Positions 1 through 64,000 of a DNA stretch of 64,000 nucleotides are shown in pieces. This stretch comes from Dyella terrae (GTDB taxonomy: Bacteria > Pseudomonadota > Gammaproteobacteria > Xanthomonadales > Rhodanobacteraceae). Each line of letters opens with the position of its first letter. The stretch's first letter is position 1. The position numbers and the translations under genes were made by a program. A model generated the notes under the pieces. It saw nothing but the letters and a program-made list of their open reading frames with translations. It ran no database searches and had not been told where the DNA came from. The DNA is taken from the NCBI RefSeq assembly GCF_004322705.1, contig NZ_SIZZ01000001.1, positions 1,488,001 to 1,552,000 of the forward strand. The letters are read 5' to 3'.

Positions 1-1052
1 GTGGCGCGGGCATAACCGGTGCGATCCATGCTTTGCGCAAAGATGGTCCAGGCGCGATCGGCGCTGGGCTCGACAATGACGTCGTAGGTCTCAGCCGTGG
101 CGATGCGGAATTCGTCGACCGTGACCGGCTCCACCGGCTGACCATCAGCCGCAACCACCGTCATCTTCAAGCCGGGAATGCGCACGTCGAAGAAGGTCAT
201 CGACGAACCATTGATGAAGCGCAGGCGCACTTTCTCGCCCGCATTGAACAGACCCGTCCAGCTGCCGGCCGGCGCATGACCGTTGGCGAGGTAGGTGTAG
301 GTCATGGCCGAGACGTCCGCCAGATCGGTGGCGTCCATGCGCATTTGCTGCCACATGCGGCGCTCGGCGAGCGCGCGTGACAGGCCTTGCTGACCTACCT
401 CACGGAAGAAATCGCCGGCCGTCTGTTTGCCGATGTTGTAGTAGTCGCCCTGCTTCTTGAGGTTGGCGTAGATGCGCTCCGGATCGGTATCGGTCCAGTC
501 GCTGAGCAGGATGGTGTAGTCGCGCTGCGTCGGATGACGCTCGCCTGCACGTGGCTCGACGACGATCGGTCCGTAAAGGCCCGTCTGCTCCTGGAAGCGC
601 GAATGGCTGTGATACCAGTACGTGCCCGCCTGATTCACGGAGAAGCGATAGGTGAATTCGCCGCCCGGCGGAATGCCTTCGAAACTCAGGCCCGGCACAC
701 CGTCCATATCGGCCGGCAGGATGATGCCATGCCAGTGGATCGAGCTGGTAACCGCCATGCGATTGCGCACGCGCAAGGTCACGGTTTCACCCTGGCGCCA
801 GCGCAGCAGCGGTGCCGGCAGCTGGCCATTGACAACGGTCGCGATGCGCTTGCGTCCGGTGAAATCGACCGGCAGCTCACCGATCTCCAGCTCAAAATGG
901 TTGCCACTCAGTTCGCGACGTGGCGCCGTGAGCGCCTGCGCGAAGGCATTGCCGCGCCAAAGGCCCAGCCCGGCGGCTACGCCGCCCAGCGCCAGTCCCT
1001 GGACGAATCGACGACGCGGCAAATGGATGCCACGCGGATCTGCTTGCTTCAT
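1..1052 (-). CDS. copA: CopA-type multicopper oxidase, 3' end beyond window
   Basis: This is a periplasmic copper-resistance multicopper oxidase. About 350 N-terminal residues are visible and the gene runs off the left edge. The N-terminus carries a twin-arginine signal (RRRFVQG at residues 13-19), as expected for a protein exported folded. The first cupredoxin domain shows the copper ligands HWHG (106-109) and WYHSHS (146-151). A second-domain region follows (YTILLSDWTDTDPERI, then the ANGHAP stretch). I chose the ATG at 1052 because GGAG lies just upstream and the Tat motif follows closely. The copL-like gene lies immediately upstream on the same strand, the Xanthomonas copL-copA order. The C-terminal type-1 copper site cannot be seen. 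Confidence 0.9.
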   Translation of the reverse strand, partial: MKQADPRGIHLPRRRFVQGLALGGVAAGLGLWRGNAFAQALTAPRRELSGNHFELEIGELPVDFTGRKRIATVVNGQLPAPLLRWRQGETVTLRVRNRMAVTSSIHWHGIILPADMDGVPGLSFEGIPPGGEFTYRFSVNQAGTYWYHSHSRFQEQTGLYGPIVVEPRAGERHPTQRDYTILLSDWTDTDPERIYANLKKQGDYYNIGKQTAGDFFREVGQQGLSRALAERRMWQQMRMDATDLADVSAMTYTYLANGHAPAGSWTGLFNAGEKVRLRFINGSSMTFFDVRIPGLKMTVVAADGQPVEPVTVDEFRIATAETYDVIVEPSADRAWTIFAQSMDRTGYARA

Positions 1053-1192
1053 GTCTTGCTCCAACACTATGTGGCCTGCGGGTGCAGGCCTCGAACGTCG
1101 CGCAGCGGATGGGAGCGTCAAGGCTGACGTCCGGACGGATGACTGCGCACACCAAGGGCTCACTCATGCGTGAGCGGTGACGTTGTGTTCGA

Positions 1193-1549
1193 TCAGGCCA
1201 AAGGTGGCCTTAAAGGCGGAGAGCCGGGTGGTTGCGGCGCCTCCAACGCGGAGGGAACGAAGGACGCGCCACCCTGCATGGGTGTCGGCATGAATGACAC
1301 GTCCATGCGCGGCATGGCAGCGCACGCATGCGCACACGGGCAGGCATCGACACCGGCATGCCCGGCGCGATCGCCGTGGTCAGCGTGATCGCCATGTGAT
1401 GGCATATCGGCCATGCCTGCCATCGCCTGTGTGGGACCGCAGCAATCGACCATGGCCCATGCCGATCCGGTCATCGCCGTCCACGCACCGATGGCCAGCA
1501 GCAAGAGCAGCAGGCTTCGACGAAGACGGGGAAAAAGGGAGCGGACCAT
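1193..1549 (-). CDS. copL: CopL-like His/Met/Cys-rich copper regulatory protein
   Basis: This 118-residue exported protein has a basic start, a long Leu-rich signal segment ending in SAWA, then a short tail rich in His, Met and Cys. The metal-binding-like elements are DCCGP, HGDHADHGDRAGH and ACPCAHAC. It ends in PPLRPPLA, like the RPP-type ends I recall for Xanthomonas CopL. Its position 140 bp upstream of copA on the same strand is the usual place for CopL, which is needed for copper-induced expression of copAB in Xanthomonas. It was assigned from composition, context and this C-terminal signature rather than from a long alignment. It could instead be a simple periplasmic copper-binding protein. 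Confidence 0.65.
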   Translation of the reverse strand: MVRSLFPRLRRSLLLLLLAIGAWTAMTGSAWAMVDCCGPTQAMAGMADMPSHGDHADHGDRAGHAGVDACPCAHACAAMPRMDVSFMPTPMQGGASFVPSALEAPQPPGSPPLRPPLA

Positions 1550-1680
1550 GACCGGAGCTTAGCCAGAGGCCAGGGTGCGACTCAACTCTGGACATGGCTT
1601 CAAGCGGACTGCGGGCGCATTCCGTTTCCCGACGTGGACGTCCAGGCCGCTACAATGCGCTGCCCCACCCGAGAGCCGCC

Positions 1681-2553
1681 ATGAACTATCGCCATGCCTA
1701 TCATGCCGGCAATTTCGCCGATGTCCTCAAGCACGCGGTGTTGCTTGCGCTGATCGAGTCGCTCAAGGCCAAGCCCACGCCGTTCTGTTTCGTGGAAACG
1801 CACGCCGGTAGCGGCTGCTATGCGCTGAACAGCCCCGAGGCGGGCAAGACCGGCGAATACAAGGATGGCATTGCCCGCCTGCTCTTCCCGGACCTGCACG
1901 ACACGCCCGCACGCACCGCGCCGCTGCCGCCGCTGCTGCGGCGCTGGCTGGACAGCATCCTGACGCTGCCAGGCAACGATGGCTCGCTGCATCTTTATCC
2001 CGGCTCACCCCTTCAGGCGGCCAGGGCGCTGCGCGAAGGCGACAGCGCGCAGCTGTGCGAACTGCATCCGGAAGAGGCACTGCGCCTGCGCGAACTGTTT
2101 CGACAGGACCGTCGCGTGCACGTACACGAGCGCAATGGTTACGAGGCGCTCAAGGCGCTTTTGCCGCCACGCGAAAAGCGCGGCCTGGTGCTGATCGATC
2201 CACCCTACGAAGCGCAGGAAGCGGAATATCGACAGATCGAGCAGGCACTCAAGGCGGCTCTGCTGCGCTGGCCGACGGGCATGTATGCCGTGTGGTATCC
2301 GATCAAGCTGCGCAGCCAGGTGCAGCCGTTCCTGCGCTGGACTCAGCGCAGCGGTGCCAAACGCGTGCTGCGTGCCGAGGTGCTGGTGTCACCGGACGAT
2401 TCTCCGCTGCGCCTCAATGGCACCGGCATGGTGATCCTCAACGCGCCATGGAAGTTCGACGAGGTACTGCGCGATTCGATGCTGGCCATGGCGCAGCTGC
2501 TTTCCCGCGACCGCCCGGCCACATGGCACCTGGACTGGCTGGTTGCTGACTAG
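1681..2553 (+). CDS. rlmJ: 23S rRNA (adenine-2030-N6)-methyltransferase RlmJ
   Basis: RlmJ methylates N6 of A2030 in 23S rRNA using S-adenosylmethionine. The 290-residue product starts MNYRHAYHAGNFADVLKH, which matches the E. coli family start, so the in-frame open stretch upstream of 1681 is not coding. The SAM-binding segment FVETHAGSGCY lies near residues 38-48 and the catalytic DPPY motif in LVLIDPPYE near 172-180. The length is close to the E. coli protein (280). A TACAAT hexamer about 25 bases upstream of the start may be its -10 element. The stop codon shares the four bases CTAG (2550-2553) with the convergent pseudouridine synthase. Confidence 0.95.
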   Translation: MNYRHAYHAGNFADVLKHAVLLALIESLKAKPTPFCFVETHAGSGCYALNSPEAGKTGEYKDGIARLLFPDLHDTPARTAPLPPLLRRWLDSILTLPGNDGSLHLYPGSPLQAARALREGDSAQLCELHPEEALRLRELFRQDRRVHVHERNGYEALKALLPPREKRGLVLIDPPYEAQEAEYRQIEQALKAALLRWPTGMYAVWYPIKLRSQVQPFLRWTQRSGAKRVLRAEVLVSPDDSPLRLNGTGMVILNAPWKFDEVLRDSMLAMAQLLSRDRPATWHLDWLVAD

Positions 2554-3326
2554 TTCTTCGGCTTTCGAGCCGACAGCATCGCGACTTCGGCGTCGCTCAG
2601 GTGCCGCCATTGCCCTTTCGCCAGTTCGCCCAGCGGGAGCGAACCGATGGCGACGCGGATGAGCCGCAGCACGCCGATGTCATGCGCGCCGAGCAGTCGC
2701 CGAATGTGGCGATTGCGTCCTTCGTCGAGCACGATATGGAGCCAGGCGTTCTTTTCACCGGTCCGCAGCACATTGACGGCCCGGGCGACCAGTCGCTCGC
2801 CCTCATCGACCACGCCCTCGGTCAGCCGCGCCAGCATGGCCTCGTCGGGAATCGCATCGATCTGCACGTGATAGGTCTTGTCGACGTGGTACTCGGGCTC
2901 GGTGAGGCCGGCGGCCCAGACGGTGTCGTTGGTGAGCAGGAGCAGGCCTTCGCTGGCCTTGTCCAGACGCCCCACCGGGCCCAGCCACGGCAAACCCGCA
3001 TCCTTCAGCAGGTCATACACCGTATCGCGGCCACGCTCGTCGGCGGCGCTTACAACCGTGCCACGCGGCTTGTTGAGCGCGATATAGACGCGACGAGCCG
3101 CCTGCACGGGTTTGCCGTCGAGCAGGATGCGTTGCCGATCGGCATCTGCGCTGCGCTCGGGATCGAGCACGACACGCCCGTCCACGCTGACACGCCCTTC
3201 CCGCACGGCCTTTTCCGCCTGGCTGCGCGAACACACGCCAAGCTTGCTCAGCACGCGCGCGAGACCATGGCGCGGCGTGTGCGCCTGTTTGCTGCGTGAT
3301 GTCGCTGGTCGGATCGGTGGCTTCAC
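2550..3326 (-). CDS. RsuA/RluB-family pseudouridine synthase
   Basis: This rRNA pseudouridine synthase of the RsuA/RluB/RluE/RluF branch has an N-terminal S4 RNA-binding domain (LARVLSKLGVCSRSQAEKAV, then GRVSVDG). The catalytic domain follows, with GRLDKASEGLLLLTND carrying the nucleophilic Asp, and then the family motif EGRNRHIRRL. The exact target uridine cannot be decided from sequence, so no symbol is given. The start is uncertain. I use GTG at 3326, because the in-frame ATG at 3377 would place the start against the terminator hairpin of the neighbouring ompA gene; no strong Shine-Dalgarno site precedes GTG. It is convergent with rlmJ. Confidence 0.85.
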   Translation of the reverse strand: MKPPIRPATSRSKQAHTPRHGLARVLSKLGVCSRSQAEKAVREGRVSVDGRVVLDPERSADADRQRILLDGKPVQAARRVYIALNKPRGTVVSAADERGRDTVYDLLKDAGLPWLGPVGRLDKASEGLLLLTNDTVWAAGLTEPEYHVDKTYHVQIDAIPDEAMLARLTEGVVDEGERLVARAVNVLRTGEKNAWLHIVLDEGRNRHIRRLLGAHDIGVLRLIRVAIGSLPLGELAKGQWRHLSDAEVAMLSARKPKN

Positions 3327-3382
3327 GAGGTGTCGGGTGTGGTCTGCCGGGCACGATAACGCGATGGCCCTTCGCAAAAAAG

Positions 3383-3408
3383 AAAAGCCCGGCTTGCGCC
3401 GGGCTTTT
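3383..3408 (-). terminator. Rho-independent terminator downstream of the first ompA-like gene
   Basis: The perfect stem GCCCGGC/GCCGGGC with a TTGC loop is flanked by A4 and T4. Read on the minus strand it is followed by TTTTCTTTTTT, so it ends ompA transcription just before the pseudouridine synthase gene. Confidence 0.85.
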
Positions 3409-3428
3409 CCGTACAGCCTTGCGGCTGA

Positions 3429-4532
3429 TTACTGCTGAACCTGCAGCTCGGTGCGACGGTTGCGAGCGCGACCGGCGTCCGTGTCGTTGCTGTCGATCGG
3501 GTCGTTCTTGCCGTGACCGATCGGGCCCTGCAGACGAGCAGCCGACACGCCGTGGGCGGTCAGGTAGTCGTACACGATCTGTGCGCGACGCTCGGACAGC
3601 GACTGGTTGTAGGCGTCCTTACCGACCGAGTCGGTGTAGCCAGCAACGGTCACATTGACCTGCGGGTAGCGGTTCAGGGTGTCGATGGCCTGATCCAGGA
3701 TGGCGATGGAGTCAGCGCTCGGCTCGGCCAGTGCCTTCTTGATGTCCTTCTCGCCCTTCTTCGGACGATCGAACTTGAAGTTCACGCCGCGCAGGTCGAT
3801 GACGACCTTCTGCGCGCAGCCGTCCGGACCGACGATCGTGCCAGCCGGGGTGTTCGGGCACTTGTCGTCGCAGTCGTTGACGCCGTCGTTATCGCTGTCG
3901 AGCTTGGTGCAGTCCGGAGCGGCCGGCGGCGGGACCACGGCAGCCGGAGCGGCAGCGGCTTCGCCGAAGCGCGAGACGACGCTGAAGCCCAGGAACCAGT
4001 CGCCGTAGCCGTTCTTGGTCGGCTGGGTCTTGTCGTCCCAGTCATAACGGTAGCCGGCTTCGATACGGATGTCGGAGCTGTCGGTGATGGTCTTGGACAC
4101 ACCGCCGCCCAGCTGGGCAGCCGGGGCCCAGCCGCTGTCGGCCGGGTTGTGGTGGTACGAACCCATCACACCGGCGAGCAGGTACGGACGCCATGCGTCC
4201 CAGCCGCCGAAGTAGAAGCGAGCCGTCACGCCGTAGTTGTTGTTCGACCAGTTGCCGCCGCCAACCTTCGAATCGACGTCACGCTTGGTGCGGTCGATGA
4301 AGAGGTCGATCGAGGCATTCTCGGAGATGAACTTACCAACGCCCAGGCCGTAGTAAACCTGGCGGCTGTTGGTGTTGCGGTCCGTGTCGTTGTAGTAACC
4401 GCCGACGGTCGGCGCGATGTACCAGCGGCCGTCATAACCAGTCGTCGTGGTGCCGGCAGTGTCCTGCGCGTGAACGGCACCTACACCGCCCAGGGCCAGG
4501 GCGATCACAAAATACAAGCCCTTACGATTCAT
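3429..4532 (-). CDS. OmpA/OprF-like outer membrane protein, copy 1
   Basis: This 367-residue outer membrane protein is anchored to peptidoglycan. A signal peptide (MNRKGLYFVIALALGGVGAVHAQ) precedes an N-terminal eight-stranded-type beta-barrel up to about residue 190. An Ala/Pro-rich linker follows, then a thrombospondin-type-3 calcium-binding-like repeat (DSDNDGVNDCDDKCPNTPAG). The C-terminal OmpA domain contains the peptidoglycan-binding segment VAGYTDSVGKDAYNQSLSERRA. The start was set at ATG 4532 because GAGGAGA precedes it and the signal peptide starts there. The gene is a tandem paralogue of 4865-5980, with most differences in the barrel and linker, and it has its own promoter and terminator, so the two are separate transcription units. 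A structural or porin role is known for the family; the substrate is not. Confidence 0.92.
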   Translation of the reverse strand: MNRKGLYFVIALALGGVGAVHAQDTAGTTTTGYDGRWYIAPTVGGYYNDTDRNTNSRQVYYGLGVGKFISENASIDLFIDRTKRDVDSKVGGGNWSNNNYGVTARFYFGGWDAWRPYLLAGVMGSYHHNPADSGWAPAAQLGGGVSKTITDSSDIRIEAGYRYDWDDKTQPTKNGYGDWFLGFSVVSRFGEAAAAPAAVVPPPAAPDCTKLDSDNDGVNDCDDKCPNTPAGTIVGPDGCAQKVVIDLRGVNFKFDRPKKGEKDIKKALAEPSADSIAILDQAIDTLNRYPQVNVTVAGYTDSVGKDAYNQSLSERRAQIVYDYLTAHGVSAARLQGPIGHGKNDPIDSNDTDAGRARNRRTELQVQQ

Positions 4533-4662
4533 CAGGTGTCTCCTCATTATTGGTTTTCGCGTCCGTTCCACCCCAGACGGAAATCGCGCGTCAGAACATC
4601 TGTTCGACAGACAAGGACTTTCAATGTCCCTTGCTTGGAGTTCCTAACAACCAAGCCAAAGA

Positions 4663-4674
4663 AGTGTAGCAAAA
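4663..4674 (-). promoter_or_regulatory. Extended -10 promoter of ompA-like copy 1
   Basis: On the minus strand the sequence TTTTGCTACACT gives an extended -10 element (TGC-TACACT) about 130 bases before the start codon. The same arrangement, TTTTGCTAAACT, precedes copy 2. No good -35 is visible, as is usual for extended -10 promoters. The rest of the 4533-4814 interval is AT-rich leader and promoter DNA. I see no gene there. Confidence 0.5.
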
Positions 4675-4814
4675 CTGTTAAGTAGTCCGCACGCCGGTTT
4701 GTCGCAGGCGCGCTGCAATTACTGAATTTCAGTGCACGGCCGTTCAGCGAATTGGTCAATGAATAATCACCAATTCTTACGGATCAAATTACATAAGCCT
4801 TAGACACGCAAAAG

Positions 4815-4842
4815 AAAAAGCCCGACTTGCGCCGGGCTTTTT
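4815..4842 (-). terminator. Rho-independent terminator downstream of ompA-like copy 2
   Basis: The hairpin AAAAAGCCCGACTTGCGCCG continues into GGCTTTTT. It is nearly the same sequence as the terminator of copy 1, with one mismatch in the stem. It lies 22 bases after the copy 2 stop codon, and the U-tract is read on the minus strand. Confidence 0.8.
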
Positions 4843-4864
4843 CCTAAAACGGTGAAGCTGAAAA

Positions 4865-5980
4865 TTACTGCTGAACCTGCAGCTCGGTACGACGATTGCG
4901 TGCGCGACCGGCATCCGTATCGTTGGTATCGATCGGATCGTTCTCGCCATGACCCACCGGGCCAAGCAGACGACTCTGATCGATGCCGTGCGCGGTGAGG
5001 TAGTCGTACACGATCTTCGCACGACGCTCGGACAGGCCCTGGTTGTACTGATCCGTACCGACCGAGTCGGTATAGCCAGCCACCGTAACCTTGACCTCCG
5101 GATAGCGCTGCAGCGTATCGATCGCCTGATCGAGCACGGCGATGGAATCGGCACTCGGTTCGGCCAGCGACTTCTTGATGTCCTTCTCGCCCTTCTTCGG
5201 ACGATCGAACTTGAAGTTCACACCACGCAGGTCGATGACCACCTTCTGCGGGCAACCGTCCGGACCGACGATCGTGCCGGCCGGCGTGTTCGGGCACTTG
5301 TCGTCGCAATCGTTGACGCCATCGCCATCGCTGTCGAGCTTGGAGCAATCCGGCGCAGCCGGCGGCGGCGGTGCCACGGCAGCCTGCGGCGGTTCGCCGA
5401 AGCGCGACACCACGCTGAAGCCCAGGAACCAGTCGCCGTAGCCATTCTTCTCCGGCTGCGTCTTGTCGTCCCAGTCGTAGCGGTAGCCGCCTTCGATGCG
5501 GATGTCCGAACTGTCGGTGATGGTCTTGGACACACCAAAGCCCAGTTCCGCGGCAGGCGCCCAACCATTGTCAGCGCGGTTGGAGTGATAGCTGCCCATC
5601 ACGCCAGCGAGCAGGTACGGACGCCATGCGTCCCATGCGCCCCAATAGAAGCGACCGGTCACACCGTAGTTGTTGTTGGACCAGTTGCCGCCACCGATCG
5701 CCTTATCGATGTCGCGCTTCGTGCGATCGATGAAGAAGTCGAGCGAGAAATTCGGTGCGAAGAAACGACCTACGCCGAGGCCGTAGTACACCTGACGGCT
5801 GTTCGTGTTGCGATCGGTATCGTTGTAATAGCCACCCACCGTCGGAGCGATGTACCAACGATCGTCGTAGCTGGTAGTGGATGTGGTCGTCGTCGCGCTT
5901 TCGGTGCTGTCCTGCGCATGAGCGGCACCTACGCCACCCAGGGCCAGCGCGATAAGGAAGTACAAGCCCTTACGTTTCAT
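4865..5980 (-). CDS. OmpA/OprF-like outer membrane protein, copy 2
   Basis: This 371-residue paralogue of the preceding protein has the same architecture: signal peptide MKRKGLYFLIALALGGVGAAHAQ, beta-barrel, a linker with a TSP3-like repeat (DSDGDGVNDCDDKCPNTPAG) and an OmpA C-terminal domain (VAGYTDSVGTDQYNQGLSERRA). It differs mainly in the first residues after the signal (a Ser/Thr-rich stretch), barrel loops and the linker, while the C-terminal domain is almost identical. Both genes also share a nearly identical leader directly upstream of the start, which points to tandem duplication including the 5' UTR. It is expressed from its own promoter at about 6115. Confidence 0.92.
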   Translation of the reverse strand: MKRKGLYFLIALALGGVGAAHAQDSTESATTTTSTTSYDDRWYIAPTVGGYYNDTDRNTNSRQVYYGLGVGRFFAPNFSLDFFIDRTKRDIDKAIGGGNWSNNNYGVTGRFYWGAWDAWRPYLLAGVMGSYHSNRADNGWAPAAELGFGVSKTITDSSDIRIEGGYRYDWDDKTQPEKNGYGDWFLGFSVVSRFGEPPQAAVAPPPPAAPDCSKLDSDGDGVNDCDDKCPNTPAGTIVGPDGCPQKVVIDLRGVNFKFDRPKKGEKDIKKSLAEPSADSIAVLDQAIDTLQRYPEVKVTVAGYTDSVGTDQYNQGLSERRAKIVYDYLTAHGIDQSRLLGPVGHGENDPIDTNDTDAGRARNRRTELQVQQ

Positions 5981-6114
5981 CAGGTGTCTCCTCGTTTATT
6001 GGTTTTCGCGTCCGTTCCACCCCAGACGGGAGCATCCAATCAGCCGACCCCGTCAAGAGTCCGGGCCAACAACTACAGGCCGATGAAGCATAACCACCCG
6101 AAACGGGCGCGGAG

Positions 6115-6126
6115 AGTTTAGCAAAA
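6115..6126 (-). promoter_or_regulatory. Extended -10 promoter of ompA-like copy 2
   Basis: On the minus strand TTTTGCTAAACT forms an extended -10 (TGC-TAAACT) about 135 bases before the start. It has the same form and spacing as the promoter of copy 1. No clear -35 element is seen. Confidence 0.5.
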
Positions 6127-6182
6127 ATTGAACAATTGCCGAGCCGCTCCGAACGCCTGTTCATTTTCACGTCACGCCGTCT

Positions 6183-7634
6183 TTACAACGTGAAGAGAGC
6201 CAGGAACTCCTGAACGGGCATGCTGTCGAGCCCGCCCGGATCCGCGGTTGCCGCGAGGATCGCCGTGACCTGGTGGGCCGGCAAGTGCCCTCTCAGGGCC
6301 GCCTCGAATTTCCTCATGAGGACCGGTATGCCCTCCTCCCGGCGCCTCCGGTGGCCGATGGGGAAGTCCACGGCGACCCTTTCGGTGCTGCTGCCGTCCC
6401 GAAAGAAGACCTGGACCGCGTTCCCGATGTACCGCTTGCCCGGGTCGAAGTAGTCCTTGGTGAACTGGGGGTTCTCACTGACGACCATTTTCTCGCGCAA
6501 CGGGTCAATCCGTGGATCGGCGGCGACGTCATCGTTGTAATCCCCCGCAGTCAGGCGTCCAAAAATCAGCGGCACGGCCACCATGTACTGGAGGCAGTGA
6601 TCGCGATCGGCGTAGTTCGCCAGGGGGCCGGTCTTGTCGATGATCCTCACGCCAGCTTCCTGTGTCTCGATCACCACCCGCTCGATCTGGTCGATCCGGT
6701 CGGCGACCCTGGGATGCAGCTGCATGGCGCATTCCACCGCCGTCTGGGCATGAAACTCGGCCGGGTAGCTGATCTTGAACAGGATGTTTTCCATGACGTA
6801 GCTGCCAAAGGGGCGTTCGAACTCGAACGGCTTGCCCTTGAAGGCAACGTCGTAATAGCCCCAGGTCCGGGCCGTCAGCGCTGACGGATAGCCCACGACG
6901 CCCCGGTAAACGGCGTTGATGGCATGCAGAACGGCCCGGCGACAGGCATCGCCAGCGGCCCAGCTCTTGCGCGGACCGGTGTTGGGCGCATGGCGGTACG
7001 TGCGCAGGCTGCCGTTGTCGATCCAGCTGTGGGAGATGGCCGTGATGATCTGGGCCTTGTCGCCGCCCAGCATCGCCGTGGCGACCGCCGCGGAGGCCAG
7101 GCGCACCAGGATGACGTGATCCTGCCCGACGCGATTGAAGCTGTTGAGAAGGGCGTAGCAGCCCTGGATCTCGTGGGCCTTGATGGCCCAGGTCAGGACA
7201 TCGCGGACGGTCAGCGGGGCGCCACCCTCCCGCGCGGCCTTCCGACTGAGGTAGTCGGCAACGGCAAGAATGGCGCCCAGGTTATCGGATGGATGCCCCC
7301 ACTCGGCCGCCAGCCAGGTGTCATTGAAGTCCAGCCAGCGAATCTGGGTGCCCATCGCAAAGGCCGCCTGGGCCGGGTCCAGCTCATGAGAGGTGCCCGG
7401 CACGCGCGCCCCACCCGGCAGTTCAGCGCCCGGCACAAGCGGCCCCAGATGCTTCACGCACTCAGGAAATGACATCGCCAGCATGGCTGTGCCCAGGGAA
7501 TCGAGCAGCATGTAGCGCGCGGTGTCGTAGGCTTCGCGCGAGTCGATCCGGTAGTCAACGACGTAGTCGGCGATATCGACCATGGGCTGGTCGGGATCGG
7601 GACGCCGGGCGGAACGGATGTCGGGCGCGCTCAT
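6183..7634 (-). CDS. prpD: 2-methylcitrate dehydratase PrpD
   Basis: PrpD dehydrates 2-methylcitrate to 2-methyl-cis-aconitate in the cytosolic methylcitrate cycle. It is a MmgE/PrpD-family protein, colinear with E. coli PrpD over its length (IRWLDFNDTWLAAEWGHPSD, KAHEIQGC, LRTYRHAPNTG.RKSWAAGDA, KISYPAEFHAQTAVE, DRDHC.QYMVA.PL.FGRLTA). The ATG at 7634 gives 483 residues, the E. coli length, and has AGGAG nine bases upstream; the ATG at 7643 overlaps that Shine-Dalgarno. It is the last gene of an acnD-prpF-prpD set with about 100-bp gaps. The genome thus carries both the iron-sulphur route (AcnD plus PrpF) and PrpD, as in Pseudomonas. Confidence 0.96.
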   Translation of the reverse strand: MSAPDIRSARRPDPDQPMVDIADYVVDYRIDSREAYDTARYMLLDSLGTAMLAMSFPECVKHLGPLVPGAELPGGARVPGTSHELDPAQAAFAMGTQIRWLDFNDTWLAAEWGHPSDNLGAILAVADYLSRKAAREGGAPLTVRDVLTWAIKAHEIQGCYALLNSFNRVGQDHVILVRLASAAVATAMLGGDKAQIITAISHSWIDNGSLRTYRHAPNTGPRKSWAAGDACRRAVLHAINAVYRGVVGYPSALTARTWGYYDVAFKGKPFEFERPFGSYVMENILFKISYPAEFHAQTAVECAMQLHPRVADRIDQIERVVIETQEAGVRIIDKTGPLANYADRDHCLQYMVAVPLIFGRLTAGDYNDDVAADPRIDPLREKMVVSENPQFTKDYFDPGKRYIGNAVQVFFRDGSSTERVAVDFPIGHRRRREEGIPVLMRKFEAALRGHLPAHQVTAILAATADPGGLDSMPVQEFLALFTL

Positions 7635-7756
7635 GAGGCTCATCTCCTGGAAGCCAAGGAAACCGTCATCACGTCAGGCCCCTGCAGGAGCCCGCCGATG
7701 CCGATCACCTAACCATGTCGCCATGGCAGGAAAGAGTCAGTGAACGCGAGGCGGCA

Positions 7757-8941
7757 TTACGCCGAAGGTACGCGCACCCATCCTTCCATCAGCACGCGCG
7801 CGCTGCGACTCATGACCGCCTTGGTCACCGTCCAGACGCCATCCACCAGCGCGGCTTCGGCACCCACCCGCAGCGTTCCCGACGGATGACCGAAGCGCAC
7901 GGCATGGCGCTCACCGCCGCCGGCAGCGAGATTGACCAGCGTCCCCGGAATGGCCGCCGCCGTTCCAATCGCCACCGCCGCCGTACCCATCATGGCGTGA
8001 TGCAGCTTGCCCATGGACATGGCGCGCACGAGCAGGTCGACGTCACCGGCCTTCACCGGCTTGCCGCTCGAAGCCACGTAATCGGCCGGACCCGCGACAA
8101 AGGCCACCTTCGGCGTGTGCTGGCGCGTGGCGATCTGGTCGAGTGAAGTGATCAGCCCCATGCGCAGCGCACCGTGCGCGCGAATCGTCTCGAACATGGC
8201 CAGCGCCCTGGCGTCGCCGTTGATGGCATCCTGCAGCTCCGCGCCGGTGTAGCCGATGGCGGAAGCTTCGACGAAGATCGTGGGAATGCCCGCATTGATC
8301 ATGGTGGCCTTGAGCGTACCCACGCCCGGAACGTCCAGATCGTCCACGAGATGCCCGGTCGGGAACATCGCCCCGCCGGCGCCGTCTTCTTCGGCGGCAG
8401 GGTCCATGAATTCAAGCTGGACTTCGGCGGCCGGGAACGTCACGCCGTCCAGTTCGAAGTCACCGGTTTCCTGCACCGCGCCATCGGTCATGGGCACGTG
8501 CGCGATGATGGTCTTGCCAATGTTGGCCTGCCAGATGCGTACGACCGCCATGCCATCGCGCGGTATGCGCGCGGCATCCACGAGGCCACCGGCAATGGCG
8601 AACGAACCGACCGCTGCCGAAAGATTGCCGCAGTTGCCGCTCCAGTCGACAAAGGCCTTGTCGATGGCCACCTGACCGAACAGGTAGTCGACATCATGAT
8701 CCGCACGAGCACTGCGCGACACGATCACCGTCTTGCTGGTGCTGGACGTCGCCCCGCCCATGCCATCGATCTGCTTGCCATACGGATCGGGGCTGCCAAT
8801 CACGCGCATGAGCAGCGCATCGCGAGCCGCGCCGGGCACCTGCGCCGCTTCGGGCAAATCCTGCAAACGGAAGAACACGCCCTTGCTGGTGCCGCCGCGA
8901 AGGTAGGAGGCGGGGATGCGAAGCTGCGGAAGGTGAGCCAT
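7757..8941 (-). CDS. prpF: 2-methylaconitate cis-trans isomerase PrpF
   Basis: PrpF isomerises the trans-2-methylaconitate made by AcnD to the cis form so that an aconitase can complete the cycle. The 394-residue product belongs to the diaminopimelate-epimerase-like fold. Visible family features are the N-terminal PASYLRGGTSKGVFF with its conserved lysine, GGATSSTSKTVIVS, DWSGNCGNLSAAVG, and the C-terminal MGKLHHAMMGTAAVAIGTAAAIPGT. It lies between acnD and prpD on the same strand, its usual neighbourhood. No strong Shine-Dalgarno site is seen before the ATG at 8941, so translation may be weak or coupled. Confidence 0.95.
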   Translation of the reverse strand: MAHLPQLRIPASYLRGGTSKGVFFRLQDLPEAAQVPGAARDALLMRVIGSPDPYGKQIDGMGGATSSTSKTVIVSRSARADHDVDYLFGQVAIDKAFVDWSGNCGNLSAAVGSFAIAGGLVDAARIPRDGMAVVRIWQANIGKTIIAHVPMTDGAVQETGDFELDGVTFPAAEVQLEFMDPAAEEDGAGGAMFPTGHLVDDLDVPGVGTLKATMINAGIPTIFVEASAIGYTGAELQDAINGDARALAMFETIRAHGALRMGLITSLDQIATRQHTPKVAFVAGPADYVASSGKPVKAGDVDLLVRAMSMGKLHHAMMGTAAVAIGTAAAIPGTLVNLAAGGGERHAVRFGHPSGTLRVGAEAALVDGVWTVTKAVMSRSARVLMEGWVRVPSA

Positions 8942-9043
8942 GTTTTTGCGTATCCGGTAATGACAAGTGGGCGCGGGTCGCGACTGGGAAAGCCGCTCGT
9001 CGCAAGGTGATGCGCCGGCATCACCTTGCGGATCACCCTATGA

Positions 9044-11638
9044 TCAGGCTGCCTGCGATGCCTCGATGAAATCCTGCGCAAAACGCTGCAGGACGCCACC
9101 GGCCTCATAGATCGACACTTCCTCGGCCGTATCCAGGCGGCAGGTCACCGGCACCTCCACGCGATCTCCGTTCTTGCGATGGATGACCAGCGTGAGCTCG
9201 GCACGCGGCGTGCGCTCACCGGCGACATCGAAAGTTTCCGTGCCATCGATGCCCAGGGTCTTGCGATTCGTGCCGGGCAGGAACTCCAGCGGCAACACAC
9301 CCATGCCGATCAGGTTCGTGCGATGGATGCGCTCGAAGCCTTCGGCCGCGATCGCTTCGACGCCTGCCAGGCGAACGCCCTTCGCGGCCCAGTCACGCGA
9401 CGAACCCTGGCCGTAGTCGGCGCCGGCGATCACGATCAACGGCTGCTTGCGGTCCATGTAGGTTTCAATGGCTTCCCACATGCGCATCACCTGACCTTCC
9501 GGCTCGACGCGCGCCAGCGAACCCTTCTTCACTTCACCGTCGACCACCGCCATTTCATTGATGAGCGTCGGATTGGCGAACGTGGCGCGCTGCGCGGTCA
9601 GGTGGTCACCGCGATGCGTCGCGTACGAATTGAAGTCCTCTTCGGGCAGGCCCATCTTCGCGAGATATTCGCCGGCCGCGCTGTCGAGGAGAATCGCGTT
9701 CGACGGCGACAGATGATCGGTGGTGATGTTGTCGCCAAGCACGGCCAGCGGACGCATGCCCTTGAGCGTGCGCTCACCCGCGAGCGCGCCTTCCCAGTAC
9801 GGCGGGCGGCGAATGTAGGTGCTCTGCGGGCGCCAGTCGTACAGCGGCGCTGCGGTGGTACCGGTGTGGCCCGTGCGCGCGAACATCGGATCGTAGACTT
9901 TGCGGAACTGTTCGGGCTTCACGCTCGACGACACGATCGCATCGATCTCCTCGTCGCTCGGCCAGATGTCCTTGAGGGTGACCGGCTGACCGTTGGCGTC
10001 GATGCCAAGCACGTCCTTCTCGATATCGAATCGAATCGTGCCGGCAATCGCATACGCGACAACCAGCGGCGGCGACGCCAGGAAAGCCTGCTTCGCATAG
10101 GGATGGATGCGACCGTCGAAGTTGCGATTGCCCGACAGCACGGCGGTCGCATAAAGATCGCGGTCGATGATTTCCTGCTGGATCTTCGGATCGAGCGCGC
10201 CGGACATGCCATTGCAGGTGGTGCATGCAAAGGCCACGATGCCGAAGCCGAGCTTTTCCAGATCCGGCAGCAGGTTCGCTTCCTTCAGATACAACTCCAC
10301 GGCCTTGGAGCCGGGTGCCAGCGAACTTTTGACCCAGGGTTTGCGGGTCAGGCCGCGCGCATTGGCATTGCGCGCCAGCAAGGCAGCGGCAATCACATTG
10401 CGCGGATTGCTGGTGTTGGTGCAGCTGGTGATGGCCGCGATGATCACCGCGCCGTCGGGCATCTGCCCCGGCTGTTCTTTCCACTGTCCCGCAATACCGC
10501 GCGCCGCGAGATCCGACGTCGGCAGGCGCTTGTGCGGATTGGACGGGCCGGCCATGTTGCGAACCACTGACGAAAGATCAAACGTCAGCGTGCGCTCGTA
10601 CTGTGCGTCAGCCAGCGTGTCGGCCCAGAGACCGGCAGCCTTGGCGTAGGTTTCCACCAGCTTGACCTGCTCATCGCTGCGACCGGTCAGGCGCAGGTAA
10701 TCGGTGGTCTGACCATCGATGAAGAACATCGCAGCGGTGGCACCGTATTCGGGCGCCATGTTGGAAATGGTGGCGCGATCACCCAGCGTGAGGCTGGCGG
10801 CACCCTCGCCGCGGAATTCGAGGTACGCACCGACAACTTTTTCCTTGCGCAGGAATTCGGTGAGCGCAAGCACGATATCAGTTGCCGTGATGCCGGGCTG
10901 GCGCTTGCCGGTGAGCTCGACGCCGATGATGTCGGGCAGGCGCATCCACGAAGCGCGACCGAGCATCACGTTCTCGGCCTCCAGGCCACCAACGCCGATG
11001 GCAATCACACCCAGCGCATCCACGTGCGGCGTGTGACTGTCGGTGCCCACGCAGGTATCGGGATAGGCAACGCCATCCTGCACCTGGATCACCGGCGACA
11101 TCTTCTCCAGATTGATCTGGTGCATGATGCCGTTGCCCGGGGGAATGACATCGACGTTCTCGAACGCCTTCTTGGTCCAGTTGATGAAGTGGAAGCGATC
11201 TTCGTTGCGGCGATCCTCGATCGCGCGGTTCTTCGTGAACGCATTCGGATCGAAACCACCGCACTCCACTGCCAGCGAGTGGTCGACGATCAGCTGCACT
11301 GGCACCACCGGATTCACCTTGGCCGGATCGCCACCGCGCTCGGCAATCGCATCGCGCAGGCCGGCCAGGTCGACCAGCGCCGTCTGGCCGAGGATGTCGT
11401 GGCACACCACGCGCGCCGGGAACCACGGGAAGTCACGCTCGCGCTTGCGATCGATGATCTGCTTGAGCGAATCGGTGAGGATCGCAGGGTCGCAGCGGCG
11501 CACCAGGTTCTCGGCAAGCACTCGCGAGGTGTACGGCAGCGAGTCATAGGCGCCCGGCTGGATCGCGTCCACGGCGGCACGTGCATTGAAAAATTCCAGC
11601 GACGTGCCGGGAAGCGATTGGCGGTAGACGGTATTCAT
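9044..11638 (-). CDS. acnD: Fe/S-dependent 2-methylcitrate dehydratase AcnD
   Basis: This aconitase-superfamily enzyme dehydrates 2-methylcitrate, and with PrpF it replaces or backs up PrpD. It is 864 residues, the usual AcnD length. The [4Fe-4S] ligands are recognisable in ITSCTNTSNP and FACTTCNG. Substrate and signature stretches include VGTDSHTPHVDALGV and GADYGQGSSRDWAAKG in the C-terminal swivel domain. It was preferred over housekeeping AcnA because of length, the N-terminus (RQSLPGTSLEFFNARAAVDAI) and the prpF/prpD neighbours. It heads the minus-strand acnD-prpF-prpD group, and prpBC lie about 7 kb further upstream rather than adjacent. Confidence 0.95.
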   Translation of the reverse strand: MNTVYRQSLPGTSLEFFNARAAVDAIQPGAYDSLPYTSRVLAENLVRRCDPAILTDSLKQIIDRKRERDFPWFPARVVCHDILGQTALVDLAGLRDAIAERGGDPAKVNPVVPVQLIVDHSLAVECGGFDPNAFTKNRAIEDRRNEDRFHFINWTKKAFENVDVIPPGNGIMHQINLEKMSPVIQVQDGVAYPDTCVGTDSHTPHVDALGVIAIGVGGLEAENVMLGRASWMRLPDIIGVELTGKRQPGITATDIVLALTEFLRKEKVVGAYLEFRGEGAASLTLGDRATISNMAPEYGATAAMFFIDGQTTDYLRLTGRSDEQVKLVETYAKAAGLWADTLADAQYERTLTFDLSSVVRNMAGPSNPHKRLPTSDLAARGIAGQWKEQPGQMPDGAVIIAAITSCTNTSNPRNVIAAALLARNANARGLTRKPWVKSSLAPGSKAVELYLKEANLLPDLEKLGFGIVAFACTTCNGMSGALDPKIQQEIIDRDLYATAVLSGNRNFDGRIHPYAKQAFLASPPLVVAYAIAGTIRFDIEKDVLGIDANGQPVTLKDIWPSDEEIDAIVSSSVKPEQFRKVYDPMFARTGHTGTTAAPLYDWRPQSTYIRRPPYWEGALAGERTLKGMRPLAVLGDNITTDHLSPSNAILLDSAAGEYLAKMGLPEEDFNSYATHRGDHLTAQRATFANPTLINEMAVVDGEVKKGSLARVEPEGQVMRMWEAIETYMDRKQPLIVIAGADYGQGSSRDWAAKGVRLAGVEAIAAEGFERIHRTNLIGMGVLPLEFLPGTNRKTLGIDGTETFDVAGERTPRAELTLVIHRKNGDRVEVPVTCRLDTAEEVSIYEAGGVLQRFAQDFIEASQAA

Positions 11639-11827
11639 GGACGGGAGAATCCCTCGAGTGCTGGTCTGTTCGAAACGGCGGTCACCGCATCGGGTGGACG
11701 TTGGCGCGCTACCCGCTCGTCGACCGACGGTTAATCCGTTCTAAAACCGACAGTTGGAGCGAGCGACAGCGAACGCCCTGGCCAGCCATTGTAGCCGGAC
11801 CCGACCTTTTCCTTAAGTGTTACCCGC

Positions 11828-11857
11828 TTGACTGGTATGCAGGCCGACATCGACAAT
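11828..11857 (+). promoter_or_regulatory. Candidate sigma-70 promoter of the terC riboswitch transcript
   Basis: TTGACT at 11828 and GACAAT at 11852 are separated by 18 bases and lie just before the riboswitch-like element, placing the transcript start near 11864. The rest of 11639-11827 is the acnD upstream region; I see no gene there. Confidence 0.4.
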
Positions 11858-11875
11858 AGTCGGATACTGATCCCA

Positions 11876-12010
11876 AAAGGGAGTAGTTCCGGACACTGGT
11901 TTCAGCGGTGTCTATGCAGTGGTCGTCATCACGAGCGGAGCACCGCTCCGGTCACTGCAGCGGTTCTTCCGCGGACGAGACTTTTGCGGTAACGACGGGC
12001 CTGCGTGCGT
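11876..12010 (+). promoter_or_regulatory. yybP-ykoY-type manganese riboswitch
   Basis: The leader of terC contains the two conserved sequence blocks of the yybP-ykoY family: AAAAGGGAGTAG at 11876-11887 and ACGAGACTTTTGC at 11975-11987. Between them an arm CTATGCAGTGG pairs with TCACTGCAG and encloses a second hairpin (GAGCGGAG/CTCCGC-like). This family binds Mn2+ and commonly sits upstream of TerC and other Mn exporters, which is exactly the downstream gene. A T-rich stretch (TCTTTTTTGCGCGC) before the gene may be part of the expression platform. Boundaries are approximate. Confidence 0.7.
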
Positions 12011-12053
12011 CCGTGGTTGCTGCATTGTCTTTTTTGCGCGCAAGGATTGATGC

Positions 12054-12731
12054 ATGGATTTCTTCACCCCCGAATTCTTCTCCGGCCTGGCAGCCATTGT
12101 GCTGCTGGATCTCGTGCTGGCCGGCGACAACGCGATCGTGATCGCGCTGGCCGCGCGCAACCTGCCCGGCCACCTGCAAAAGAAAGCCGTCTTCTGGGGC
12201 ACCTTCGGCGCCGTCGCCGTGCGCGTCGCCATGACCGCCGTGGTCGTCTACCTGCTCAAGCTCCCGGGCCTGATGCTGGCCGGCGGCCTGCTGCTCCTGC
12301 CGATCGCCTGGAAGCTGCTCAAGCCCCATTCCGAAGACCCCAATGTCGATGCCGCCAGCAACTTCTGGTCGGCGCTGCGCACCATCGTGGTGGCTGACGC
12401 CCTGATGGGACTGGACAACGTGCTGGCCATCGCCGGCGCCTCGCACGGCAGCATGGTGCTGGTGATCCTTGGCCTGGCGATCAGCGTGCCGCTGGTGGTC
12501 TGGGGTTCGACCTTGATCCTGCGTCTCATCGAGCGCTTCCCTGTCATCGTCTACATCGGTGCCGGCGCCATCGCCTGGACGGCGGCGCGCATGATCGCCC
12601 ACGACCACCTGCTGGTGGCCTGGTTCGACGCGCATGGCTGGGCCCGCTACGTGCTGGACGTAGTGCTCGTGATAGCGATCTGCGGTGGCGGCTGGCTGGT
12701 ACAGCGTCGTCGGGAAGCCGCCACGGCCTGA
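12054..12731 (+). CDS. TerC/YjbE-family membrane protein, probable Mn2+ exporter
   Basis: This 225-residue integral membrane protein of the TerC family has about seven hydrophobic segments. The paired acidic motifs VLAGDNAIVIALAA (residues 19-32) and DALMGLDNVLAIAGA (around 114-128) are typical of this family and of YjbE/YceF-like Mn transporters. AAGGA precedes the ATG by seven bases. The upstream yybP-ykoY element supports a role in manganese export or metal loading of exported enzymes. Some family members are linked to tellurite resistance, but nothing here suggests a ter operon. It is transcribed opposite to the prp genes that flank it. Confidence 0.85.
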   Translation: MDFFTPEFFSGLAAIVLLDLVLAGDNAIVIALAARNLPGHLQKKAVFWGTFGAVAVRVAMTAVVVYLLKLPGLMLAGGLLLLPIAWKLLKPHSEDPNVDAASNFWSALRTIVVADALMGLDNVLAIAGASHGSMVLVILGLAISVPLVVWGSTLILRLIERFPVIVYIGAGAIAWTAARMIAHDHLLVAWFDAHGWARYVLDVVLVIAICGGGWLVQRRREAATA

Positions 12732-12822
12732 AGGCGCGGCATGCCTGGCACGCGACTCACGCGCCAGGCATGCCAGCGGCCGGTACACTGCGGGCCGCTT
12801 TCACCAAGAGAACCTCCCCACG

Positions 12823-13428
12823 ATGAAGCTCTACTACCTGCCGGGCGCCTGCTCGCTTGCCGACCACATTGTCCTCGAATGGACGGGCGCCCCCTACGAA
12901 GCGCATGCGGTGCCGCGCGACCAGCTGAAGACCGAGTACCTGAAGATCAACCCGCTGGGCGTCGTGCCTGCGCTGGTGGAAGACGACGGCTGGGTCCTGA
13001 CCGAGAACGTCGCCATCCTCGGCTACCTCGCCGAAAAGTACCCGCAGGCCGAGCTCGCCGGTACCGACATGCGCAGCCGTGCCGATGTCATGCGCTGGCT
13101 GGGGTTCCTCAACTCGGACATCCATCCGGCGTTCAAACCGATCTTCGGTCCCGCGCGTTTCATCGCCGACGAATCGCAGCACGCCGAGCTGATCGACAAC
13201 GCCCGTGCGCGTTTGCGCGACATGTTCGGTCGCGTGAACGAGCAGCTGAAGGGTGGTGACTGGATCACCGGCAAGCGCTCGATCGCCGATCCCTACCTGT
13301 TCGTCGTCCTGCGCTGGGCCAAGGGCAAGGGCGTGGACCTGTCGGGCTTTGACGAGCTGGAGCGCTTCTCCGCTCGCATGCGCGAAGACGAAGGCGTGAA
13401 GGCTGCCATGAAGGCAGAAGGCTTGTAA
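12823..13428 (+). CDS. Glutathione S-transferase, GstA (beta) type
   Basis: This cytosolic glutathione transferase has 201 residues, the same as E. coli GstA, and is colinear with it. The N-terminal thioredoxin-fold domain begins MKLYYLPGACSLADHI, including the beta-class Cys in PGACSL. NPLGVVPAL carries the cis-proline, and LTENVAILGYLAE provides the glutathione contacts. The all-helical C-terminal domain has DWITGKRSIADPYLF. The ATG at 12823 was chosen from that match, so the longer open frame beginning at 12685 is not used. No operon partner is evident. It is followed by a palindromic repeat. Confidence 0.93.
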   Translation: MKLYYLPGACSLADHIVLEWTGAPYEAHAVPRDQLKTEYLKINPLGVVPALVEDDGWVLTENVAILGYLAEKYPQAELAGTDMRSRADVMRWLGFLNSDIHPAFKPIFGPARFIADESQHAELIDNARARLRDMFGRVNEQLKGGDWITGKRSIADPYLFVVLRWAKGKGVDLSGFDELERFSARMREDEGVKAAMKAEGL

Positions 13429-13447
13429 GGCCACTCGCTGCGCTCGT

Positions 13448-13555
13448 TGTGAAGCCGGCGCTGCGCGCCTGTAAACAGTGAACAGGTAAGAGCCAGGGCG
13501 CAGAGCGCTCTTCTCCGTTCACCGTTTACAGGCCGCGCCAGCGGCCGGCTTCACA
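13448..13555. repeat. Dispersed palindromic intergenic repeat, copy A
   Basis: Imperfect inverted arms of about 46 bases each (13448-13493 and 13507-13555) contain TGTGAAGCCGG, GCTG, GCCTGTAAAC and GTGAAC. They pair around a short centre of about 13 bases, CAGGGCGCAGA being its core. The arms share the outer TGTGAA.CCGG and inner TGTAAA..GTGAA blocks with the copy at 54429-54556. It lies between the stop codons of convergent genes, so it may also act as a bidirectional terminator. Confidence 0.7.
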
Positions 13556-13601
13556 GGCCTGCGCCAGCAGGCCGGCCCCACCGCGAGCAACGCGAGCCCC
13601 C

Positions 13602-15026
13602 TCAATACATCATGGGTACGCGCACCGTGACTGTCGCATCCGGCGTATCCCGCGTCACGCCCACGCCCAACGTGAAGTTGAGCGTGCGTTTTTCGTTGAA
13701 ACGCCAGGAACCACCCAGAAGCAACGTACCTTGCAAGAGCCGCGTCGCGCCGGGCGCCGTTTTCCCGTTCTGCTTGACCGCACCGATCCAGCTCTGGTCG
13801 TAACCGATGCTGATCGACGCCTTCTCGTTGAGGGCCAGGCCCATGCCGACGCTGACGTCGACGATATTGCCAGGCTTCACTTCACCAAGGTTTTCCTTGC
13901 CCGAGAGCACCAGATTCCGGGTCACGTTGCTGCGCGAAAAGTTGTAGAGATAACTGACGTTGCCAAAGAAGACGACCGGGTCGGAGGGATACAACCAGGT
14001 CACGCCCGGTTGCAGCGAGTAGAAACCCGTACCGGTCGGCGATTCCAGTGGCAAGCCGGTGCCCGTGGCGTTCTCGACACAACGCTGCACGCAGTCGGTC
14101 GTGACTTCAAACGGGTCGCGTCCCGTGCGCGACTTGAAGCGCAGCCAGCCGATGTAATACGCCTTGTCCGGACCACCGTCATTGAGCTGGTAGCGTGCCG
14201 TCGCCTCGATGTCGCCGATGTCATGGCCACTGGTGGTGAACACCCGGTCGGTCGCCGAACCGGTAAAGATTTCACGGCTGATCGTATCGGTGTGCACCCA
14301 CAGGTAAGGCACGCGCACTTCGATCTCCAGGCGATTGGTGATGCCATAGCGCGCGGCGACCGTTGCCGTCTGCACCGTGGTCTTCACCTGCCGCGCGTCG
14401 ATCAGGCCGATCAGGATCGCCGGGATGACCGTGTAACCGATCAACGCGACGCGATCGAGCGATGAATAGCCCATCTGGTAGGAGGGCTCGAGGATGAACT
14501 TGCCCTTGGGCGTCAGCACGCCGGGCTGGTCGAAGATCGGCGCCACTTCCGGCGGTCGATTGTCGGTAGGCGGCGCCTGTCCCACCGGCTTGTTCGCATC
14601 CTGTGGCGCAGGGGCCGCAGCCGCGACGGCGTCGCCCGCCGGCATGGGCATGGCCGATGCGTTGGCGCCGCCTGCCGAGACGTTGCCGGCGCGCTGCTTG
14701 TCGAGTACATCCAGACCGACGGCCTTGCGCAACGAGCGATAGTCTTGCTCCTGTTGCGCCAGCGCTTTCTTCATGTCCTCAAGCTGCTGCATCTGTGCCT
14801 GGATCTGGCTGCGCATCGCATCGATGCGCTCGCCCTGCGACTCCATTTGCTTGCGCAGATCCGGGCTAAGCGTCGCCGGATGAGCCGGCGTGCTGCTCGA
14901 AGGCGTGGCCTGCGCACTTTGCGCGGCATCCTGCGCGCCCGCCACCTGCCCCGCCACCGGACCGCCCAGCAGCACCAGTCCGGCGCACCCGGTCGAACAT
15001 AAGTACCGCCACGTTGAGTTGCGCAT
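13602..15026 (-). CDS. FapF-like coiled-coil/beta-barrel outer-membrane secretion protein
   Basis: This 474-residue exported protein starts with a signal peptide, then an Ala/Ser/Pro-rich segment and a heptad-like helix at about 53-105 (LRKQMESQGERIDAMRSQIQ onward, rich in Gln/Glu/Arg/Met). A Pro/Ala linker follows, then a beta-barrel of alternating aromatic strands from about 165 to the terminal Tyr (GVLTPKGKFILEPSYQMGYS, GITNRLEIEVRVPYLW, and VTVRVPMMY at the end). A periplasmic coiled coil joined to a barrel is the architecture of FapF, the outer-membrane pore for functional amyloid. It is the last gene of a five-gene unit with a C39 peptidase (FapD-like) and small exported proteins, which supports this reading. 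Many barrels of this family are annotated only as transporters, so amyloid secretion is inferred. GAGGAA precedes the ATG pair at 15029/15026. Confidence 0.65.
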   Translation of the reverse strand: MRNSTWRYLCSTGCAGLVLLGGPVAGQVAGAQDAAQSAQATPSSSTPAHPATLSPDLRKQMESQGERIDAMRSQIQAQMQQLEDMKKALAQQEQDYRSLRKAVGLDVLDKQRAGNVSAGGANASAMPMPAGDAVAAAAPAPQDANKPVGQAPPTDNRPPEVAPIFDQPGVLTPKGKFILEPSYQMGYSSLDRVALIGYTVIPAILIGLIDARQVKTTVQTATVAARYGITNRLEIEVRVPYLWVHTDTISREIFTGSATDRVFTTSGHDIGDIEATARYQLNDGGPDKAYYIGWLRFKSRTGRDPFEVTTDCVQRCVENATGTGLPLESPTGTGFYSLQPGVTWLYPSDPVVFFGNVSYLYNFSRSNVTRNLVLSGKENLGEVKPGNIVDVSVGMGLALNEKASISIGYDQSWIGAVKQNGKTAPGATRLLQGTLLLGGSWRFNEKRTLNFTLGVGVTRDTPDATVTVRVPMMY

Positions 15027-15131
15027 CATGCTTCCTCATGCTTCGGGTTCGACGTCGGGAGTGCGCCTGGTGCGCACCCTTCCTGGAGGGCGGATCGAAA
15101 ATCCAGCGTCGTGCGCGGCCGCATGCATGGG

Positions 15132-15713
15132 TCAGTGGCCGATAGTCTGCAAGGCCGATTGCAGGCCCTGGAATTGGTTGAGGGTGCGAAAAGCGTTTAG
15201 CGAATTGACCGACGTATTGATCGTGGTCATGTTCTGGATGTGCTGACCATTGAGCGTGTTCTGGATCACCGTCGCTCCCATGCCCTGGTTGAGAATGGAC
15301 GGGTCAACCGAATTGCCCTGCCCGATTTGCACGACGGTCGTCGAATTGGCTGCCGCCAGCGCGGCGGCTTGCGCGCCCGTCATGTGCGCGATATCGGGAA
15401 TGTTGAAACTGGTTTGCGTCACGAGGTTGCCGTTGACGTACACCGCGCGATCAATGCCAAACGAGACGGCCAGGCCACTGGGGAGATCGAAGCCACCGCG
15501 CGTCTTGTCCAGCTGATCGGTCGCCACGGGCGAGCCGAAGCCTTCGACGTCGGCCTGCGGCGCCGCCGCAGCCAGGGTCTGGTCTGCCACGGGCGCGGCG
15601 GCGAGCGGCTTATCCGCGGCGGGAGGCTGGTCCTGAGCACTGGATCCATGCGCCCACGCACCGCCGATGCAGAACACTACGCCGATACAGACAACGCGCG
15701 TCATGGGCTTCAT
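15132..15713 (-). CDS. Exported small protein with double-glycine propeptide, FapE-position
   Basis: I do not recognise a named family. The 193-residue product has a Sec signal (MKPMTRVVCIGVVFCIGGAWA), an Ala/Pro-rich pro-region and then ATDQLDKTRGG ending at Gly73-Gly74, a match to C39-peptidase leader sites (L at -7, acid-like Q at -8, GG at -2/-1). The downstream part ends in a Gln/Asn-rich tail with TVIQNTLNGQHIQNMTTIN, a motif shared with the product of 16412-16855. It directly follows the C39 peptidase gene (12-base gap) and precedes the FapF-like barrel, the place of fapE. The ATG at 15713 was chosen over GTG at 15719 because GAGGG is nine bases upstream. It is likely a minor fibre or secreted component (inference). 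Confidence 0.7.
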   Translation of the reverse strand: MKPMTRVVCIGVVFCIGGAWAHGSSAQDQPPAADKPLAAAPVADQTLAAAAPQADVEGFGSPVATDQLDKTRGGFDLPSGLAVSFGIDRAVYVNGNLVTQTSFNIPDIAHMTGAQAAALAAANSTTVVQIGQGNSVDPSILNQGMGATVIQNTLNGQHIQNMTTINTSVNSLNAFRTLNQFQGLQSALQTIGH

Positions 15714-15725
15714 GGTCACGTTCCC

Positions 15726-16415
15726 TCAAATGTCGCCCGGCCCACGTTTGGGCATGGTCATGTTGTAGAGGCTGCCGCGATCAATGCCGCTGCTGAGTGG
15801 CGCATTGGGTGACACGCGCCAGTCCTGCGGACTGTTGAACACGGCGATATTGCGGCGGTTGTGGATCACGAACACGAGGCCGTTTTTCCAGACGCTCATG
15901 AACTTGTCCATGGCGATCGCACGCGTTCCCAGCGCCGGATCCCCGACGAGCACGCGCCCGTCGCGCACGCCCTTGATCACCACGAAATGGTGATAGCCCT
16001 TGATATCGATCAGCACGATGGCAGGCAGGTTTTCGTCTTCGAGTTTTTGCAGCGGCACCTTGAACCCATCGGCCTGGAAGCCATTGGCAGCGAGGAATCG
16101 CTTGATATCAAGCAGGGAGAAACCTTCCTTGTGGATCTTCTCCTTGTCACCGCTTGCGTACATCTGCTCGAACGCGGTCTGCTCGTTGACCGGATAGCCG
16201 TACTGGTAGGTCAGTAGCGTCGCCACAGCCGCGGAGCCGCAGCTGAAGTCGTATTTCTGTCGAATGGTATTCCTGAAACGAGCCTCCTTGAGGCTCGTCA
16301 GATGCAGGGTGTACGTGTCGCCTTGCGCGCCCACCACGCCGACCGGCGTGGTAGCTGCTGCCGCCACGGGCAGCAGCATTGCCATTGCAACGAGCAGCGC
16401 AGCTGCTTTCTTCAT
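15726..16415 (-). CDS. Periplasmic C39-family peptidase, FapD-like
   Basis: This 229-residue stand-alone C39 cysteine peptidase has an N-terminal signal peptide (MKKAAALLVAMAMLLPVAAA). The catalytic Cys lies in KYDFSCGSAAVATLL (about residues 54-68), the His in GYHHFVVIKG and the Asp in LVGDPALG. There is no membrane or ATP-binding domain, so it is not a bacteriocin ABC exporter. A secreted single-domain C39 protein between small exported proteins and a barrel is the FapD arrangement. Two neighbours carry GG-type cleavage motifs, which makes them likely substrates. The ATG overlaps the upstream stop codon (ATGA), indicating translational coupling. Confidence 0.8.
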   Translation of the reverse strand: MKKAAALLVAMAMLLPVAAAATTPVGVVGAQGDTYTLHLTSLKEARFRNTIRQKYDFSCGSAAVATLLTYQYGYPVNEQTAFEQMYASGDKEKIHKEGFSLLDIKRFLAANGFQADGFKVPLQKLEDENLPAIVLIDIKGYHHFVVIKGVRDGRVLVGDPALGTRAIAMDKFMSVWKNGLVFVIHNRRNIAVFNSPQDWRVSPNAPLSSGIDRGSLYNMTMPKRGPGDI

Positions 16416-16855
16416 GGCGTGAACTGCACGTTGACGACGGTGGCGTTCTGGATCAGCACGTTGCTTCCGGTGTTCTGAATCACCGTCGGCAAGCCGGAGG
16501 CGCCGCTGAAGGATTCGCCGCTAATGGCGTTCGAACCGGAAACGACGCGCGAAGCCGTGTTGCCCGTGACGGTCCCGTTCAACGTGGTGTTCTGTTTGAC
16601 ATTGGTGCCGCCGCTCATGTCGGCGAGCTGATCGTCGGCGGTGCTTTGTCCGAGTCCTTCGACGTGCGGACTGCCCTCGACCTTGGTGCCTGCGGCGTAC
16701 GCAGCGGGTGCGTCCGGACCGTAGGCGAGAAACACGGGAGGAATGGAACTGGCATTGCCGCTGTTGCCGGCGTGGCTCTGGTTATCCGCTGCCCACGCCG
16801 CCACCGGCAGTACGCAGCATACGGTCAATCCGAGCACCCACTTCGCGGATCGCAT
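16412..16855 (-). CDS. Exported small protein with double-glycine propeptide
   Basis: The family is not recognised. The 147-residue product has a signal peptide (MRSAKWVLGLTVCCVLPVAAWA), a short pro-region and STADDQLADMSGG ending at Gly82-Gly83, a good C39 leader site (Leu at -7, Gln at -8, Met at -4, GG). The remaining 64 residues are Asn/Thr/Ser/Val-rich and end in LPTVIQNTGSNVLIQNATVV, resembling short amyloid or curlin-like repeats. The pro-region shares the pattern VEGxGxxxAxDQLxxxxGG with the 15132-15713 product. The ATG at 16855 is preceded by GGAGAG. Its stop overlaps the C39 peptidase start by four bases. It is a likely substrate of that peptidase and a minor fibre subunit or nucleator (inference). 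Confidence 0.7.
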   Translation of the reverse strand: MRSAKWVLGLTVCCVLPVAAWAADNQSHAGNSGNASSIPPVFLAYGPDAPAAYAAGTKVEGSPHVEGLGQSTADDQLADMSGGTNVKQNTTLNGTVTGNTASRVVSGSNAISGESFSGASGLPTVIQNTGSNVLIQNATVVNVQFTP

Positions 16856-16933
16856 GGCGTTCTCTCCGTTGTCCCTGGCCGCTTCACACCCCGAGCGCCT
16901 GCCTCTACGACAGGCGCGTTGCGGAGAATGAAG

Positions 16934-16964
16934 GGCACGGTGGAGCGCGAGGCTCCACCGTGCC
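16934..16964 (-). promoter_or_regulatory. Strong 13-bp hairpin between the first two genes of the Fap-like unit
   Basis: GGCACGGTGGAGC and GCTCCACCGTGCC form a perfect 13-bp stem with a 5-base loop, 14 bases after the stop of the Gly-rich gene. No U-tract follows on the minus strand, so it looks like an attenuating or mRNA-protecting structure rather than a full terminator. It would make the first gene the most abundant product. Confidence 0.55.
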
Positions 16965-16977
16965 GGGTTGCTATCGA

Positions 16978-17925
16978 TCAATGACCGAGGTTCAGGTTGG
17001 CCTGGACATTCACGCCCTGCTGAATCAGCGATGCTGCGCCGCTGTTCTGCGCGATGATCGCTACGCCAGCCGCACCGGCTGCCGCGCTGTCCATCGTGTT
17101 GGACATGTTGAATGTGCCGGCATCGGCGTAGGCAGTGCCACCGGCTGCGCCGTTGCCACCGTTGCCGCCCGTGCCCGCGCCACCCATGCCACCGGAGCCT
17201 GCGCCGCCTGCGCCACCGGCGCCGCCGGTGCCGTCAGCTGCACCGCTGGTGCCACCGGTCGAGGTCGCTGCGCCACTGCTGGCGGTCGACGCACCACTGG
17301 TGCCCGCGCCGCCTGCCCAGCTGCCGGCTCCGCCGGTCGCCGTGCCGCTGCCCGAACCACGTTGACGATTGCGGGTATTGCCGTTGTCGCCATCGGAGCT
17401 GCCGCCGCTCGCGCCGCTTAGCGCGCCGACATAGCCGCTATCCGCGCCCGAACCGCCAGCGTGACCGCTGCGGGAGTCGCTATCACCGCCTGAACCACCA
17501 CGGCCGCCATCACCGCCGGTTCCGCGACCGCCGATGCCCTTGGCACCGTTGCCGCCGTCGCCACCGTTCGCGCCGCCCCAGTTCTTGGCGACGTTGCCGA
17601 TGTCATGGACATAAACGTCGCTCACTGCACCGTTCAGGGTGCTGTTGGCGACTGCATTGCTGGTATTGAAGGAGTCGGACACGTTCGAAGTCGCCGTGCC
17701 GCCATTATTCGCCGCTGCACTACCCAGACCACCGGAACTTGCATCGCCCATGTTGAAGGCATCCGTGAAGGTATGCGTGCTCGAATTGGTATGCGTGCTG
17801 GAGTTGCTGTGTGTGCTCGAGTTGTTGTTGAAGTTCGAGTTGCCGTTGTGGTCGTTATCTGCATAGGCGACCGATGCCAGGCCAAAACTCAAGGCAATCG
17901 CCGTTACGAGCAGAGTCTTACGCAT
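16978..17925 (-). CDS. Gly/Ala/Ser/Asn-rich exported protein, candidate major fibre subunit
   Basis: No known family is recognised with confidence. The 315-residue product has a signal peptide (MRKTLLVTAIALSFGLASVAYA), then an Asn/Ser/Thr/His segment with SSTHSNSSTHTNSSTHT repeats (34-50). A 50-120 region contains FTDAFNMGDASSGG and DSFNTSN. A long Gly-rich low-complexity block (about 121-270) has GGAGGAG-type repeats. A C-terminal segment with IIAQNSGAASLIQQGVNVQA (near 289-308) echoes the VIQNT...IQN motif of the other small proteins. It lacks Cys and has few bulky hydrophobics. It is first in the unit, close to a sigma-54 promoter and before a strong hairpin, fitting an abundant secreted subunit. 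Unlike the other two it shows no GG leader site. AGGAGA precedes the ATG. Confidence 0.7.
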   Translation of the reverse strand: MRKTLLVTAIALSFGLASVAYADNDHNGNSNFNNNSSTHSNSSTHTNSSTHTFTDAFNMGDASSGGLGSAAANNGGTATSNVSDSFNTSNAVANSTLNGAVSDVYVHDIGNVAKNWGGANGGDGGNGAKGIGGRGTGGDGGRGGSGGDSDSRSGHAGGSGADSGYVGALSGASGGSSDGDNGNTRNRQRGSGSGTATGGAGSWAGGAGTSGASTASSGAATSTGGTSGAADGTGGAGGAGGAGSGGMGGAGTGGNGGNGAAGGTAYADAGTFNMSNTMDSAAAGAAGVAIIAQNSGAASLIQQGVNVQANLNLGH

Positions 17926-17990
17926 AGTCTTTCTCCTGAAACGATGCGAGTGGACCCCCTGTTTGGTCTTACGGGTGTAGCGACTAACCG

Positions 17991-18007
17991 TCGCAATACG
18001 CGTGCCA
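17991..18007 (-). promoter_or_regulatory. Sigma-54 (RpoN) promoter of the Fap-like unit
   Basis: On the minus strand TGGCACGCGTATTGCGA matches the -24/-12 consensus TGGCAC-N5-TTGC, with the invariant GG and GC exactly ten bases apart (18006-18005 and 17994-17993). A start near 17982 would leave a leader of about 57 bases before the ATG at 17925. A T8 tract lies directly upstream. An enhancer-binding activator is required for this promoter type. Confidence 0.7.
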
Positions 18008-18205
18008 GCGCGTATGAAAGAAAAAAAACATTTGAAGCACGTGGAAAATCAGCGCGTTGAACCACATTGCGTGGACGCGCTCGCGGCTTGGTTCAGGACC
18101 CAGATGGGCCGGGTGTATCAGGGATGCAACAGCAACACCTGCATCCGCGCGTGACGATGACGCAAAAATCGACTGAACGTCCCTGCTGTACCAATCGATC
18201 GCGAC

Positions 18206-18219
18206 CTCAAGCGCTTGAG
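18206..18219. promoter_or_regulatory. Perfect palindrome upstream of the sigma-54 promoter, possible activator site
   Basis: CTCAAGCGCTTGAG is a 14-bp perfect palindrome, extended by GCGACC and GGTCGTCGC on the two sides. It lies about 220 bases upstream of the predicted start, a normal enhancer distance. The remainder of 17926-18360 shows no gene. A second weak palindrome (TTACACC...GGTGAATTA) lies near 18250-18275. Confidence 0.35.
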
Positions 18220-18360
18220 CCGGTCGTCGCGAACAGCCCTGTATCAAGGCTGTTACACCTGTGCGGGTGAATTACTAACAATCTCGTACAGGGTCCTGAA
18301 CCGTAACGAAAGCGTCAGGATCATGCGGAACGAGAAGACCCTCATTTCGGGGCCCGCCCG

Positions 18361-18389
18361 AAAAAAAAGGAGCCCCGGGAGGCTCCTTT
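18361..18389 (-). terminator. Rho-independent terminator of prpBC
   Basis: GGAGCC-CCGGGA-GGCTCC with T8 following on the minus strand, 24 bases past the prpC stop. It separates prpC from the promoter region of the Fap-like unit. Confidence 0.85.
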
Positions 18390-18412
18390 CTCTTGCGTGA
18401 CCGGCGACCGGA

Positions 18413-19558
18413 TCAGCGCTTTTCGATCGGCACGTAGGCCAGGTCTTCCGGGCCGGTGTAGTTCGCGCTCGGACGGATGATCTTTCCGTCTTCGCGCTGC
18501 TCGATCACGTGCGCACTCCAGCCGGAGGTACGCGAAATGACGAACAGCGGCGTGAACATGGCCGTCGGCACGCCCATCATGTGATACGCGCTGGCCGAGA
18601 ACCAGTCGAGGTTGGGGAACATTTTCTTCAGTTCCCACATGGTCTTCTCGATGCGCTCGGAGACGTCGAACAGCGTCGGGTTGCCACCCTCGGTGCAGAG
18701 CTTGCGCGAGACTTCCTTGATGATTTCGTTGCGCGGATCGGACACGGTGTAGACCGGGTGGCCGAAACCGATGACGATTTCCTTGCGCTCAACGCGGGCG
18801 CGGATATCGGCCTCGGCGTCATCGGCATTGCGATAGCGGGAGATGATGTCCATCGCCACTTCGTTCGCGCCGCCGTGCTTGGGGCCACGCAGCGCGCCAA
18901 TGGCGCCGGTGATGGCCGAATAGATGTCCGAACCCGTGCCGGCAATGACGCGCGCCGTGAACGTCGATGCGTTGAACTCATGCTCGGCGTACAGGATCAG
19001 CGACTTGTCCAGGGCATGCGCGTGCAGCTCGCTGGCCTTCTTGCCGTGCAGCAGGTGCAGGAAGTGCGCGGCGATCGAGTCATCGTCGGTCTCCGTCTCG
19101 ATGCGCTTGCCGTTGTGGCTGAAGTGGTACCAGTACAGCAGCATCGAACCGAAGCTCGCCATCAGGCGATCGGCGATGTCACGTGCCCCGGTGAGGTTGT
19201 GGTCTTCCTTTTCCGGCAACACGGTGCCGAGCACCGAGCAGCCGGTGCGCATGACGTCCATCGGATGCGTGGCGGCGGGCAGCAGTTCCAGCGCACCCTT
19301 CACCGGCGCAGGCAGGCCACGCAGGCGCTTGAGCTTGGCGCGATAGGCATTCAGTTCGGCCCAGTTCGGCAGGACGCCGTGGACCAGCAGGTAAGCCACT
19401 TCTTCGAAGCAGCCCTTGGCGGCGAGATCGTGGATGTCATAACCGCGATAATGCAGATCGTTGCCACTGCGGCCGACCGTGCACAGCGCGGTATTGCCCG
19501 CAGCCACGCCGGACAGCGCGACGGACTTCTTGGCCTTGGGAAGAACTTGCTCGCTCAT
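18413..19558 (-). CDS. prpC: 2-methylcitrate synthase PrpC
   Basis: PrpC condenses propionyl-CoA with oxaloacetate to 2-methylcitrate. The 381-residue product belongs to the citrate synthase family and has the short (type II-like) length of PrpC. Catalytic histidines are in [15 protein letters not shown] and [19 protein letters not shown], with the Asp in [23 protein letters not shown] precedes the ATG at 19558, and the longer frame upstream is not supported. It follows prpB by 72 bases on the same strand. The adjacency to prpB identifies it as methylcitrate rather than housekeeping citrate synthase. Confidence 0.96.
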
Positions 19559-19630
19559 CGGATACTTCTCCTCACATGCATGCAACGGACCGCGCGCGCA
19601 CCAGCACCGCGCGGCGTGTGGAACCAACCA

Positions 19631-20518
19631 TCAGGCCTTTTTGCCGGTGAACAGCTCATCCAGCTTGTCCTCGTAGGCGTGGTAGCCGAGGAAGTCATAC
19701 AGCTGTTCGCGCGTCTGCAGCGTGTCGATGATGTTTTTCTGGGTGCCTTCGCGGCGCACCGTCTCGTAAAAGTTCAGCGCGGCCTTGTTCATCGCGCGAT
19801 AGGCGCCGCAGCAGTACAGCGCGATGTCCACGTTGGCGCCAGCCAGATCTTCCGTCGTGAAAAACGGCGTCGAACCGAATTCGGTCAGATTAGCCAGAAT
19901 CGGCACCTTCACGGCCGCCTTGAAGCGTCGGTAATCGTCGAGCGTCTTCATGGCTTCCGGGAAAATCATATCGGCACCGGCCTCGACGTAGGCCACGGCG
20001 CGTTCGATGGCCGAGTCGATGCCTTCGGCGGCAGCGGCGTCCGTACGCGCCATGATCACAAAGCCGGCATCGGTGCGGGCATCCACAGCGGCCTTCACGC
20101 GATCGACCATCTCGTCCTTCGGCACCACTTCCTTGCCGGGACGATGGCCACAACGCTTCTGGCCCACCTGGTCTTCCATGTGCACTGCCGCCACGCCGAC
20201 ATTGATGAACGAGCGGATCGTGCGCGCGATATTGAAGGCGCCGCCCCAACCGGTGTCGATATCCACCAGGAGCGGCATCTGGGTCGCGTCGACGATGCGG
20301 CGCGCGTCGGTCAGGACGTCTTCCATGGTCGAAATGCCGAGGTCGGGCATGCCCAGGGAGTTGGCTGCCACGCCACCGCCGGAGAGATAAAGCGCCTTGT
20401 AGCCCACGCGCTTGGCCATGAGGCCGGCGTAAGCGGTGATGGCGCCCATGACCTGGAGGGGCTTTTCTTCAGCCACTGCTGCGCGGAAACGCGCGCCGGG
20501 AGTTACGATCTGGGTCAT
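19631..20518 (-). CDS. prpB: 2-methylisocitrate lyase PrpB
   Basis: PrpB cleaves 2-methylisocitrate to pyruvate and succinate, the last step of the methylcitrate cycle. The 295-residue product is of the isocitrate lyase/PEP mutase superfamily with the signature [13 protein letters not shown] (active-site Cys), [15 protein letters not shown] for Mg binding, and MEDQVGQ. The ATG at 20518 has GGAGG immediately upstream and matches the family start ([21 protein letters not shown]). It is the first gene of prpBC and diverges from the dicarboxylate symporter gene. A 17-bp palindrome lies in the shared promoter region. Confidence 0.96.
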
Positions 20519-20568
20519 GGAGCCTCCGCGTAAAAAGGCGATTTTAGCGCGCGAAGGCAGGCTTGCCG

Positions 20569-20585
20569 TTGCTGCATAGCAGCAA
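20569..20585. promoter_or_regulatory. Palindromic operator candidate between prpB and the symporter gene
   Basis: TTGCTGCATAGCAGCAA is a perfect 7+3+7 inverted repeat in the 113-bp divergent promoter region. It is a plausible binding site for a prp regulator, but no regulator gene is present in the window. Confidence 0.4.
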
Positions 20586-20631
20586 TCGTAACTTCTTGCG
20601 CCACGCGTGAACTGACCCGTACATTCGGGAA

Positions 20632-21930
20632 ATGAACACACCTCCCCGTCTCGCAAGCCGCATCCTCTGGGGCCTGGCGCTGGGCGTGATCGCTGCCGTG
20701 ATCACCCTGGCGATCGGCCAGTTCCACCCCGCCACGCTCAAAGCCATGCAGGCCGTATCCACGGCGGTCTTCGACCCGCTGGGGCAGATCTTTTTGCGCA
20801 TGCTGTTCTTCGTGGTCATTCCGCTCGTCTTCGCCTCGCTGGCATCCGGCGTCGTGCAGCTGGGCAATCTTGAAAGGCTCGGTCCACTGGCCGGCCGCAC
20901 CTTCTTCCTTTTCTTCGCCAACATGGCCATCGCCGTCGTGATTGGCCTGGTGATGATGAACCTGCTGCAGCCCGGCCATCACCTGGATCCAGCCTCCAAG
21001 GCGCAACTGATGCAGGAATATGGCGGCGGCGCGGCGCTGGCCGTGGAACGCCAGCATGAGCAGCCCAGCATGAGCTTTGCCACGATCGTGGAGATGTTCA
21101 TGCCCCGCAATCTCTTCGGTGCCTTTGTCGGCAACAGCCGTGCAGCGCTGGGTGACGTCCTGCCGCTCATCCTGTTCGCGATCTTCGTGGGTGCGGCCGG
21201 GCTGCAGCTGAGTGAGGAAAAGCGGAAGAAGCTCCAGTCCGGCCTCGACCTCATCAGCGAAGTGATGACCGGTATCGTCGGCTTCGCGCTGCGACTGGCA
21301 CCGATCGCCGTACCCGCCATGATCTACAGCGTCATCGTGAAAGTCGGCGTGGATATCCTCCTCACCCTCGCTGTCTTCGTACTCGGCTGCGCCGTGGCGC
21401 TGGGCATCCACCTCTTCGGCACCATGTCCATCTGGCTGCGCTTCCTGGCCGGGCGTTCGCCGCTGGCCTATTTCCGCCAGATTCGCCCGCTGCTGGTGAC
21501 GGCCTTCTCGACCAGTTCCAGCAGCGCCTCCCTGCCCGCCTCACTGGCGATCGCCAGGGACGAACTGAAGCTTTCGCCCAGCACCGCCGGTTTCGTGCTG
21601 CCCATCGGCGCCACCATGAACATGAGCGGCACCGCCCTGTTCGAAGGATGCGTGGTGCTGTTCGTCGCGCAGGCGTTTGGCGTCGACCTCAACCTGGGCC
21701 AGCAGTGCGTGCTGATGCTCCTGTCGGTGCTCAGTGCGGTTGCCGTCGCCGGCATCCCCGGCGGTTCGCTGCCCTTGATCGCCGGCCTGCTGGCCACCTT
21801 TGGCGTGCCGCCGGAAGGCATCGGCATCGTGCTGGGCGTGGATCGCATCCTGGACATGCTGCGCACCACGGTGAACGTGGGCAGCGACATGGTGACGGCC
21901 ACCGTGGTCGATGCGCAGATGAAACGCTGA
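20632..21930 (+). CDS. Dicarboxylate/amino acid:cation symporter (DAACS family)
   Basis: This 432-residue secondary transporter is of the GltP/DctA/DcuA-unrelated DAACS family. Hydrophobic segments run throughout. The conserved re-entrant hairpin serine-rich motif is [16 protein letters not shown] (about residues 288-303), the second hairpin motif is [17 protein letters not shown], and the sodium-site stretch [12 protein letters not shown] is near the C-terminus. C4-dicarboxylates (succinate, malate) or glutamate/aspartate are the usual substrates, and sequence alone does not separate them. Its divergence from prpBC, which makes succinate and pyruvate, favours a dicarboxylate role (inference). 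CGGGAA precedes the ATG. Confidence 0.9.
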
Positions 21931-22058
21931 ACGTGTGATCGGCCCCATCCACGGGCCGATAGCACTTCCGACATGATCCCAGCGACATCCTGCCACCTTG
22001 CGGGACGCCCCCGACGCCCAGAACTTGATCCTGAGCGCGAAAACTCCCCGTCTCATTG

Positions 22059-22121
22059 ATTGATGGGATCAATGACCATCATGCCAACAATCAATTAGAC
22101 CAATCGATAGCCGCACGCTAT
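22059..22121 (+). promoter_or_regulatory. ahpC promoter region with OxyR-like half site
   Basis: ATTGATGGGATCAAT (22059-22073) is a perfect 6+3+6 inverted repeat, and ATAG-N7-CTAT at 22107-22121 equals one half of the classical OxyR recognition pattern. Both lie within 100 bases of the ahpC start, which fits the peroxide regulation known for ahpC in many bacteria. Confidence 0.45.
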
Positions 22122-22159
22122 CTTGTCGTTTCCAATCACCACCACACGGGAAAACAGCG

Positions 22160-22723
22160 ATGTCGTTGATTAACACCCAGATCAAACCCTTCAAGGCCCA
22201 GGCTTACAAGAACGGCGAGTTCATCGAAGTGACGGATCAGTCCCTGAAGGGCAAGTGGTCTGTGATCGTGTTCTACCCCGCCGACTTCACCTTCGTCTGC
22301 CCGACGGAGCTTGAAGACCTGGCCAACCATTACGCCGAATTCCAGAAGCTGGGCGTGGAGATCTACTCGGTCTCGACCGACACCCACTTCTCGCACAAGG
22401 CATGGCATGACACCTCCGACGCGATCGGCAAGGTCCAGTACACGATGCTGGCCGACCCGACCGGCACGATCACCCGCAACTTCGACGTGATGATCGAAGA
22501 AGAAGGCCTGGCCCTGCGCGGCACCTTCGTGATCAATCCGGAAGGCCAGATCAAACTGTGCGAAATCCATGACAACGGCATTGGCCGCGACGCCAGCGAA
22601 CTGCTGCGCAAGGTCAAGGCTGCCCAGTACGTCGCCTCCCACCCGGGTGAAGTGTGCCCGGCCAAGTGGAAGGAAGGCGAAGCCACGCTCAAGCCGTCGC
22701 TCTCGCTGGTTGGCAAGATCTAA
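22160..22723 (+). CDS. ahpC: Alkyl hydroperoxide reductase subunit C (2-Cys peroxiredoxin)
   Basis: AhpC reduces hydrogen peroxide, organic peroxides and peroxynitrite in the cytosol. The 187-residue product has the usual length and start ([21 protein letters not shown]). The peroxidatic cysteine is in [15 protein letters not shown] (about residue 47) and the resolving cysteine in [13 protein letters not shown] near 166. It is followed after 163 bases by ahpF on the same strand, with a hairpin in between that probably lowers ahpF relative to ahpC. OxyR-like sequences lie upstream. Confidence 0.98.
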
Positions 22724-22768
22724 GCACCGCTTTCCCGTGCACTTGCGGCCCGCTTCCTGGGCCGCCCT

Positions 22769-22795
22769 GGACCCGGCACCACGCCGGGTCCTTTT
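22769..22795 (+). terminator. Attenuating hairpin between ahpC and ahpF
   Basis: GGACCCGGC-ACCAC-GCCGGGTCC followed by TTTT is a 9-bp perfect stem with a short U-tract. It is likely a partial terminator giving more ahpC than ahpF mRNA. Confidence 0.65.
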
Positions 22796-22886
22796 CCCCG
22801 AATAACGCGGTGTTCCTTTCGACTGGCATGGGTCAAACCCGGCCGGCGCCAGGGACACGCACCCCCGATCAACGACGGAGCTCACC

Positions 22887-24467
22887 ATGTTGGATGCCGA
22901 TCTGAAGACCCAATTGCAGGCCTACCTCGAAAAGGTCACGCACCCGATCGAGCTGGTGGCCTCTGTCGACGCAAGCCCCAAGTCGCAGGAATTGCTTGGC
23001 CTGCTGCAGGACATCGAGTCCCTGTCGGACAAGATCACGCTGCGCACCAACGGCAACGACGCACGCAAGCCGTCCTTCGCGATCAACCGCATCGGCACCG
23101 ATGTGGGCGTGAGCTTTGCCGGCATCCCGCTGGGGCATGAATTCACCTCGCTCGTCCTGGCGCTGCTGCAGGTGGGCGGTCACCCGCCCAAGGTAAGCGA
23201 CGAAGTGATCGAGCAGGTGCGTAACATCGAAGGCGAGTACCGCTTCGAAACCTTCATGTCGCTCTCGTGCCACAGCTGCCCGGACACCGTCCAGGCGCTG
23301 AACCTGATGAGCGTGATCAACCCGAACATCAAGCATGTCGCCATCGACGGCGCGCTGTTCCAGGACGAGGTCAACGAGCGCCAGGTCATGTCGGTGCCGA
23401 CCGTGTTCCTCAACGGCGAGCATTTCGACCAGGGCCGCATGACGATCGAACAGATCGCCGCGCGCATCGACAGCGGTGCGGCAGCGCGTGAAGCCGAGCG
23501 CATCAAGACCAAGGCCCCGTTTGACGTCCTCGTTGTGGGCGGTGGTCCGGCCGGCGCGGCGGCAGCCATCTACGCGGCCCGCAAGGGCATCCGCACCGGC
23601 GTCGCGGCCGAGCGCTTCGGCGGTCAGGTGCTCGACACCATGTCCATCGAGAACTTCATCTCGGTGCCTTACACCGAAGGTCCGCAGCTGGCGGCTTCGC
23701 TCGAACAGCACGTGCACGAATACGACGTGGACGTGATGAATCTGCAGCGCGCCGAAAAGCTCATCGCCCCGGAAGATCCCAACGGCTTGTTCGAAGTGCG
23801 CCTCGCTAACGGTGCGTCACTGAAGTCCAAGACCGTGATCATTTCCACCGGTGCGCGCTGGCGCAACATGAACGTGCCGGGCGAACAGGAGTTCCGCAAC
23901 AAGGGCGTTACTTACTGCCCGCATTGTGATGGCCCGTTGTTCAAGGGCAAGCGCGTGGCGGTGATCGGCGGTGGCAACTCCGGTGTCGAAGCGGCGATCG
24001 ACCTGGCCGGTATCGTCGGCCACGTCACGCTGCTGGAGTTCGACAGCAAACTGCGTGCGGATGAAGTCCTACAGCGCAAGCTGCGCAGCTTGCCGAACGT
24101 GCGCATCATCGTAAACGCACAGACGACCGAAGTGGTGGGCAGCGACAAGGTTAGTGGCCTGAAGTACAACGACCGGGCCACCGGCGACAGCCACCAGGTC
24201 GACCTCGAAGGCGTCTTCGTGCAGATTGGCCTGCTGCCGAACACCGAGTGGCTCAAGGGCACGATCAAGCTGTCTCCGCGCGGCGAAATCGAAGTCGATG
24301 CCCGCGGTGAAACCTCGATCCCCGGCGTATTCGGCGCTGGCGATGTGACGACCGTGCCGTACAAGCAGATCGTCATCGCCATGGGCGAAGGTGCCAAGGC
24401 CTCGCTGAGCGCCTTCGATCACCTGATCCGCATGCCGGTCGACATCAAGGAAACCGAGGCAGCGTAA
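22887..24467 (+). CDS. ahpF: Alkyl hydroperoxide reductase subunit F
   Basis: This flavoprotein passes electrons from NAD(P)H to AhpC. The 526-residue product is colinear with E. coli AhpF (521). An N-terminal tandem thioredoxin-fold domain has the redox-active SLSCHSCPD (about residue 130). An FAD-binding segment follows ([21 protein letters not shown]), then the TrxR-like disulphide [14 protein letters not shown], a nucleotide-binding site [19 protein letters not shown] and the C-terminal FAD motif [17 protein letters not shown]. The ATG at 22887 fits the family start [17 protein letters not shown] strong terminator follows. Confidence 0.98.
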
Positions 24468-24531
24468 GCCACGCGACAACAAAACATTGGATCCTGAAAA
24501 GGATCGACAGAGCACTGCGTGAAGCGGAGCC

Positions 24532-24576
24532 GGGGGATGTGACCTAAGCCAACAGGGTCACGTCCCCCACTTTTTT
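24532..24576 (+). terminator. Rho-independent terminator after ahpF
   Basis: GGGGGATGTGACC pairs with GGTCACGTCCCCC (one G-T type mismatch) and is followed by T6. It ends the ahpCF unit just before the convergent prpE stop codon. Confidence 0.8.
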
Positions 24577-24582
24577 GGCGGC

Positions 24583-26478
24583 TCAACTTTTGTCAGGCCC
24601 GCGTTCGAGCGCCTTGCGTATTTCTTCCAGTGCACCGGGATCGTCCAGCGTCGACAGATCACCCGGATCGCGATGCTCCGCCAGCGCCTGAAGCGAACGC
24701 CTGAGCAGCTTTCCCGAGCGGGTCTTGGGCAAGGCGTTGACCACATAGACGCGCGATGGCTTGGCGACGCCGCCGAGCTGATCGACGACGCGCTGTTGCA
24801 TGGCCTGCGCCGCATCACCGGCCTGAAGACCACCCACATCCTGTTTCAGCGTCGCGAAGACCACGGGCACTTGCCCCTTCAATTCATCGGCCACGCCAAT
24901 CACCGCCGCTTCGGCGACGGCAGGATGCGTCGAAACGGACTCCTCGATTTCGCGCGTGCCCAGGCGATGGCCGGCGACATTGATGACATCGTCGGTGCGA
25001 CCAAGGATCGTCGTGTACCCGTTCTCGTCGCGGATAGCCCAGTCGAGCGAGCTATAGAGCAAAGGCTTGAAGTGGCTGAAATAGCTGCTCAGATAGCGCT
25101 GGTCATCGCCCCACACGGTGCTCAGGCACCCCGGTGGCAGCGGCGGCTCGAAGACGAGCACACCTTTCTGGCCTGGCGTCGCTTCTTCGCCGGAGGCCTC
25201 GTCGATGACCTTCATCTTGTAGCCTGGCGCAGGCAAACCCGGCGAGCCAAACTTCACCGGCTTCAGTTCAAGACCCGGCATCAGCGTGATGGCCGGCCAG
25301 CCGGTTTCGGTCTGCCAGTAGTTGTCGATGACCGGCACGCCCAGGCCATCGGTAATCCAGTGCGCCGTCGGCTCATCGAGTGGCTCGCCCGCGAGGAACA
25401 ACCACTTCAACGTCGACAGGTCGTACTTTTTCAGCCATGACGGATCCTGCTTCTTGAGTACGCGGATGCCCGTCGGCGAAGAGAACATGGTGCGCACGCC
25501 ATAGCGCTCGCACAGCTGCCACCAGATGCCCGGATCGGGGCGCGTGGGCAAGCCTTCGTAAAGCAACGAGGTGGCGCCACCGATCAGCGGACCATAGACG
25601 TTGTAGGAGTGCCCCACGGCCCAGCCAACGTCCGAGGTCGAAAACATCACCTGGCCTGGTGCAATGTCGAACACATAGCGGATCGACATGGCCATGGCCA
25701 CCGCGTAGCCACCGACGTCGCGCTGGATGCCCTTGGGCTTGCCCGTGGTGCCGGAGGTGTAGAGCAGATAGCTCGGCTCGTTGGATTCAAGCCATGCGAC
25801 AGGTACTTCCGCCCCGGCATGCTGTTCGCGCAAAACCGTGTAGTCGATATCGCGACCTGACATGCGCGTCATTTGCGGATCGAGGCCACGATCGACAAGC
25901 AGCACGTGCGGCGGCGCGTGCTGCGACTCTTCCAGTGCCGCATCGACCAGTGGCTTGTAGGGAATGACCTTGCCCCCACGCATGCCGGCATCGGCGGCGA
26001 TCAGCACCTTGGGCTTGGCGTCATCCATGCGCAGCGCCAGGTTATGCGCCGCGAATCCGCCGAACACAACCGAGTGAATCGCGCCGATGCGCGCGCAGGC
26101 GAGCATGGCAAACACCGCCTCGGCGATGTTCGGCATGTAAATCACCACGCGATCGCCCTTCTCCACGCCCAGCGCGACGAGCACGGCGGCGAACGTGTTC
26201 ACTTCGCGATACAGATCGCGATATGTGAGCTCACGCGTTACGCCGGATTCCGTGGAGATCGCCACCAGCGCCAGCTGATCCGCACGTGCCTCCAGGTGAC
26301 GGTCGACGGCGTTGTAGCAAAGGTTCGTTGTGCCGCCGACGAACCAGCGGCGAAAAGGGGGATTCGAATAGTCGAGGATCTGTTGCGGCGGCGTCTGCCA
26401 GTGAATCAGCCGCGCCTGTTCGGCCCAGAACGATTCCGGCTCGTCGACCGAACGCCGATAGAAAGCCTCGTATCCCAT
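24583..26478 (-). CDS. prpE: Propionate-CoA ligase PrpE
   Basis: PrpE activates propionate to propionyl-CoA with ATP, feeding the methylcitrate cycle. The 631-residue AMP-forming acyl-CoA synthetase aligns end to end with E. coli PrpE (628), starting FYRRSVDEPESFWAEQA. The core A3 motif is YTSGTTGKPKGIQRDVGGYA, the adenylate motif is NYWQTETGWP, ILGRTDDVINVAGHRLGTREIEES is the hinge, and PKTRSGKLLRR is the A10 lysine, which acetylation controls in this family. It was preferred over acetyl-CoA synthetase from the N-terminus and RDVGGYAVA. It is alone here on the minus strand, 4 kb from prpB. Confidence 0.93.
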   Translation of the reverse strand: MGYEAFYRRSVDEPESFWAEQARLIHWQTPPQQILDYSNPPFRRWFVGGTTNLCYNAVDRHLEARADQLALVAISTESGVTRELTYRDLYREVNTFAAVLVALGVEKGDRVVIYMPNIAEAVFAMLACARIGAIHSVVFGGFAAHNLALRMDDAKPKVLIAADAGMRGGKVIPYKPLVDAALEESQHAPPHVLLVDRGLDPQMTRMSGRDIDYTVLREQHAGAEVPVAWLESNEPSYLLYTSGTTGKPKGIQRDVGGYAVAMAMSIRYVFDIAPGQVMFSTSDVGWAVGHSYNVYGPLIGGATSLLYEGLPTRPDPGIWWQLCERYGVRTMFSSPTGIRVLKKQDPSWLKKYDLSTLKWLFLAGEPLDEPTAHWITDGLGVPVIDNYWQTETGWPAITLMPGLELKPVKFGSPGLPAPGYKMKVIDEASGEEATPGQKGVLVFEPPLPPGCLSTVWGDDQRYLSSYFSHFKPLLYSSLDWAIRDENGYTTILGRTDDVINVAGHRLGTREIEESVSTHPAVAEAAVIGVADELKGQVPVVFATLKQDVGGLQAGDAAQAMQQRVVDQLGGVAKPSRVYVVNALPKTRSGKLLRRSLQALAEHRDPGDLSTLDDPGALEEIRKALERGPDKS

Positions 26479-26623
26479 GCGATCACCACTTCGTCACCAG
26501 TCTTCACAGACTGAACCAGACGCAGCGCAGCACGTGAGTAGACCTTGGTCGAAACCGGCATGCGAAGTTATCAGGCTCACCAGGCGCGAGATGCCGCGCC
26601 CGCTACCTCGCGGCCCGCGACAC

Positions 26624-26650
26624 AAAAAAGGCGACCCGGAGGCCGCCTTC
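26624..26650 (-). terminator. Rho-independent terminator after mdh
   Basis: AAGGCG.CC pairs with GG.CGCCTT around CGGA and is followed on the minus strand by T6, 28 bases past the mdh stop. The remaining 26479-26623 is prpE upstream DNA without a visible gene. Confidence 0.75.
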
Positions 26651-26678
26651 TTCGTGTGCGACGCCGAAGCGCAGCGAC

Positions 26679-27665
26679 TTACTTCTTGGCGAACAGGTGC
26701 TCGACGCCGGCGCGCTCTTCGCGCAGTTCCTTCTCGGTGGCGTCCATGCGGGCGCGCGAGAAGTCATTGACGTCCAGGCCCTGCACGATCTCGTACTTGC
26801 CGTTCTTGCAGGTCACCGGGTAGCCGTAGATCACGCCCGGGGCGATGCCGTACGAACCATCGGACGGGATGCCCATCGAAGCCCAGTCACCCTCTTCCGT
26901 GCCCAGCGCCCAGGTGCGCATGTGGTCGATGGCGGCCGAGGCAGCCGAAGCGGCCGACGAGGCACCGCGCGCCTTGATGATGGCGGCGCCGCGCTGCTGC
27001 ACGGTCGGGATGAAGTCGCTCTCGTACCAGGCCTGGTCGACCAGCGACAGCGCGGCCTTGCCGTCCACGGTGGCGTGGTGCAGGTCCGGGTACTGCGTGG
27101 AGCTGTGGTTGCCCCAGATGGTCATCTTCTTGATCGCGGTGCTGTGCTTGCCGGTCTTCTCGGCCAGCTGCGACAGCGCGCGGTTGTGGTCCAGGCGCAC
27201 CATGGCGGTGAAGCACTTCGGATCGAGGTCCGGAGCGTTCTGCTGGGCGATCAGCGCGTTGGTGTTGGCCGGGTTGCCGACCACGAGCACCTTGACGTCA
27301 CGCTTGGCGTGATCGTTCAGCGCCTTGCCCTGCGGGCCAAAGATGGCGCCGTTGGCTTCGAGCAGATCCTTGCGCTCCATGCCCGGGCCGCGCGGACGGG
27401 CGCCGACGAGCAGCGCGTAGTCGACGTCCTTGAAAGCCACGTTGACGTCGTCGGTGGCGACGACACCGGCGAGCGTCGGGAACGCGCAGTCATTGAGCTC
27501 CATCACCACGCCCTGCAGCGACGGCAGCGCGGGGGTGATTTCGAGCAGGTGCAGGATGACCGGCTGATCCGGGCCAAGCATGTCGCCGGCGGCAATGCGG
27601 AACAACAGGGCATAACCGATCTGGCCGGCTGCGCCGGTAACGGCAACGCGAACGGGGGCTTTCAT
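26679..27665 (-). CDS. mdh: Malate dehydrogenase
   Basis: This NAD-dependent TCA-cycle enzyme interconverts malate and oxaloacetate. The 328-residue product has the length of the Xanthomonas-type MDH. The nucleotide-binding fold is [21 protein letters not shown], substrate-binding arginines are in [13 protein letters not shown], and the catalytic Asp/His pair is in VRLDHNRA and [13 protein letters not shown] chose the ATG at 27665 with GAAGGAG eight bases upstream over the in-frame GTG at 27674. It supplies the oxaloacetate used by PrpC. Two tandem hairpins lie in its leader. Confidence 0.96.
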
Positions 27666-27687
27666 CTCTTCCACTCCTTCAGACTAA

Positions 27688-27735
27688 GGTGGGACGAACC
27701 CACCGAATATGTTTGGGTGGGTCAAACGACCCACC
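27688..27735 (-). promoter_or_regulatory. Tandem hairpins upstream of mdh sharing GGTGGG/CCCACC stems
   Basis: GGTGGG-ACGAA-CCCACC (27688-27704) and GGTGGGTC-AAAC-GACCCACC (27716-27735) lie in the 81-bp space between the aminotransferase and mdh. Each stem could also pair with the other. No U-tract follows on the minus strand. Confidence 0.45.
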
Positions 27736-27746
27736 TTTGCGATGGA

Positions 27747-28946
27747 TCAGGTCAGTTCGGCAAAGAAGGCCTGGATGCGCTTGAGGCCGGGCTCCAACTG
27801 TGCCGTGGGACAGGTATAGGAAATGCGCATGGCGCGCGGCTCACCAAAGGCCGAACCCGGCACGCAGGCCACGCCGGTGGCTTCGAGCAGCGCCGCGCAG
27901 AAATCCACGTCATTGTGGATCGTGACGCCGTTGTGCTGTTTGCCAAAGGCCACGCTGATATCGGGGAACGCGTAGAACGCACCCTGCGGGCGCGGGCACA
28001 CGACGCCCGGAATCGCGGCAAGGGCTTCGACCACCACATCGCGCTTGTGCGCGAATTCCGCGCATTTGGCCTGCGGGATGTCCTGCGGTCCGGCGAATGC
28101 GGCCACGGCAGCGGCGGTGATCACTTCCGGCACGCTGGTGATGTGGTTCGAGTTAAGTGTGGTTACCGCCTTGGCGACCGACTCGGGGCCGGCGATCAGG
28201 CCCACGCGCCAGCCGGGCATGCCGTAGGTCTTGGAGACCGAATCGACGAACACCAGGCGATCGCGCAGTTCCGGACGCGCGAACACGAAGTTGTGATAGC
28301 CGATGCTGTCGAACACCATCGAGTTGTAGATATCGTCGGTAACGATCCAGGTATCCGGATACTTCACCAGCACATCGGCCAGCGCCGCGATTTCCTCGCG
28401 CGTGTAGACCATGCCGGTGGGGTTGGACGGATTGTTGAACAGGAACACCTTCGGCTTGCGCTGCAACGCGGTTTCGAGCTGTGCGGGCGTCAGCTTGTAG
28501 TTCTGCTGCGGGCCGCAGTGCAGGACGTTGGCCTTCGCACCGACGATGTCGACGATGTCGTGGTAGGTCGTCCAGTACGGCGCGGCGAAACAGATCTCGT
28601 CGCCTTCGTTCAGCAGGGCCTCGGCCAGGTTGTACAGCACCTGTTTGGCACCGATGCCAATGGAAAGATTCATCTTGCCGTAGCCGGCGAAACCCAGCGC
28701 CTCGATGTGCTTGAGGAAGGCGTCGAGCAGGTCGTCCGAACCGCGGTTGCTGCCGTACTGGCCGGAGTCGCGCGACAGCGCGTCACGGGCGGCGGCGTAG
28801 ACATGTTCGCCGGGCAGGAAATTGGGGACGCCAATGGAAAAACTGATGATGTCGCGACCGGCAGCCTTGAGCTGCTTGGCTTTTTCGGCGATGAGCATGA
28901 TCGCGCTGGGCTTGGCACGGCCGACACGCTGGGCGAGCTGGGGCAT
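27747..28946 (-). CDS. Class I pyridoxal-phosphate aminotransferase (aspartate type)
   Basis: This 399-residue fold-type-I aminotransferase probably acts on aspartate/glutamate with oxaloacetate or 2-oxoglutarate. The PLP lysine is in SVSKTYGMPGWRVGL (about 238-252). NNPSNPTG holds the cofactor-ring Asn contact, IVTDDIYNSMVF the Asp that pairs with the PLP nitrogen, and RISYTCP the carboxylate-binding arginine. The N-terminus PSAIMLIAEKAKQLKAAGRDIISFSIGVPNF is typical of the AspC/AatA subfamily Ib. It lies 81 bp upstream of mdh on the same strand, and the pairing makes sense around oxaloacetate. Other amino-acid specificities cannot be excluded. Confidence 0.88.
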   Translation of the reverse strand: MPQLAQRVGRAKPSAIMLIAEKAKQLKAAGRDIISFSIGVPNFLPGEHVYAAARDALSRDSGQYGSNRGSDDLLDAFLKHIEALGFAGYGKMNLSIGIGAKQVLYNLAEALLNEGDEICFAAPYWTTYHDIVDIVGAKANVLHCGPQQNYKLTPAQLETALQRKPKVFLFNNPSNPTGMVYTREEIAALADVLVKYPDTWIVTDDIYNSMVFDSIGYHNFVFARPELRDRLVFVDSVSKTYGMPGWRVGLIAGPESVAKAVTTLNSNHITSVPEVITAAAVAAFAGPQDIPQAKCAEFAHKRDVVVEALAAIPGVVCPRPQGAFYAFPDISVAFGKQHNGVTIHNDVDFCAALLEATGVACVPGSAFGEPRAMRISYTCPTAQLEPGLKRIQAFFAELT

Positions 28947-29119
28947 GACTTCCTCTGGAGCAGGGGGACGGAGGTAGTAAACCTCCCAATTTTAGCATGC
29001 GGCGGCGCGCCATCCCCCATGCCGGAACGCCCACCTTGGTCGGATGGCGCTGTCGCCCGGCTCGTGTACATCCGCTACACGGACGCTTGGCAACGCTTGG
29101 CGGCGCGACGGCTCCCTCA

Positions 29120-29165
29120 GGGGGCGTCGGGGGCGCAGGGGTTGGGGCAAAGGGCCTTCAGGGGG
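29120..29165 (+). other. G-run cluster, candidate G-quadruplex in the leader of the GlsB-like gene
   Basis: Six runs of 3-5 guanines (29120-29124, 29129-29133, 29138-29141, 29144-29147, 29152-29154 and 29161-29165) are separated by loops of 2-6 bases, directly upstream of the Shine-Dalgarno of the next gene. Confidence 0.5.
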
Positions 29166-29194
29166 CCCAGAGACAATCGAAGGGGATTACGACA

Positions 29195-29452
29195 ATGCAC
29201 TGGCTTTGGGTGTTCATCGTCGGCCTGGTCGTGGGCTTGCTGGCCAAGGCGCTGATGCCGGGCAAGGACCCGGGCGGATTCATCATCACCGCCATCCTCG
29301 GCATCGTGGGGTCGGTGATTTCGACGTTCGTCGGTGAAAAGCTCGGCCTCTGGGGCGAGACGGGTTTCGTGCATTTCCTGGGTTCGGTCGGCGGGGCGGT
29401 GCTGCTCCTGCTGATCTACAACCAGGTCTTCCGCAAGAAAATGGCGAGCTGA
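29195..29452 (+). CDS. GlsB/YeaQ/YmgE-family stress-response membrane protein
   Basis: This 85-residue membrane protein of the transglycosylase-associated (GlsB/YeaQ/YmgE) family has three hydrophobic helices. The family pattern is LVVGLLAKALMPGKDPGGFIITAILGIVGSVI followed by a Gly-rich third helix (FLGSVGGAVLLLLIYNQVF) and a basic tail. The start at ATG 29195 follows AAGGGG. The longer open frame upstream has no similarity and runs through the G-rich leader. The family is linked to general and envelope stress, but the molecular function is not known. Confidence 0.88.
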   Translation: MHWLWVFIVGLVVGLLAKALMPGKDPGGFIITAILGIVGSVISTFVGEKLGLWGETGFVHFLGSVGGAVLLLLIYNQVFRKKMAS

Positions 29453-29506
29453 GGGCCCTTGTCGGCCGTCATCCCCAGGGATGGCGGCCGACGCCGGGGT
29501 CATCAC

Positions 29507-29929
29507 TCAGGCCGATTTCCCGCCAAATAGCTGGCCGGCCAGGCTCGTCAGCGCACCAAGATCAAACCCACCTGCCCCCTGCTCCGGCACCTGCCCGTTC
29601 GGCGTGAGGTGGTCGACCGCATGCGGCAGCACCTGCGACAACTGGCCCAGCAAGTCGCCTTGATCGACGCCCAGCTTGCCGGCCGCTTCGGCCAGCACAT
29701 TACCCAGCCCGCCATTTTGCAGCGCCTGCCCCAGCTGCCCGCCCGACACCGGCTGGTTGGCGCCCGTGCCAACCCACGACTGCACCGCGTCGCCGAGGCC
29801 ATGCTGCTGCAACATGGCGATCAGGCCCTGCACTCCGCCCGCCTTCTGGATCAGCGAACCGGCGACATCCAGCAGCGAACCGCCGCCCTGGCCTTGTCCG
29901 CCACCGAGCAAATCATTGAGAAACGACAT
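29507..29929 (-). CDS. YidB-family (DUF937) protein
   Basis: This 140-residue Gly/Gln/Leu-rich soluble protein matches the YidB/DUF937 family. The N-terminus is MSFLNDLLGGGQGQGGGSLLD, followed by helical repeats GGVQGLIAMLQQHGLGDAVQSWV and G.NQPVSGGQLGQAL, then VLAEAAGKLGVDQGDLLGQLSQVLPHAVDHLTPNGQVP, and a C-terminal GFDLGALTSLAGQLFGG. There is no signal peptide. The ATG at 29929 has GGAGAACC just upstream. The biochemical role is unknown. It is a single-gene unit convergent with the GlsB-like gene. Confidence 0.85.
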   Translation of the reverse strand: MSFLNDLLGGGQGQGGGSLLDVAGSLIQKAGGVQGLIAMLQQHGLGDAVQSWVGTGANQPVSGGQLGQALQNGGLGNVLAEAAGKLGVDQGDLLGQLSQVLPHAVDHLTPNGQVPEQGAGGFDLGALTSLAGQLFGGKSA

Positions 29930-30048
29930 GGAGGTTCTCCTTGAACGACAACGCCAATGCCATGCATGGAACGCGCGCCCGCGCGTTCCGGCAGAGTTCG
30001 ATTCTAGGCACACACGGTGACGGGCTACGTGACACTCCCGTGAAAAGT

Positions 30049-30081
30049 AAAAAGCCACCGTCGCGATGACGGTGGCTTTTT
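30049..30081 (-). terminator. Rho-independent terminator after the cyclophilin gene
   Basis: AAAAAGCCACCGTC-GCGA-TGACGGTGGCTTTTT-type hairpin with A5/T5 flanks, 25 bases beyond the cyclophilin stop. It can work in both directions. Confidence 0.85.
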
Positions 30082-30105
30082 GTGCGGCCGGGGATCGGAA
30101 GCGGA

Positions 30106-30615
30106 TCAGCCGCGATCGTCGAGCACCGCGTTCCATTCCTTCACGCGATCGGCCTGCGCGGCGAGCAGCGCGTCGACGTCGCCTTCCACCGTGACCTTCT
30201 CGATCACGTCGCCCTGGCGGATGGCATCAACCACGGCCTGGTCTTCGGCGCCCAGCACTTCGCCGAACACACTGTGCTTGCCGTCCAGCCACGGCGTCGG
30301 GCCATGGGTGATGAAGAACTGGCTGCCGTTGGTACGCGGACCGGCGTTGGCCATCGACAGCACGCCAGGCTTGTCGTGGCGCAGCGAGGGATGGAACTCG
30401 TCTTCGAAGCGGTAGCCCGGGCCACCGCGACCGCTGCCTTCCGGGCAGCCGCCCTGGACCATGAAATCGGCGATCACGCGATGGAAGCTCAGGCCGTCGT
30501 AGTAACCGCGGCGGGCGAGATTCACGAAGCTGGCCACGGTCACCGGGGCCTTGTCTTCGTGCAGGCGCAGATGGATGGGACCGCGATTGGTGGTGAAAGT
30601 GACGTTGATGGTCAT
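30106..30615 (-). CDS. ppiB: Cyclophilin-type peptidyl-prolyl cis-trans isomerase, PpiB-like
   Basis: This 169-residue cytoplasmic cyclophilin (no signal peptide) catalyses proline isomerisation. The active-site elements [65 protein letters not shown] are all present, including the catalytic Arg, Gln and Phe residues. It ends with helix [15 protein letters not shown]. It is a single-gene unit ending in a strong terminator. Confidence 0.95.
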
Positions 30616-30693
30616 CGGTGATCCTTGGCTAACGAATGACCGACGCGGGGGTCGGCCAGGGGGCGGGAAGGATACCCCACCCCACGTCGAGGT

Positions 30694-32532
30694 TCACGGG
30701 AGGCCAAGCGCCGCCCGGTCCAGGCTGCCCGCGCCACGCGGCCGGGCGGCCGGAGTCGGCCAGTCGTCCTGCCAGGCGCCGGCCTCGAACAGGTGCGACC
30801 ACAACCGGTCCAGCGCGGCATAGCCGTAGGGCAGCATGGGCACATGGCGATCGCCGAAGCCGGGCAGCGGCAGGAAGGCGTCGAAATGCTGCGCGTACGG
30901 GACGCGCCAGTAGATCGGACGACGCCCCGAGGCGCGCAGCCAGTCGACATACGGCATGGAGGTGAACACCACCGGCAACAACCCGTCGTCCTCACCATGC
31001 AGCACCCATAGCGGCAAATCCTTGCGCGGAAGCCTGGCGGCCGTCGCATCGACGCCCGCGCGCAACGCCTGCGCCGTGGCATCGCTGCCGTCCCACAAGG
31101 CACGCAGGCAACGCACGCCCGACAAGGTCGGATCCGCAGATGCATCCATGCCGCCGTACAACCCGATGCCGTTGCCCGGCGGAATGCCCGAGCCGTCCGA
31201 CCACCAGGTGGCACGCGTGGCCGGATCAGAGATGCCCGGCAGACCGCCCGGGCCGAGCGTGGCGTAGCGAAAGCCGCAAGGCATGTTGTCCGCCGCACGA
31301 CGCAGGTACGCCGACGCGTAACCCGCCGTGATCGCGCGCCACAGGTCGAAGGCGGTCGACGTGGCGGCCACGGCCATGGCGTTCTCGCTCCAGCCCTGCG
31401 CACGCAAGTGCTCATAAGACTGCGCTGCTTGCGCGGTGAGCGAATCGCCGCTGACGAGACCTTGTGCGCGCAGGCTCGCGCAACGGATCGGCCATGCCGG
31501 CATCGGCATGCCACCGGCACCCCGGGCCATCGGCGACTGCGCGAATCGTGCGTCCATCAGCGCGCACGGCAGCCAGATCGATGCCTCGGTCGCGTAGTCG
31601 TAAAGCGCGCGCCCCTGCCCTCGCACATGGACGTTAGGCTCGAGTGCGATGACGCCCGACAGCAGGTGGTCGTCATCGAGACCCGCCGCCTGGAGCACAG
31701 CGCCGCCGCCATTGGAAAGGCCGGTGGCGATGATGCGCGTGTTCTGCGCGGTAAAGGGCGCCTGGTCCGGGAACGCGCGATCGAGCATGGCGAGGCCGAA
31801 GCGCGCTGCCTGCAACACATGCCGGCCCCAGTCAGCTTCGGGGTTATCACCTGAGTGCAGATGTTTGATCGCGATGCCGCTCGCTCGCGATGCAGGAGCC
31901 GGCTCGAACTCGAGCGGCAAGCTCCCTCGCTGCGCGCGACGACCATCGAGCGCGACGCCAGTGTCGTCGGCAAAGTCGAAGTAGCCCGCTCCCGTGCCCT
32001 TGTCGGTGTAGGCCACGGCACAGCCGCGCGGCAACCCCCAGGCACCCGCCAGCGCGATGGCGCCGTAAATGCCGCGCGAACCGGACGATGCGGTGACGAC
32101 GAGGCAACGATGCTTGCGATCGAACTGATCAGGCACCTGCACGAGCACCCGATGTGGCGCGTGCGCGCCGTGAATCCGCGCGAACGACTGATACTCACGC
32201 CCAGGCACCGGAGGCACGCCGCCGTAGATGCTGCCGAAGCCACCAAGCGGCCCCAGGTCAGCAATCCCCTTCCAACTCGACTGGATGGCTCGTCGGCGTA
32301 CTTCCGCCGCCGTCGGATCAAGCGGGTTTGCAAATGGCGTAAGCAATCCGGCCAGACCGGCCTGACCCAGGCCAGCACTCAACAGATCGTCGCCCTGGCG
32401 ATGTTCGGTGACGCGTACGTCGCCCTGGATGAAGTCGAGCTCGCTCATCGGATGGTCCGTTTTCGGCTGGGCGGCACAGGCCACCAACAAGGTAAGCAGC
32501 GGCAGGGCAAGCAGGCGCGGGAGGGATGTCAT
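30694..32532 (-). CDS. 3-hydroxybutyrate-oligomer hydrolase, lipoprotein
   Basis: This enzyme hydrolyses oligomers of 3-hydroxybutyrate released from PHB to monomers. The 612-residue product has a lipoprotein signal with lipobox LLVAC (Cys19), so it is likely anchored in the cell envelope. The serine hydrolase lipase-box-like motif IIATGLSNGGGAVLQAAG carries the nucleophile. Family stretches include GREYQSFARI, RCLVVTASSGSRGIYGAI, KGTGAGYFDF, and the C-terminal PLWVLHGEDDGLLPVVFTS and PYAQHFDAFLPLPG with Asp and His. It matches the 3HBOH family over its full length. A separate PHB-depolymerase-type esterase lies at 37807. Confidence 0.87.
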   Translation of the reverse strand: MTSLPRLLALPLLTLLVACAAQPKTDHPMSELDFIQGDVRVTEHRQGDDLLSAGLGQAGLAGLLTPFANPLDPTAAEVRRRAIQSSWKGIADLGPLGGFGSIYGGVPPVPGREYQSFARIHGAHAPHRVLVQVPDQFDRKHRCLVVTASSGSRGIYGAIALAGAWGLPRGCAVAYTDKGTGAGYFDFADDTGVALDGRRAQRGSLPLEFEPAPASRASGIAIKHLHSGDNPEADWGRHVLQAARFGLAMLDRAFPDQAPFTAQNTRIIATGLSNGGGAVLQAAGLDDDHLLSGVIALEPNVHVRGQGRALYDYATEASIWLPCALMDARFAQSPMARGAGGMPMPAWPIRCASLRAQGLVSGDSLTAQAAQSYEHLRAQGWSENAMAVAATSTAFDLWRAITAGYASAYLRRAADNMPCGFRYATLGPGGLPGISDPATRATWWSDGSGIPPGNGIGLYGGMDASADPTLSGVRCLRALWDGSDATAQALRAGVDATAARLPRKDLPLWVLHGEDDGLLPVVFTSMPYVDWLRASGRRPIYWRVPYAQHFDAFLPLPGFGDRHVPMLPYGYAALDRLWSHLFEAGAWQDDWPTPAARPRGAGSLDRAALGLP

Positions 32533-32594
32533 CGCATCACCTTAGCAACGCCGGCTCTGGCCGCCATCGTACGAAGGTCCACCGGGCAAAATAT

Positions 32595-32654
32595 ATTCAA
32601 CGAAATGGTTGACAATCATTTTCGACCGGCGTACGTTCAACCCCATGGTTGAAT
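32595..32654 (+). promoter_or_regulatory. Promoter and twin operators of the ArsR-type repressor
   Basis: Two similar inverted repeats, ATTCAACGAAATGGTTGAC (32595-32613) and GTTCAACCCCATGGTTGAAT (32635-32654), have centres about 40 bp (four helical turns) apart. A promoter TTGACA (32609) -17 bp- TACGTT (32632) lies between and within them, so +1 would fall on or one base before the ATG at 32645. The second repeat covers the start codon. Confidence 0.6.
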
Positions 32655-33037
32655 ATCAGACACAACAGCTCGACAACGTCTTCCAGGCTTTGGCCGATCC
32701 CACGCGTCGCGACATGCTCGCGCAACTTGCGGACGGACCGCGCAGCGTCGGTGAACTGGCAGAGCCCTACGACATGTCGCTCGCCGCCGCGTCCAAGCAC
32801 ATCAAGATGCTCGAACGTGCCGGGCTCATTGAGCGCGAAGTACAGGGACGCATCCACGTTTGCCGGCTTGACGCCCGCCCGCTGCATGACGGCATGGAAT
32901 GGATGCGGCACTACCAGCGCTTCTGGAATGACCGCCTCGATCACCTGCAGGCCTTGCTCGAGGCCGACAGGAAAGCTGACAAGTCCGTCCCCACGGCCCG
33001 CACCCCGCGGAAAAAACCAGGCGCACCCAAGCGCTGA
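32645..33037 (+). CDS. ArsR-family transcriptional repressor
   Basis: This 130-residue winged-helix regulator is of the ArsR/SmtB family. QALADPTRRDMLAQLADGPRSVGELAEP opens the domain, and MSLAAASKHIKMLERAGLIEREVQGRIHV is the recognition helix and wing. It lacks the ELCVCDL metal site, so it is not a metal sensor of that class. The C-terminal region (EWMRHYQRFWNDRLDHLQALLEA) and the SRPBCC gene 38 bases downstream are a common pairing in this subfamily. The start codon appears to coincide with the transcription start, and no Shine-Dalgarno is visible, so the mRNA may be leaderless. Autoregulation is likely given the flanking operator-like repeats. Confidence 0.9.
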   Translation: MVEYQTQQLDNVFQALADPTRRDMLAQLADGPRSVGELAEPYDMSLAAASKHIKMLERAGLIEREVQGRIHVCRLDARPLHDGMEWMRHYQRFWNDRLDHLQALLEADRKADKSVPTARTPRKKPGAPKR

Positions 33038-33075
33038 ATGTCCCCCACCTAGTTGCCAAGCACTGGAGGTTTCCC

Positions 33076-33636
33076 ATGAACGAGTATGGCGTTGTCATCG
33101 CACCCGCGACCGTGCAATTCGAACGACTCTTGCCCGGCCCGATCGAGCGCGTGTGGAGTTACCTGATCGAATCGGAGAAGCGCCGCCTGTGGCTGGCGTC
33201 CGGAGTCATCGAGGAGCACGTTGGCGGAAAGGTCGTCCATGTCTGGCGCAACAACGAACTGACCAAGGACGACACCACGCCGCCGGCAGGCTATGAAGAC
33301 GGCGGCAAGGAACATCGCATGGAAGGCCAGGTCACGGCGTATGACGAACCTTACCTGCTGGCCTACACCTGGCAGATGTGTAGCGGCGAGGGCGAAGCTT
33401 CCGAGGTGCGCTATGAGCTGACACCACAAGGCGATGAGGTGCTGCTGAAACTCACGCACTCGCGCCTGCCGGATACGAAGGCCGTGCTCAGCGTGTCCGG
33501 TGGCTGGCATTCCCACCTGGATGTGCTGGAGGCGCATCTCAACGAACGCGAACCGAGCGGCTTCTGGAAAAACTTCACGCGCCTCAATCGCGAGTACTCG
33601 CACCGCATCGGCATCGCCACACCGCCGTCGATGTAA
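33076..33636 (+). CDS. SRPBCC/AHSA1-family protein
   Basis: This 186-residue START-like ligand-binding fold protein is of the activator-of-Hsp90-ATPase-1 homologue family. The typical opening FERLLPGPIERVWSYLIESEKRRLWLASG is followed by beta-strands around EHRMEGQVTAYDEPYLLAYTW, SEVRYELTP and VLLKLTHSRL, and the long C-terminal helix SGGWHSHLDVLEAHLN. It sits in an operon with the ArsR repressor; GGAGG precedes the ATG. Members of such pairs are thought to bind or modify small hydrophobic molecules, but no ligand can be named from the sequence. Confidence 0.85.
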   Translation: MNEYGVVIAPATVQFERLLPGPIERVWSYLIESEKRRLWLASGVIEEHVGGKVVHVWRNNELTKDDTTPPAGYEDGGKEHRMEGQVTAYDEPYLLAYTWQMCSGEGEASEVRYELTPQGDEVLLKLTHSRLPDTKAVLSVSGGWHSHLDVLEAHLNEREPSGFWKNFTRLNREYSHRIGIATPPSM

Positions 33637-33741
33637 GGCACCCGGGTTCGCTTGCCTGCGACGGCAGGCAGGCGAACCGATTTGTGCGCGTGCCCCCTCC
33701 GGGCCTCGACGCCATCGCCGCATGCCGCTAACGTCGGCGGT

Positions 33742-34398
33742 ATGACCCATCTGCTCATCGCCGACGACCACCCACTCTATCGCGCAGCCCTTCAACAGGC
33801 GGTGCGCGAAAGCCTGGGCGAATGCTGCGTGCATGAGGCAGCCGACCTGCCGGGAGTGCTTGCCACGCTCGGTGCCGAACCCGACATCGAACTGGTCCTT
33901 CTCGACCTCAACATGCCCGGAGCACAGGGGCTTTCCGGCCTCGCGGCATTGCGCGGACAGTTCCCGTCTGTCGCGGTGCTGGTGGTATCAGCACACGACG
34001 AACCCCGCGTGGTCCGCCGCGTGCTCGATCATGGTGCCGCCGGTTTCATCGCCAAAAGTGCCAGCACGGCGGACATAGGCCAGGCCGTGCGAACCGTGCT
34101 CGATTGCGGCACCTGGCTTCCGCCCGAACTCGCCCGCGCCGTCGCCGCCCTGCCCGCCGATGCGGCCGACGCGGATCTCGCTTCGCGACTGGCACGCCTG
34201 ACGGAACAGCAGTACCGCGTACTGGCCCTGCTCGCCGAAGGTTTGCTCAACAAGCAGATCGCCGACCGCCTGACGATCCAGGAGCGCACGGTCAAGGCGC
34301 ACGTCACCGCGATCTTCGAGAAACTCGGCGTGCGAAATCGCACGCAGGCGAGCGTGTTGCTGAGATCGCTCGCGCTCGCCGAACCGGCGCTGGATTAA
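33742..34398 (+). CDS. CrbR/ErdR-like LuxR-type response regulator
   Basis: This 218-residue NarL/FixJ-type regulator has a receiver domain with the acidic pocket LLIADDHP, phospho-acceptor Asp55 in LVLLDLNMPGAQGLSGL and Lys in GFIAKSAS. A LuxR HTH follows near 150-210 (LTEQQYRVLALLAEGLLNKQIADRLTIQERTVKAHVTAIFEKLGV). It closely resembles ErdR/CrbR, which activates acetyl-CoA synthetase and acetate use. The convergent neighbour is an SSF-domain hybrid kinase of the CrbS kind, and their stop codons share TTAA (34395-34398). The target here is inferred, and no acs gene is in the window except prpE. The ATG at 33742 was set by family match. Confidence 0.82.
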   Translation: MTHLLIADDHPLYRAALQQAVRESLGECCVHEAADLPGVLATLGAEPDIELVLLDLNMPGAQGLSGLAALRGQFPSVAVLVVSAHDEPRVVRRVLDHGAAGFIAKSASTADIGQAVRTVLDCGTWLPPELARAVAALPADAADADLASRLARLTEQQYRVLALLAEGLLNKQIADRLTIQERTVKAHVTAIFEKLGVRNRTQASVLLRSLALAEPALD

Positions 34399-37300
34399 CC
34401 GGCCCGCTGGGCGACGGCCACGCGCTGGAGCACCTGCCGCAATGCCAGGGGTTTAAGGGGTTTGTAGAGCACGCCGAGCCCACGCTCCTGCAAACGCAGC
34501 CTCAGCTCGCCATCGCGATCGGCCGTGAGGATGACCGTCGGCACGCCTCGCGCTTCATCGCCCAGTGATCCCAGTACGTCAACGCCGTTCTGCCCGGCAT
34601 CAAGGTGGTAATCGAAAATATGCAGGTCCGGCACCCATGGCACCGCGCGTGCCTGATCGGCGGTGCGGGCGGCATGAACCTGCCATCCCCACCCCGAGAG
34701 CAAAGCCGTAAGCGCAGCCAGCGCCGCCGGCTCGTTGTCCAGCACGAGGGCACGGCCTGCAGGCACGCTTTGGGGCGACTCGGCGACCGCCGGTGCAACG
34801 GCACGCGCATCGACCAGAGGCACGGCGATCTCGAACACGCTGCCCTTGCCGGGCCACGAACGCAGCGCCAACTCATGCCCCAACAAGGCAGCCATGCGTT
34901 GGGCGATCGACAACCCCAGCCCCAACCCCTGCCCGCCCGCGGTGCTCCCGCGTCGGAACTCGTCGAAGATCCACTGGCGCTCTTCGGCCGCAATGCCCGG
35001 GCCGGTATCCCATACCTGCAAAAGGCAACGATCTCCCTCGCGTCGCACGCCGAGGAGCACGCTGCCGTGCTCGGCATAACGCAGCGCATTGGAGAGAAAA
35101 TTCTGCAACACCCGTCGAAGCAACTGCGGATCGGAATGCGCCCAGCGGTGACTGCGGACCACGCGGAAACGGATACCCCGCTCCATGGCCAGCGCTCCAA
35201 ATTCGGCAGCCAGCGGATCCAGCACATCGGCCAGCGCGAAGTCACGCGGTTGCGGGTGCAGGCGACCACCATCCAGTCGCGCCATGTCGAGCAAGCCGGC
35301 CAGCAAGCCTTCGGTCGCCGACAGCGCGCCATTGAGGTGGCGCGCCGTATCGCTGCCGCCGGTCCGTTCGGCCAGCGCATGGGCAAACAACTGCGCGGCG
35401 TGGAGCGGTTGCATCAGGTCATGACTGACGGCGGCGAGGAAACGGCTCTTCGCGGCATTGGCGTGCTGGGCATCTTCCGTGGCGATCACCAACGCCCGCG
35501 TGCGTTCGTCGACACGTTGCTCCAGCGTCTCGTTCGAACGCCTGAGCGCATCCTCCGCGCGCCGGAACGCCGTGACGTCGGTAAATGTCGCCACGAAGCC
35601 GCCGCCCGGCATAGGATTGCCGCGAATTTCCACCACCGTTCCATCGGGGAAGCGGCGCTCGGAAAGGTGGCGCGTGCCCGCGCGCATATGCGTCAGACGA
35701 CGCTGCACGCGATCCTCGACCTCACCATCGCCGATCATGCCGCGATCGATGTTGTATCGCGTGAGGTCAGCCACCGGACGACCTACCTGCAACATCGCCG
35801 CCGGATAGCCAAACAAACTTGCATAGCGAGCATTCCACGCCACCAGTCGCAATTCGGCATCGACCACGCAAATGCCCTGGCTCATGTTTTCGAGCGCCGC
35901 TTCGAGTACCCGTTGGTTGAAGCGCAGATCCTGCGCCGCCTCACCGACGATGGCCGCGACCGTGTCGATTTCTTCCCGGCGCTGCTGGCGCACGACTTCG
36001 AGCAACAAGCGAGCGGATGCCGCACCGATCACGGCAGCGAGATCGTGCTCGACTTCCGCCACGCGCGTGGCACCGGCCAGGCCCTGCGTCGGCGCATCGG
36101 CAAAAAGATAGTTGACGCGATCGGCGGGCAAGAAGCGCGATGCAAGGGCGCGAAGTTCCGCAACGCCGATCCCGCCGATGTCCGCCGGCCGGCTCGCCTG
36201 CGCGATGCGCGAATTGGCGATGGCCATCATGGTCACGATGTTCACGGCAAGACTGACAACCACGGCACGGCCGAGGCGACTCCAGTCCTCCAACCCCGCG
36301 AAACCATCGGGCGAGAGCCAGCGCCACCCGAGGGGACCGTCGTGCAGCCACGTCGGCCCGTGCGGCATCAGCGCAGGCAACAGGACGTACAGCCAAACCA
36401 GCGTGCCGGCAGCGAGTCCCGCAGCGACGGCCCGCGCACCCCACTGCGGACGGTATACCGCCGCCAGCAAGGCAGGTGCGAGGCCGGCAAGCGCCGAGAA
36501 TGAGATCGCGCCAATGTCGGCAAGAACATCGTTGCGCGCCAGAACACGGCTATAGGCCCAGGCGAGCAAGATCACCATCACGATGGCGACGCGACGCTGA
36601 TTGATCACTTCGCCGCGCAGGTCGCCCCCTTCTTCACGCGCCCATCCCGCGCGTACGCGCAGGGGCGCGATGAAGTGATTGACGACCATCAGGCTCAGCG
36701 CGAGCGTCGCTACGACGACCATGCTGGTCGCCGCACTGAGGCCACCAAGGAAGGCCATCAGCGCCAGCCCGTGCTGACCGCGCGCCATCGGCAAGGCCAG
36801 CACGTAAAGATCGGACGGCACCCCGCTGGGCCCAAGCCACGCGTCGCCCAGTCGAGCCAGCGGCAGGATTGGCAGCGAGATGAGCAGCATGTAAAGCGGA
36901 AACAGCCAGCGCGCGGTGCGCAGGTGCGAACTGTCGCGACACTCGACCACGCCTGCGTGGAACTGGTGCGGCAAGGTAAACATCGCCAGCGCACCGAGCA
37001 GGATCATGGCCGGGAACCCGGAGCTGTCACGCGGCACGTCGGCGGCGATGCGAGCCCCTTCAGGCAAGGGCGCAAACAGCAGCGAACCCAAAGCGAGCAT
37101 GGCCGCCAGCTTGAACAGCGACTCGAATGCCATCGCCAGGACGAGGCCGCGGTTGTGGGCCATCGCGGAGGCGCGGCGCGTACCGAACAGCATGGCGAAC
37201 AAAGCCATCAGCAAGGCGACATAGAGGGCGCTGTCTTCCCACGGTGCCGACTCGGTCACCTGCCCCACGCTCAGCATCGCAAAGCTCATGGCCACGGCTT

Positions 37301-37703
37301 TGAGCTGCAGTGCGATGTATGGAACGATGCCAACCAGCATGACGATCGTGACGAGCGCCGCGAGGCCGGAATGGCGACCCAGGCGCACGGCGATCAGGTC
37401 GGCAATCGAGCCGGCGTTGTAGTCGCGCGCAAGCTGCACCAGGCGCCGCAGTACGCCGATGCCGAGGAAGTACATCAAGATCGCGCCGACGAAGGTCGGG
37501 GGCAGCCACCAGCCGGAGCGGCTGGCCTGGGTTACCGTGCCGTAGAAGGTCCAGGAGGTGCAGTGGATGGCGAGCGACAGGGCGTAGACGATGGCCCAGC
37601 GCTTTTCGAGCAGAGCGGGTTTGCGTTCGCCTAGGATGGCGACGCCGAAGAGCAGGCCGAGCCAGACAAGGGCGGCGGCGGCAATGGTCGTGGCGGTCAG
37701 CAT
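34395..37703 (-). CDS. CrbS-like hybrid sensor kinase with Na+/solute symporter domain
   Basis: This 1102-residue membrane sensor starts with a sodium/solute-symporter-like region of about 13 helices (roughly 1-510). A PAS domain (about 600-710, ENMSQGICVVDAELRLVAWN) follows, then a histidine kinase with H-box FLAAVSHDLMQPLHAAQLFA (His761), N-box LQNFLSNALRYAEHG and G-boxes DTGPGIAAEE and GLGLGLSIAQRMA. A C-terminal receiver ends the protein (Asp1031 in HIFDYHLD). This SSF-PAS-HK-REC order is that of CrbS/MxtR, the partner of CrbR/ErdR in acetate regulation. The start at ATG 37703 avoids the palindromic repeat overlapping the in-frame ATG at 37754; no clear Shine-Dalgarno is seen. It is convergent with the crbR-like gene. 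Confidence 0.85.
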   Translation of the reverse strand: MLTATTIAAAALVWLGLLFGVAILGERKPALLEKRWAIVYALSLAIHCTSWTFYGTVTQASRSGWWLPPTFVGAILMYFLGIGVLRRLVQLARDYNAGSIADLIAVRLGRHSGLAALVTIVMLVGIVPYIALQLKAVAMSFAMLSVGQVTESAPWEDSALYVALLMALFAMLFGTRRASAMAHNRGLVLAMAFESLFKLAAMLALGSLLFAPLPEGARIAADVPRDSSGFPAMILLGALAMFTLPHQFHAGVVECRDSSHLRTARWLFPLYMLLISLPILPLARLGDAWLGPSGVPSDLYVLALPMARGQHGLALMAFLGGLSAATSMVVVATLALSLMVVNHFIAPLRVRAGWAREEGGDLRGEVINQRRVAIVMVILLAWAYSRVLARNDVLADIGAISFSALAGLAPALLAAVYRPQWGARAVAAGLAAGTLVWLYVLLPALMPHGPTWLHDGPLGWRWLSPDGFAGLEDWSRLGRAVVVSLAVNIVTMMAIANSRIAQASRPADIGGIGVAELRALASRFLPADRVNYLFADAPTQGLAGATRVAEVEHDLAAVIGAASARLLLEVVRQQRREEIDTVAAIVGEAAQDLRFNQRVLEAALENMSQGICVVDAELRLVAWNARYASLFGYPAAMLQVGRPVADLTRYNIDRGMIGDGEVEDRVQRRLTHMRAGTRHLSERRFPDGTVVEIRGNPMPGGGFVATFTDVTAFRRAEDALRRSNETLEQRVDERTRALVIATEDAQHANAAKSRFLAAVSHDLMQPLHAAQLFAHALAERTGGSDTARHLNGALSATEGLLAGLLDMARLDGGRLHPQPRDFALADVLDPLAAEFGALAMERGIRFRVVRSHRWAHSDPQLLRRVLQNFLSNALRYAEHGSVLLGVRREGDRCLLQVWDTGPGIAAEERQWIFDEFRRGSTAGGQGLGLGLSIAQRMAALLGHELALRSWPGKGSVFEIAVPLVDARAVAPAVAESPQSVPAGRALVLDNEPAALAALTALLSGWGWQVHAARTADQARAVPWVPDLHIFDYHLDAGQNGVDVLGSLGDEARGVPTVILTADRDGELRLRLQERGLGVLYKPLKPLALRQVLQRVAVAQRAG

Positions 37704-37708
37704 GGAGC

Positions 37709-37786
37709 GCGGTGAACGGCTAACCGTGAACAGTGCGCGGGAAAGAGCCGGCAAAACTCAGCGCGGCCTCTTTCCCATCGCGTGAC
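37709..37786. repeat. Degenerate palindromic intergenic repeat, copy D
   Basis: GGTGAACGGCTAACCGTGAACAG followed by CGCGGGAAAGAGCC and the complementary CCTCTTTCCCATCGCG forms a partial inverted repeat with the same GTGAAC core as the other copies. It lies between the esterase and the hybrid kinase gene. Confidence 0.4.
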
Positions 37787-37806
37787 CGAAGCTTCGCAAC
37801 GGCGAC

Positions 37807-38832
37807 TCACGAACGTGGCGGCAGTCCCAACGCCTCCATCGCGCGCACCAGCCAGCGCAGCTGCACGCCCTGGCGGCTGTCGTAGTTCGTGCCCGAGTAT
37901 CCCCACCAATCCCAACATGCCTGCGGATTCAAAGGCGCCATGCTGGCGCGGGTCTGAGGATACAGGACGGCTACGTCATACGCGTCGGCCCAGCGATTGA
38001 AGCCGGCATCCTTGACGAACGACTCGCCGACGGCCGTGGCGTTCTGCTTGCAGCCATGGAAGGCCACCACCAGGCCGCAGGGCTTGCCGGCGAGGCAGGC
38101 CTTCGGCACATAGACGTAGCCTTCGTCGGCGAGGAACGCATCGGCGCCATCCGGACGATAGGTGTTCTGGTTGAACTTGCGCAGTTCACCCTTGGCCTCG
38201 GTCGCGGCATGCGGCGGCTTGCCGAACAGCCGGGCGAAGATTTCGCCAGCGGCATCGAAACCGCAATGGCCGAGGTACGGCGCCACTGACTTGTCGCAGT
38301 CATCACCGGTGGCCGCGATCGGCAGGTTGTGCGCGAAAGGGCGTGCGCCGTCGTCATGCACCTGCATGCCCTTCAACGCTGGATCGCTGTCGCGCAGTTG
38401 CTCGTAGAACTTTGCACCCGCCTCGGCCACGGCCGGCGCGACCAGGGCATCGTCCTTGCCGTGGAGGAGATAGACGCGGCTGTGCGCCAAAGCACTCAAT
38501 GACCCAATGTCACCTGCCTTCGCACGCTGGGTGGCCGACGCCACCAGCGCTGCGACATCCGGTGCAGGCGTGCCCTTCATGCACGCGGTCAGCGCGGTTT
38601 CCAGCTTGCCGCCCGCGCAGCCGTAAGGGCCGCCGGCAACCATCGCCACGCCACCGAATATGTCCGGATAGGCCATGTGCGCCTGGGTTGCCATGTAGGC
38701 ACCCGACGAGAGTCCCGTCACGGCGACACGATCCGCCTTGATCGTCAGCGCCGGCAGCTTGCCGGCCTCTTCCGCCGAGGCGGCCCAGGCCATGGCCAGG
38801 CCGGCCAGTACGATGATCCAACGGAGCTTCAT
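37807..38832 (-). CDS. PHB-depolymerase-family esterase, exported
   Basis: This 341-residue serine esterase of the extracellular/periplasmic PHB depolymerase (Esterase_phd) family has a signal peptide MKLRWIIVLAGLAMAWAASA. The lipase box is VTGLSSGAYMATQAHMAYP (Ser about 42), the Asp is in LLHGKDDALVAP, and VVAFHGCKQNA carries the oxyanion/His region. The family C-terminal stretch is NPQACWDWWGYSG.NYDSRQGVQ. No separate substrate-binding or linker domain follows, so it may act on short-chain or amorphous PHB or related esters. It sits next to the CrbS-like kinase and a TonB receptor, and a 3HB-oligomer hydrolase lies 5 kb away. Confidence 0.82.
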   Translation of the reverse strand: MKLRWIIVLAGLAMAWAASAEEAGKLPALTIKADRVAVTGLSSGAYMATQAHMAYPDIFGGVAMVAGGPYGCAGGKLETALTACMKGTPAPDVAALVASATQRAKAGDIGSLSALAHSRVYLLHGKDDALVAPAVAEAGAKFYEQLRDSDPALKGMQVHDDGARPFAHNLPIAATGDDCDKSVAPYLGHCGFDAAGEIFARLFGKPPHAATEAKGELRKFNQNTYRPDGADAFLADEGYVYVPKACLAGKPCGLVVAFHGCKQNATAVGESFVKDAGFNRWADAYDVAVLYPQTRASMAPLNPQACWDWWGYSGTNYDSRQGVQLRWLVRAMEALGLPPRS

Positions 38833-38891
38833 GATGTGTCTTCCCTAATCCAAAAAAATGGCGCCGGGCCACCGCGGCCCGGCGCTGGGGA

Positions 38892-41180
38892 TCAGAAGTT
38901 ATAGCGCGCGCTGACGTACCAGTTGCGCGGCATGCCGTAGTACGCCGTGCGAATGTTGCCCACGCTGGAGAACTCCTGTCCGTCGGTCTTGTACACCTTG
39001 TCGGTCAGGTTGCGCACGCCCGCGCGGAACTGCCAGTGGCCGTCCATCGAATCGTAGATGCCGAACAGGCCGACCAGGCTGTACGCCTTCTGGCTGAGCG
39101 CGCTGTAGTTGTCGACGCTGAGCCAGGTCTCGCCGCGATACGACCAATCCGCACCCACCGTGATGGTGCCGGCGTCGGGCAGGTTGAAGCTCTGCGACGC
39201 GGCCAGTCGGCTGGTCCACTTGGGCGAGAACGGCACGTGCTTGTGGAGGTTCGGGTTGTACTGCGGATCGGTCGGATCCAGGCGATGGTCATCGAACTTG
39301 GCGTAACGCGCCTTCAGGTAACCGACCTGGGCCTGCAGGCGCAGGCCTTCACCGAGCACGGCGGCACCTTCGAATTCCACGCCGTCCATCTTGAGCTTGG
39401 CGGCGTTGATGACCGGGAAGGCAAAAGTCGGCGTGATCGACCCCGGATTCTGGATCTCGGACACGCGTGCCTGGAAATCCTTGTAGTCACTGTGGAACGC
39501 AGCCACGTTGGCCTGCAGGCGGTTGTCCTCCGAGCGCCACTTCAGGCCCAGCTCGTAGGTCCACACATATTCCGGGTTGTACTCGGGGTTCTTCGCTTCG
39601 TTGACGTCATTGGCGCGACCGTTGAAACCACCGGCCTTGTAACCGCGACTGGCCGAGAGGTAGACCATGGTCTGCGGATCGACTTGCTTCTGCAGGCTGA
39701 TGGTCGGCGTCCAGGCGGTCCAGGTCTTGCTCTTGTCGAGCGCGACGGTACCGTTGAGCGCGGTGAACGGCACGCCCCAGAAGGTGCTGGTGGTGCGGTA
39801 GTAATCCTTGTCGTCGCTGCTGTAACGCAGACCGGCGGCGAGCGTCCAGCTCGGCACGAACTGCCAGTTCACGTGGGCGAAACCGGCCCAGCTGGTGGTG
39901 GTCAGGTCGTCATCGATGGTGCGCAGGAAATTGATGCGATTGCCGGCGATGGCGAACAGGTCATCGGCGTAGGCTTCCTGGTGTGACGGCACCTGTTCAC
40001 GCATGTAGAACAGGCCATACACCGCCTGCAGGTTGCTGCCGTTGTCGTACTGCAGCTGCAGTTCCTGGCTGGCCTGCTTCTGGTGGAAGTTCACCTGCAC
40101 GTCGCCAAGCTGGTACTGGGACGCATCGATGTCGATGTACGACTCGCTGTTGAGCTTGCGGTAAGCGCTGATGCTCTTGAGCGACCAGCGATCATCCATC
40201 TTCCAGGTCATGTTGAGGGCGGCACCTTCGTGCTTGAGCTTCTGGCCCTTGTCGGGGTCGAACGAGGTGCGCGACTGGAAGTTGTACTTCTCGTCGAGAT
40301 TCGGCTGCAGCAACGTCACCGAACCCAGAACCAGGTCGGTGCGCTTGAGCGGCGAGACCGGCTGGCCCAGGGTCAGGCCCGTGTCCTGCCGGGTGTAATC
40401 GAGCGCGAGCACGGCGTCGAAGTTATCCGACGGATGAAAGCGCAGCTTGCCGCGCACCGACTTGGTGTCTTCATCGTTGTACTTGTGACCGTTCGACGGA
40501 TCGGTGACATAGCCATCCGTCTTGGTGGCGGCACCGGCGATGGATGCCGACCATGCGCCACCGAGTCCACCGCTCAGGTAAAACTTGCCTTCGCGGCGGC
40601 CATAGTTACCCGCCGTGACTTCCGCACTGCCTTCCGTCTGCTCCGTCGGATTGCGGGTCACCACCTTCACCGCACCGCCCGTGGAGTTCTTGCCGTAGAG
40701 CGTGCCCTGCGGGCCGCGCAGCACTTCGACGCGGTCCACGTCGAACAGGCTGATCAGCGCACCCTGAATGCGCGAGTAGTACACGTCATCGACGTACATG
40801 CCGACGCCGGGATCAAAAGTCTGCAGCGCGTCGGGCTGACCGACGCCACGGATGAAGATGTTCACCGCCGACGACGAGCCGCGACCCTGCACGATGTTGA
40901 GGTTGGGTACCGCGCCCTGCAGGCCGTCGATGTTGAACGCCTGGAGGTCGCGCAGGTCTTCGCCACTGAAGGCGGTGATGGCGACCGGTACCTTCTCCAT
41001 GTTTTCATCGCGGCGACGCGCGCTGACGGTGATCTCCTCGAGCTGCTTGGCCTCGGTCTTCTTCGCGGCGGTCGGCGCCGCGTTGTTATCGCCCGACTGC
41101 GGCGCTTCCTGTGCATACAGCGGAACGCAGGCCAGACCCGCCACCATGCCAATCGCCAGACTCAAACGCGTGCGCTTCAT
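38892..41180 (-). CDS. TonB-dependent outer membrane receptor
   Basis: This 762-residue TonB-dependent receptor has a signal peptide (MKRTRLSLAIGMVAGLACVPLYAQ), a TonB-box-like ITVSARRRDENMEKVPVAITAF, a plug domain (about 55-165, VEVLRGPQGTLYGKNSTGGAVKVVT) and a 22-stranded-type barrel ending in YVSARYNF. It belongs to the broad class with short loops and no secretin/STN domain. The substrate cannot be read from sequence. Neighbouring PHB esterase and GntP permease genes suggest a carbon-source ligand rather than a siderophore (weak inference). GGGGGA precedes the ATG at 41180. Confidence 0.92.
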   Translation of the reverse strand: MKRTRLSLAIGMVAGLACVPLYAQEAPQSGDNNAAPTAAKKTEAKQLEEITVSARRRDENMEKVPVAITAFSGEDLRDLQAFNIDGLQGAVPNLNIVQGRGSSSAVNIFIRGVGQPDALQTFDPGVGMYVDDVYYSRIQGALISLFDVDRVEVLRGPQGTLYGKNSTGGAVKVVTRNPTEQTEGSAEVTAGNYGRREGKFYLSGGLGGAWSASIAGAATKTDGYVTDPSNGHKYNDEDTKSVRGKLRFHPSDNFDAVLALDYTRQDTGLTLGQPVSPLKRTDLVLGSVTLLQPNLDEKYNFQSRTSFDPDKGQKLKHEGAALNMTWKMDDRWSLKSISAYRKLNSESYIDIDASQYQLGDVQVNFHQKQASQELQLQYDNGSNLQAVYGLFYMREQVPSHQEAYADDLFAIAGNRINFLRTIDDDLTTTSWAGFAHVNWQFVPSWTLAAGLRYSSDDKDYYRTTSTFWGVPFTALNGTVALDKSKTWTAWTPTISLQKQVDPQTMVYLSASRGYKAGGFNGRANDVNEAKNPEYNPEYVWTYELGLKWRSEDNRLQANVAAFHSDYKDFQARVSEIQNPGSITPTFAFPVINAAKLKMDGVEFEGAAVLGEGLRLQAQVGYLKARYAKFDDHRLDPTDPQYNPNLHKHVPFSPKWTSRLAASQSFNLPDAGTITVGADWSYRGETWLSVDNYSALSQKAYSLVGLFGIYDSMDGHWQFRAGVRNLTDKVYKTDGQEFSSVGNIRTAYYGMPRNWYVSARYNF

Positions 41181-41347
41181 GATTCCCCCAACGGTAAGGA
41201 GCACCCTCACCCAGGATGCCGATGCTGCCGACTTTAGGCAGAGGCCGCGAACCGGGCACTTGTACCTTCGTACAGTGCCGTGACTGACGGCACATCCGGA
41301 TACTCGCCACCTATCGTGTTTCAGGTGCGCAGCGAGGTAGTGTCCCC

Positions 41348-42745
41348 ATGGCGTTTGTGATTGTGCTGGCCGCGCTTTGCTTCCTGATGTATGCGGCCTA
41401 CCGCGGCTACAGCGTCATCCTGTTCGCGCCGATCGCCGCCCTGGGCGCGGTGTTGCTGACCGATCCGTCACTGGTCGCCCCGATGTTCACCGGCTTGTTC
41501 ATGGACAAGATGGTGGGGTTTCTCAAACTCTACTTCCCGGTATTCATGCTGGGCGCGGTGTTCGGGAAGCTGATTGAAATCTCGGGATTCTCCAAGTCGA
41601 TCGTCGCGGCCACCATTGGCCTGGTCGGGCGCAGTCGCGCGATGCTGTCGATCGTGCTGGTCTGCGCGCTACTCACCTACGGCGGTGTGTCGCTGTTCGT
41701 CGTGGTCTTCGCCGTCTATCCCTTCGCGGCGGAGCTTTTCCGCCAGGCCGGCATCCCGAAGCGATTGATTCCCGGCACCATCGCGCTGGGCGCCTTTACC
41801 TTCACGATGGATTCCCTGCCGGGCACGCCGCAGATCCAGAACATCATTCCTACGTCGTTTTTCGGAACGACAGCCTGGGCCGCGCCCTGGCTGGGCACCC
41901 TGGGCGCGGGCTTCATCCTTCTTGTCGGTCTGGCCTATCTGGAGTGGCGTCGTCGCGCGGCGGCGGCCGCAGGCGAGGGATACGGCACGGACCTGGTCAA
42001 CGAGCCGGCGCCTTTCGAAGACGAGCGACTGGCGCATCCTTTGATCGCCTTGCTTCCGCTGGTGCTTGTGGGCGTGGCCAACAAGCTGCTTGCCGACGCA
42101 TTGCCCCGCTGGTACGGCGAGACGCAGGCGTTTGTGCCGGCCGTCATCGGCGATGCGAAGCCGGTGGTCCAGGAAGTGTCGAAACTGGCAGCGGTATGGG
42201 CCGTGGAAGGTGCGCTGCTGCTGGGCATTCTTTGCGTGCTCGCGTTCGCCTGGCGCGTGGTGTTCCAGCGATTCGCCGACGGCAGCAAGGCGGCTGTCGC
42301 GGGTGCCTTGCTGGCATCCATGAACACGGCTTCGGAGTATGGGTTTGGCGCCGTGATTGCCGCGCTCCCCGGTTTCCGCGTGATTGCCGATGCCCTGCAC
42401 CACATTCCCAACCCGCTGGTGAATCAGGCCGTGTCGGTCACCGCACTGGCCGGCATCACCGGTTCGGCCTCGGGCGGCATGAGCATTGCGCTCGCGGCCA
42501 TGGCCGAGACGTTCGTGCACAACGCCCAGGCAGCCGGCATACCGATGGACGTGCTCCATCGCGTCGCGGCGATGGCCTCCGGCGGGATGGACACCCTGCC
42601 GCACAACGGCGCGGTCATCACTCTTCTGGCCGTCACCGGGCTCACGCACCGGCAGTCCTACCGCGACATTTTCGCCATTACGCTGATCAAGACGGCCGCC
42701 GTGTTCGTGGTGATCGCGGCCTACTACCTCACCGGCATGGTCTGA
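41348..42745 (+). CDS. GntP-family permease, possibly for 3-hydroxybutyrate
   Basis: This 465-residue secondary transporter is of the gluconate:H+ symporter (GntP) family with about 12-14 helices. Recognisable stretches are LYFPVFMLGAVFGKLIEISGFS, TYGGVSLFVVVFAVYPFAAELFR, TFTMDSLPGTPQIQNIIPT and ALAGITGSASGGMSIALAAMAETF. Relatives with TPQIQNIIPT-type motifs are often annotated as D-beta-hydroxybutyrate permeases, which would suit the PHB-type esterase and 3HB-oligomer hydrolase nearby; the substrate is therefore inferred. It is transcribed away from the TonB receptor, sharing a 167-bp promoter region. Confidence 0.85.
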   Translation: MAFVIVLAALCFLMYAAYRGYSVILFAPIAALGAVLLTDPSLVAPMFTGLFMDKMVGFLKLYFPVFMLGAVFGKLIEISGFSKSIVAATIGLVGRSRAMLSIVLVCALLTYGGVSLFVVVFAVYPFAAELFRQAGIPKRLIPGTIALGAFTFTMDSLPGTPQIQNIIPTSFFGTTAWAAPWLGTLGAGFILLVGLAYLEWRRRAAAAAGEGYGTDLVNEPAPFEDERLAHPLIALLPLVLVGVANKLLADALPRWYGETQAFVPAVIGDAKPVVQEVSKLAAVWAVEGALLLGILCVLAFAWRVVFQRFADGSKAAVAGALLASMNTASEYGFGAVIAALPGFRVIADALHHIPNPLVNQAVSVTALAGITGSASGGMSIALAAMAETFVHNAQAAGIPMDVLHRVAAMASGGMDTLPHNGAVITLLAVTGLTHRQSYRDIFAITLIKTAAVFVVIAAYYLTGMV

Positions 42746-42826
42746 ACCCTCGTCACGTGCCAGAAGGCATGCATGGCACGGCACGCGTGGCGCTCGTTAT
42801 GATCGGGGCTTGCTCCCGGGGAAAGC

Positions 42827-44140
42827 ATGACGACCATGCGCAAGAAGCTTCGCGTCACCGCCTTGCTGGCCATCCTGGCCGGCTTTAACGCCCACGCGGC
42901 GCCAGCCAGCAAGGGCGACGTCCTGCTGGTTCCCGATCGCGTCTGGGCCGCCGATGGCCAGGCGGCGCATGCCGGCTGGGTCGTGCTGGTGCACGACGGC
43001 GCCATCGCCGCGGTCGGCCCGGCGGCGTCGGTCAGTGCGCCGGCCGGTGCACAGCGCATTGAACTGCCGGGAGCCACCCTGACCCCCGGCCTCATTGACC
43101 TGCACTCGCACGTGTTCCTTCATCCGTACAACGAGACGCTGTGGAACGACCAGGTGCTGAAGGAGCCCCAGGATTACCGCACGCTTGAAGCCGCCAAGCA
43201 TGCAAAGGACACGCTGCTGTCCGGCTTCACCACCTTGCGTGACCTGGGTACCGAGGGCGCCGGCTACGCCGACGTATCGGTCAAGCGCGCTATCGACGAG
43301 GGCATGATTCCAGGCCCACGGCTTTTCATCGCCACGCGCGCCATCGTCGCCAGCGACAGCTATGGACCTGGCCCGCGCGGTTTTCGCCCCGATGTGGATC
43401 TCCCTGGCGGCGCACAGGAAATCAGTGGCACTGACGAAGCCATGCGCGCCGTGCGCGAACAGGCCGGACACGGTGCCGACTGGATCAAGCTCTATGCGGA
43501 CTACCGTGTCGGTCCCGATGGTGGAACCGCGCCTACGCTTTCGCTCGCGGAAATGAAGGCCATTGTCGACACCGCGCATCTTTCCGGGCGACCGGTCGCC
43601 GCCCACGCATCGAGCGATGAAGGCGTGAAGCTCGCGGTCGAGGCCGGCGTGGACACCATCGAGCATGGCTACGGCGCCAGTGAATCCACCTTCCGCCTGA
43701 TGAAGCAAAAGGGCGTCGCGTATGAGCCGACGCTGACGGCCGTCTCGTCGACGGCGGAGTATTTCGAGCATTACGTTCCCGGCAAGAGCGAGCCCACCGC
43801 GCGCATGCGTGAAGCCGATCGCGCGTTCCGCACCGCCATGAAAGTCGGGGTCATCATTGGCAACGGGAGCGACGTGGGCGTGTTCACGCACGGCACCAAC
43901 TGGCGCGAACCGGCCGCGATGGTGAATGCGGGGATGACGCCGGCGCAGGCCCTGCATGCGGCCACCGACGTGGCCGCGAAAATCCTGCGCAAGCAAGACA
44001 GTTTCGGTCGCATCGCCACGGGCTTGCGGGCGGATATCGCAGCGTTCGCCGGCGATCCCAGCCAGCATATCGACGACTTGCAGCACCCCGTTTTCGTCAT
44101 GAAGGATGGCGTGGTCTATCGCACGCCGCAAACGCCATGA
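42827..44140 (+). CDS. Exported amidohydrolase (imidazolonepropionase/prolidase-like)
   Basis: This 437-residue metal-dependent amidohydrolase has a predicted signal peptide (MRKKLRVTALLAILAGFNAHA), so it is probably periplasmic. Metal ligands are visible: HSHV (about 93-96), the bridging lysine in DWIKLYADYR, HAS in RPVAAHASSDEG, the His in TIEHGYGAS, and the Asp in IIGNGSDVGVF. It ends with GRIATGLRADIAAF...VFVMKDGVVYR, the usual small beta-domain. Relatives act on imides, lactams or Xaa-Pro-type dipeptides; the substrate is not determined. It starts a tight operon with GNAT and DUF genes (4-base ATGA overlap). Confidence 0.85.
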   Translation: MTTMRKKLRVTALLAILAGFNAHAAPASKGDVLLVPDRVWAADGQAAHAGWVVLVHDGAIAAVGPAASVSAPAGAQRIELPGATLTPGLIDLHSHVFLHPYNETLWNDQVLKEPQDYRTLEAAKHAKDTLLSGFTTLRDLGTEGAGYADVSVKRAIDEGMIPGPRLFIATRAIVASDSYGPGPRGFRPDVDLPGGAQEISGTDEAMRAVREQAGHGADWIKLYADYRVGPDGGTAPTLSLAEMKAIVDTAHLSGRPVAAHASSDEGVKLAVEAGVDTIEHGYGASESTFRLMKQKGVAYEPTLTAVSSTAEYFEHYVPGKSEPTARMREADRAFRTAMKVGVIIGNGSDVGVFTHGTNWREPAAMVNAGMTPAQALHAATDVAAKILRKQDSFGRIATGLRADIAAFAGDPSQHIDDLQHPVFVMKDGVVYRTPQTP

Positions 44141-44625
44141 GCACCGACTTCCGCATTCGCCCCATCGAAGCGCGCGACAACCCGGCGGTTGCCGCCATTA
44201 TCCGGCGCGTCATGCCCGAGTTCGGTGCCGACGGCCCCGGCTTTGCCATTCACGATGCCGAGGTGGACACGATGTTCGAGTCGTACGCGCGGCCGCGCAG
44301 CGCGTACTTCGTCGTTGAACGCGATGGCATGGTGATCGGCGGAGGCGGCGTCGCGCCCCTGGAGAATGCCGATCCCAAGGTGTGTGAGTTGCGCAAGATG
44401 TACTTTCTGCCGGAAGCGCGCGGCATCGGCGCCGGAACGGCCATGATGACCGCGTGCCTTGACGCGGCACGCACGCATGGCTTCACGCAGTGCTATCTGG
44501 AGACGCTGACCGGCATGGACGCAGCGCAGTCACTGTATCGACGCAGCGGCTTCGAGCAGATCCGCGCGCCGATGGGCGGCACCGGACATTTCAGCTGCGA
44601 CCGTTTCTTCATTCGCGAACTTTGA
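44137..44625 (+). CDS. GNAT-family N-acetyltransferase 1
   Basis: This 162-residue GNAT acetyltransferase has acetyl-CoA-binding motif A visible as ELRKMYFLPEARGIGAGTAMMTACLDAA, preceded by GGGGVAPLENAD on strand 4 and followed by YLETLTGMDAAQSLYRRSGFEQI. Its start overlaps the amidohydrolase stop by four bases. It resembles the PhnO/YjcF-like group of small GNATs, and the substrate is unknown. It is one of three different GNAT proteins in this operon. Confidence 0.88.
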   Translation: MSTDFRIRPIEARDNPAVAAIIRRVMPEFGADGPGFAIHDAEVDTMFESYARPRSAYFVVERDGMVIGGGGVAPLENADPKVCELRKMYFLPEARGIGAGTAMMTACLDAARTHGFTQCYLETLTGMDAAQSLYRRSGFEQIRAPMGGTGHFSCDRFFIREL

Positions 44626-44634
44626 GGACCAGGC

Positions 44635-45234
44635 ATGGCCAACGATCCCCGCGTGGATGCGTACATCGCCCAATCGGCCGAGTTCGCCCGCCCCATCCTT
44701 GAGCACATCCGCGCCACCGTGCACGCTGCCTGCCCCGACGTGGAGGAAGGCATTAAATGGGGCATGCCGCATTTCGGCTACAAGGGCGCGATGATGTGCG
44801 GCATGGCGGCGTTCAAGCAGCATTGCGCCATGAACTTCTGGCTGCACAAGGAGCTGTTTGGCGACGGCAAGGAAGGTGAAGGCGCGATGGGGCAGCTCGG
44901 TCGCATCACTTCCTTGCGCGACCTTCCCGCCCAAAAGGCATTCACGGCGCTGGTCAAACGCGCCAGCAAGCTGGTCGACGACGGGGTCCGGCAGAAACGC
45001 CCCAAGGCTTCCACCAGGCCTGCACCCACGATCCCGGACGATCTGGCCGCCATGTTTGCCCAGCGCAAGCACGCCGCGGCGCGTAAGATCTACGACGCCT
45101 TCAGCCCCAGTGCACAACGCGAATACGTCGACTGGATCAACGAAGCCAGGACGACGGCCACGCGCGACAAACGCATCGCCACGACACTGGAGTGGCTGGC
45201 CGAAGGCAAGCCCCGCAACTGGAAGTACATGTGA
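44635..45234 (+). CDS. YdeI-like DUF1801 protein
   Basis: This 199-residue soluble protein has a DUF1801/YdhG-like N-terminal half (YIAQSAEFARPILEHIRATVHAACPDVEEGIKWGMPHFGYKG.MMCGMAAFKQH), a domain related to the frataxin-like YdhG fold. The C-terminal half is of the YdeI/OmpD-associated type (IPDDLAAMFAQRKHAAARKIYDAFSPSAQREYVDWINEARTTATRDKRIATTLEWLAEGK). The function is not known. GAGGACCAGGC precedes the ATG. Its stop overlaps the next gene start (TGATG), so it is translationally coupled within the GNAT operon. Confidence 0.85.
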   Translation: MANDPRVDAYIAQSAEFARPILEHIRATVHAACPDVEEGIKWGMPHFGYKGAMMCGMAAFKQHCAMNFWLHKELFGDGKEGEGAMGQLGRITSLRDLPAQKAFTALVKRASKLVDDGVRQKRPKASTRPAPTIPDDLAAMFAQRKHAAARKIYDAFSPSAQREYVDWINEARTTATRDKRIATTLEWLAEGKPRNWKYM

Positions 45235-45695
45235 TGCCGCCTGCCCTTCATTTCGCCGTCGATGATCCTTGCGCACCGGACGTGGCGCCACTGCTCGAGC
45301 AATTGGACGGCTATCTGGCGAACCTGTATCCCACCGGCAATATCCAGCCTGTGTCGCTCGACGCGCTCAGACAGCCCAACGTGGCATTCCTGACCGCACG
45401 CGTGGACGACGTGCCGGTGGCATGCGGGACGTGTGTTACCCATGACGACTACGTCGAGGTAAAGCGCATGTACGTGTTGCCAGCCTGTCGCGGCCTGGGC
45501 CTGGGCAAGCAGTTGCTCGAAGCGCTGGAGAAACACGTACACGACCATGGCGGCCGCCTGGTGCGCCTGGAAACGGGCACGGCGCAGACGGAAGCCATCG
45601 AACTCTACGAACGCGCGGGATATCACCGCATCCCACCCTTCGGCGACCATCGCGCCAATCCGCAGAGCATCTGCATGGAAAAATCCCTCGCATGA
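45234..45695 (+). CDS. GNAT-family N-acetyltransferase 2
   Basis: This 153-residue GNAT protein has motif A in VKRMYVLPACRGLGLGKQLLEALEKHVHDHG, preceded by VACGTCVTHDDYVE and followed by RLETGTAQTEAIELYERAGYHRIPPFGDH. It resembles small GNATs of the PaiA/YobR type acting on unknown amines. The ATG overlaps the upstream stop by one base and its own stop overlaps the next start by four bases, so it is coupled to both neighbours. Confidence 0.88.
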   Translation: MPPALHFAVDDPCAPDVAPLLEQLDGYLANLYPTGNIQPVSLDALRQPNVAFLTARVDDVPVACGTCVTHDDYVEVKRMYVLPACRGLGLGKQLLEALEKHVHDHGGRLVRLETGTAQTEAIELYERAGYHRIPPFGDHRANPQSICMEKSLA

Positions 45696-46264
45696 TCCGC
45701 ATCGCCCACGCCGACGACGCCGCGGCCATCCACGCCATCTACGCGCCACATATCGAAAGTGGCGTCGCCACGTTCGAAACCGAACTGCCCGGCGTCAACG
45801 CGATGAGCCAGCGCATACTCACGCGCTTGCAGCACTACCCGTGGCTGGTGTGGGAAGCTGAGGGCCAGTTATTGGCCTATGCCTATGCCAGCCGGTTCCG
45901 CGAGCGCGCCGCCTACGACTGGATCGCCGAGACATCCATTTATGTCCACCCCGACGCCCAGCGTCGCGGCATCGCGCGGCGCCTTTATGGCTTTCTGCTC
46001 GATACCCTGGTTGCCCAGTGCATCAACCAGGCAGTCGGGGTCATCACGATGCCCGGCGAACAGAGCGTGGCCATGCATGAAGCCATGGGCTTCGAGCCGG
46101 CTGGCGTGTGGAAGAAATCCGGCTACAAGCTGGGGCAGTGGTGGGACGTGGGTGTTTGGCAGAAAGAGCTGCAGGCGCCGGAGAATCCCCCGCGCCCGGT
46201 GGTGCCGTTCGAGCGGCTCAAGCAAGACCCGGCGTGGCTTGCGCGACTGGAAACAACAGCTTAG
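45692..46264 (+). CDS. GNAT-family N-acetyltransferase 3, phosphinothricin-acetyltransferase-like
   Basis: This 190-residue GNAT is of the Pat/MddA group. The N-terminus IRIAHADDAAAIHAIYAPHIESGVATFETELPG, then YASRFRERAAYDWIAETSIYVHPDAQRRGIARRLYGFLLD (motif A) and HEAMGFEPAGVWKKSGYKLGQWWDVGVWQKEL are typical. Characterised relatives acetylate L-methionine sulfoximine/sulfone or phosphinothricin. The native substrate is not known here. It is the last gene of the amidohydrolase-GNAT operon. Confidence 0.88.
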   Translation: MIRIAHADDAAAIHAIYAPHIESGVATFETELPGVNAMSQRILTRLQHYPWLVWEAEGQLLAYAYASRFRERAAYDWIAETSIYVHPDAQRRGIARRLYGFLLDTLVAQCINQAVGVITMPGEQSVAMHEAMGFEPAGVWKKSGYKLGQWWDVGVWQKELQAPENPPRPVVPFERLKQDPAWLARLETTA

Positions 46265-46351
46265 ACGCCCCTTTCCGGCGCCGCGACCCTCCACGCGGCC
46301 CCTGCTCTCACGCTACCATTAGCTCCTTTCGCATTCACAAAGGCCCCTCCC

Positions 46352-47119
46352 ATGCAGCTCAACCAAGTCAAGGCCATCATCACCGGCGGCGCATCCGGGC
46401 TCGGACATGCCGTGGCGCAGCACATCGTGGCCAACGGCGGCCAGGTGGCGCTGTTCGACGTCAATGAGGAGAAGGGCCAGGAAGCCGCCGCCGGACTCGG
46501 CAACGGCGCCCGATTCTTCCGCACCGACGTCACCTCCGAGGAAGGCGTCAGCGCCAACGTCACGTCCGCACGCGACGCCATGGGCGGCCTGAACGTGGTG
46601 GTGAACTGTGCCGGCATCCTTGGCGCCGGTCGCATGCTCGGCAAGGACGGCCCGATGCCGCTGAACACGTTCGCGACGACGGTGATGGTGAACCTGGTCG
46701 GCAGCTTCAACGTGTCGAAGGCCAGCGCGGCCCTGATGCAGAACAACGAAGCCGGCGAAGACGGCGAGCGCGGCGTGATCATCAACACGGCCAGCGTGGC
46801 CGCTTTCGAAGGCCAGATCGGCCAGGCTGCCTACTCGGCGTCGAAGGGTGGCGTGGTCGGCATGACCCTGCCGATGGCACGCGAGCTTTCGCGCTTCGGC
46901 ATCCGCGTGGCGACGATCGCCCCGGGCATCTTCTGGACGCCGATGGTTGACGGCATGCCGCCGCAGGTGCAGGAATCCCTGTCCGCGTCGATCCCCTTCC
47001 CGTCCCGCCTGGGCAAGCCCGACGAGTTCGCTTCGACGGTCGCCTTCATCCTGGGCAACCGTTACATCAACGGCGAGACGATCCGACTGGACGGCGCGGT
47101 GCGCCTGCAGCCGAAGTAA
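46352..47119 (+). CDS. SDR dehydrogenase, 3-hydroxyacyl-CoA dehydrogenase (HSD10)-like
   Basis: This 255-residue classical short-chain dehydrogenase has the NAD site IITGGASGLGHAVAQHIV, with Asp in VALFDVNEEKG favouring NAD, VNCAGI, catalytic Ser in NTASVAAFEGQIG and YSASKGG with the Tyr/Lys pair. IAPGIFWTPMVDGMP and the C-terminal stretch fit the human HSD17B10-type 3-hydroxy-2-methylacyl-CoA dehydrogenase group used in fatty and branched-chain acid oxidation. Precise substrate is inferred. It is a single gene followed by a palindromic repeat. Confidence 0.88.
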   Translation: MQLNQVKAIITGGASGLGHAVAQHIVANGGQVALFDVNEEKGQEAAAGLGNGARFFRTDVTSEEGVSANVTSARDAMGGLNVVVNCAGILGAGRMLGKDGPMPLNTFATTVMVNLVGSFNVSKASAALMQNNEAGEDGERGVIINTASVAAFEGQIGQAAYSASKGGVVGMTLPMARELSRFGIRVATIAPGIFWTPMVDGMPPQVQESLSASIPFPSRLGKPDEFASTVAFILGNRYINGETIRLDGAVRLQPK

Positions 47120-47120
47120 A

Positions 47121-47190
47121 ACGGAGAACGGTAAACAGTAAACGGAGAAGGCGCGCATCGCTCTTTCCGTTCTCCGTTTACCGTTAACCG
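47121..47190. repeat. Dispersed palindromic intergenic repeat, copy B
   Basis: Left arm GGTAAACAGTAAACGGAGAA (47130-47149) pairs with TTCTCCGTTTACCGTTAACC near 47170-47189 around a GC-rich centre. The GTAAAC..GTAAAC core is the one found in copy A. The short TTCACTACTCACAATTGACC tail runs to the efpL start. Confidence 0.65.
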
Positions 47191-47225
47191 CCCAATTCAC
47201 TACTCACAATTGACCATTCACCAAA

Positions 47226-47789
47226 ATGAAAGCTTCCGACGTCAAGAAAGGCAACGTGGTCGAACACGAAGGCAACGTCTACCAGGTGCGCGACATCGAG
47301 CGCAGCTCGCCGACCGCGCGTGGCGGCAATGTCACGTTCCGCTTCACCATGTACTCGATCCCGGGTGGCCGCAAGTTCGACCTGAGCATGCGTGCCGACG
47401 ACGATCTGAAAGAGATGGACCTGGTTCGCCGCGCGGCGAACTTCTCGTACATGGACGACGGCTCGTTCGTCTTCATGGATGCCGAGGACTACACGCAGTA
47501 CCTGCTGCCGCCGGAACTGGTCGGCGACAATGCCGGCTACATCGTCGAAGGCGTCGAGGGTTACTACGTGCAGCTGATCGACGATGCGCCCGTGGGCCTG
47601 CAGGTGCCGACCAGCGTGGTGCTGACCGTGGTCGACACGGCACCGGAGCTGAAGGGTGCCAGCGCCACCAAGCGCACCAAGCCGGCCAAGCTCAACACGG
47701 GCGTGGAAATCCAGGTCCCCGAGTACATCACCAACGACGAAAAGGTGTGGGTCAACACGCTGACCGGCGAGTTTGCCGGCCGCGCCTGA
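47226..47789 (+). CDS. yeiP: Elongation factor P-like protein EfpL/YeiP
   Basis: This is an EF-P paralogue that relieves ribosome stalling. The 187-residue product has three EF-P beta-domains. The loop [12 protein letters not shown] carries an Arg at the position of the modified residue of EF-P, like E. coli YeiP (IDIQSPTARGAA), and the protein also shares SPTARG, DFSY-type and [24 protein letters not shown]-like stretches (here [31 protein letters not shown]). An Arg at the tip means no lysinylation is needed. It is monocistronic with a strong terminator. Confidence 0.93.
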
Positions 47790-47810
47790 CGCGGCAGCAC
47801 ATCGAACGGA

Positions 47811-47838
47811 ATGGCCCGCCTGGCGGGCCATTTTTTTT
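47811..47838 (+). terminator. Rho-independent terminator after yeiP
   Basis: TGGCCCG-CCTGG-CGGGCCA followed by T8, 22 bases beyond the stop codon. Confidence 0.92.
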
Positions 47839-47853
47839 GCCGGTGGCGTGCCC

Positions 47854-47878
47854 AAAAAAGAGGCCCGCGGTGCGGGCC
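47854..47878 (-). terminator. Rho-independent terminator facing the minus strand
   Basis: GGCCCGC-GGT-GCGGGCC preceded by A6 on the plus strand gives a hairpin plus TCTTTTTT on the minus strand. It would end transcripts of the 48163-49047 gene after a 3' UTR of about 290 bases. In that interval I see a perfect palindrome TGGGGATATCCCCA (47886-47899) and a small hairpin CACGTTG...CAACGTG (47924-47943), but no gene I can support. Confidence 0.7.
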
Positions 47879-48162
47879 GTGCTCATGGGGATATCCCCAA
47901 CATCATGAAGACCGGCGGGGCGTCACGTTGAGCAAGCAACGTGGGCCTGATCGTTGAGGGCCTGATCAAGCGGACCGGTCGCCATGACCAAGAACTTCAC
48001 ATTCGTGCCGGGAAGTTGGGGCGGGCTCGTTGCATCATGCGATGAGCCCGCTCCGGATGCTGATCTCGCCCGGCGCGCTGATCAGCTGGCGACACATCCG
48101 TGTGCCCAGCGCGCTCCTTGCGCTGAGGGAAGACGCCATCCATGCGCCTTCCTTCCATCTCG

Positions 48163-49047
48163 TCAGACAGCCTCGGCCAGCCCCATGCCCTGGCGTACAA
48201 GGGGAGCGCGCCCCTGCGCGTGCTCGACCTGCGCCGTCCAGAACTGCTCCCACAGGTCGCAATAGCGCATGCACAGCATCTGCACGCGCTGGTACTGATC
48301 GGGAGTCAGCGCCTGCGTGAGGATCAGCCACAAGTCATTTTCGTGGTCATCATCGAAGGCTTCGGCCGTGTCGTCTTCACTGACGCCGTGGACGAAGTAG
48401 TAACCGTCGTTGACGTCGATGCCCAGGGCGCGCGTGGCTTCGCGCAGTGCCGGACTGAAGAGGATCACCTCTTCTTCCGCCGCGGCGAGCAGCACGGTCA
48501 CGTCCAGGTAATTGCCATAGCTTTGCTCGAGGTATTCGCGCACGACATGCGAGATGCGGCTGGGGATGTAACCCGTGCGCTCGTCCATGCTCACGCCGTA
48601 ATCGTCCAGCACGTTCTCGAACAGCGGATAGTGTGCGTAAGCCGGATTGCCGCGGTAGTAACCGTCCGCGTCCAGGCCTGGCCTGAAGCCGAATTCGTCC
48701 AGGTCGTTGAGCGTGATCAGGAAGCGCGCCGCCAGTTTCGAACCCGGTCGCAGGCGAGGCTCAAGTTGACGCGACTGCAGCTGAGCCGCGAGCAAGGCGT
48801 CGGTGAAGATCTGCACGATCGCATGGCGATATTCCAGATGGATCGTACGCATGGCCTCGGCGCCCAGCGTTCCGCTGTTGAGCAGTGCAATGCCCGGGTG
48901 GCGCGTCACCGGATGCGTTTCAATGAGGCTCCGCAGGCTTTCGACGAATGCCGCGTTGCGTTCCCACAGATCCTGGGGAACGGTGGCCCGCATGGCGGCA
49001 ATCGCCTTTTTACGGGGGTGATCGAGATCAGCCATGAGTGAAGGCAT
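48163..49047 (-). CDS. Iron-containing redox enzyme family protein (haem-oxygenase-like fold)
   Basis: This 294-residue, mainly helical protein is of the iron-containing redox / PqqC-TenA-like superfamily (haem-oxygenase-like diiron fold). Candidate metal-ligand stretches are the helices with HLEYRHAIVQIF, HYPLFENVLDDYG, and EEEVILFSPALREATRALGIDVNDGYYFVHGVSEDDTAEAFDDDHENDLW, which alternate Glu/Asp/His as in this superfamily. The reaction is not known. The ATG at 49047 has GGGGA six bases upstream. It follows a TetR regulator gene with a perfect 20-bp palindrome between them, suggesting local regulation. Confidence 0.7.
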   Translation of the reverse strand: MPSLMADLDHPRKKAIAAMRATVPQDLWERNAAFVESLRSLIETHPVTRHPGIALLNSGTLGAEAMRTIHLEYRHAIVQIFTDALLAAQLQSRQLEPRLRPGSKLAARFLITLNDLDEFGFRPGLDADGYYRGNPAYAHYPLFENVLDDYGVSMDERTGYIPSRISHVVREYLEQSYGNYLDVTVLLAAAEEEVILFSPALREATRALGIDVNDGYYFVHGVSEDDTAEAFDDDHENDLWLILTQALTPDQYQRVQMLCMRYCDLWEQFWTAQVEHAQGRAPLVRQGMGLAEAV

Positions 49048-49080
49048 TGGTGAGTCCCCTGCGTTTGATGGCGTCCAAGC

Positions 49081-49100
49081 AAAACCAAACGTTTGGTTTT
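49081..49100. promoter_or_regulatory. Perfect 20-bp palindrome, probable TetR operator
   Basis: AAAACCAAACGTTTGGTTTT is a perfect palindrome without a loop, 34 bases upstream of the redox-enzyme start and 38 bases downstream of the tetR stop. The size and symmetry fit a TetR-family operator better than a terminator, since a zero-loop stem is unfavourable in RNA. Confidence 0.55.
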
Positions 49101-49138
49101 TTACCAGACGCCCGTTGGCGTGTAAAGCATCCCTTTGA

Positions 49139-49681
49139 CTACAACAGCTTACGAATCTCCTCGCTGCACTGCTTCAGGGCCTGTTCCTCGCCCACGATCT
49201 GCAGCCAGATCACGGCCCCCTCGATCCGGGCCAGGGCGTCAGTGGCCAGTCGGTGGGCCTCGGCCTGACCGTACTTGGGCTTGAGGAGGTCGCTCACGAG
49301 ATCGCGCCAGTCCCGGAAGAACTTCTGGATCAGCTCCCGGGCCTCGGCACTTTCCTGGAGGGCATCCGGCCACAGGTGCACCAGGGCGCAGACGCGGTGC
49401 TGGATGTAATAGCTCTCGACGGCGTCGATCATGCCGTCCAGGCGCTGCTTTTCGGTGAGGTCCGGACGACGGGCCTCGGTGAAGACGCCATCTTCGAACA
49501 GGCCGATGACGTGCTGGATCACCTCGATCAGCAGGCGCTCCTTGTTCGGAAAGTGGTGGTAGATGCTTCCCTTCAGCAGGCCGGTGGCCCGCCCGATGTC
49601 GGCCATGGACGTGCGTCGATATCCCTTGCTGCGAAACAGCGACAGCGAGACCTCGATGAGGTTGGATGGATCAGTCTTCAT
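49139..49681 (-). CDS. TetR/AcrR-family transcriptional regulator
   Basis: This 180-residue repressor has an N-terminal TetR HTH at about 5-52 (LIEVSLSLFRSKGYRRTSMADIGRATGLLKGSIYHHFPNKERLLIEVI). A helical ligand-binding C-terminal domain follows (VESYYIQHRVCALVHLWPDA, then ELIQKFFRDWRDLVSDLLKPKYG). The ligand is unknown. It precedes the redox-enzyme gene by 91 bases on the same strand, with a palindromic operator candidate between, so it probably represses that gene. The 260 bases upstream (49682-49941) show no gene. Confidence 0.92.
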   Translation of the reverse strand: MKTDPSNLIEVSLSLFRSKGYRRTSMADIGRATGLLKGSIYHHFPNKERLLIEVIQHVIGLFEDGVFTEARRPDLTEKQRLDGMIDAVESYYIQHRVCALVHLWPDALQESAEARELIQKFFRDWRDLVSDLLKPKYGQAEAHRLATDALARIEGAVIWLQIVGEEQALKQCSEEIRKLL

Positions 49682-49941
49682 GAAGAGCCCTGGTCGAGTC
49701 AGATCAGCCTCCCCGCCCCGTCCAGGGGTTCGGCTCGGCGGCGCCTACTCTAAGCGATTGTCGGGACGAGAAAACCTTCGGCAACGTCGAAAAGTTGACG
49801 GAAGGGACCGTGGCGTCGATGGGATTCACCGGCCAGCGGGAAGACCCGGAACCAACCCGCCGGGCCAATCGCGTTTCCTTGCACCGATCTTCAGCATTTC
49901 TCGTGCATCATCTACGGATCGTTTAGGAGTGAACGTATCCC

Positions 49942-52023
49942 ATGTCTTCCGGCGGCTATTCGCTTCGCGCCACGGTTATTGAAAGCCTGCTCACCACGAA
50001 GCGACCCGACGTTCCCCCTCGCGTGGTCCTGCGCAATACGGCGGCGGTGATCCTGCCGCTGGGCATCGGCGTGGCGACGGGGCATCCCGCCGTCGGGCTG
50101 GGCATCGCGGCTGGCGCGCTGGACACGATGTTCTCGGACCAGCCGGGACCCTACCGGCAACGCATCTGGCAGCTGCTTCTCGCCTCGCTGGCCGCGGCGG
50201 TGGCGTCACTGCTGGGCTTCATGATCGGCGACCAGCTGATCCCGATGTTGTTTGCCACGGCGGCCTTCGGGTTCTTTGGCGGTTTGCTGGTGGTTTTCGG
50301 CACCGACATCGCCCGCGTGGGCATGACCAGCATGATTCTGCTGGTGGTGACCGCCGCATCACCCACGCACTGGATCGGCGCGCTCAGCGGGGCTGCCCTG
50401 ATCTTCTCCGGCGGTTTGCTGCTCACCCTGTTCTCAGTCGCGGCGTGGCCGCTCCAGCGTTATCGCCCCGAGCGCCACGCCCTGGCTCAGGTGTATCGCG
50501 GCCTCGCCACGCTCGCGCGGCAACAGGCGCACGACGATGCCGACGTGCCGGCCCTGACCGATGCCATGACCACGCTCCAGCACACCCTGCTCGGCCGCCA
50601 CCATGCGCATGGCCGCGCCATGGAGGCCTTCGTGGTGTTGCTCGAACTGGCCGAACGCATCCGACTTGAACTCACGGCGATGGCGGAGCTTCGCACCAAC
50701 CCGACCGTGCATGCGATGTTCCGCGGCGACGCGGCGCGCGTGCTGACGGCCATTGCCGATGCGCTCGAAGCAGGTGAATCACCACAACAGGCGTCGCGAG
50801 CCCTGCAAACCTTGCAGGCGAGCGAGAGCGCCTTGCTTGGCAGCGGCAGCCAGGGCGATGTACTCGGCACGCACATCCACGCGCTCTCCGGCCAGCTTGC
50901 CGCCGCGGTGCGTAATGCGAACTGGGCCGGCAGTCGCGGTGAACTGCGCGCCTCCGCGGCGGAAACACCGTTGCCCGCCTCGCTGCGCGGCGATTCGGCA
51001 CGCGCGACGCTTCTTGCCAATCTCACGCCGAGCTCGGTGGCCTTTCGCCACGCCGTCCGCAGCGCCATCTGCCTCAGTGTCGCCCTGTTCATCGCGCGCA
51101 AGCTCAACCTGCCGCATGGCTACTGGCTGCCGATGACAGCCGCGATCGTGCTGCGTCCCGACTTCGCCGCCACGTTCAACTTTGGCTTCCTGCGCGTGGT
51201 GGGCACGATCCTCGGCCTGATCCTTACCACCGCCCTGCTGCATGTCAGTCCCCACGAACCCTGGGCGCACCTCGCCCTGATGGCCGTGCTGTGCATGGCC
51301 TTCCGTTACCTCGCCAGCGCGCACTACGGCATCGCCGTGGCGGCACTGACCGGCACGGTGGTGATCCTGCTGTCCTTCGAGGGCGTCAATTCCAGCGATG
51401 CGGTGATGGATCGCGTGATCAACACGGCCATGGGCAGCGGGCTGGCCCTGCTGGCATACGTGATGTGGCCGACCTGGGAGCGCGGACGCGCGCGTGCCGG
51501 CCTGGCCGACATGATCGACGCCTACGCCAACTACCTGCAGGTACTGACCACGCCCGATCGCCAGCATGACCGACGCGACGCGCGGACCGCAGCGCGAACA
51601 GCGCGTACCAACGCGCAGGCCTCCATCGACCGCATGCGCAGCGAACCGGCCACGCCGCTGCACCTGCTGGATCTGGCCAACACCCTCTTCGCCAACGGCA
51701 ACCGCCTGGCACGCACGGCGATGACGCTGGAGGCCCTGATCGAAGATCACGAGCCGATGCCCGAGCCGTCCGAACTCAACACCTTCGTGAGCCATGTTGC
51801 GGACAACCTGCACGCCGTGGCCACCAGCCTGCGCGAAGATGGTGCGCCTGCCGAAACACCTGACCTGCGCAGCCTTCAGCGCAGTCTCGCGACACTGCTT
51901 TCCATGGCCGACGACAAGCAGACGGCAGGCTTGCTGACACGCGTCACCGATCGTCTGGTCGATAACGTCAACACGCTCGCGCACATCGTGGCGCGCAGCA
52001 CCACGGCAAAAACGGCTGGCTGA
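49942..52023 (+). CDS. FUSC-family inner-membrane protein (AaeB/YccS-like)
   Basis: This 693-residue membrane protein has two bundles of helices (about 25-170 and 365-510) and soluble regions between (about 170-360) and after. The second bundle, with AICLSVALFIARKLNLPHGYWLPMTAAIVLRPDFAATF and RVVGTILGLILTTALL, is the FUSC signature found in AaeB-type efflux and YccS proteins. The aromatic-acid efflux role is known only for AaeB, so substrate is open. No AaeA-type membrane-fusion partner is adjacent. GTATCCC precedes the ATG with GGAGTG further upstream. Confidence 0.88.
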   Translation: MSSGGYSLRATVIESLLTTKRPDVPPRVVLRNTAAVILPLGIGVATGHPAVGLGIAAGALDTMFSDQPGPYRQRIWQLLLASLAAAVASLLGFMIGDQLIPMLFATAAFGFFGGLLVVFGTDIARVGMTSMILLVVTAASPTHWIGALSGAALIFSGGLLLTLFSVAAWPLQRYRPERHALAQVYRGLATLARQQAHDDADVPALTDAMTTLQHTLLGRHHAHGRAMEAFVVLLELAERIRLELTAMAELRTNPTVHAMFRGDAARVLTAIADALEAGESPQQASRALQTLQASESALLGSGSQGDVLGTHIHALSGQLAAAVRNANWAGSRGELRASAAETPLPASLRGDSARATLLANLTPSSVAFRHAVRSAICLSVALFIARKLNLPHGYWLPMTAAIVLRPDFAATFNFGFLRVVGTILGLILTTALLHVSPHEPWAHLALMAVLCMAFRYLASAHYGIAVAALTGTVVILLSFEGVNSSDAVMDRVINTAMGSGLALLAYVMWPTWERGRARAGLADMIDAYANYLQVLTTPDRQHDRRDARTAARTARTNAQASIDRMRSEPATPLHLLDLANTLFANGNRLARTAMTLEALIEDHEPMPEPSELNTFVSHVADNLHAVATSLREDGAPAETPDLRSLQRSLATLLSMADDKQTAGLLTRVTDRLVDNVNTLAHIVARSTTAKTAG

Positions 52024-52584
52024 TTATTCGATGAGCTCGCGCTGCAGCCATGCACGCGCGACACGCCATTCGCGCTGCACGGTGGACGGCGAGATATCCA
52101 GGGCGGAGGCGATCTGCTCCGCGCTGAGCCCGACAAAGAAGCGCATCTCTACGATGCGCGCCTGGCGGGGGTCCAGCTGCCCCAGGCGATCGAGCGCGTC
52201 GTCGAGCGCGTCCGGCTCCACGTCGCCAGCAAGCGAGGCGGCGATATCCGTCAGATTGAGGCGATCGTCCGCTTGCGGGCGCTTGGCTGCCTTTCGGCGG
52301 CGCGCGGCATCAATCAACACCTGGCGCATCGCACGGGCCACGACGCCGATCAGGTGTCCGCGACTTTCGAGCTCCGGCGCCTGCTGCGTGCCGAAAACCT
52401 TCAGGTACGCCTCGTTGACCAGGGCCGTGGCACTGAGCGTGCGTTCGCTGCGATTCTGCCGCAGCTGATCCATGGCCACGCCGTGGAGCGCGACGTACAT
52501 CTCGCGCAGCGCATCGTCCATGGCCTGGGCATCGCCGGCCTTGGCGTGGTGCAGTAGCTGGGTCACTTCGACGAGGTCATCCAT
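52024..52584 (-). CDS. ECF-type RNA polymerase sigma factor
   Basis: This 186-residue sigma factor is of the ECF group common in Xanthomonadales (sigma70_ECF). Region 2 is ALREMYVALHGVAMDQLRQNRSERTLSATALVNEAYLKVFG. Region 4 is LDRLGQLDPRQARIVEMRFFVGLSAEQIASALDISPSTVQREWRVARAWLQREL, a clear HTH. No anti-sigma factor gene is adjacent, which fits this group, in which partners are often distant. The ATG at 52584 is preferred; GTG at 52596 is also possible. It ends convergently next to the FUSC gene (stop codons 52023 and 52024). Confidence 0.9.
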   Translation of the reverse strand: MDDLVEVTQLLHHAKAGDAQAMDDALREMYVALHGVAMDQLRQNRSERTLSATALVNEAYLKVFGTQQAPELESRGHLIGVVARAMRQVLIDAARRRKAAKRPQADDRLNLTDIAASLAGDVEPDALDDALDRLGQLDPRQARIVEMRFFVGLSAEQIASALDISPSTVQREWRVARAWLQRELIE

Positions 52585-52873
52585 GCGCTCACTCACTGGC
52601 TCAGCAGGATGTCTCGAAGCACCGAGCCAGGATGACGCGGGAGCGCGACGCGGAACCACGAGCCACCGTCGGCACAACCGCGTTAGCGGCGAGCGACCTG
52701 CACTGAATGGCCCTGACTGTCGACACCCCGGTTCCCCCTGTATCCGTCGCAGCGGTGGCGCGACGCACCACAAGTATAGGCGCGGTTCCGTTCAGCTGCG
52801 TGAAAGCCGGGCTGCGACCGCTTGCCGCGCCGCGACAAGTCACCCGAACGCTCAGGCCCTACACTCGCCGGAT

Positions 52874-53887
52874 ATGCTCAAGATCGATTCGCACGCGCAC
52901 ATCCTGCCCCGTGATTGGCCGAATCTTGCGGCCAAATACGGCAACGAAGCCTTTCCGGTGATGTCCCACAACGACGGACGCCACCGGATCTACAAGGACG
53001 GCAAGTTCTTTCGCGAGGTCTGGGATTCCGCCTTCGACCCCCAACTGCGCATCGATGACTACGCGCGCTTTGGCGTCGACGTGCAGGTCATCTCTACCGT
53101 CCCGGTCATGTTTTCGTACTGGGCGCCGGGCTACCAGGCCCTGGAACTACACCGCCACCTCAATGATCACGCGGCCGGCCTGTGCCGTGACTATCCGCGC
53201 CATTACGCCGGCATTGGCACCGTGCCCCTGCAGTCGCCCGAACTCGCCATCCGCGAAATGGAGCGCTGCATAGACGAACTAGGCCTGCAGGGCGTGCAGA
53301 TCGGCTCGCACTGCAACGACTGGAACCTGGACGCACCCGAGCTGTTCCCCTTCTTCGAGGCGGCGGCCGATCTTGGCGCGGCGATCCTGGTGCATCCCTG
53401 GGACATGATGGGCGCGGCGAGCATGCCCAAGTACTGGCTGCCCTGGCTGGTCGGCATGCCTGCCGAACAATCCCGCGCAGCCTGTTGCCTGGTTTTCGGC
53501 GGCGTGCTTGAACGCCTGCTCCATCTTCGCGTCATGCTGGCGCACGGGGGCGGCGCCTTCCCGTGGAGCATCGGGCGCATCGAACACGGCTTCCGCATGC
53601 GCCCCGACCTCGTGGCGACAGACAATCCGCGCAACCCGCGCGAGTACCTCCACCGGATGTATTTCGACTCCTGCGTGCATGATCCGCACGCCCTGCGTTA
53701 TCTCCTGGATGTGACGGGCGTCGAGCGCGTGATGCTCGGCACGGACTATCCTTTTCCCTTAGGCGAGCAACACCCGGGTAGCGGCATCGAGGCCCTGGGA
53801 CTGGACGATTCGGCGCGGGCCCGGCTTTTCCACGGCACCGCACTGGAATGGCTAGGCTTGCCCCATTACCGTTTCGCATCCGACTGA
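52874..53887 (+). CDS. 2-amino-3-carboxymuconate-6-semialdehyde decarboxylase (ACMSD)
   Basis: This zinc amidohydrolase-like decarboxylase diverts the kynurenine pathway from quinolinate to 2-aminomuconate semialdehyde. The 337-residue product matches the ACMSD length (about 336). Metal and catalytic motifs are DSHAHILPRDWP (HxH, residues 6-8), GVQIGSHCNDWNLDAPELFPFF, LVHPWDMMG, AHGGGAFPWSIGRIEHGF and LGTDYPFPLGE. Kynureninase (54618) lies 0.7 kb downstream on the same strand, supporting tryptophan catabolism. The long open frame upstream of 52874 is not used because homologues start at MLKIDSHAH. The 52585-52873 interval is promoter DNA, with no gene seen. Confidence 0.92.
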   Translation: MLKIDSHAHILPRDWPNLAAKYGNEAFPVMSHNDGRHRIYKDGKFFREVWDSAFDPQLRIDDYARFGVDVQVISTVPVMFSYWAPGYQALELHRHLNDHAAGLCRDYPRHYAGIGTVPLQSPELAIREMERCIDELGLQGVQIGSHCNDWNLDAPELFPFFEAAADLGAAILVHPWDMMGAASMPKYWLPWLVGMPAEQSRAACCLVFGGVLERLLHLRVMLAHGGGAFPWSIGRIEHGFRMRPDLVATDNPRNPREYLHRMYFDSCVHDPHALRYLLDVTGVERVMLGTDYPFPLGEQHPGSGIEALGLDDSARARLFHGTALEWLGLPHYRFASD

Positions 53888-53901
53888 GCACAGGACCCCG
53901 C

Positions 53902-54408
53902 ATGAGCTTCTTGCGCACCACCTTCGCGGTCAGCGCCCTGCTGCTCGCAGGCGCCGCCACGGCAACCGACATCGACATGGCCGGCGGCAGCGTCCGCTTC
54001 CACACGCCCGATCCCTGGGTGGGCATCATGGAAACCCAGGGCGATCCGGAAGTGCGCGTGTTCCAGGTCCCCGACAGCTCGCCCACCGGCACCACCGCCC
54101 TCGCCCGCGTCACCGTGACGGTCAAGCAGGTGGCGGACGTCGGCGAGTTCCAGCAGTACATGAACCTGGCCACCAACAAGGCCAAGGCCCTGACCGGCTA
54201 CCAGGCCGGCGGCAACATCGGCCCCAACAACTTCGCCTATTCCGCCCAGGAAAACGGCACCCAGTTCGCCTACATCGAGCGCTACTGGTTCAAGGAAGGC
54301 CGGGCCATCCAGCTGCGCTGCGTGCGCCCCGCGCAGAGCCAGTCCGGTGCGGCATGGAAGGCGGCATTCGACAAGGGTTGCGACGACATTGCCGCGCAGC
54401 TGAAGTAA
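53902..54408 (+). CDS. Exported protein of unknown function
   Basis: I do not recognise this protein. The 168-residue product has a signal peptide (MSFLRTTFAVSALLLAGAATAT) followed by a compact, beta-rich-looking domain (GGSVRFHTPDPWVGIMETQGDPEVRVFQVPD, then ARVTVTVKQVADVGEFQQYMNLATNKAKALTGYQ, YIERYWFKEGRAIQLRCVRP, AAFDKGCDDIAAQLK). The layout recalls PsbP/DUF1795-like periplasmic domains, but this is only an impression. Two Cys (near 148 and 161) could form a disulphide. It starts 15 bases after the ACMSD stop and is likely co-transcribed, with a palindromic repeat separating it from kynU. Confidence 0.75.
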   Translation: MSFLRTTFAVSALLLAGAATATDIDMAGGSVRFHTPDPWVGIMETQGDPEVRVFQVPDSSPTGTTALARVTVTVKQVADVGEFQQYMNLATNKAKALTGYQAGGNIGPNNFAYSAQENGTQFAYIERYWFKEGRAIQLRCVRPAQSQSGAAWKAAFDKGCDDIAAQLK

Positions 54409-54428
54409 GGCCGGCGGCTGACGCCGCC

Positions 54429-54556
54429 TGTGAATCCGCTCGCTGCGCGTCGCTGTGAATGGTCAATGGGAATGAGCGGGGCCCCGCGGTGACCCTTTGC
54501 CTAGCGCTTCCCATTCACCATTCACCTTTTACAGGCGGCGCAGCCGCCGGATTCAC
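54429..54556. repeat. Dispersed palindromic intergenic repeat, copy C
   Basis: The arm CTGTGAATCCG...GCTGCGC...TGTGAATGGTCAATGGGAA faces GCTTCCCATTCACCATTCAC...TTTACAGGCGGCGCAGCCGCCGGATTCACA. It has the same outer and inner blocks as copy A (TGTGAA.CCGG and TGTAAA.GGTGAA). It separates the ACMSD unit from kynU. Confidence 0.7.
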
Positions 54557-54617
54557 AAGTGCGCAGCGGCCGGCATAACGCTCTATCCTAGGTGCCTCTC
54601 CACAACACCCTGCACCC

Positions 54618-55895
54618 ATGTCCATCGCCTATCAAGCCACTGCCGAATGGGCCAAGGCCCAGGATGCGGCTGACCCGCTGCGTGCTTTCCGCGACGAGTT
54701 CCTGATTCCGCCGCACGAGGGGCGCGAGTCGACTTATTTCTGCGGCAATTCGCTGGGGCTGCAACCGCGCGCCGTGCGCGATGCCATCGTGGCGGAGCTC
54801 GACGACTGGGCAGCGCTGGCAGTCGAGGGACATTTCAAAGGTCGCCTGCCGTGGATGGATTACCACGAATACGTTCGCGACGATCTGGCGCACGTGGTCG
54901 GCGCGCTGCCATCCGAAGTGGTGGCCATGAACTCACTGGGCGTGAACCTGCACCTGATGATGGTGAGCTTCTACCGCCCGACACCTGATCGCCACGCGAT
55001 CCTCATCGAAGCGGGTTCGTTCCCCACCGATCGCTATGCCGTGGAATCCCAGATCCGCTACCACGGATTCAGTCCGTCGCTTTCGCTGATCGAGCTCGAA
55101 CCGGACGAGCCCAATGGCACGATCTCGATGCAGGCGATCGAAAAGGTGTTGACCGAGCAAGGCGAACGCATCGCGCTCGTCATGCTACCCGGCGTGCAGT
55201 ACCGCACGGGCCAGGTCTTCGATCTCGAAGCGATCACCGCGCTCGCCCATCGCCAGGGCTGCATGATCGGCTTCGACCTTGCGCACGGCGTGGGCAACCT
55301 TCCCCTGCAACTGCACGACCACGGCCCCGATTTCGCGGTGTGGTGCAGCTACAAGTATCTCAATGCCGGCCCCGGCGCGGTCGCCGGTGCGTTTGTGCAC
55401 GAACGCCACGCGCAGTCGCACCTGCCCCGCTTCGCCGGTTGGTGGGGTCATGACAAGACGACGCGCTTCCAGATGGGACCGCACTTCGTGCCCACGGCCG
55501 GCGCCGACGGCTGGCAGCTGTCGAACCCGCCCATCCTGGCGCTCGCCCCGCTGCGCGCTTCGCTCAAGATCTTCCGACGCGCCGGCATGCATCAGCTGCG
55601 CGAGAAATCCCTGCGCCTGACCGGTTATCTGGAATGGCTGGTGCACACCGAACTGGCCGACGTGCTCGAAGTCATTACGCCACGCGAACCGTCGCGTCGC
55701 GGCTCGCAACTCTCGATTCGTGTGCTCGGCGGTCGCGAGCGCGGCCGGGACCTCTTCCAGTACCTGATGGATCGCGGCATCGTGGGCGACTGGCGCGAGC
55801 CGGACGTCATCCGCATATCGCCGGCCCCGCTCTACAACCGCTTCCAGGATTGCCTGACGTTCGTCGAAGCCGTGCAGGACTGGCACAAACGCTGA
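54618..55895 (+). CDS. kynU: Kynureninase
   Basis: This PLP-dependent hydrolase cleaves kynurenine or 3-hydroxykynurenine to (3-hydroxy)anthranilate and alanine. The 425-residue product has the family length. Motifs include YFCGNSLGLQPRAVRD at the N-terminus, NSLGVNLHLMMVSFYRPT, GFDLAHGVGNLPLQLHDHGPDFAVWCSYKYLNAGPGAVAGAFVH with the PLP lysine in SYKYLN, and the C-terminal RRGSQLSIRV...WREPDVIRISPAPLYNRF. With ACMSD 0.7 kb upstream it belongs to tryptophan degradation; kmo and the 3-hydroxyanthranilate dioxygenase gene are not in this window. Confidence 0.95.
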   Translation: MSIAYQATAEWAKAQDAADPLRAFRDEFLIPPHEGRESTYFCGNSLGLQPRAVRDAIVAELDDWAALAVEGHFKGRLPWMDYHEYVRDDLAHVVGALPSEVVAMNSLGVNLHLMMVSFYRPTPDRHAILIEAGSFPTDRYAVESQIRYHGFSPSLSLIELEPDEPNGTISMQAIEKVLTEQGERIALVMLPGVQYRTGQVFDLEAITALAHRQGCMIGFDLAHGVGNLPLQLHDHGPDFAVWCSYKYLNAGPGAVAGAFVHERHAQSHLPRFAGWWGHDKTTRFQMGPHFVPTAGADGWQLSNPPILALAPLRASLKIFRRAGMHQLREKSLRLTGYLEWLVHTELADVLEVITPREPSRRGSQLSIRVLGGRERGRDLFQYLMDRGIVGDWREPDVIRISPAPLYNRFQDCLTFVEAVQDWHKR

Positions 55896-55941
55896 GCTGG
55901 CCTTCAGCGAGGCTTCGCGTCGCCCCAATGCAAGCATCAGG

Positions 55942-56835
55942 ATGGCATGGCTAACGTGCGGATCATCCACGCCGACACGAATCGCCATGCCGCCCATCGC
56001 TTCGACGGACGCGGTCCCGGAACCTGAGTCGGGACACGCCGATGATCCGCCTGCCCCGGGCTTCCGGGGAAGCCTCACCGTCCAGCTCGCGGAGCGCCGT
56101 CCCTTCGGTCTCATCGTGACGCCCGGTCAGGCGCGATCGTCGATCTTCGATATCCCCACGCATCTTTCGCGCGCCTGGGTCCGTCGCTATCGCGTCGTCG
56201 TCCTACGTGGCTTTCGACATGGACTGGGTGAGCCTCCATCGCTGGCAAGCTTCACGGCGCAGTGGCTTGGCGAAACCAGCAGCCAACAGATTTCGATCCA
56301 GCATGTCACCCCTCTCACGCGACATCGCGCGCTGGACTGGGCGGGCGACGACCATCCGTCTGCGCCCGAATTTGTGCTCTTCGCTTGTCAGGAGACGGCG
56401 ACGACACCGCGCTGCTGCACGCGATTCGTCGATGCTTCGGCCATCGCGCTGCAACTGGACGAAGCGACCTTTCATCGCTGGCTGGGTGTGTCGATCAGCG
56501 AATCGCGCGACCACGGCGTACACGACGGAGTGGCATCGTGGCCGTTGCTGGTGACCGATCCGCGCGATGGCGCGCCCGTCGTTCGCTATAAATGGCTCCC
56601 GCCCGGGCTCGATGGGTTACCGCGCGAACCCTGGCTACACGGCGCCGACGACGAAGCCGCCAGCCCGATCCGACGCCTGCTCCACGGCATCCTGCGCCTT
56701 CCCGTGTACCACTTCGTTCATGGCTGGGAGGACGGCGATGTGCTGATCGCGGACAACTGGCGACTGCTGCACGGCCACGACGCGTGGCGAAGCGACGCAG
56801 ACACGCAACTTTGGCGTGCCCACGTCACCCGTTGA
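55942..56835 (+). CDS. TauD/TfdA-like protein with altered iron-binding motif
   Basis: This 297-residue protein resembles the TauD/TfdA Fe(II)/2-oxoglutarate dioxygenases: RPFGLIVTP, RYRVVVLRGFRHG, FTAQWLG, LVTDPRDGAPVVRYKW, GDVLIADNWRLLHGHDAW (distal His277) and LWRAH with the 2-oxoglutarate Arg. Where the family normally has WH(T/S)D, this protein reads LDWAGDDHPSAPEFVLFAC, so the first metal ligand is Ala134. It may be inactive, bind metal differently, or have shifted function. The start is uncertain (ATG 55942, or ATG 55987). It lies downstream of kynU with a 46-bp gap, and its relation to it is unclear. Confidence 0.65.
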   Translation: MAWLTCGSSTPTRIAMPPIASTDAVPEPESGHADDPPAPGFRGSLTVQLAERRPFGLIVTPGQARSSIFDIPTHLSRAWVRRYRVVVLRGFRHGLGEPPSLASFTAQWLGETSSQQISIQHVTPLTRHRALDWAGDDHPSAPEFVLFACQETATTPRCCTRFVDASAIALQLDEATFHRWLGVSISESRDHGVHDGVASWPLLVTDPRDGAPVVRYKWLPPGLDGLPREPWLHGADDEAASPIRRLLHGILRLPVYHFVHGWEDGDVLIADNWRLLHGHDAWRSDADTQLWRAHVTR

Positions 56836-56838
56836 CGG

Positions 56839-58134
56839 TCAACGATCCAGTGACGCCAGGCGCTGATGCAGTACATCCAGACACAGGTCATGACCCGAAC
56901 CCGGCGATACGCGTGCCTCCAGGCTGCCTTCCGGCGAGCGACCTTCACCGGCGGACTTGGCCGTCTCGGCGGCGGCACGGTAAGCGTCGCGGAACGGCAC
57001 GCCTGCCGCGGCCTGTTCGATGGCCACGTCGGTGGCATACATGGCCGGCTCGATTGCCGCACGCATCGCGCCTTCATTCCAGGCCATGCGCGCGAGCAGA
57101 TCCGGCACCAGCGCGAGCGCGGCCAGGCCATGGCGGCAACCATGGAACAACGAGCCCTTGGAGAACTGCAGGTCGCGCTGATAACCCGACGGCAGTGACA
57201 GCAATTGCTCAATCTCCGTACGTGCCGCCGCCACGCTGGCATAGCTGGCGCGAAGCAATTCCACCACGTCGGGATTGCGTTTGTTCGGCATGATTGAACT
57301 GCCGGTGGTGTACTCGCTGGGCAAGGAGACGAAATTGAATTCGGCGGTAGTGAACAGCGACAGGTCCCAGGCAAGGCGACGCAGATCCAGCATCGCCGCA
57401 CCAATCGCTTCGAGCACCGCCATCTCGAACTTGCCGCGCGACAGCTGCGCGTAGATTGGCGACACCTGCATGCGCTCGAAGCCGAGTGCCTTCGTCGTAT
57501 GACCGCGGTCCAGCGGCAGGTTCACGCCGTAACCGGCGGCAGTACCCAGCGGATTGGCGTCGATCAGCGACGCCGTCTGCTGCGCACGCAACGTGTTGTC
57601 GATAAATGCTTCCGCGAAACCGGCGAACCACATGCCCGTCGAGGACACGACGGCGCGCTGGAGGTGCGTGTAGCCGGGCAGCGGCACGGCCGGTTGCGCC
57701 GCACGGTCCAGGCACACCTGCGCAATGGCGCGGCAAAGGGCTTCCAGTTCGCCCAGCTGCTCCTTCAACCACAGGCGCGTGGCGACCAGGATCTGGTCGT
57801 TGCGGCTGCGGCCGGTGTGCACGCGACGACCCGCATCGCCGAGTCGTTCGGTCAGGCGTGCTTCGATGGCCGAATGACCGTCCTCGAAGCGATCATCGAG
57901 CACAAACGCGCCCGCGCGGAAGTCGTCGGCCAGCACATCAAGTTCGCGCTTCAGCGCATCGGCTTCGTCGGCACTCACCACGCCAATGTTCGCCAGGCCT
58001 TCAACGTGCGCCTTGCTGGCGGTGATGTCGTGCAAGAAGAACTCGCGATCCAGGATGACGTCGTCGCCAGCCAGGAACGTCATGATGCGGGCGTCGATCT
58101 TGACGTCGGATTTTTGCCAGAGAGGTTGCGTCAT
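56839..58134 (-). CDS. argH: Argininosuccinate lyase
   Basis: ArgH cleaves argininosuccinate to arginine and fumarate, the last step of arginine synthesis. The 431-residue product is slightly shorter than the usual 455-460 but shows the superfamily signature [17 protein letters not shown], plus [39 protein letters not shown] and [17 protein letters not shown]. It is the last gene of the arginine operon argG-GNAT-argE-argB-argC-argH, 44 bases after argC. Confidence 0.95.
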
Positions 58135-58178
58135 GGGGGAGCCGTCAGGGGAAGGTGAAGGAAAATCGGAACGACGCG

Positions 58179-59138
58179 TCAGGCATCCAGCGGAATCGCC
58201 GTGAACTCATCGAAGCCCAATGCACGGTTGATATTCTGGATGGCCTGGGTTGCGGCGCCCTTCAGCAGGTTGTCCAGCGTCGCGACAATGACCACGCGCT
58301 TGCCGTCCGCCGAAACGGTGAAGCCGCCGACCTCCGCGTGGTGCTTGTGGGCGATCTGGCTGACCCACGGCGCATCGTCCAGCACCTTCACCAGCTTTTC
58401 TCCATCATAGGCGTGGTGGAAACGCGCCAGGATGTCTTCGCGCTTGACCTGGCGGGCCAGGTAAAGATTGGTGGTGACGGTGAGGCCACGGAAATGCGGC
58501 GCCACGTGCGGCATGAACTCCACCGGCACGCCCAGGTGGCGGCTGGCCTCCTTCTCATGCATATGGCCCGTCAGCTGGTACGGCATCAGGTTGTCGCGCA
58601 GCTTTTCGGGGTTGTTCTTGTCCGATGGCGTGGTACCCGCACCGGAATAGCCCGACACGCCAAAGCTTACCGGCGGCGCCGCCAGCAGGTCCTTCAGCGG
58701 TGCGATGGAAAGCTGGACTGCCGTCGCGTAGCAGCCCGGATTGCTGATGCGCTTCTCGCCACGCCACTTGTCGCGGGTCAGTTCAGGCAATCCGTAGTAC
58801 CACTGGCTGTCAAAGCGATAGTCGGCCGACAAGTCGAGCACCAGGGTCTGTGGCGAGACCTTGTCGATCTCCGCGACGTACTCAGCCGCTTTGCCATTGG
58901 GCAAGGCAAGGATCACCACATCGGCCTTCTGGGCGGCCACGGCGGCGGGGTCGAGACTGGCGTAGCGAAGTTCGCCGGCGAAGCCTTCCATATGGTCGGC
59001 CACGCGTTGTCCGTCCAGTTCGCGCGAGGACACGAAGACGAGCTCGAGCGCCGGATGGCGGGCGATCAGGCGAATCAGTTCGGCGCCCGTGTGACCGCGA
59101 GCGCCGACGATGCCGATGGATTTCTTTTCAGTGGACAT
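58179..59138 (-). CDS. argC: N-acetyl-gamma-glutamyl-phosphate reductase
   Basis: This enzyme reduces N-acetylglutamyl phosphate to the semialdehyde with NADPH. The 319-residue product starts with the Rossmann motif [22 protein letters not shown]. The catalytic Cys is in [12 protein letters not shown] and the His in the [10 protein letters not shown] region, followed by [21 protein letters not shown], a pattern of the ArgC family. It follows the fused argB gene by 37 bases and is followed by argH, as in Xanthomonas. Confidence 0.95.
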
Positions 59139-59175
59139 GGATGTGAACTGGCAAAAGTGAAAAGTGAGGTGGCTT

Positions 59176-60492
59176 TCAGTCCACCAGCGTCGGCAAACGC
59201 GTACCGCAGTGCGCGACGCACCATTCGATCGTCTTGAAGTCGTCGATGCCGTACCAGTAGACCTTCCAGCGCGGCTGCTTCAGGGCACCATCGCATTCGG
59301 CATCGTAGAACGGATTGACGGCATTGCCGCGACGCGAACGCCAGAACAGCTGCGGATTTTCCTCGCGCATCACCTGCCACACGGCGCGCCCCAGGCCTTC
59401 GCCCTGGGCGTCGTCAAGCACGGCGAATTTGTCGAGATATGCCAGGCCTTCTTCCTGCGTGAGGATCATCGCCGCGCGATAGTTCTCGCTCACGTAAATG
59501 CGATAAGGCTTGGTGCGCGAGAAGTAATCGGGCAGCAATGCGCGACCGAAGCTGGATTCGATCAGCGTGCGCATGCGATCCAGGTCGATGCCATCCCAGT
59601 CGTCGTAGCGCAGGACCTTTTCGCCCCGGCGCACCAGCGTGCCCGAGCCTTTGTGCGTAAACAGTTCCTTGGCCAGTTCCGACGGTCGCGTGATCGACAC
59701 GGACGACGTCAGCGGCAGGCCGGACAACAGATCGGCGATCTGCTCGATCTTCACGCGCATTCCACCGTTGATCCACGGCTGCGCCATCAGGTGTTCGTAC
59801 TCGGTGCTCAGGTTGATCGAATCGATCACCTTGCCCTTGTCGTCGAGCAAGCCGCCCGTGCCGGTAAGGAACACGATCTTGTACGGCTGCAGCATGCGCA
59901 CGAGTTCGTTGGCGGCGAAGTCGGCATTGATGTTGAGGATCTGCCCTTCTTCCGTTTCGCCCAGGCTGGCGATGACCGGAATGGAGCCTGCACGGAGGCT
60001 CGCTTCGATCGGTGCAAGATTGATGCTGCTCACCTTGCCAACCAGACCGTAGACGTCCTGGTCCAGGTAGGTCGAGGTGAACACGCCCGACGGCACCGAC
60101 GTGGCTCGCGTGTCCATCGTTTGCAGGGCTTCGACCAGGCGCAGGTTCTGCTCCTGAAACACCTTGCGCACGATGGCCAGCGCTTTCGGCGAGGTAACGC
60201 GCAGGCCGTTGACGGTCTGCTTCTCGATGCCGGCGGCGGACAGTTCTTCGTCCAGCTGCGGGCCCGCACCGTGCAGCACGATCGGCGTGAGGCCGACCTG
60301 CTGCAGGAACGTCAGCGATGAAGTCAGCGCAGGGAGATCGTCGCGCAGCACGGCGCCGCCGACTTTGACCACGGCGAAGCGCTTGGCATCGAGCTGCGAG
60401 AAGCGCTTGAGATACTGCTGGATCTCCTTGGCGCTGCCCATGCTCGAAAGCAGGCGGACAATGGTCTTGCGGGTTTTGGAGTCGGTGCTCAT
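59176..60492 (-). CDS. argB: Bifunctional N-acetylglutamate synthase/kinase (ArgB with NAT domain)
   Basis: The 438-residue product has an amino-acid-kinase domain (about 1-290: [68 protein letters not shown]) followed by a C-terminal DUF619-type N-acetyltransferase domain (about 300-438: [61 protein letters not shown]-like WKVYWYGI). This fusion is known from Xanthomonas and Maricaulis, where it makes and phosphorylates acetylglutamate and is inhibited by arginine. The ATG at 60492 was chosen from the family start, seven bases after argE. Confidence 0.93.
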
Positions 60493-60499
60493 GGCTCCC

Positions 60500-61600
60500 T
60501 TATGCGCTTCCACGATCGATAATCCGGTAGATGGTTTGGGCGTAATGGTCGAGTTGGTCCAGCAACACCCACTCGTCGGCGGCGTGTGCCTGGGCGATGT
60601 CGCCAGGGCCATAGACGAAGGAGATGTAACCGGCTGCCGAGAACAGGGCCGCTTCGGTCCAGAAGTTCACGGCGTTGCCGACCGGAATGTTGAGTTCGTC
60701 GGCCAGGTCACGGGCGGCCAGACGACGGGTTTCGGCGGTCGCAGTGTCCCCTGCCGGCAGCGAATCGCCGCGGAAGGTTTCACCGAACTCCACCGGATGG
60801 GGTTCGACGAGCGTGCGGAAGGTTTCCAGCAGCTCATCCGGATTCATGGTCGGCAGCGGACGGAAGCCGAATCGCACGTCTGCCGTCGGTGCAATGACGT
60901 TGGCCTTGATGCCGCCTTCGACCTTGCCGATGTTGAAGCGCAAGCCCGTGAGGCCGCCAAAGCGCTCGTGCGACTGCGCGGCGACATAGTCGAGCGCAGC
61001 GGTGCCCCAGCGCATCGCCTGATGCACGGCGCTGTCGGACGGCTTCTGCTCGCCTGACGCATGACCGGCCTTGCCGGTGAAACGCATCTGCACCGAATGG
61101 ATGCCACGGTGCGCCAGCACGGCTTCACCCTTGGTCGGCTCGGCGACGATGATCGCTTCGTATGCCGGCTTGTCCTTCAGGAAGCCCGCGATGCAGCGCG
61201 CGTCATTGGCTTCTTCATCGGTCGACAGCAGCAGCGCCATGTCGCCCGTGGTGGCATTGGCGACGGCCACCAGCGCGGCGGCAGCGCCCTTGATGTCGCA
61301 CACGCCCAGACCGATGGCGCGATCGCTCTCCAGACGCATCACATGCGGGTCGGCTGTCCAGTGCGGGGAATCCGGCACGGTGTCCAGATGCACGTTGAAC
61401 AGGTATTTCGGCGTGCCACGCACGGCATAGAGATTCACCGCGCCGGCGCCGAAATCGGTCACCTTCACGTCGAAACCCGGGAGGTTCGCGCGCAGGTAAT
61501 CGAAAATGCCATCGGTGCCGATCTCGCGCGGCGGGTTGCGCGTGTCGTAGCTGACCAGGGCCCGCAGATGCTTGAGAGTGTCGTCGAGTAGTGCGCTCAT
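60500..61600 (-). CDS. argE: ArgE-type deacetylase (acetylcitrulline/acetylornithine)
   Basis: This 366-residue M20 zinc peptidase-family enzyme removes the acetyl group in arginine synthesis. Metal ligands are visible in FNVHLDTVP (His/Asp), [22 protein letters not shown] (catalytic Glu) and AEPTKGE. In Xanthomonadaceae this enzyme acts on N-acetylcitrulline because carbamoylation precedes deacetylation, and the gene order here is the same, so that route is likely (inference; no carbamoyltransferase gene is in view). It is co-transcribed with the fused argB. Confidence 0.9.
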
Positions 61601-61632
61601 AGGTCCGTCTTTAGTTGGCGTTGATCAGGGGG

Positions 61633-62079
61633 TCATCGTCGAAGTGTGTTGGCGTAGATGTCCGGCTTGTAGATTTCCATCAGCGTCTCCGGTTTCGCAG
61701 GAGGGGTGAATCCGTACTGTGCATACAAACTGTGTGCGTCGAACGTAGCCAGGGTGAAGCGGCGCAGGCCCTGCAGGTCGGGATGTTCGATCACCGTCTG
61801 CACGAGCTGCTTGCTGAAACCCCGCCCGCGCCAGGCGGGCAGGACGAACACATCGACCAGATTGGCAAACGTTGCGTAATCGCTGATGACACGCGCGAAC
61901 GCCACCTGTTGGTGACCGACGAAGCCACCGAAGCAAAGCGAATGGGCGACGGACTTGCGCACGCGATCCAGTGAGATGCCACGCGCCCAGGTCGAGCCGT
62001 TACTCAGAAAATCGTGGACCAGGGCGAGATCGAGCTCGCCCTGGTCCGTGCTGATGCGCAAGGTATCCGTCGCCGTCAT
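61633..62079 (-). CDS. GNAT acetyltransferase of the arginine operon
   Basis: This 148-residue GNAT protein starts two bases after the argG stop codon (TGACCATG). Core motifs are LDRVRKSVAHSLCFGGF, QQVAFARVISDYATFANLVDVFVLPAWRGRGFSKQLVQTVI (motif A) and LRRFTLATFDAHSLYAQYGF. A GNAT gene in this position is typical of the Xanthomonas arginine cluster, but the substrate is unknown, and the acetylglutamate synthase function is supplied by the fused argB domain. The long in-frame extension upstream overlaps argG and is not coding. Confidence 0.9.
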   Translation of the reverse strand: MTATDTLRISTDQGELDLALVHDFLSNGSTWARGISLDRVRKSVAHSLCFGGFVGHQQVAFARVISDYATFANLVDVFVLPAWRGRGFSKQLVQTVIEHPDLQGLRRFTLATFDAHSLYAQYGFTPPAKPETLMEIYKPDIYANTLRR

Positions 62080-62081
62080 GG

Positions 62082-63284
62082 TCAGGCCTTGCCGCTGCGG
62101 TTGATTTCCGCCCACAGCGTGCTGCTCATGCCGAACAGCTTGATGAAGCCTTCGGCTTCTTCCACGCCCCAGTCGGCCGACTGGGCGTAGGTCGCACCCT
62201 TGGCATTGAGGATGTGCGGCGAACGCACTTCCACCGCTGTCACCTGCGCGCCGCTGGTTTCCAGCACGACTTCGCCGTTGACGCAGCTTTGGCTGGAGAC
62301 GAGGTAGGCCTCCAGGTCGGTCTTGATCGGGTCGTGATAGAAGCCTTCGTACACGACTTCCACCCACTTGCGCGCCACGTCCGGCTTGAAGCGGTTCTGC
62401 TGCTTGCTGAGCACGGCCTCTTCCAGCGCACGATGCGCGGTGAGGAGCGAGATCAGGCCCGGTGCTTCATACACGATGCGACCCTTCAGGCCGATGGTGG
62501 TGTCGCCCGTGTACATGCCGCGACCGACGCCGTACGGGGCGAAGAGCTCATTGAGCTTCGCCAGGATCTTCGCGCCCGGCAGGGCCTCGCCATTGAGCGT
62601 GACGGCTTCGCCGTTCTTGAAGCCCAACGTGACCTGCAGGCTTTCGGACGGCCATTCGGAACGCGGCTTGCACCAACCGCGCGCGCCTTCGCCCGGCGCC
62701 TTCCAATGATCGATTTCGCCGCCCGAAAGCGTTACGCCCAGCAGGTTTTCGTTGATGGTGTAGCTCTTCTGCTTGGCGCGAACGTCAAAACCGCGCTCTT
62801 CCAGATACGCCTGTTCGTAGGCGCGGGTCTGGGTGTGTTCCTTCTGGATTTCGCGGATCGGCGCGACGATCTGATAGTCGCCCAGCGCTTTCACGGCGAG
62901 GTCGAAACGCACCTGATCATTGCCCATGCCGGTGCAGCCGTGTGCGATGGCCTTGGTGCCCAGTTCGGCGCAACGCTTGATGGCGGCGTCGACGATCAGG
63001 TAGCGATCGGACACCAGCAGCGGGTACTGGCCCTGATAGCCCTCGCCCGCCCACACGAACGGCTTGACGAAGCCTTCCCAGATCGCCGGACCACCATCGA
63101 CGGTGACGTGGCTGGCCACGCCCAGTTCCTGCGCGCGCTGCTCGATATACGCACGCTCCTCGGCATCCACGCCGCCGGTGTCGGCAAACACGGTGTGCAC
63201 GTTCCAGCCGCGTTCCTTGAGGTAGGGAACGCAGAAGCTGGTGTCGAGGCCGCCGGAGAAGGCGAGAACGATGTCTTTGCTCAT
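62082..63284 (-). CDS. argG: Argininosuccinate synthase
   Basis: ArgG condenses citrulline with aspartate using ATP. The 400-residue product has the PP-loop [14 protein letters not shown] at residues 4-17, the citrulline/aspartate-binding [16 protein letters not shown] and PEY/GVTL-type stretches ([31 protein letters not shown]). It is the first gene of the arginine operon seen here; the ATG at 63284 matches the family start [12 protein letters not shown]. The OsmC gene upstream is 28 bases away on the same strand, and whether it shares a promoter is not clear. Confidence 0.96.
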
Positions 63285-63312
63285 GGCTTGCAGGATCCTG
63301 GGTCGAAAAATG

Positions 63313-63789
63313 TCAGAGAGAGGCAACCACGATGCGCGGTTCGCAGCGCACCGGGAAATTCACGGAATTGGCGATGAAACAAGCGTGGTGGGCAGCCTCA
63401 TGTGCCGCCTCCGCCTTGGCCGGATCGCTGCCGGCGGCAATCGTTACTTGCGGGTGCAGCACCACTTCGGTAAAGCGGCCGCCATGATCGTCCACGGCCA
63501 TGGTGCCGGTGGCTTCATCCAGGTAGGCCGTCACCACGACGCCTGCCACGGAGGCCAGATGCAGATACCAGAGCATGTGGCAGGTCGACAGCGAGGCGAC
63601 AAGCATGTCTTCGGGGTTGTGGCGTTCGGGATTACCCCGAAACGCCGGGTCGGACGAGCCGGGAATCATCGGACGTCCCGACACACGAATCTCGTGATCG
63701 CGCGAGTAGCCGGCGTAGGTGCGCGTGCCTTCGCCGGTGTTGCCGGTCCAGGTCACTTCCACGGCGTAGTGATGCTGCTCATGCGCCAT
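63313..63789 (-). CDS. OsmC-family peroxide/redox protein
   Basis: This 158-residue OsmC/Ohr-superfamily protein has family stretches [43 protein letters not shown] with the peroxidatic Cys in STCHM, and [19 protein letters not shown] with the second Cys. It resembles the YhfA/OsmC-like branch more than Ohr. The ATG at 63789 is preferred, since AGGG lies nine bases upstream and two other in-frame ATGs are too close to it. It overlaps the stop of the PaiB-like gene (63779-63781), so it is probably translated with it. Confidence 0.88.
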
Positions 63790-64000
63790 CGGCATCATCC
63801 CTGGTTTTGGACATCTGGATGGCCAGATCAAGATCCTGGCCCTGGGCACGGCGCCGCAGGCCATCCACCGCACCCGCCTGGTTGGCGGCCGGATGGTTCT
63901 GGCTCAGCTTGAACTTGCCTTCGATGCGATCGATGACGATTTCGATGCCGACTATGGCCTTGAGAAGCTTCTCAACATGGTCGGCAGGCGCATCGCTGAC
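63779..64000 (-). CDS. C-terminal end of a PaiB-like FMN-binding regulator (5' part beyond window)
   Basis: Only the last 73 residues are visible, as the gene enters from the right edge. The segment LLKAIVGIEIVIDRIEGKFK followed by LSQNHPAANQAGAVDGLRRR is the C-terminal signature of PaiB-type FMN-binding negative transcriptional regulators (lineage consensus KAIVGFEI.I..IEGKWKLSQN). It ends in a polar tail and TGA, overlapping the OsmC start. The reading frame is open to the window edge, and the FMN-binding part cannot be checked. Confidence 0.7.
   Translation of the reverse strand, partial: VSDAPADHVEKLLKAIVGIEIVIDRIEGKFKLSQNHPAANQAGAVDGLRRRAQGQDLDLAIQMSKTRDDADGA

Follow-up and report, generated by a model that had tools for sequence, protein, structure and literature searches.

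A sister of the Pseudomonas Fap system in Dyella terrae, with a stand-alone C39 peptidase and conserved double-glycine leaders on two exported proteins

The leaders of C39 peptidase substrates follow a pattern with hydrophobic residues at positions -12 and -7, often another one at -4, and a double glycine (GG) at -2/-1. Among the described systems closest to the locus presented here is the Fap functional amyloid of Pseudomonas, in which FapB is an internal homologue of FapC and of which the most frequent published variant lacks FapA (PMC6173800; this and the other papers cited by PMC number were available only in part). A Cys mutant of its peptidase FapD abolishes FapC secretion, and a discussion of GG/GA motifs in FapE and FapF dates from 2017, something that had escaped the original prediction made for this DNA, which knew of no GG pro-sites in Fap proteins (PMC5557850). 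The available passages of the same paper call the FapD target unclear and report no peptides from the FapE N-terminus by mass spectrometry (MS). The target was still undetermined in 2018 (PMC6173800), and in a 2025 review FapD is thought to process the FapE N-terminus and the periplasmic region of FapF, in a passage that names no site (PMC12822426). Also in 2025, the nap island of Neisseria was proposed to combine a periplasmic C39 peptidase with GG peptides and a FapF-like channel (PMC11798529). No paper on our locus, or on the RG[R/K] motif of FapE described below, was recognised among the matches listed in open-licence PMC.

The window analysed is a stretch of 64,000 nucleotides from Dyella terrae, in which five minus-strand genes in tight order, here called C, B, D, E and F, had been proposed to mirror a fap operon. 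All five ORFs were found at the place predicted, with the coordinates of Table 1. B and D share 4 bases and the gap between D and E is 6 or 12 bases; for B we used its own ATG (a longer ORF begins at 16981), and E starts either at the ATG of Table 1 or at a GTG (15719). In the 80 loci picked for their likeness to D (the best 80 of 140) B was present in 80/80, E in 79/80, C in 78/80 and F in 77/80. Over the family of the window this type of D is held by 80/197 genomes, i.e., we are dealing with a common export system for which no curated name is defined. These 80 genomes are also precisely the ones with E, which lies within 1.5 kb of D in 79/80; this excludes for E one finding that would have refuted the original prediction, small proteins without a C39 neighbor.

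Table 1. Features of the five-gene locus (positions in the window).
Feature	Position	Strand	Basis or remark
C (glyC), Gly-rich exported protein, 315 aa	16978..17925	-	phmmer match in 78/80 loci, partly low-complexity
B, exported protein, 147 aa, mature part 64 aa	16412..16855	-	
D, stand-alone exported C39 peptidase, FapD homologue, 229 aa	15726..16415	-	
E, exported protein of 193 aa (119 aa when mature), leader region FapE-like	15132..15713	-	
F, FapF-type outer-membrane channel, N-terminal coiled coil	13602..15029	-	profile and structure matches
Leader-like site of F at the junction of coiled coil and barrel, VGLDVLDKQRAG, residues 104-115	14685..14720	-	pattern in F rows
Putative C39 leader of B, residues -12 to -1, ends GG	16607..16642	-	alignment of B rows
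Putative C39 leader of E, residues -12 to -1, ends RGG	15492..15527	-	alignment of E rows
Unit resembling mature B at the C-terminal end of C (residues 275-308)	17002..17103	-	B-mature HMM, 19.4 bits, 3.8e-7
13-bp hairpin between C and B, without T run	16934..16964	-	folding z
Sigma-54-type promoter element, TGGCACG-N4-TTGC	17993..18007	-	67 nt before C start codon

The Fap-like architecture holds, D being a homologue of FapD and F of FapF. F also matches the solved FapF structure 5o67 (E 4.3e-23, residues 156-473), and with this the other refutation foreseen, a barrel belonging to an unrelated porin family, is ruled out. However, both proteins stay far below the curated NCBIfam cut-offs, with 157.5 bits for D (FapD, NF058616, cut-off 330) and 142.6 bits for F (FapF, NF058560, cut-off 700). 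The subunits are, as predicted, different from those of Fap. The FapB model gave 12.9 bits with the B of the window (cut-off 190), nothing matched FapC, and the FapE model (NF058559, cut-off 250 bits) had no match in E; elsewhere this model scored 305 in a FapE of a Pseudomonadaceae-like set (L204) and 101.5 in a more distant one (L148). No FapA was found among the five genes, the NCBIfam scan at the window covering only these ORFs and prpC. B and C had no match in Pfam, and there was no usable Pfam or NCBIfam match for B, E or C, the latter giving a single weak and unrelated one in NCBIfam. A profile alignment of E with FapE (hhalign probability 95.1) spans the leader, with RGG opposite RGR.

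The Fap-like gene order, the homology of D, F and the leader region of E, and the moderate branch support for the clade of this D (82/69) could all be expected if the locus were a divergent Fap operon and no separate system. We find this improbable. D forms its own clade, separate from the FapD of Fap, in 85% of bootstrap trees, the B and E of the window lack a curated FapB or FapE match, and 12/197 family genomes carry both systems, with the five genes of the type described here complete in 12/12 (FapE was beside the Fap-type D in 8 and 4 of these 12). The two types of D were split by their scores against one FapD model (229-263 vs 124-157 bits), and lower scores were not counted, as the model also matches weakly 7/14 control genomes. 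Given the distance of D and F from the curated cut-offs, the separate D clade and the genomes with both systems, we take the locus as a sister of Fap and not as Fap itself, so that the proposed mirror of Fap is right in its architecture and has to be corrected to a sister clade that can share a genome with Fap.

Both small proteins had been predicted to carry a Sec signal and, behind it, a GG leader. The Sec signals were judged by eye; the leaders are clearly conserved. GG was present at the B site in 80/81 rows (the window plus the best 80 of 140 loci, L052 having GS) and at the E site in 80/80 (the window plus 79 of those loci). In these GG rows Leu at -7 is invariant in both proteins (80/80 each), Val occupies -12 in 64/80 for B and 73/80 for E, and Arg is found at -3 in 80/80 E rows. 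The mean frequency of the major residue is 0.21 in the stretch before the leader vs 0.56 (B) and 0.65 (E) in the site, and the pattern [VIL]....L....GG appears in just 13 of the 524 other long ORFs that these loci contain, a set with some redundancy. Judging from the alignments, the GG sites of B and E are not due to chance. No extra copies of B or E were detected in the genome of the window at E <= 0.01. The original prediction had placed GG motifs on the small proteins only and missed a third, similar site in F. While B and E fit the double-glycine pattern, F fits it in a variant form (GG, AG or GA); the cutting of all three is inferred. The F site pattern was found in 57/78 F rows, Leu109 and Arg113 being present in 58/58 F rows of the lineage that has the site, and it is missing in 21/78 (L046 plus 20 others, most of them Variovorax). 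It stands out mildly, with a conservation of 0.77 vs 0.64 in the coil.

The class-wide evidence comes from only 18 loci (L158-L175). E has RGG in 15/18 of them, the other 3 being without an automatic E call, and the P1 of B is Gly in 2/13 loci with a B call and R, M, K, T or Q in the rest. Because of this, the GG of B is, as far as sequences tell, a feature of the Rhodanobacteraceae and Variovorax lineages. Twelve further loci (L215-L226) were not independent (10 are the same records as loci in the first 80) and were left out; the automatic B sites in L216, L217 and L223 were signal-peptide letters caught by mistake.

D matches PF03412 with 72.1 bits (cut-off 22), is the only match to it found in the genome of the window, and is not fused to an ABC transporter. 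It has the C39 fold and the catalytic residues Gln53, Cys59, His143 and Asp159, which are invariant in 166/166 aligned D/FapD rows. The alignment (168 rows) was anchored on a Cys-containing pattern, which makes the invariance of Cys59 partly circular and dropped L228 (that has FSCGAS) and L144. In the latter, fapD is only a 3' piece behind an apparent transposase remnant. There are C39-like domains that are non-catalytic (PMC5557850, PMC6173800), and the variable P1 of B in the class-wide loci would suit a D that acts as a chaperone holding the leader uncut, with the motif as a docking sequence for D or F. Against such a role, to which we give very little credit, are the invariant catalytic residues, with the reservation made for Cys59, and the inactivity of the FapD Cys mutant (PMC5557850). 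In AlphaFold models of read-through fusions D-E (36 rows) and B-D (12 rows) D folds well and the leader is modelled in both as a short helix with low confidence values (blocks of ~55); there was no D-less control and no docking distance, and in some E rows of the folded alignment the D half contains stray letters.

Mature B and E are neutral to acidic proteins, with a net charge of at least +2 in only 2/81 B and 0/80 E rows (medians -2 and -2.5). This bears on a bacteriocin-like or autolysis-peptide system, in which D would release short GG peptides for exit via F, along the lines of the proposal for Neisseria nap. The precedent is real, with GG peptides, the stand-alone C39 NapP and the FapF-like channel NapF (PMC11798529), and mature B is merely 64 aa. 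However, NapA-C are described as cationic in the available part of that paper, the five genes include neither an ABC transporter nor an immunity gene, and the B unit is common to the large C protein, where repeats are possible. We consider a peptide system highly unlikely here.

The C-terminus of C is indeed related to mature B, with one B-like unit in the window and four in the C of L160 and L170. As both proteins share this repeat unit, the assembly would be initiated or anchored by B and consist mostly of C; C is probably the major subunit and B the minor or nucleating one. No C39 leader was seen by eye in C among eight sequences of the aligned set. C is rich in Gly (means of 24% in 56 rows and 29% in 23 rows), with long GGX runs, and in L161 and L168 its middle is swapped for Asp/Asn/Ser repeats, both of which would agree with a non-amyloid coat or adhesin of the polyglycine (GGX) type using Fap-type export, with B and E as anchors. 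The B-like unit at the end of C, and the four such units of L160 and L170, speak against it, and we see it as unlikely, albeit the strongest of the alternatives; it touches only the product and leaves the processing mechanism unaffected. Because the C of the window has a single B-like unit beside a long Gly-rich middle, an amyloid core is not established. The hairpin between C and B was found (folding z < -2) in 47/55 of loci L002-L056 and in 23/23 of loci L057-L081 with C. A sigma-54-type element lies 61-88 nt before C in 35/78 loci and is rare otherwise (37 matches over all 80 loci, both strands); a simple scan found no sigma-70 promoter.

The best explanation for this locus is periplasmic cutting of the cargo, and perhaps of the channel too, before export, although the cutting, its order and the passage through F are inferred. 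We think it likely that it represents an exported-fibre or fibre-like surface-protein system, sister to Pseudomonas Fap, in which periplasmic D cuts B and E after GG before they leave through F; the formation of fibres or amyloid is also an inference. All five proteins would be exported by Sec. D would then take hold of B and E by their short helical leaders, with a hydrophobic residue at -12, Leu at -7 and often a further hydrophobic one at -4, and would cleave behind Gly-Gly; the leaders would thereby serve as an additional pro-sequence that acts after Sec. F would probably be cut by D as well in this lineage, where the periplasmic coiled coil meets the plug/barrel. The cutting would license export via the F channel.

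The undisguised GG leaders on a protein in the position of FapE reveal a homologous leader in FapE itself, along with the matching coil-barrel site in F. In the FapE of true Fap systems RG[R/K] replaces RGG in 53/56 hits by pattern; by eye two of the remaining three also have RG[R/K], and one is lost at a contig end. The FapE HMM was seeded with 15 pattern-picked sequences that include the site and is circular to that extent, the other hits being HMM-found. One set (G341), of which 11 of 14 strong FapF loci were taken in, was assumed to be Pseudomonadaceae from an OprF match and from 12/59 genomes above the FapF cut-off. RG[R/K] is the precise FapD site that we predict in FapE. A wider proposal, which we offer tentatively and would not defend as the probable one, is that a single leader code runs across the FapD/FapF superfamily. 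A post-Sec C39 peptidase would read a hydrophobic residue at -12, Leu at -7 and Gly/Ala at -2 on the cargo and, in several lineages, on the channel coil, and proteolysis would license the cargo and re-set the gate. Since P1 would be the clade-specific part of this code (Gly in E here, Arg/Lys in FapE), FapD would cut FapE at LxxhRG[R/K]. Acidic positions that set Fap FapD apart from this D (e.g., 220 and 223) were considered as the basis of an Arg/Lys P1, could not be placed in the pocket, and nothing was built on them. If the proposal is true, a FapE cut after RG[R/K] would pass as a tryptic end in trypsin-based MS. The open target of FapD, a protease needed for the secretion of Fap amyloid, becomes testable by point mutation and N-terminal sequencing.

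Compared with the Acinetobacter fil system (FilA-F), the NCBIfam models FilB and FilC reach 136.2 bits with D and 42.7 bits with F, but this is far below their curated cut-offs (475 and 630), and one A. baumannii locus has as annotated neighbors FilA, a gene named as ABC transporter, and FilF. With the C39-containing ABC exporters (ComA, PCAT1) D shares the peptidase fold, and their leader logic is the same as here. In the exporters, however, C39 is cytosolic and part of the ABC transporter (PMC5557850), whereas D is exported and stand-alone. As regards Neisseria nap (NapA-C, NapP, NapF), compared only through published descriptions and without sequence comparison, a stand-alone C39 peptidase and a FapF-like channel are likewise proposed to process and export GG proteins via the periplasm, but there the products are cationic microcin-like peptides linked to autolysis (PMC11798529), and here they are neutral or acidic repeat proteins with a large Gly-rich subunit. 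With Pseudomonas Fap (FapABCDEF) the locus has in common the periplasmic C39 peptidase, the coiled-coil FapF-type channel, the FapE-like leader, a minor subunit sharing its repeat with the larger one and a similar gene order. It differs in having a D and an F that fall well short of the curated cut-offs, subunits that are unmatched, no FapA among the five genes, Gly instead of Arg/Lys at the P1 of the E leader, and a separate D clade, the two systems being able to live in one genome.

The peptidase D gave a Pfam C39 match of 72.1 bits, the only one in the genome, and F matched the solved FapF barrel (5o67) with an E value of 4.3e-23. Identity with Fap by the curated definition was considered and rejected, several of the defining scores having been tested and not met. 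D scored 157.5 bits against the NCBIfam FapD model and F 142.6 against FapF, both far under the curated cut-offs (330 and 700), and B reached 12.9 bits against FapB (cut-off 190). C had only a weak match to an unrelated NCBIfam model, and the NCBIfam search with E returned no match.

Features of the five-gene block and its upstream region in the window
Feature	Strand	Position	Location	Description
C	minus	16978-17925, within 13602-17925	first in transcription	Gly-rich, 315 aa
B	minus	within 13602-17925	second in transcription	147 aa
D	minus	within 13602-17925	third in transcription	229 aa
E	minus	within 13602-17925	fourth in transcription	193 aa
F	minus	within 13602-17925	fifth in transcription	475 aa
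Hairpin		16934-16964	between C and B, directly behind C	strong, 13 bp, no T run
Promoter element		17993-18007	67 nt before C	sigma-54 type

A pattern of positions -12, -7 and -4 followed by GG, counted back from the cut, is the hallmark of C39 leaders. In the window and the first 80 loci fetched with D (L002-L081), GG was present at the predicted site of B in 80 of 81 rows and of E in 80/80 rows (window and 79 loci). Leu occupied -7 in all 80 GG rows of both proteins, Arg was at -3 in all 80 E rows, Val at -12 in 64 rows of B and 73 of E (80 GG rows each), and -4 was often, not always, hydrophobic. The stretch from signal peptide to site was variable, with a mean frequency of the major residue of 0.21 in B and E; the values were 0.65 (E) and 0.56 (B) at the site, and 0.60 (E) and 0.66 (B) in the mature part. 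The pattern [VIL]....L....GG appeared in the N-terminal region of 13 out of 524 further long ORFs from the first loci. Class-wide, an automatic search located the E site in 15 of 18 loci, always as RGG, failing in L164 (E gene outside the stretch), L171 and L175; a separate scan of L171 did reveal a frame with LAAADLAALRGGF. The class-wide B site was looser: P2 was Gly or Ala in 13/13 automatic calls, P1 Gly in only two, the rest being R, M, K, T or Q.

When D was fused to E, AlphaFold modelled the C39 domain confidently (blocks ~90), and its best PDB matches were the peptidase domains of ComA and PCAT1, with the solved protease-leader complex 6mpz lower among the fold matches. The leaders were modelled as short helices (blocks ~55), the one of B being the only full block above 50 within that protein. 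The models neither prove nor exclude docking of the leaders on D.

The same leader was found in the FapE of Fap-type loci (FapD-like D with FapE), with Arg or Lys at -1. The site was recovered by pattern in 53 of 56 HMM matches (RGR 49, RGK 4), including all 11 Pseudomonadaceae-like loci; of the others, L154 and L155 have RGK by eye and L157 is lost at a contig end. One Pseudomonadaceae-like FapE that was tested scored 305, above the NCBI FapE cut-off of 250. Alignment of E with FapE by hhalign (probability 95.1, E value 3e-8) placed RGG on RGR, followed by FGI on FGV. The predicted bond could be either RG[R/K]-[YF] or RG-[R/K], which cannot be distinguished. As far as the accessible parts of a 2017 study go, the target of FapD was unclear, canonical C39 sites were described as lacking, attention was drawn to GG/GA motifs in both FapE and FapF, and the first ~70 residues of FapE yielded no peptides (PMC5557850). 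In the FapE of L204, a Pseudomonadaceae-like locus, the cut is predicted after residue 40 and trypsin would next cleave, by a count on the sequence, at residue 69, so that tryptic data need neither reveal nor rule out the cut. The main value of the system is that the question of the FapD substrate becomes directly testable.

A third putative site lies in F. The motif VGxxxLDxxR[GA][GA], with small variations, stands at the end of the coiled coil in 57 of 78 rows (window, L002-L057 except L046, and L080) and in none of the other 20, mostly Variovorax. All 58 rows of this lineage share Leu109 and Arg113, and Gly115 reaches 97% and Val104 93%; conservation of the site (0.77) is only somewhat above that of the coil (0.64) and below that of the barrel (0.81). 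Distant loci can bear it as well, as do L159 with VSSADLDTQRGG and L171 with LPATALEDRRGA. By eye, a Fap-style version was seen in two of 27 Fap-type F rows, inspected over their first 175-190 residues only (TDRELGHLRGK in L144, VPDSELERLAGR in L143), and in none of 11 Pseudomonadaceae-like F rows. The same P1 style within one locus would fit a single protease cutting both proteins, on two cases only. In L144 (4348-4881) fapD is a 3' piece behind an apparent transposase remnant, fapE and fapF being retained.

Scanning GTDB species genomes with D gave 140 relatives. The best 80 of the 140 loci include Dyella, Rhodanobacter, Luteibacter, Frateuria, Fulvimonas, Variovorax and Povalibacter, as well as assembled genomes under the names Polaromonas, Steroidobacter and others; in them phmmer found B in 80, E in 79, C in 78 and F in 77, some stretches being short contigs. 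Within the window's taxonomic family, 80 of 197 sampled genomes have D of this type and exactly those 80 have E, the two starting at most 1.5 kb apart in 79; in the remaining genome (G001) they are on separate contigs, E at the extreme start of one. Fap-type D occurs in 39/197 and both types in 12/197; all 12 carry the five genes of this type, with FapE seen beside the Fap-type D (8 + 4). In a D tree (100 rows, 96 different; 200 bootstrap trees), one branch set the 56 rows of this type apart from the rest (85% bootstrap, support 82/69) and another did so for the 41 Fap rows (98%, 98/73); branch support is moderate, and long-branch warnings concern the three outside rows. The FapF model matched 74 of 370 class-wide sampled genomes, none above its cut-off, and 36 neighbourhoods were retrieved around these matches. 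Fap-type D with FapE was found in L142-L152, L155 and L156 (only the fapD piece in L144), and D of this type in L158-L175 except L164, which contains F alone. L153, L154 and L157 have F without D, FapE lying some way off in the last two. A further type of D-F pair, with long branches and no recognised E or B, was observed in L176 (4900-6836) and L177 (3534-5517). A tblastn search of D against plasmids (L202 and others) gave four Cupriavidus records at 60-62% that look like the same system, and 124 more below 60% (by name, 46 Campylobacter and 38 Rhizobium).

In the window, B shares four bases with D, and D is nearly contiguous with E. One flank is prpC (18413-19627, confirmed by NCBIfam), the other a GST gene, a TerC-family gene (Pfam) and an aconitase-like gene, which by eye we take to be acnD. 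Upstream of the five genes stand prpC and a prpB-like gene (18413-20656). The pair was detected in 54 loci out of the 55 from L002 to L056; in the exception, L046, prpC alone was seen near a stretch end. No locus from L057 to L081 showed the pair. The hairpin recurs at the same place in most loci with altered sequence (z < -2 against 30 mononucleotide shuffles in 47/55 and 23/23 loci); it would fit surplus production of C and may determine how much C is made relative to the proteins encoded downstream. A sigma-54-type element precedes C by 61-88 nt in 35/78 loci, most of them from Dyella; the strict pattern gave no match in the Luteibacter and Variovorax loci or in the majority of those from Rhodanobacter. 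The middle of C is variable, GGX-rich in the window's lineage and Variovorax and made of Asp/Asn/Ser repeats in L161 and L168, with B-like units in its place in still other lineages; the window C has long GGX runs of polyglycine type. In L021 (Dyella solisilvae, 4418-5962) a single open frame matches C and B, as if fused.

The five-gene system likely functions like Fap. Outside Fap, the nearest published logic is the Neisseria nap island, for which the accessible parts of the source propose that a stand-alone C39 peptidase and a FapF-like channel process and export GG peptides via the periplasm (PMC11798529). The nap peptides are called cationic there (PMC11798529), whereas mature B and E are computed not to be. 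In Fap, FapB is described, in what could be consulted of the source, as an internal homologue of FapC (PMC6173800); likewise, the profile of mature B finds a match at the C-terminus of the window C (residues 275-308, 19.4 bits), and four matching stretches each in the C of the class-wide loci L160 and L170.
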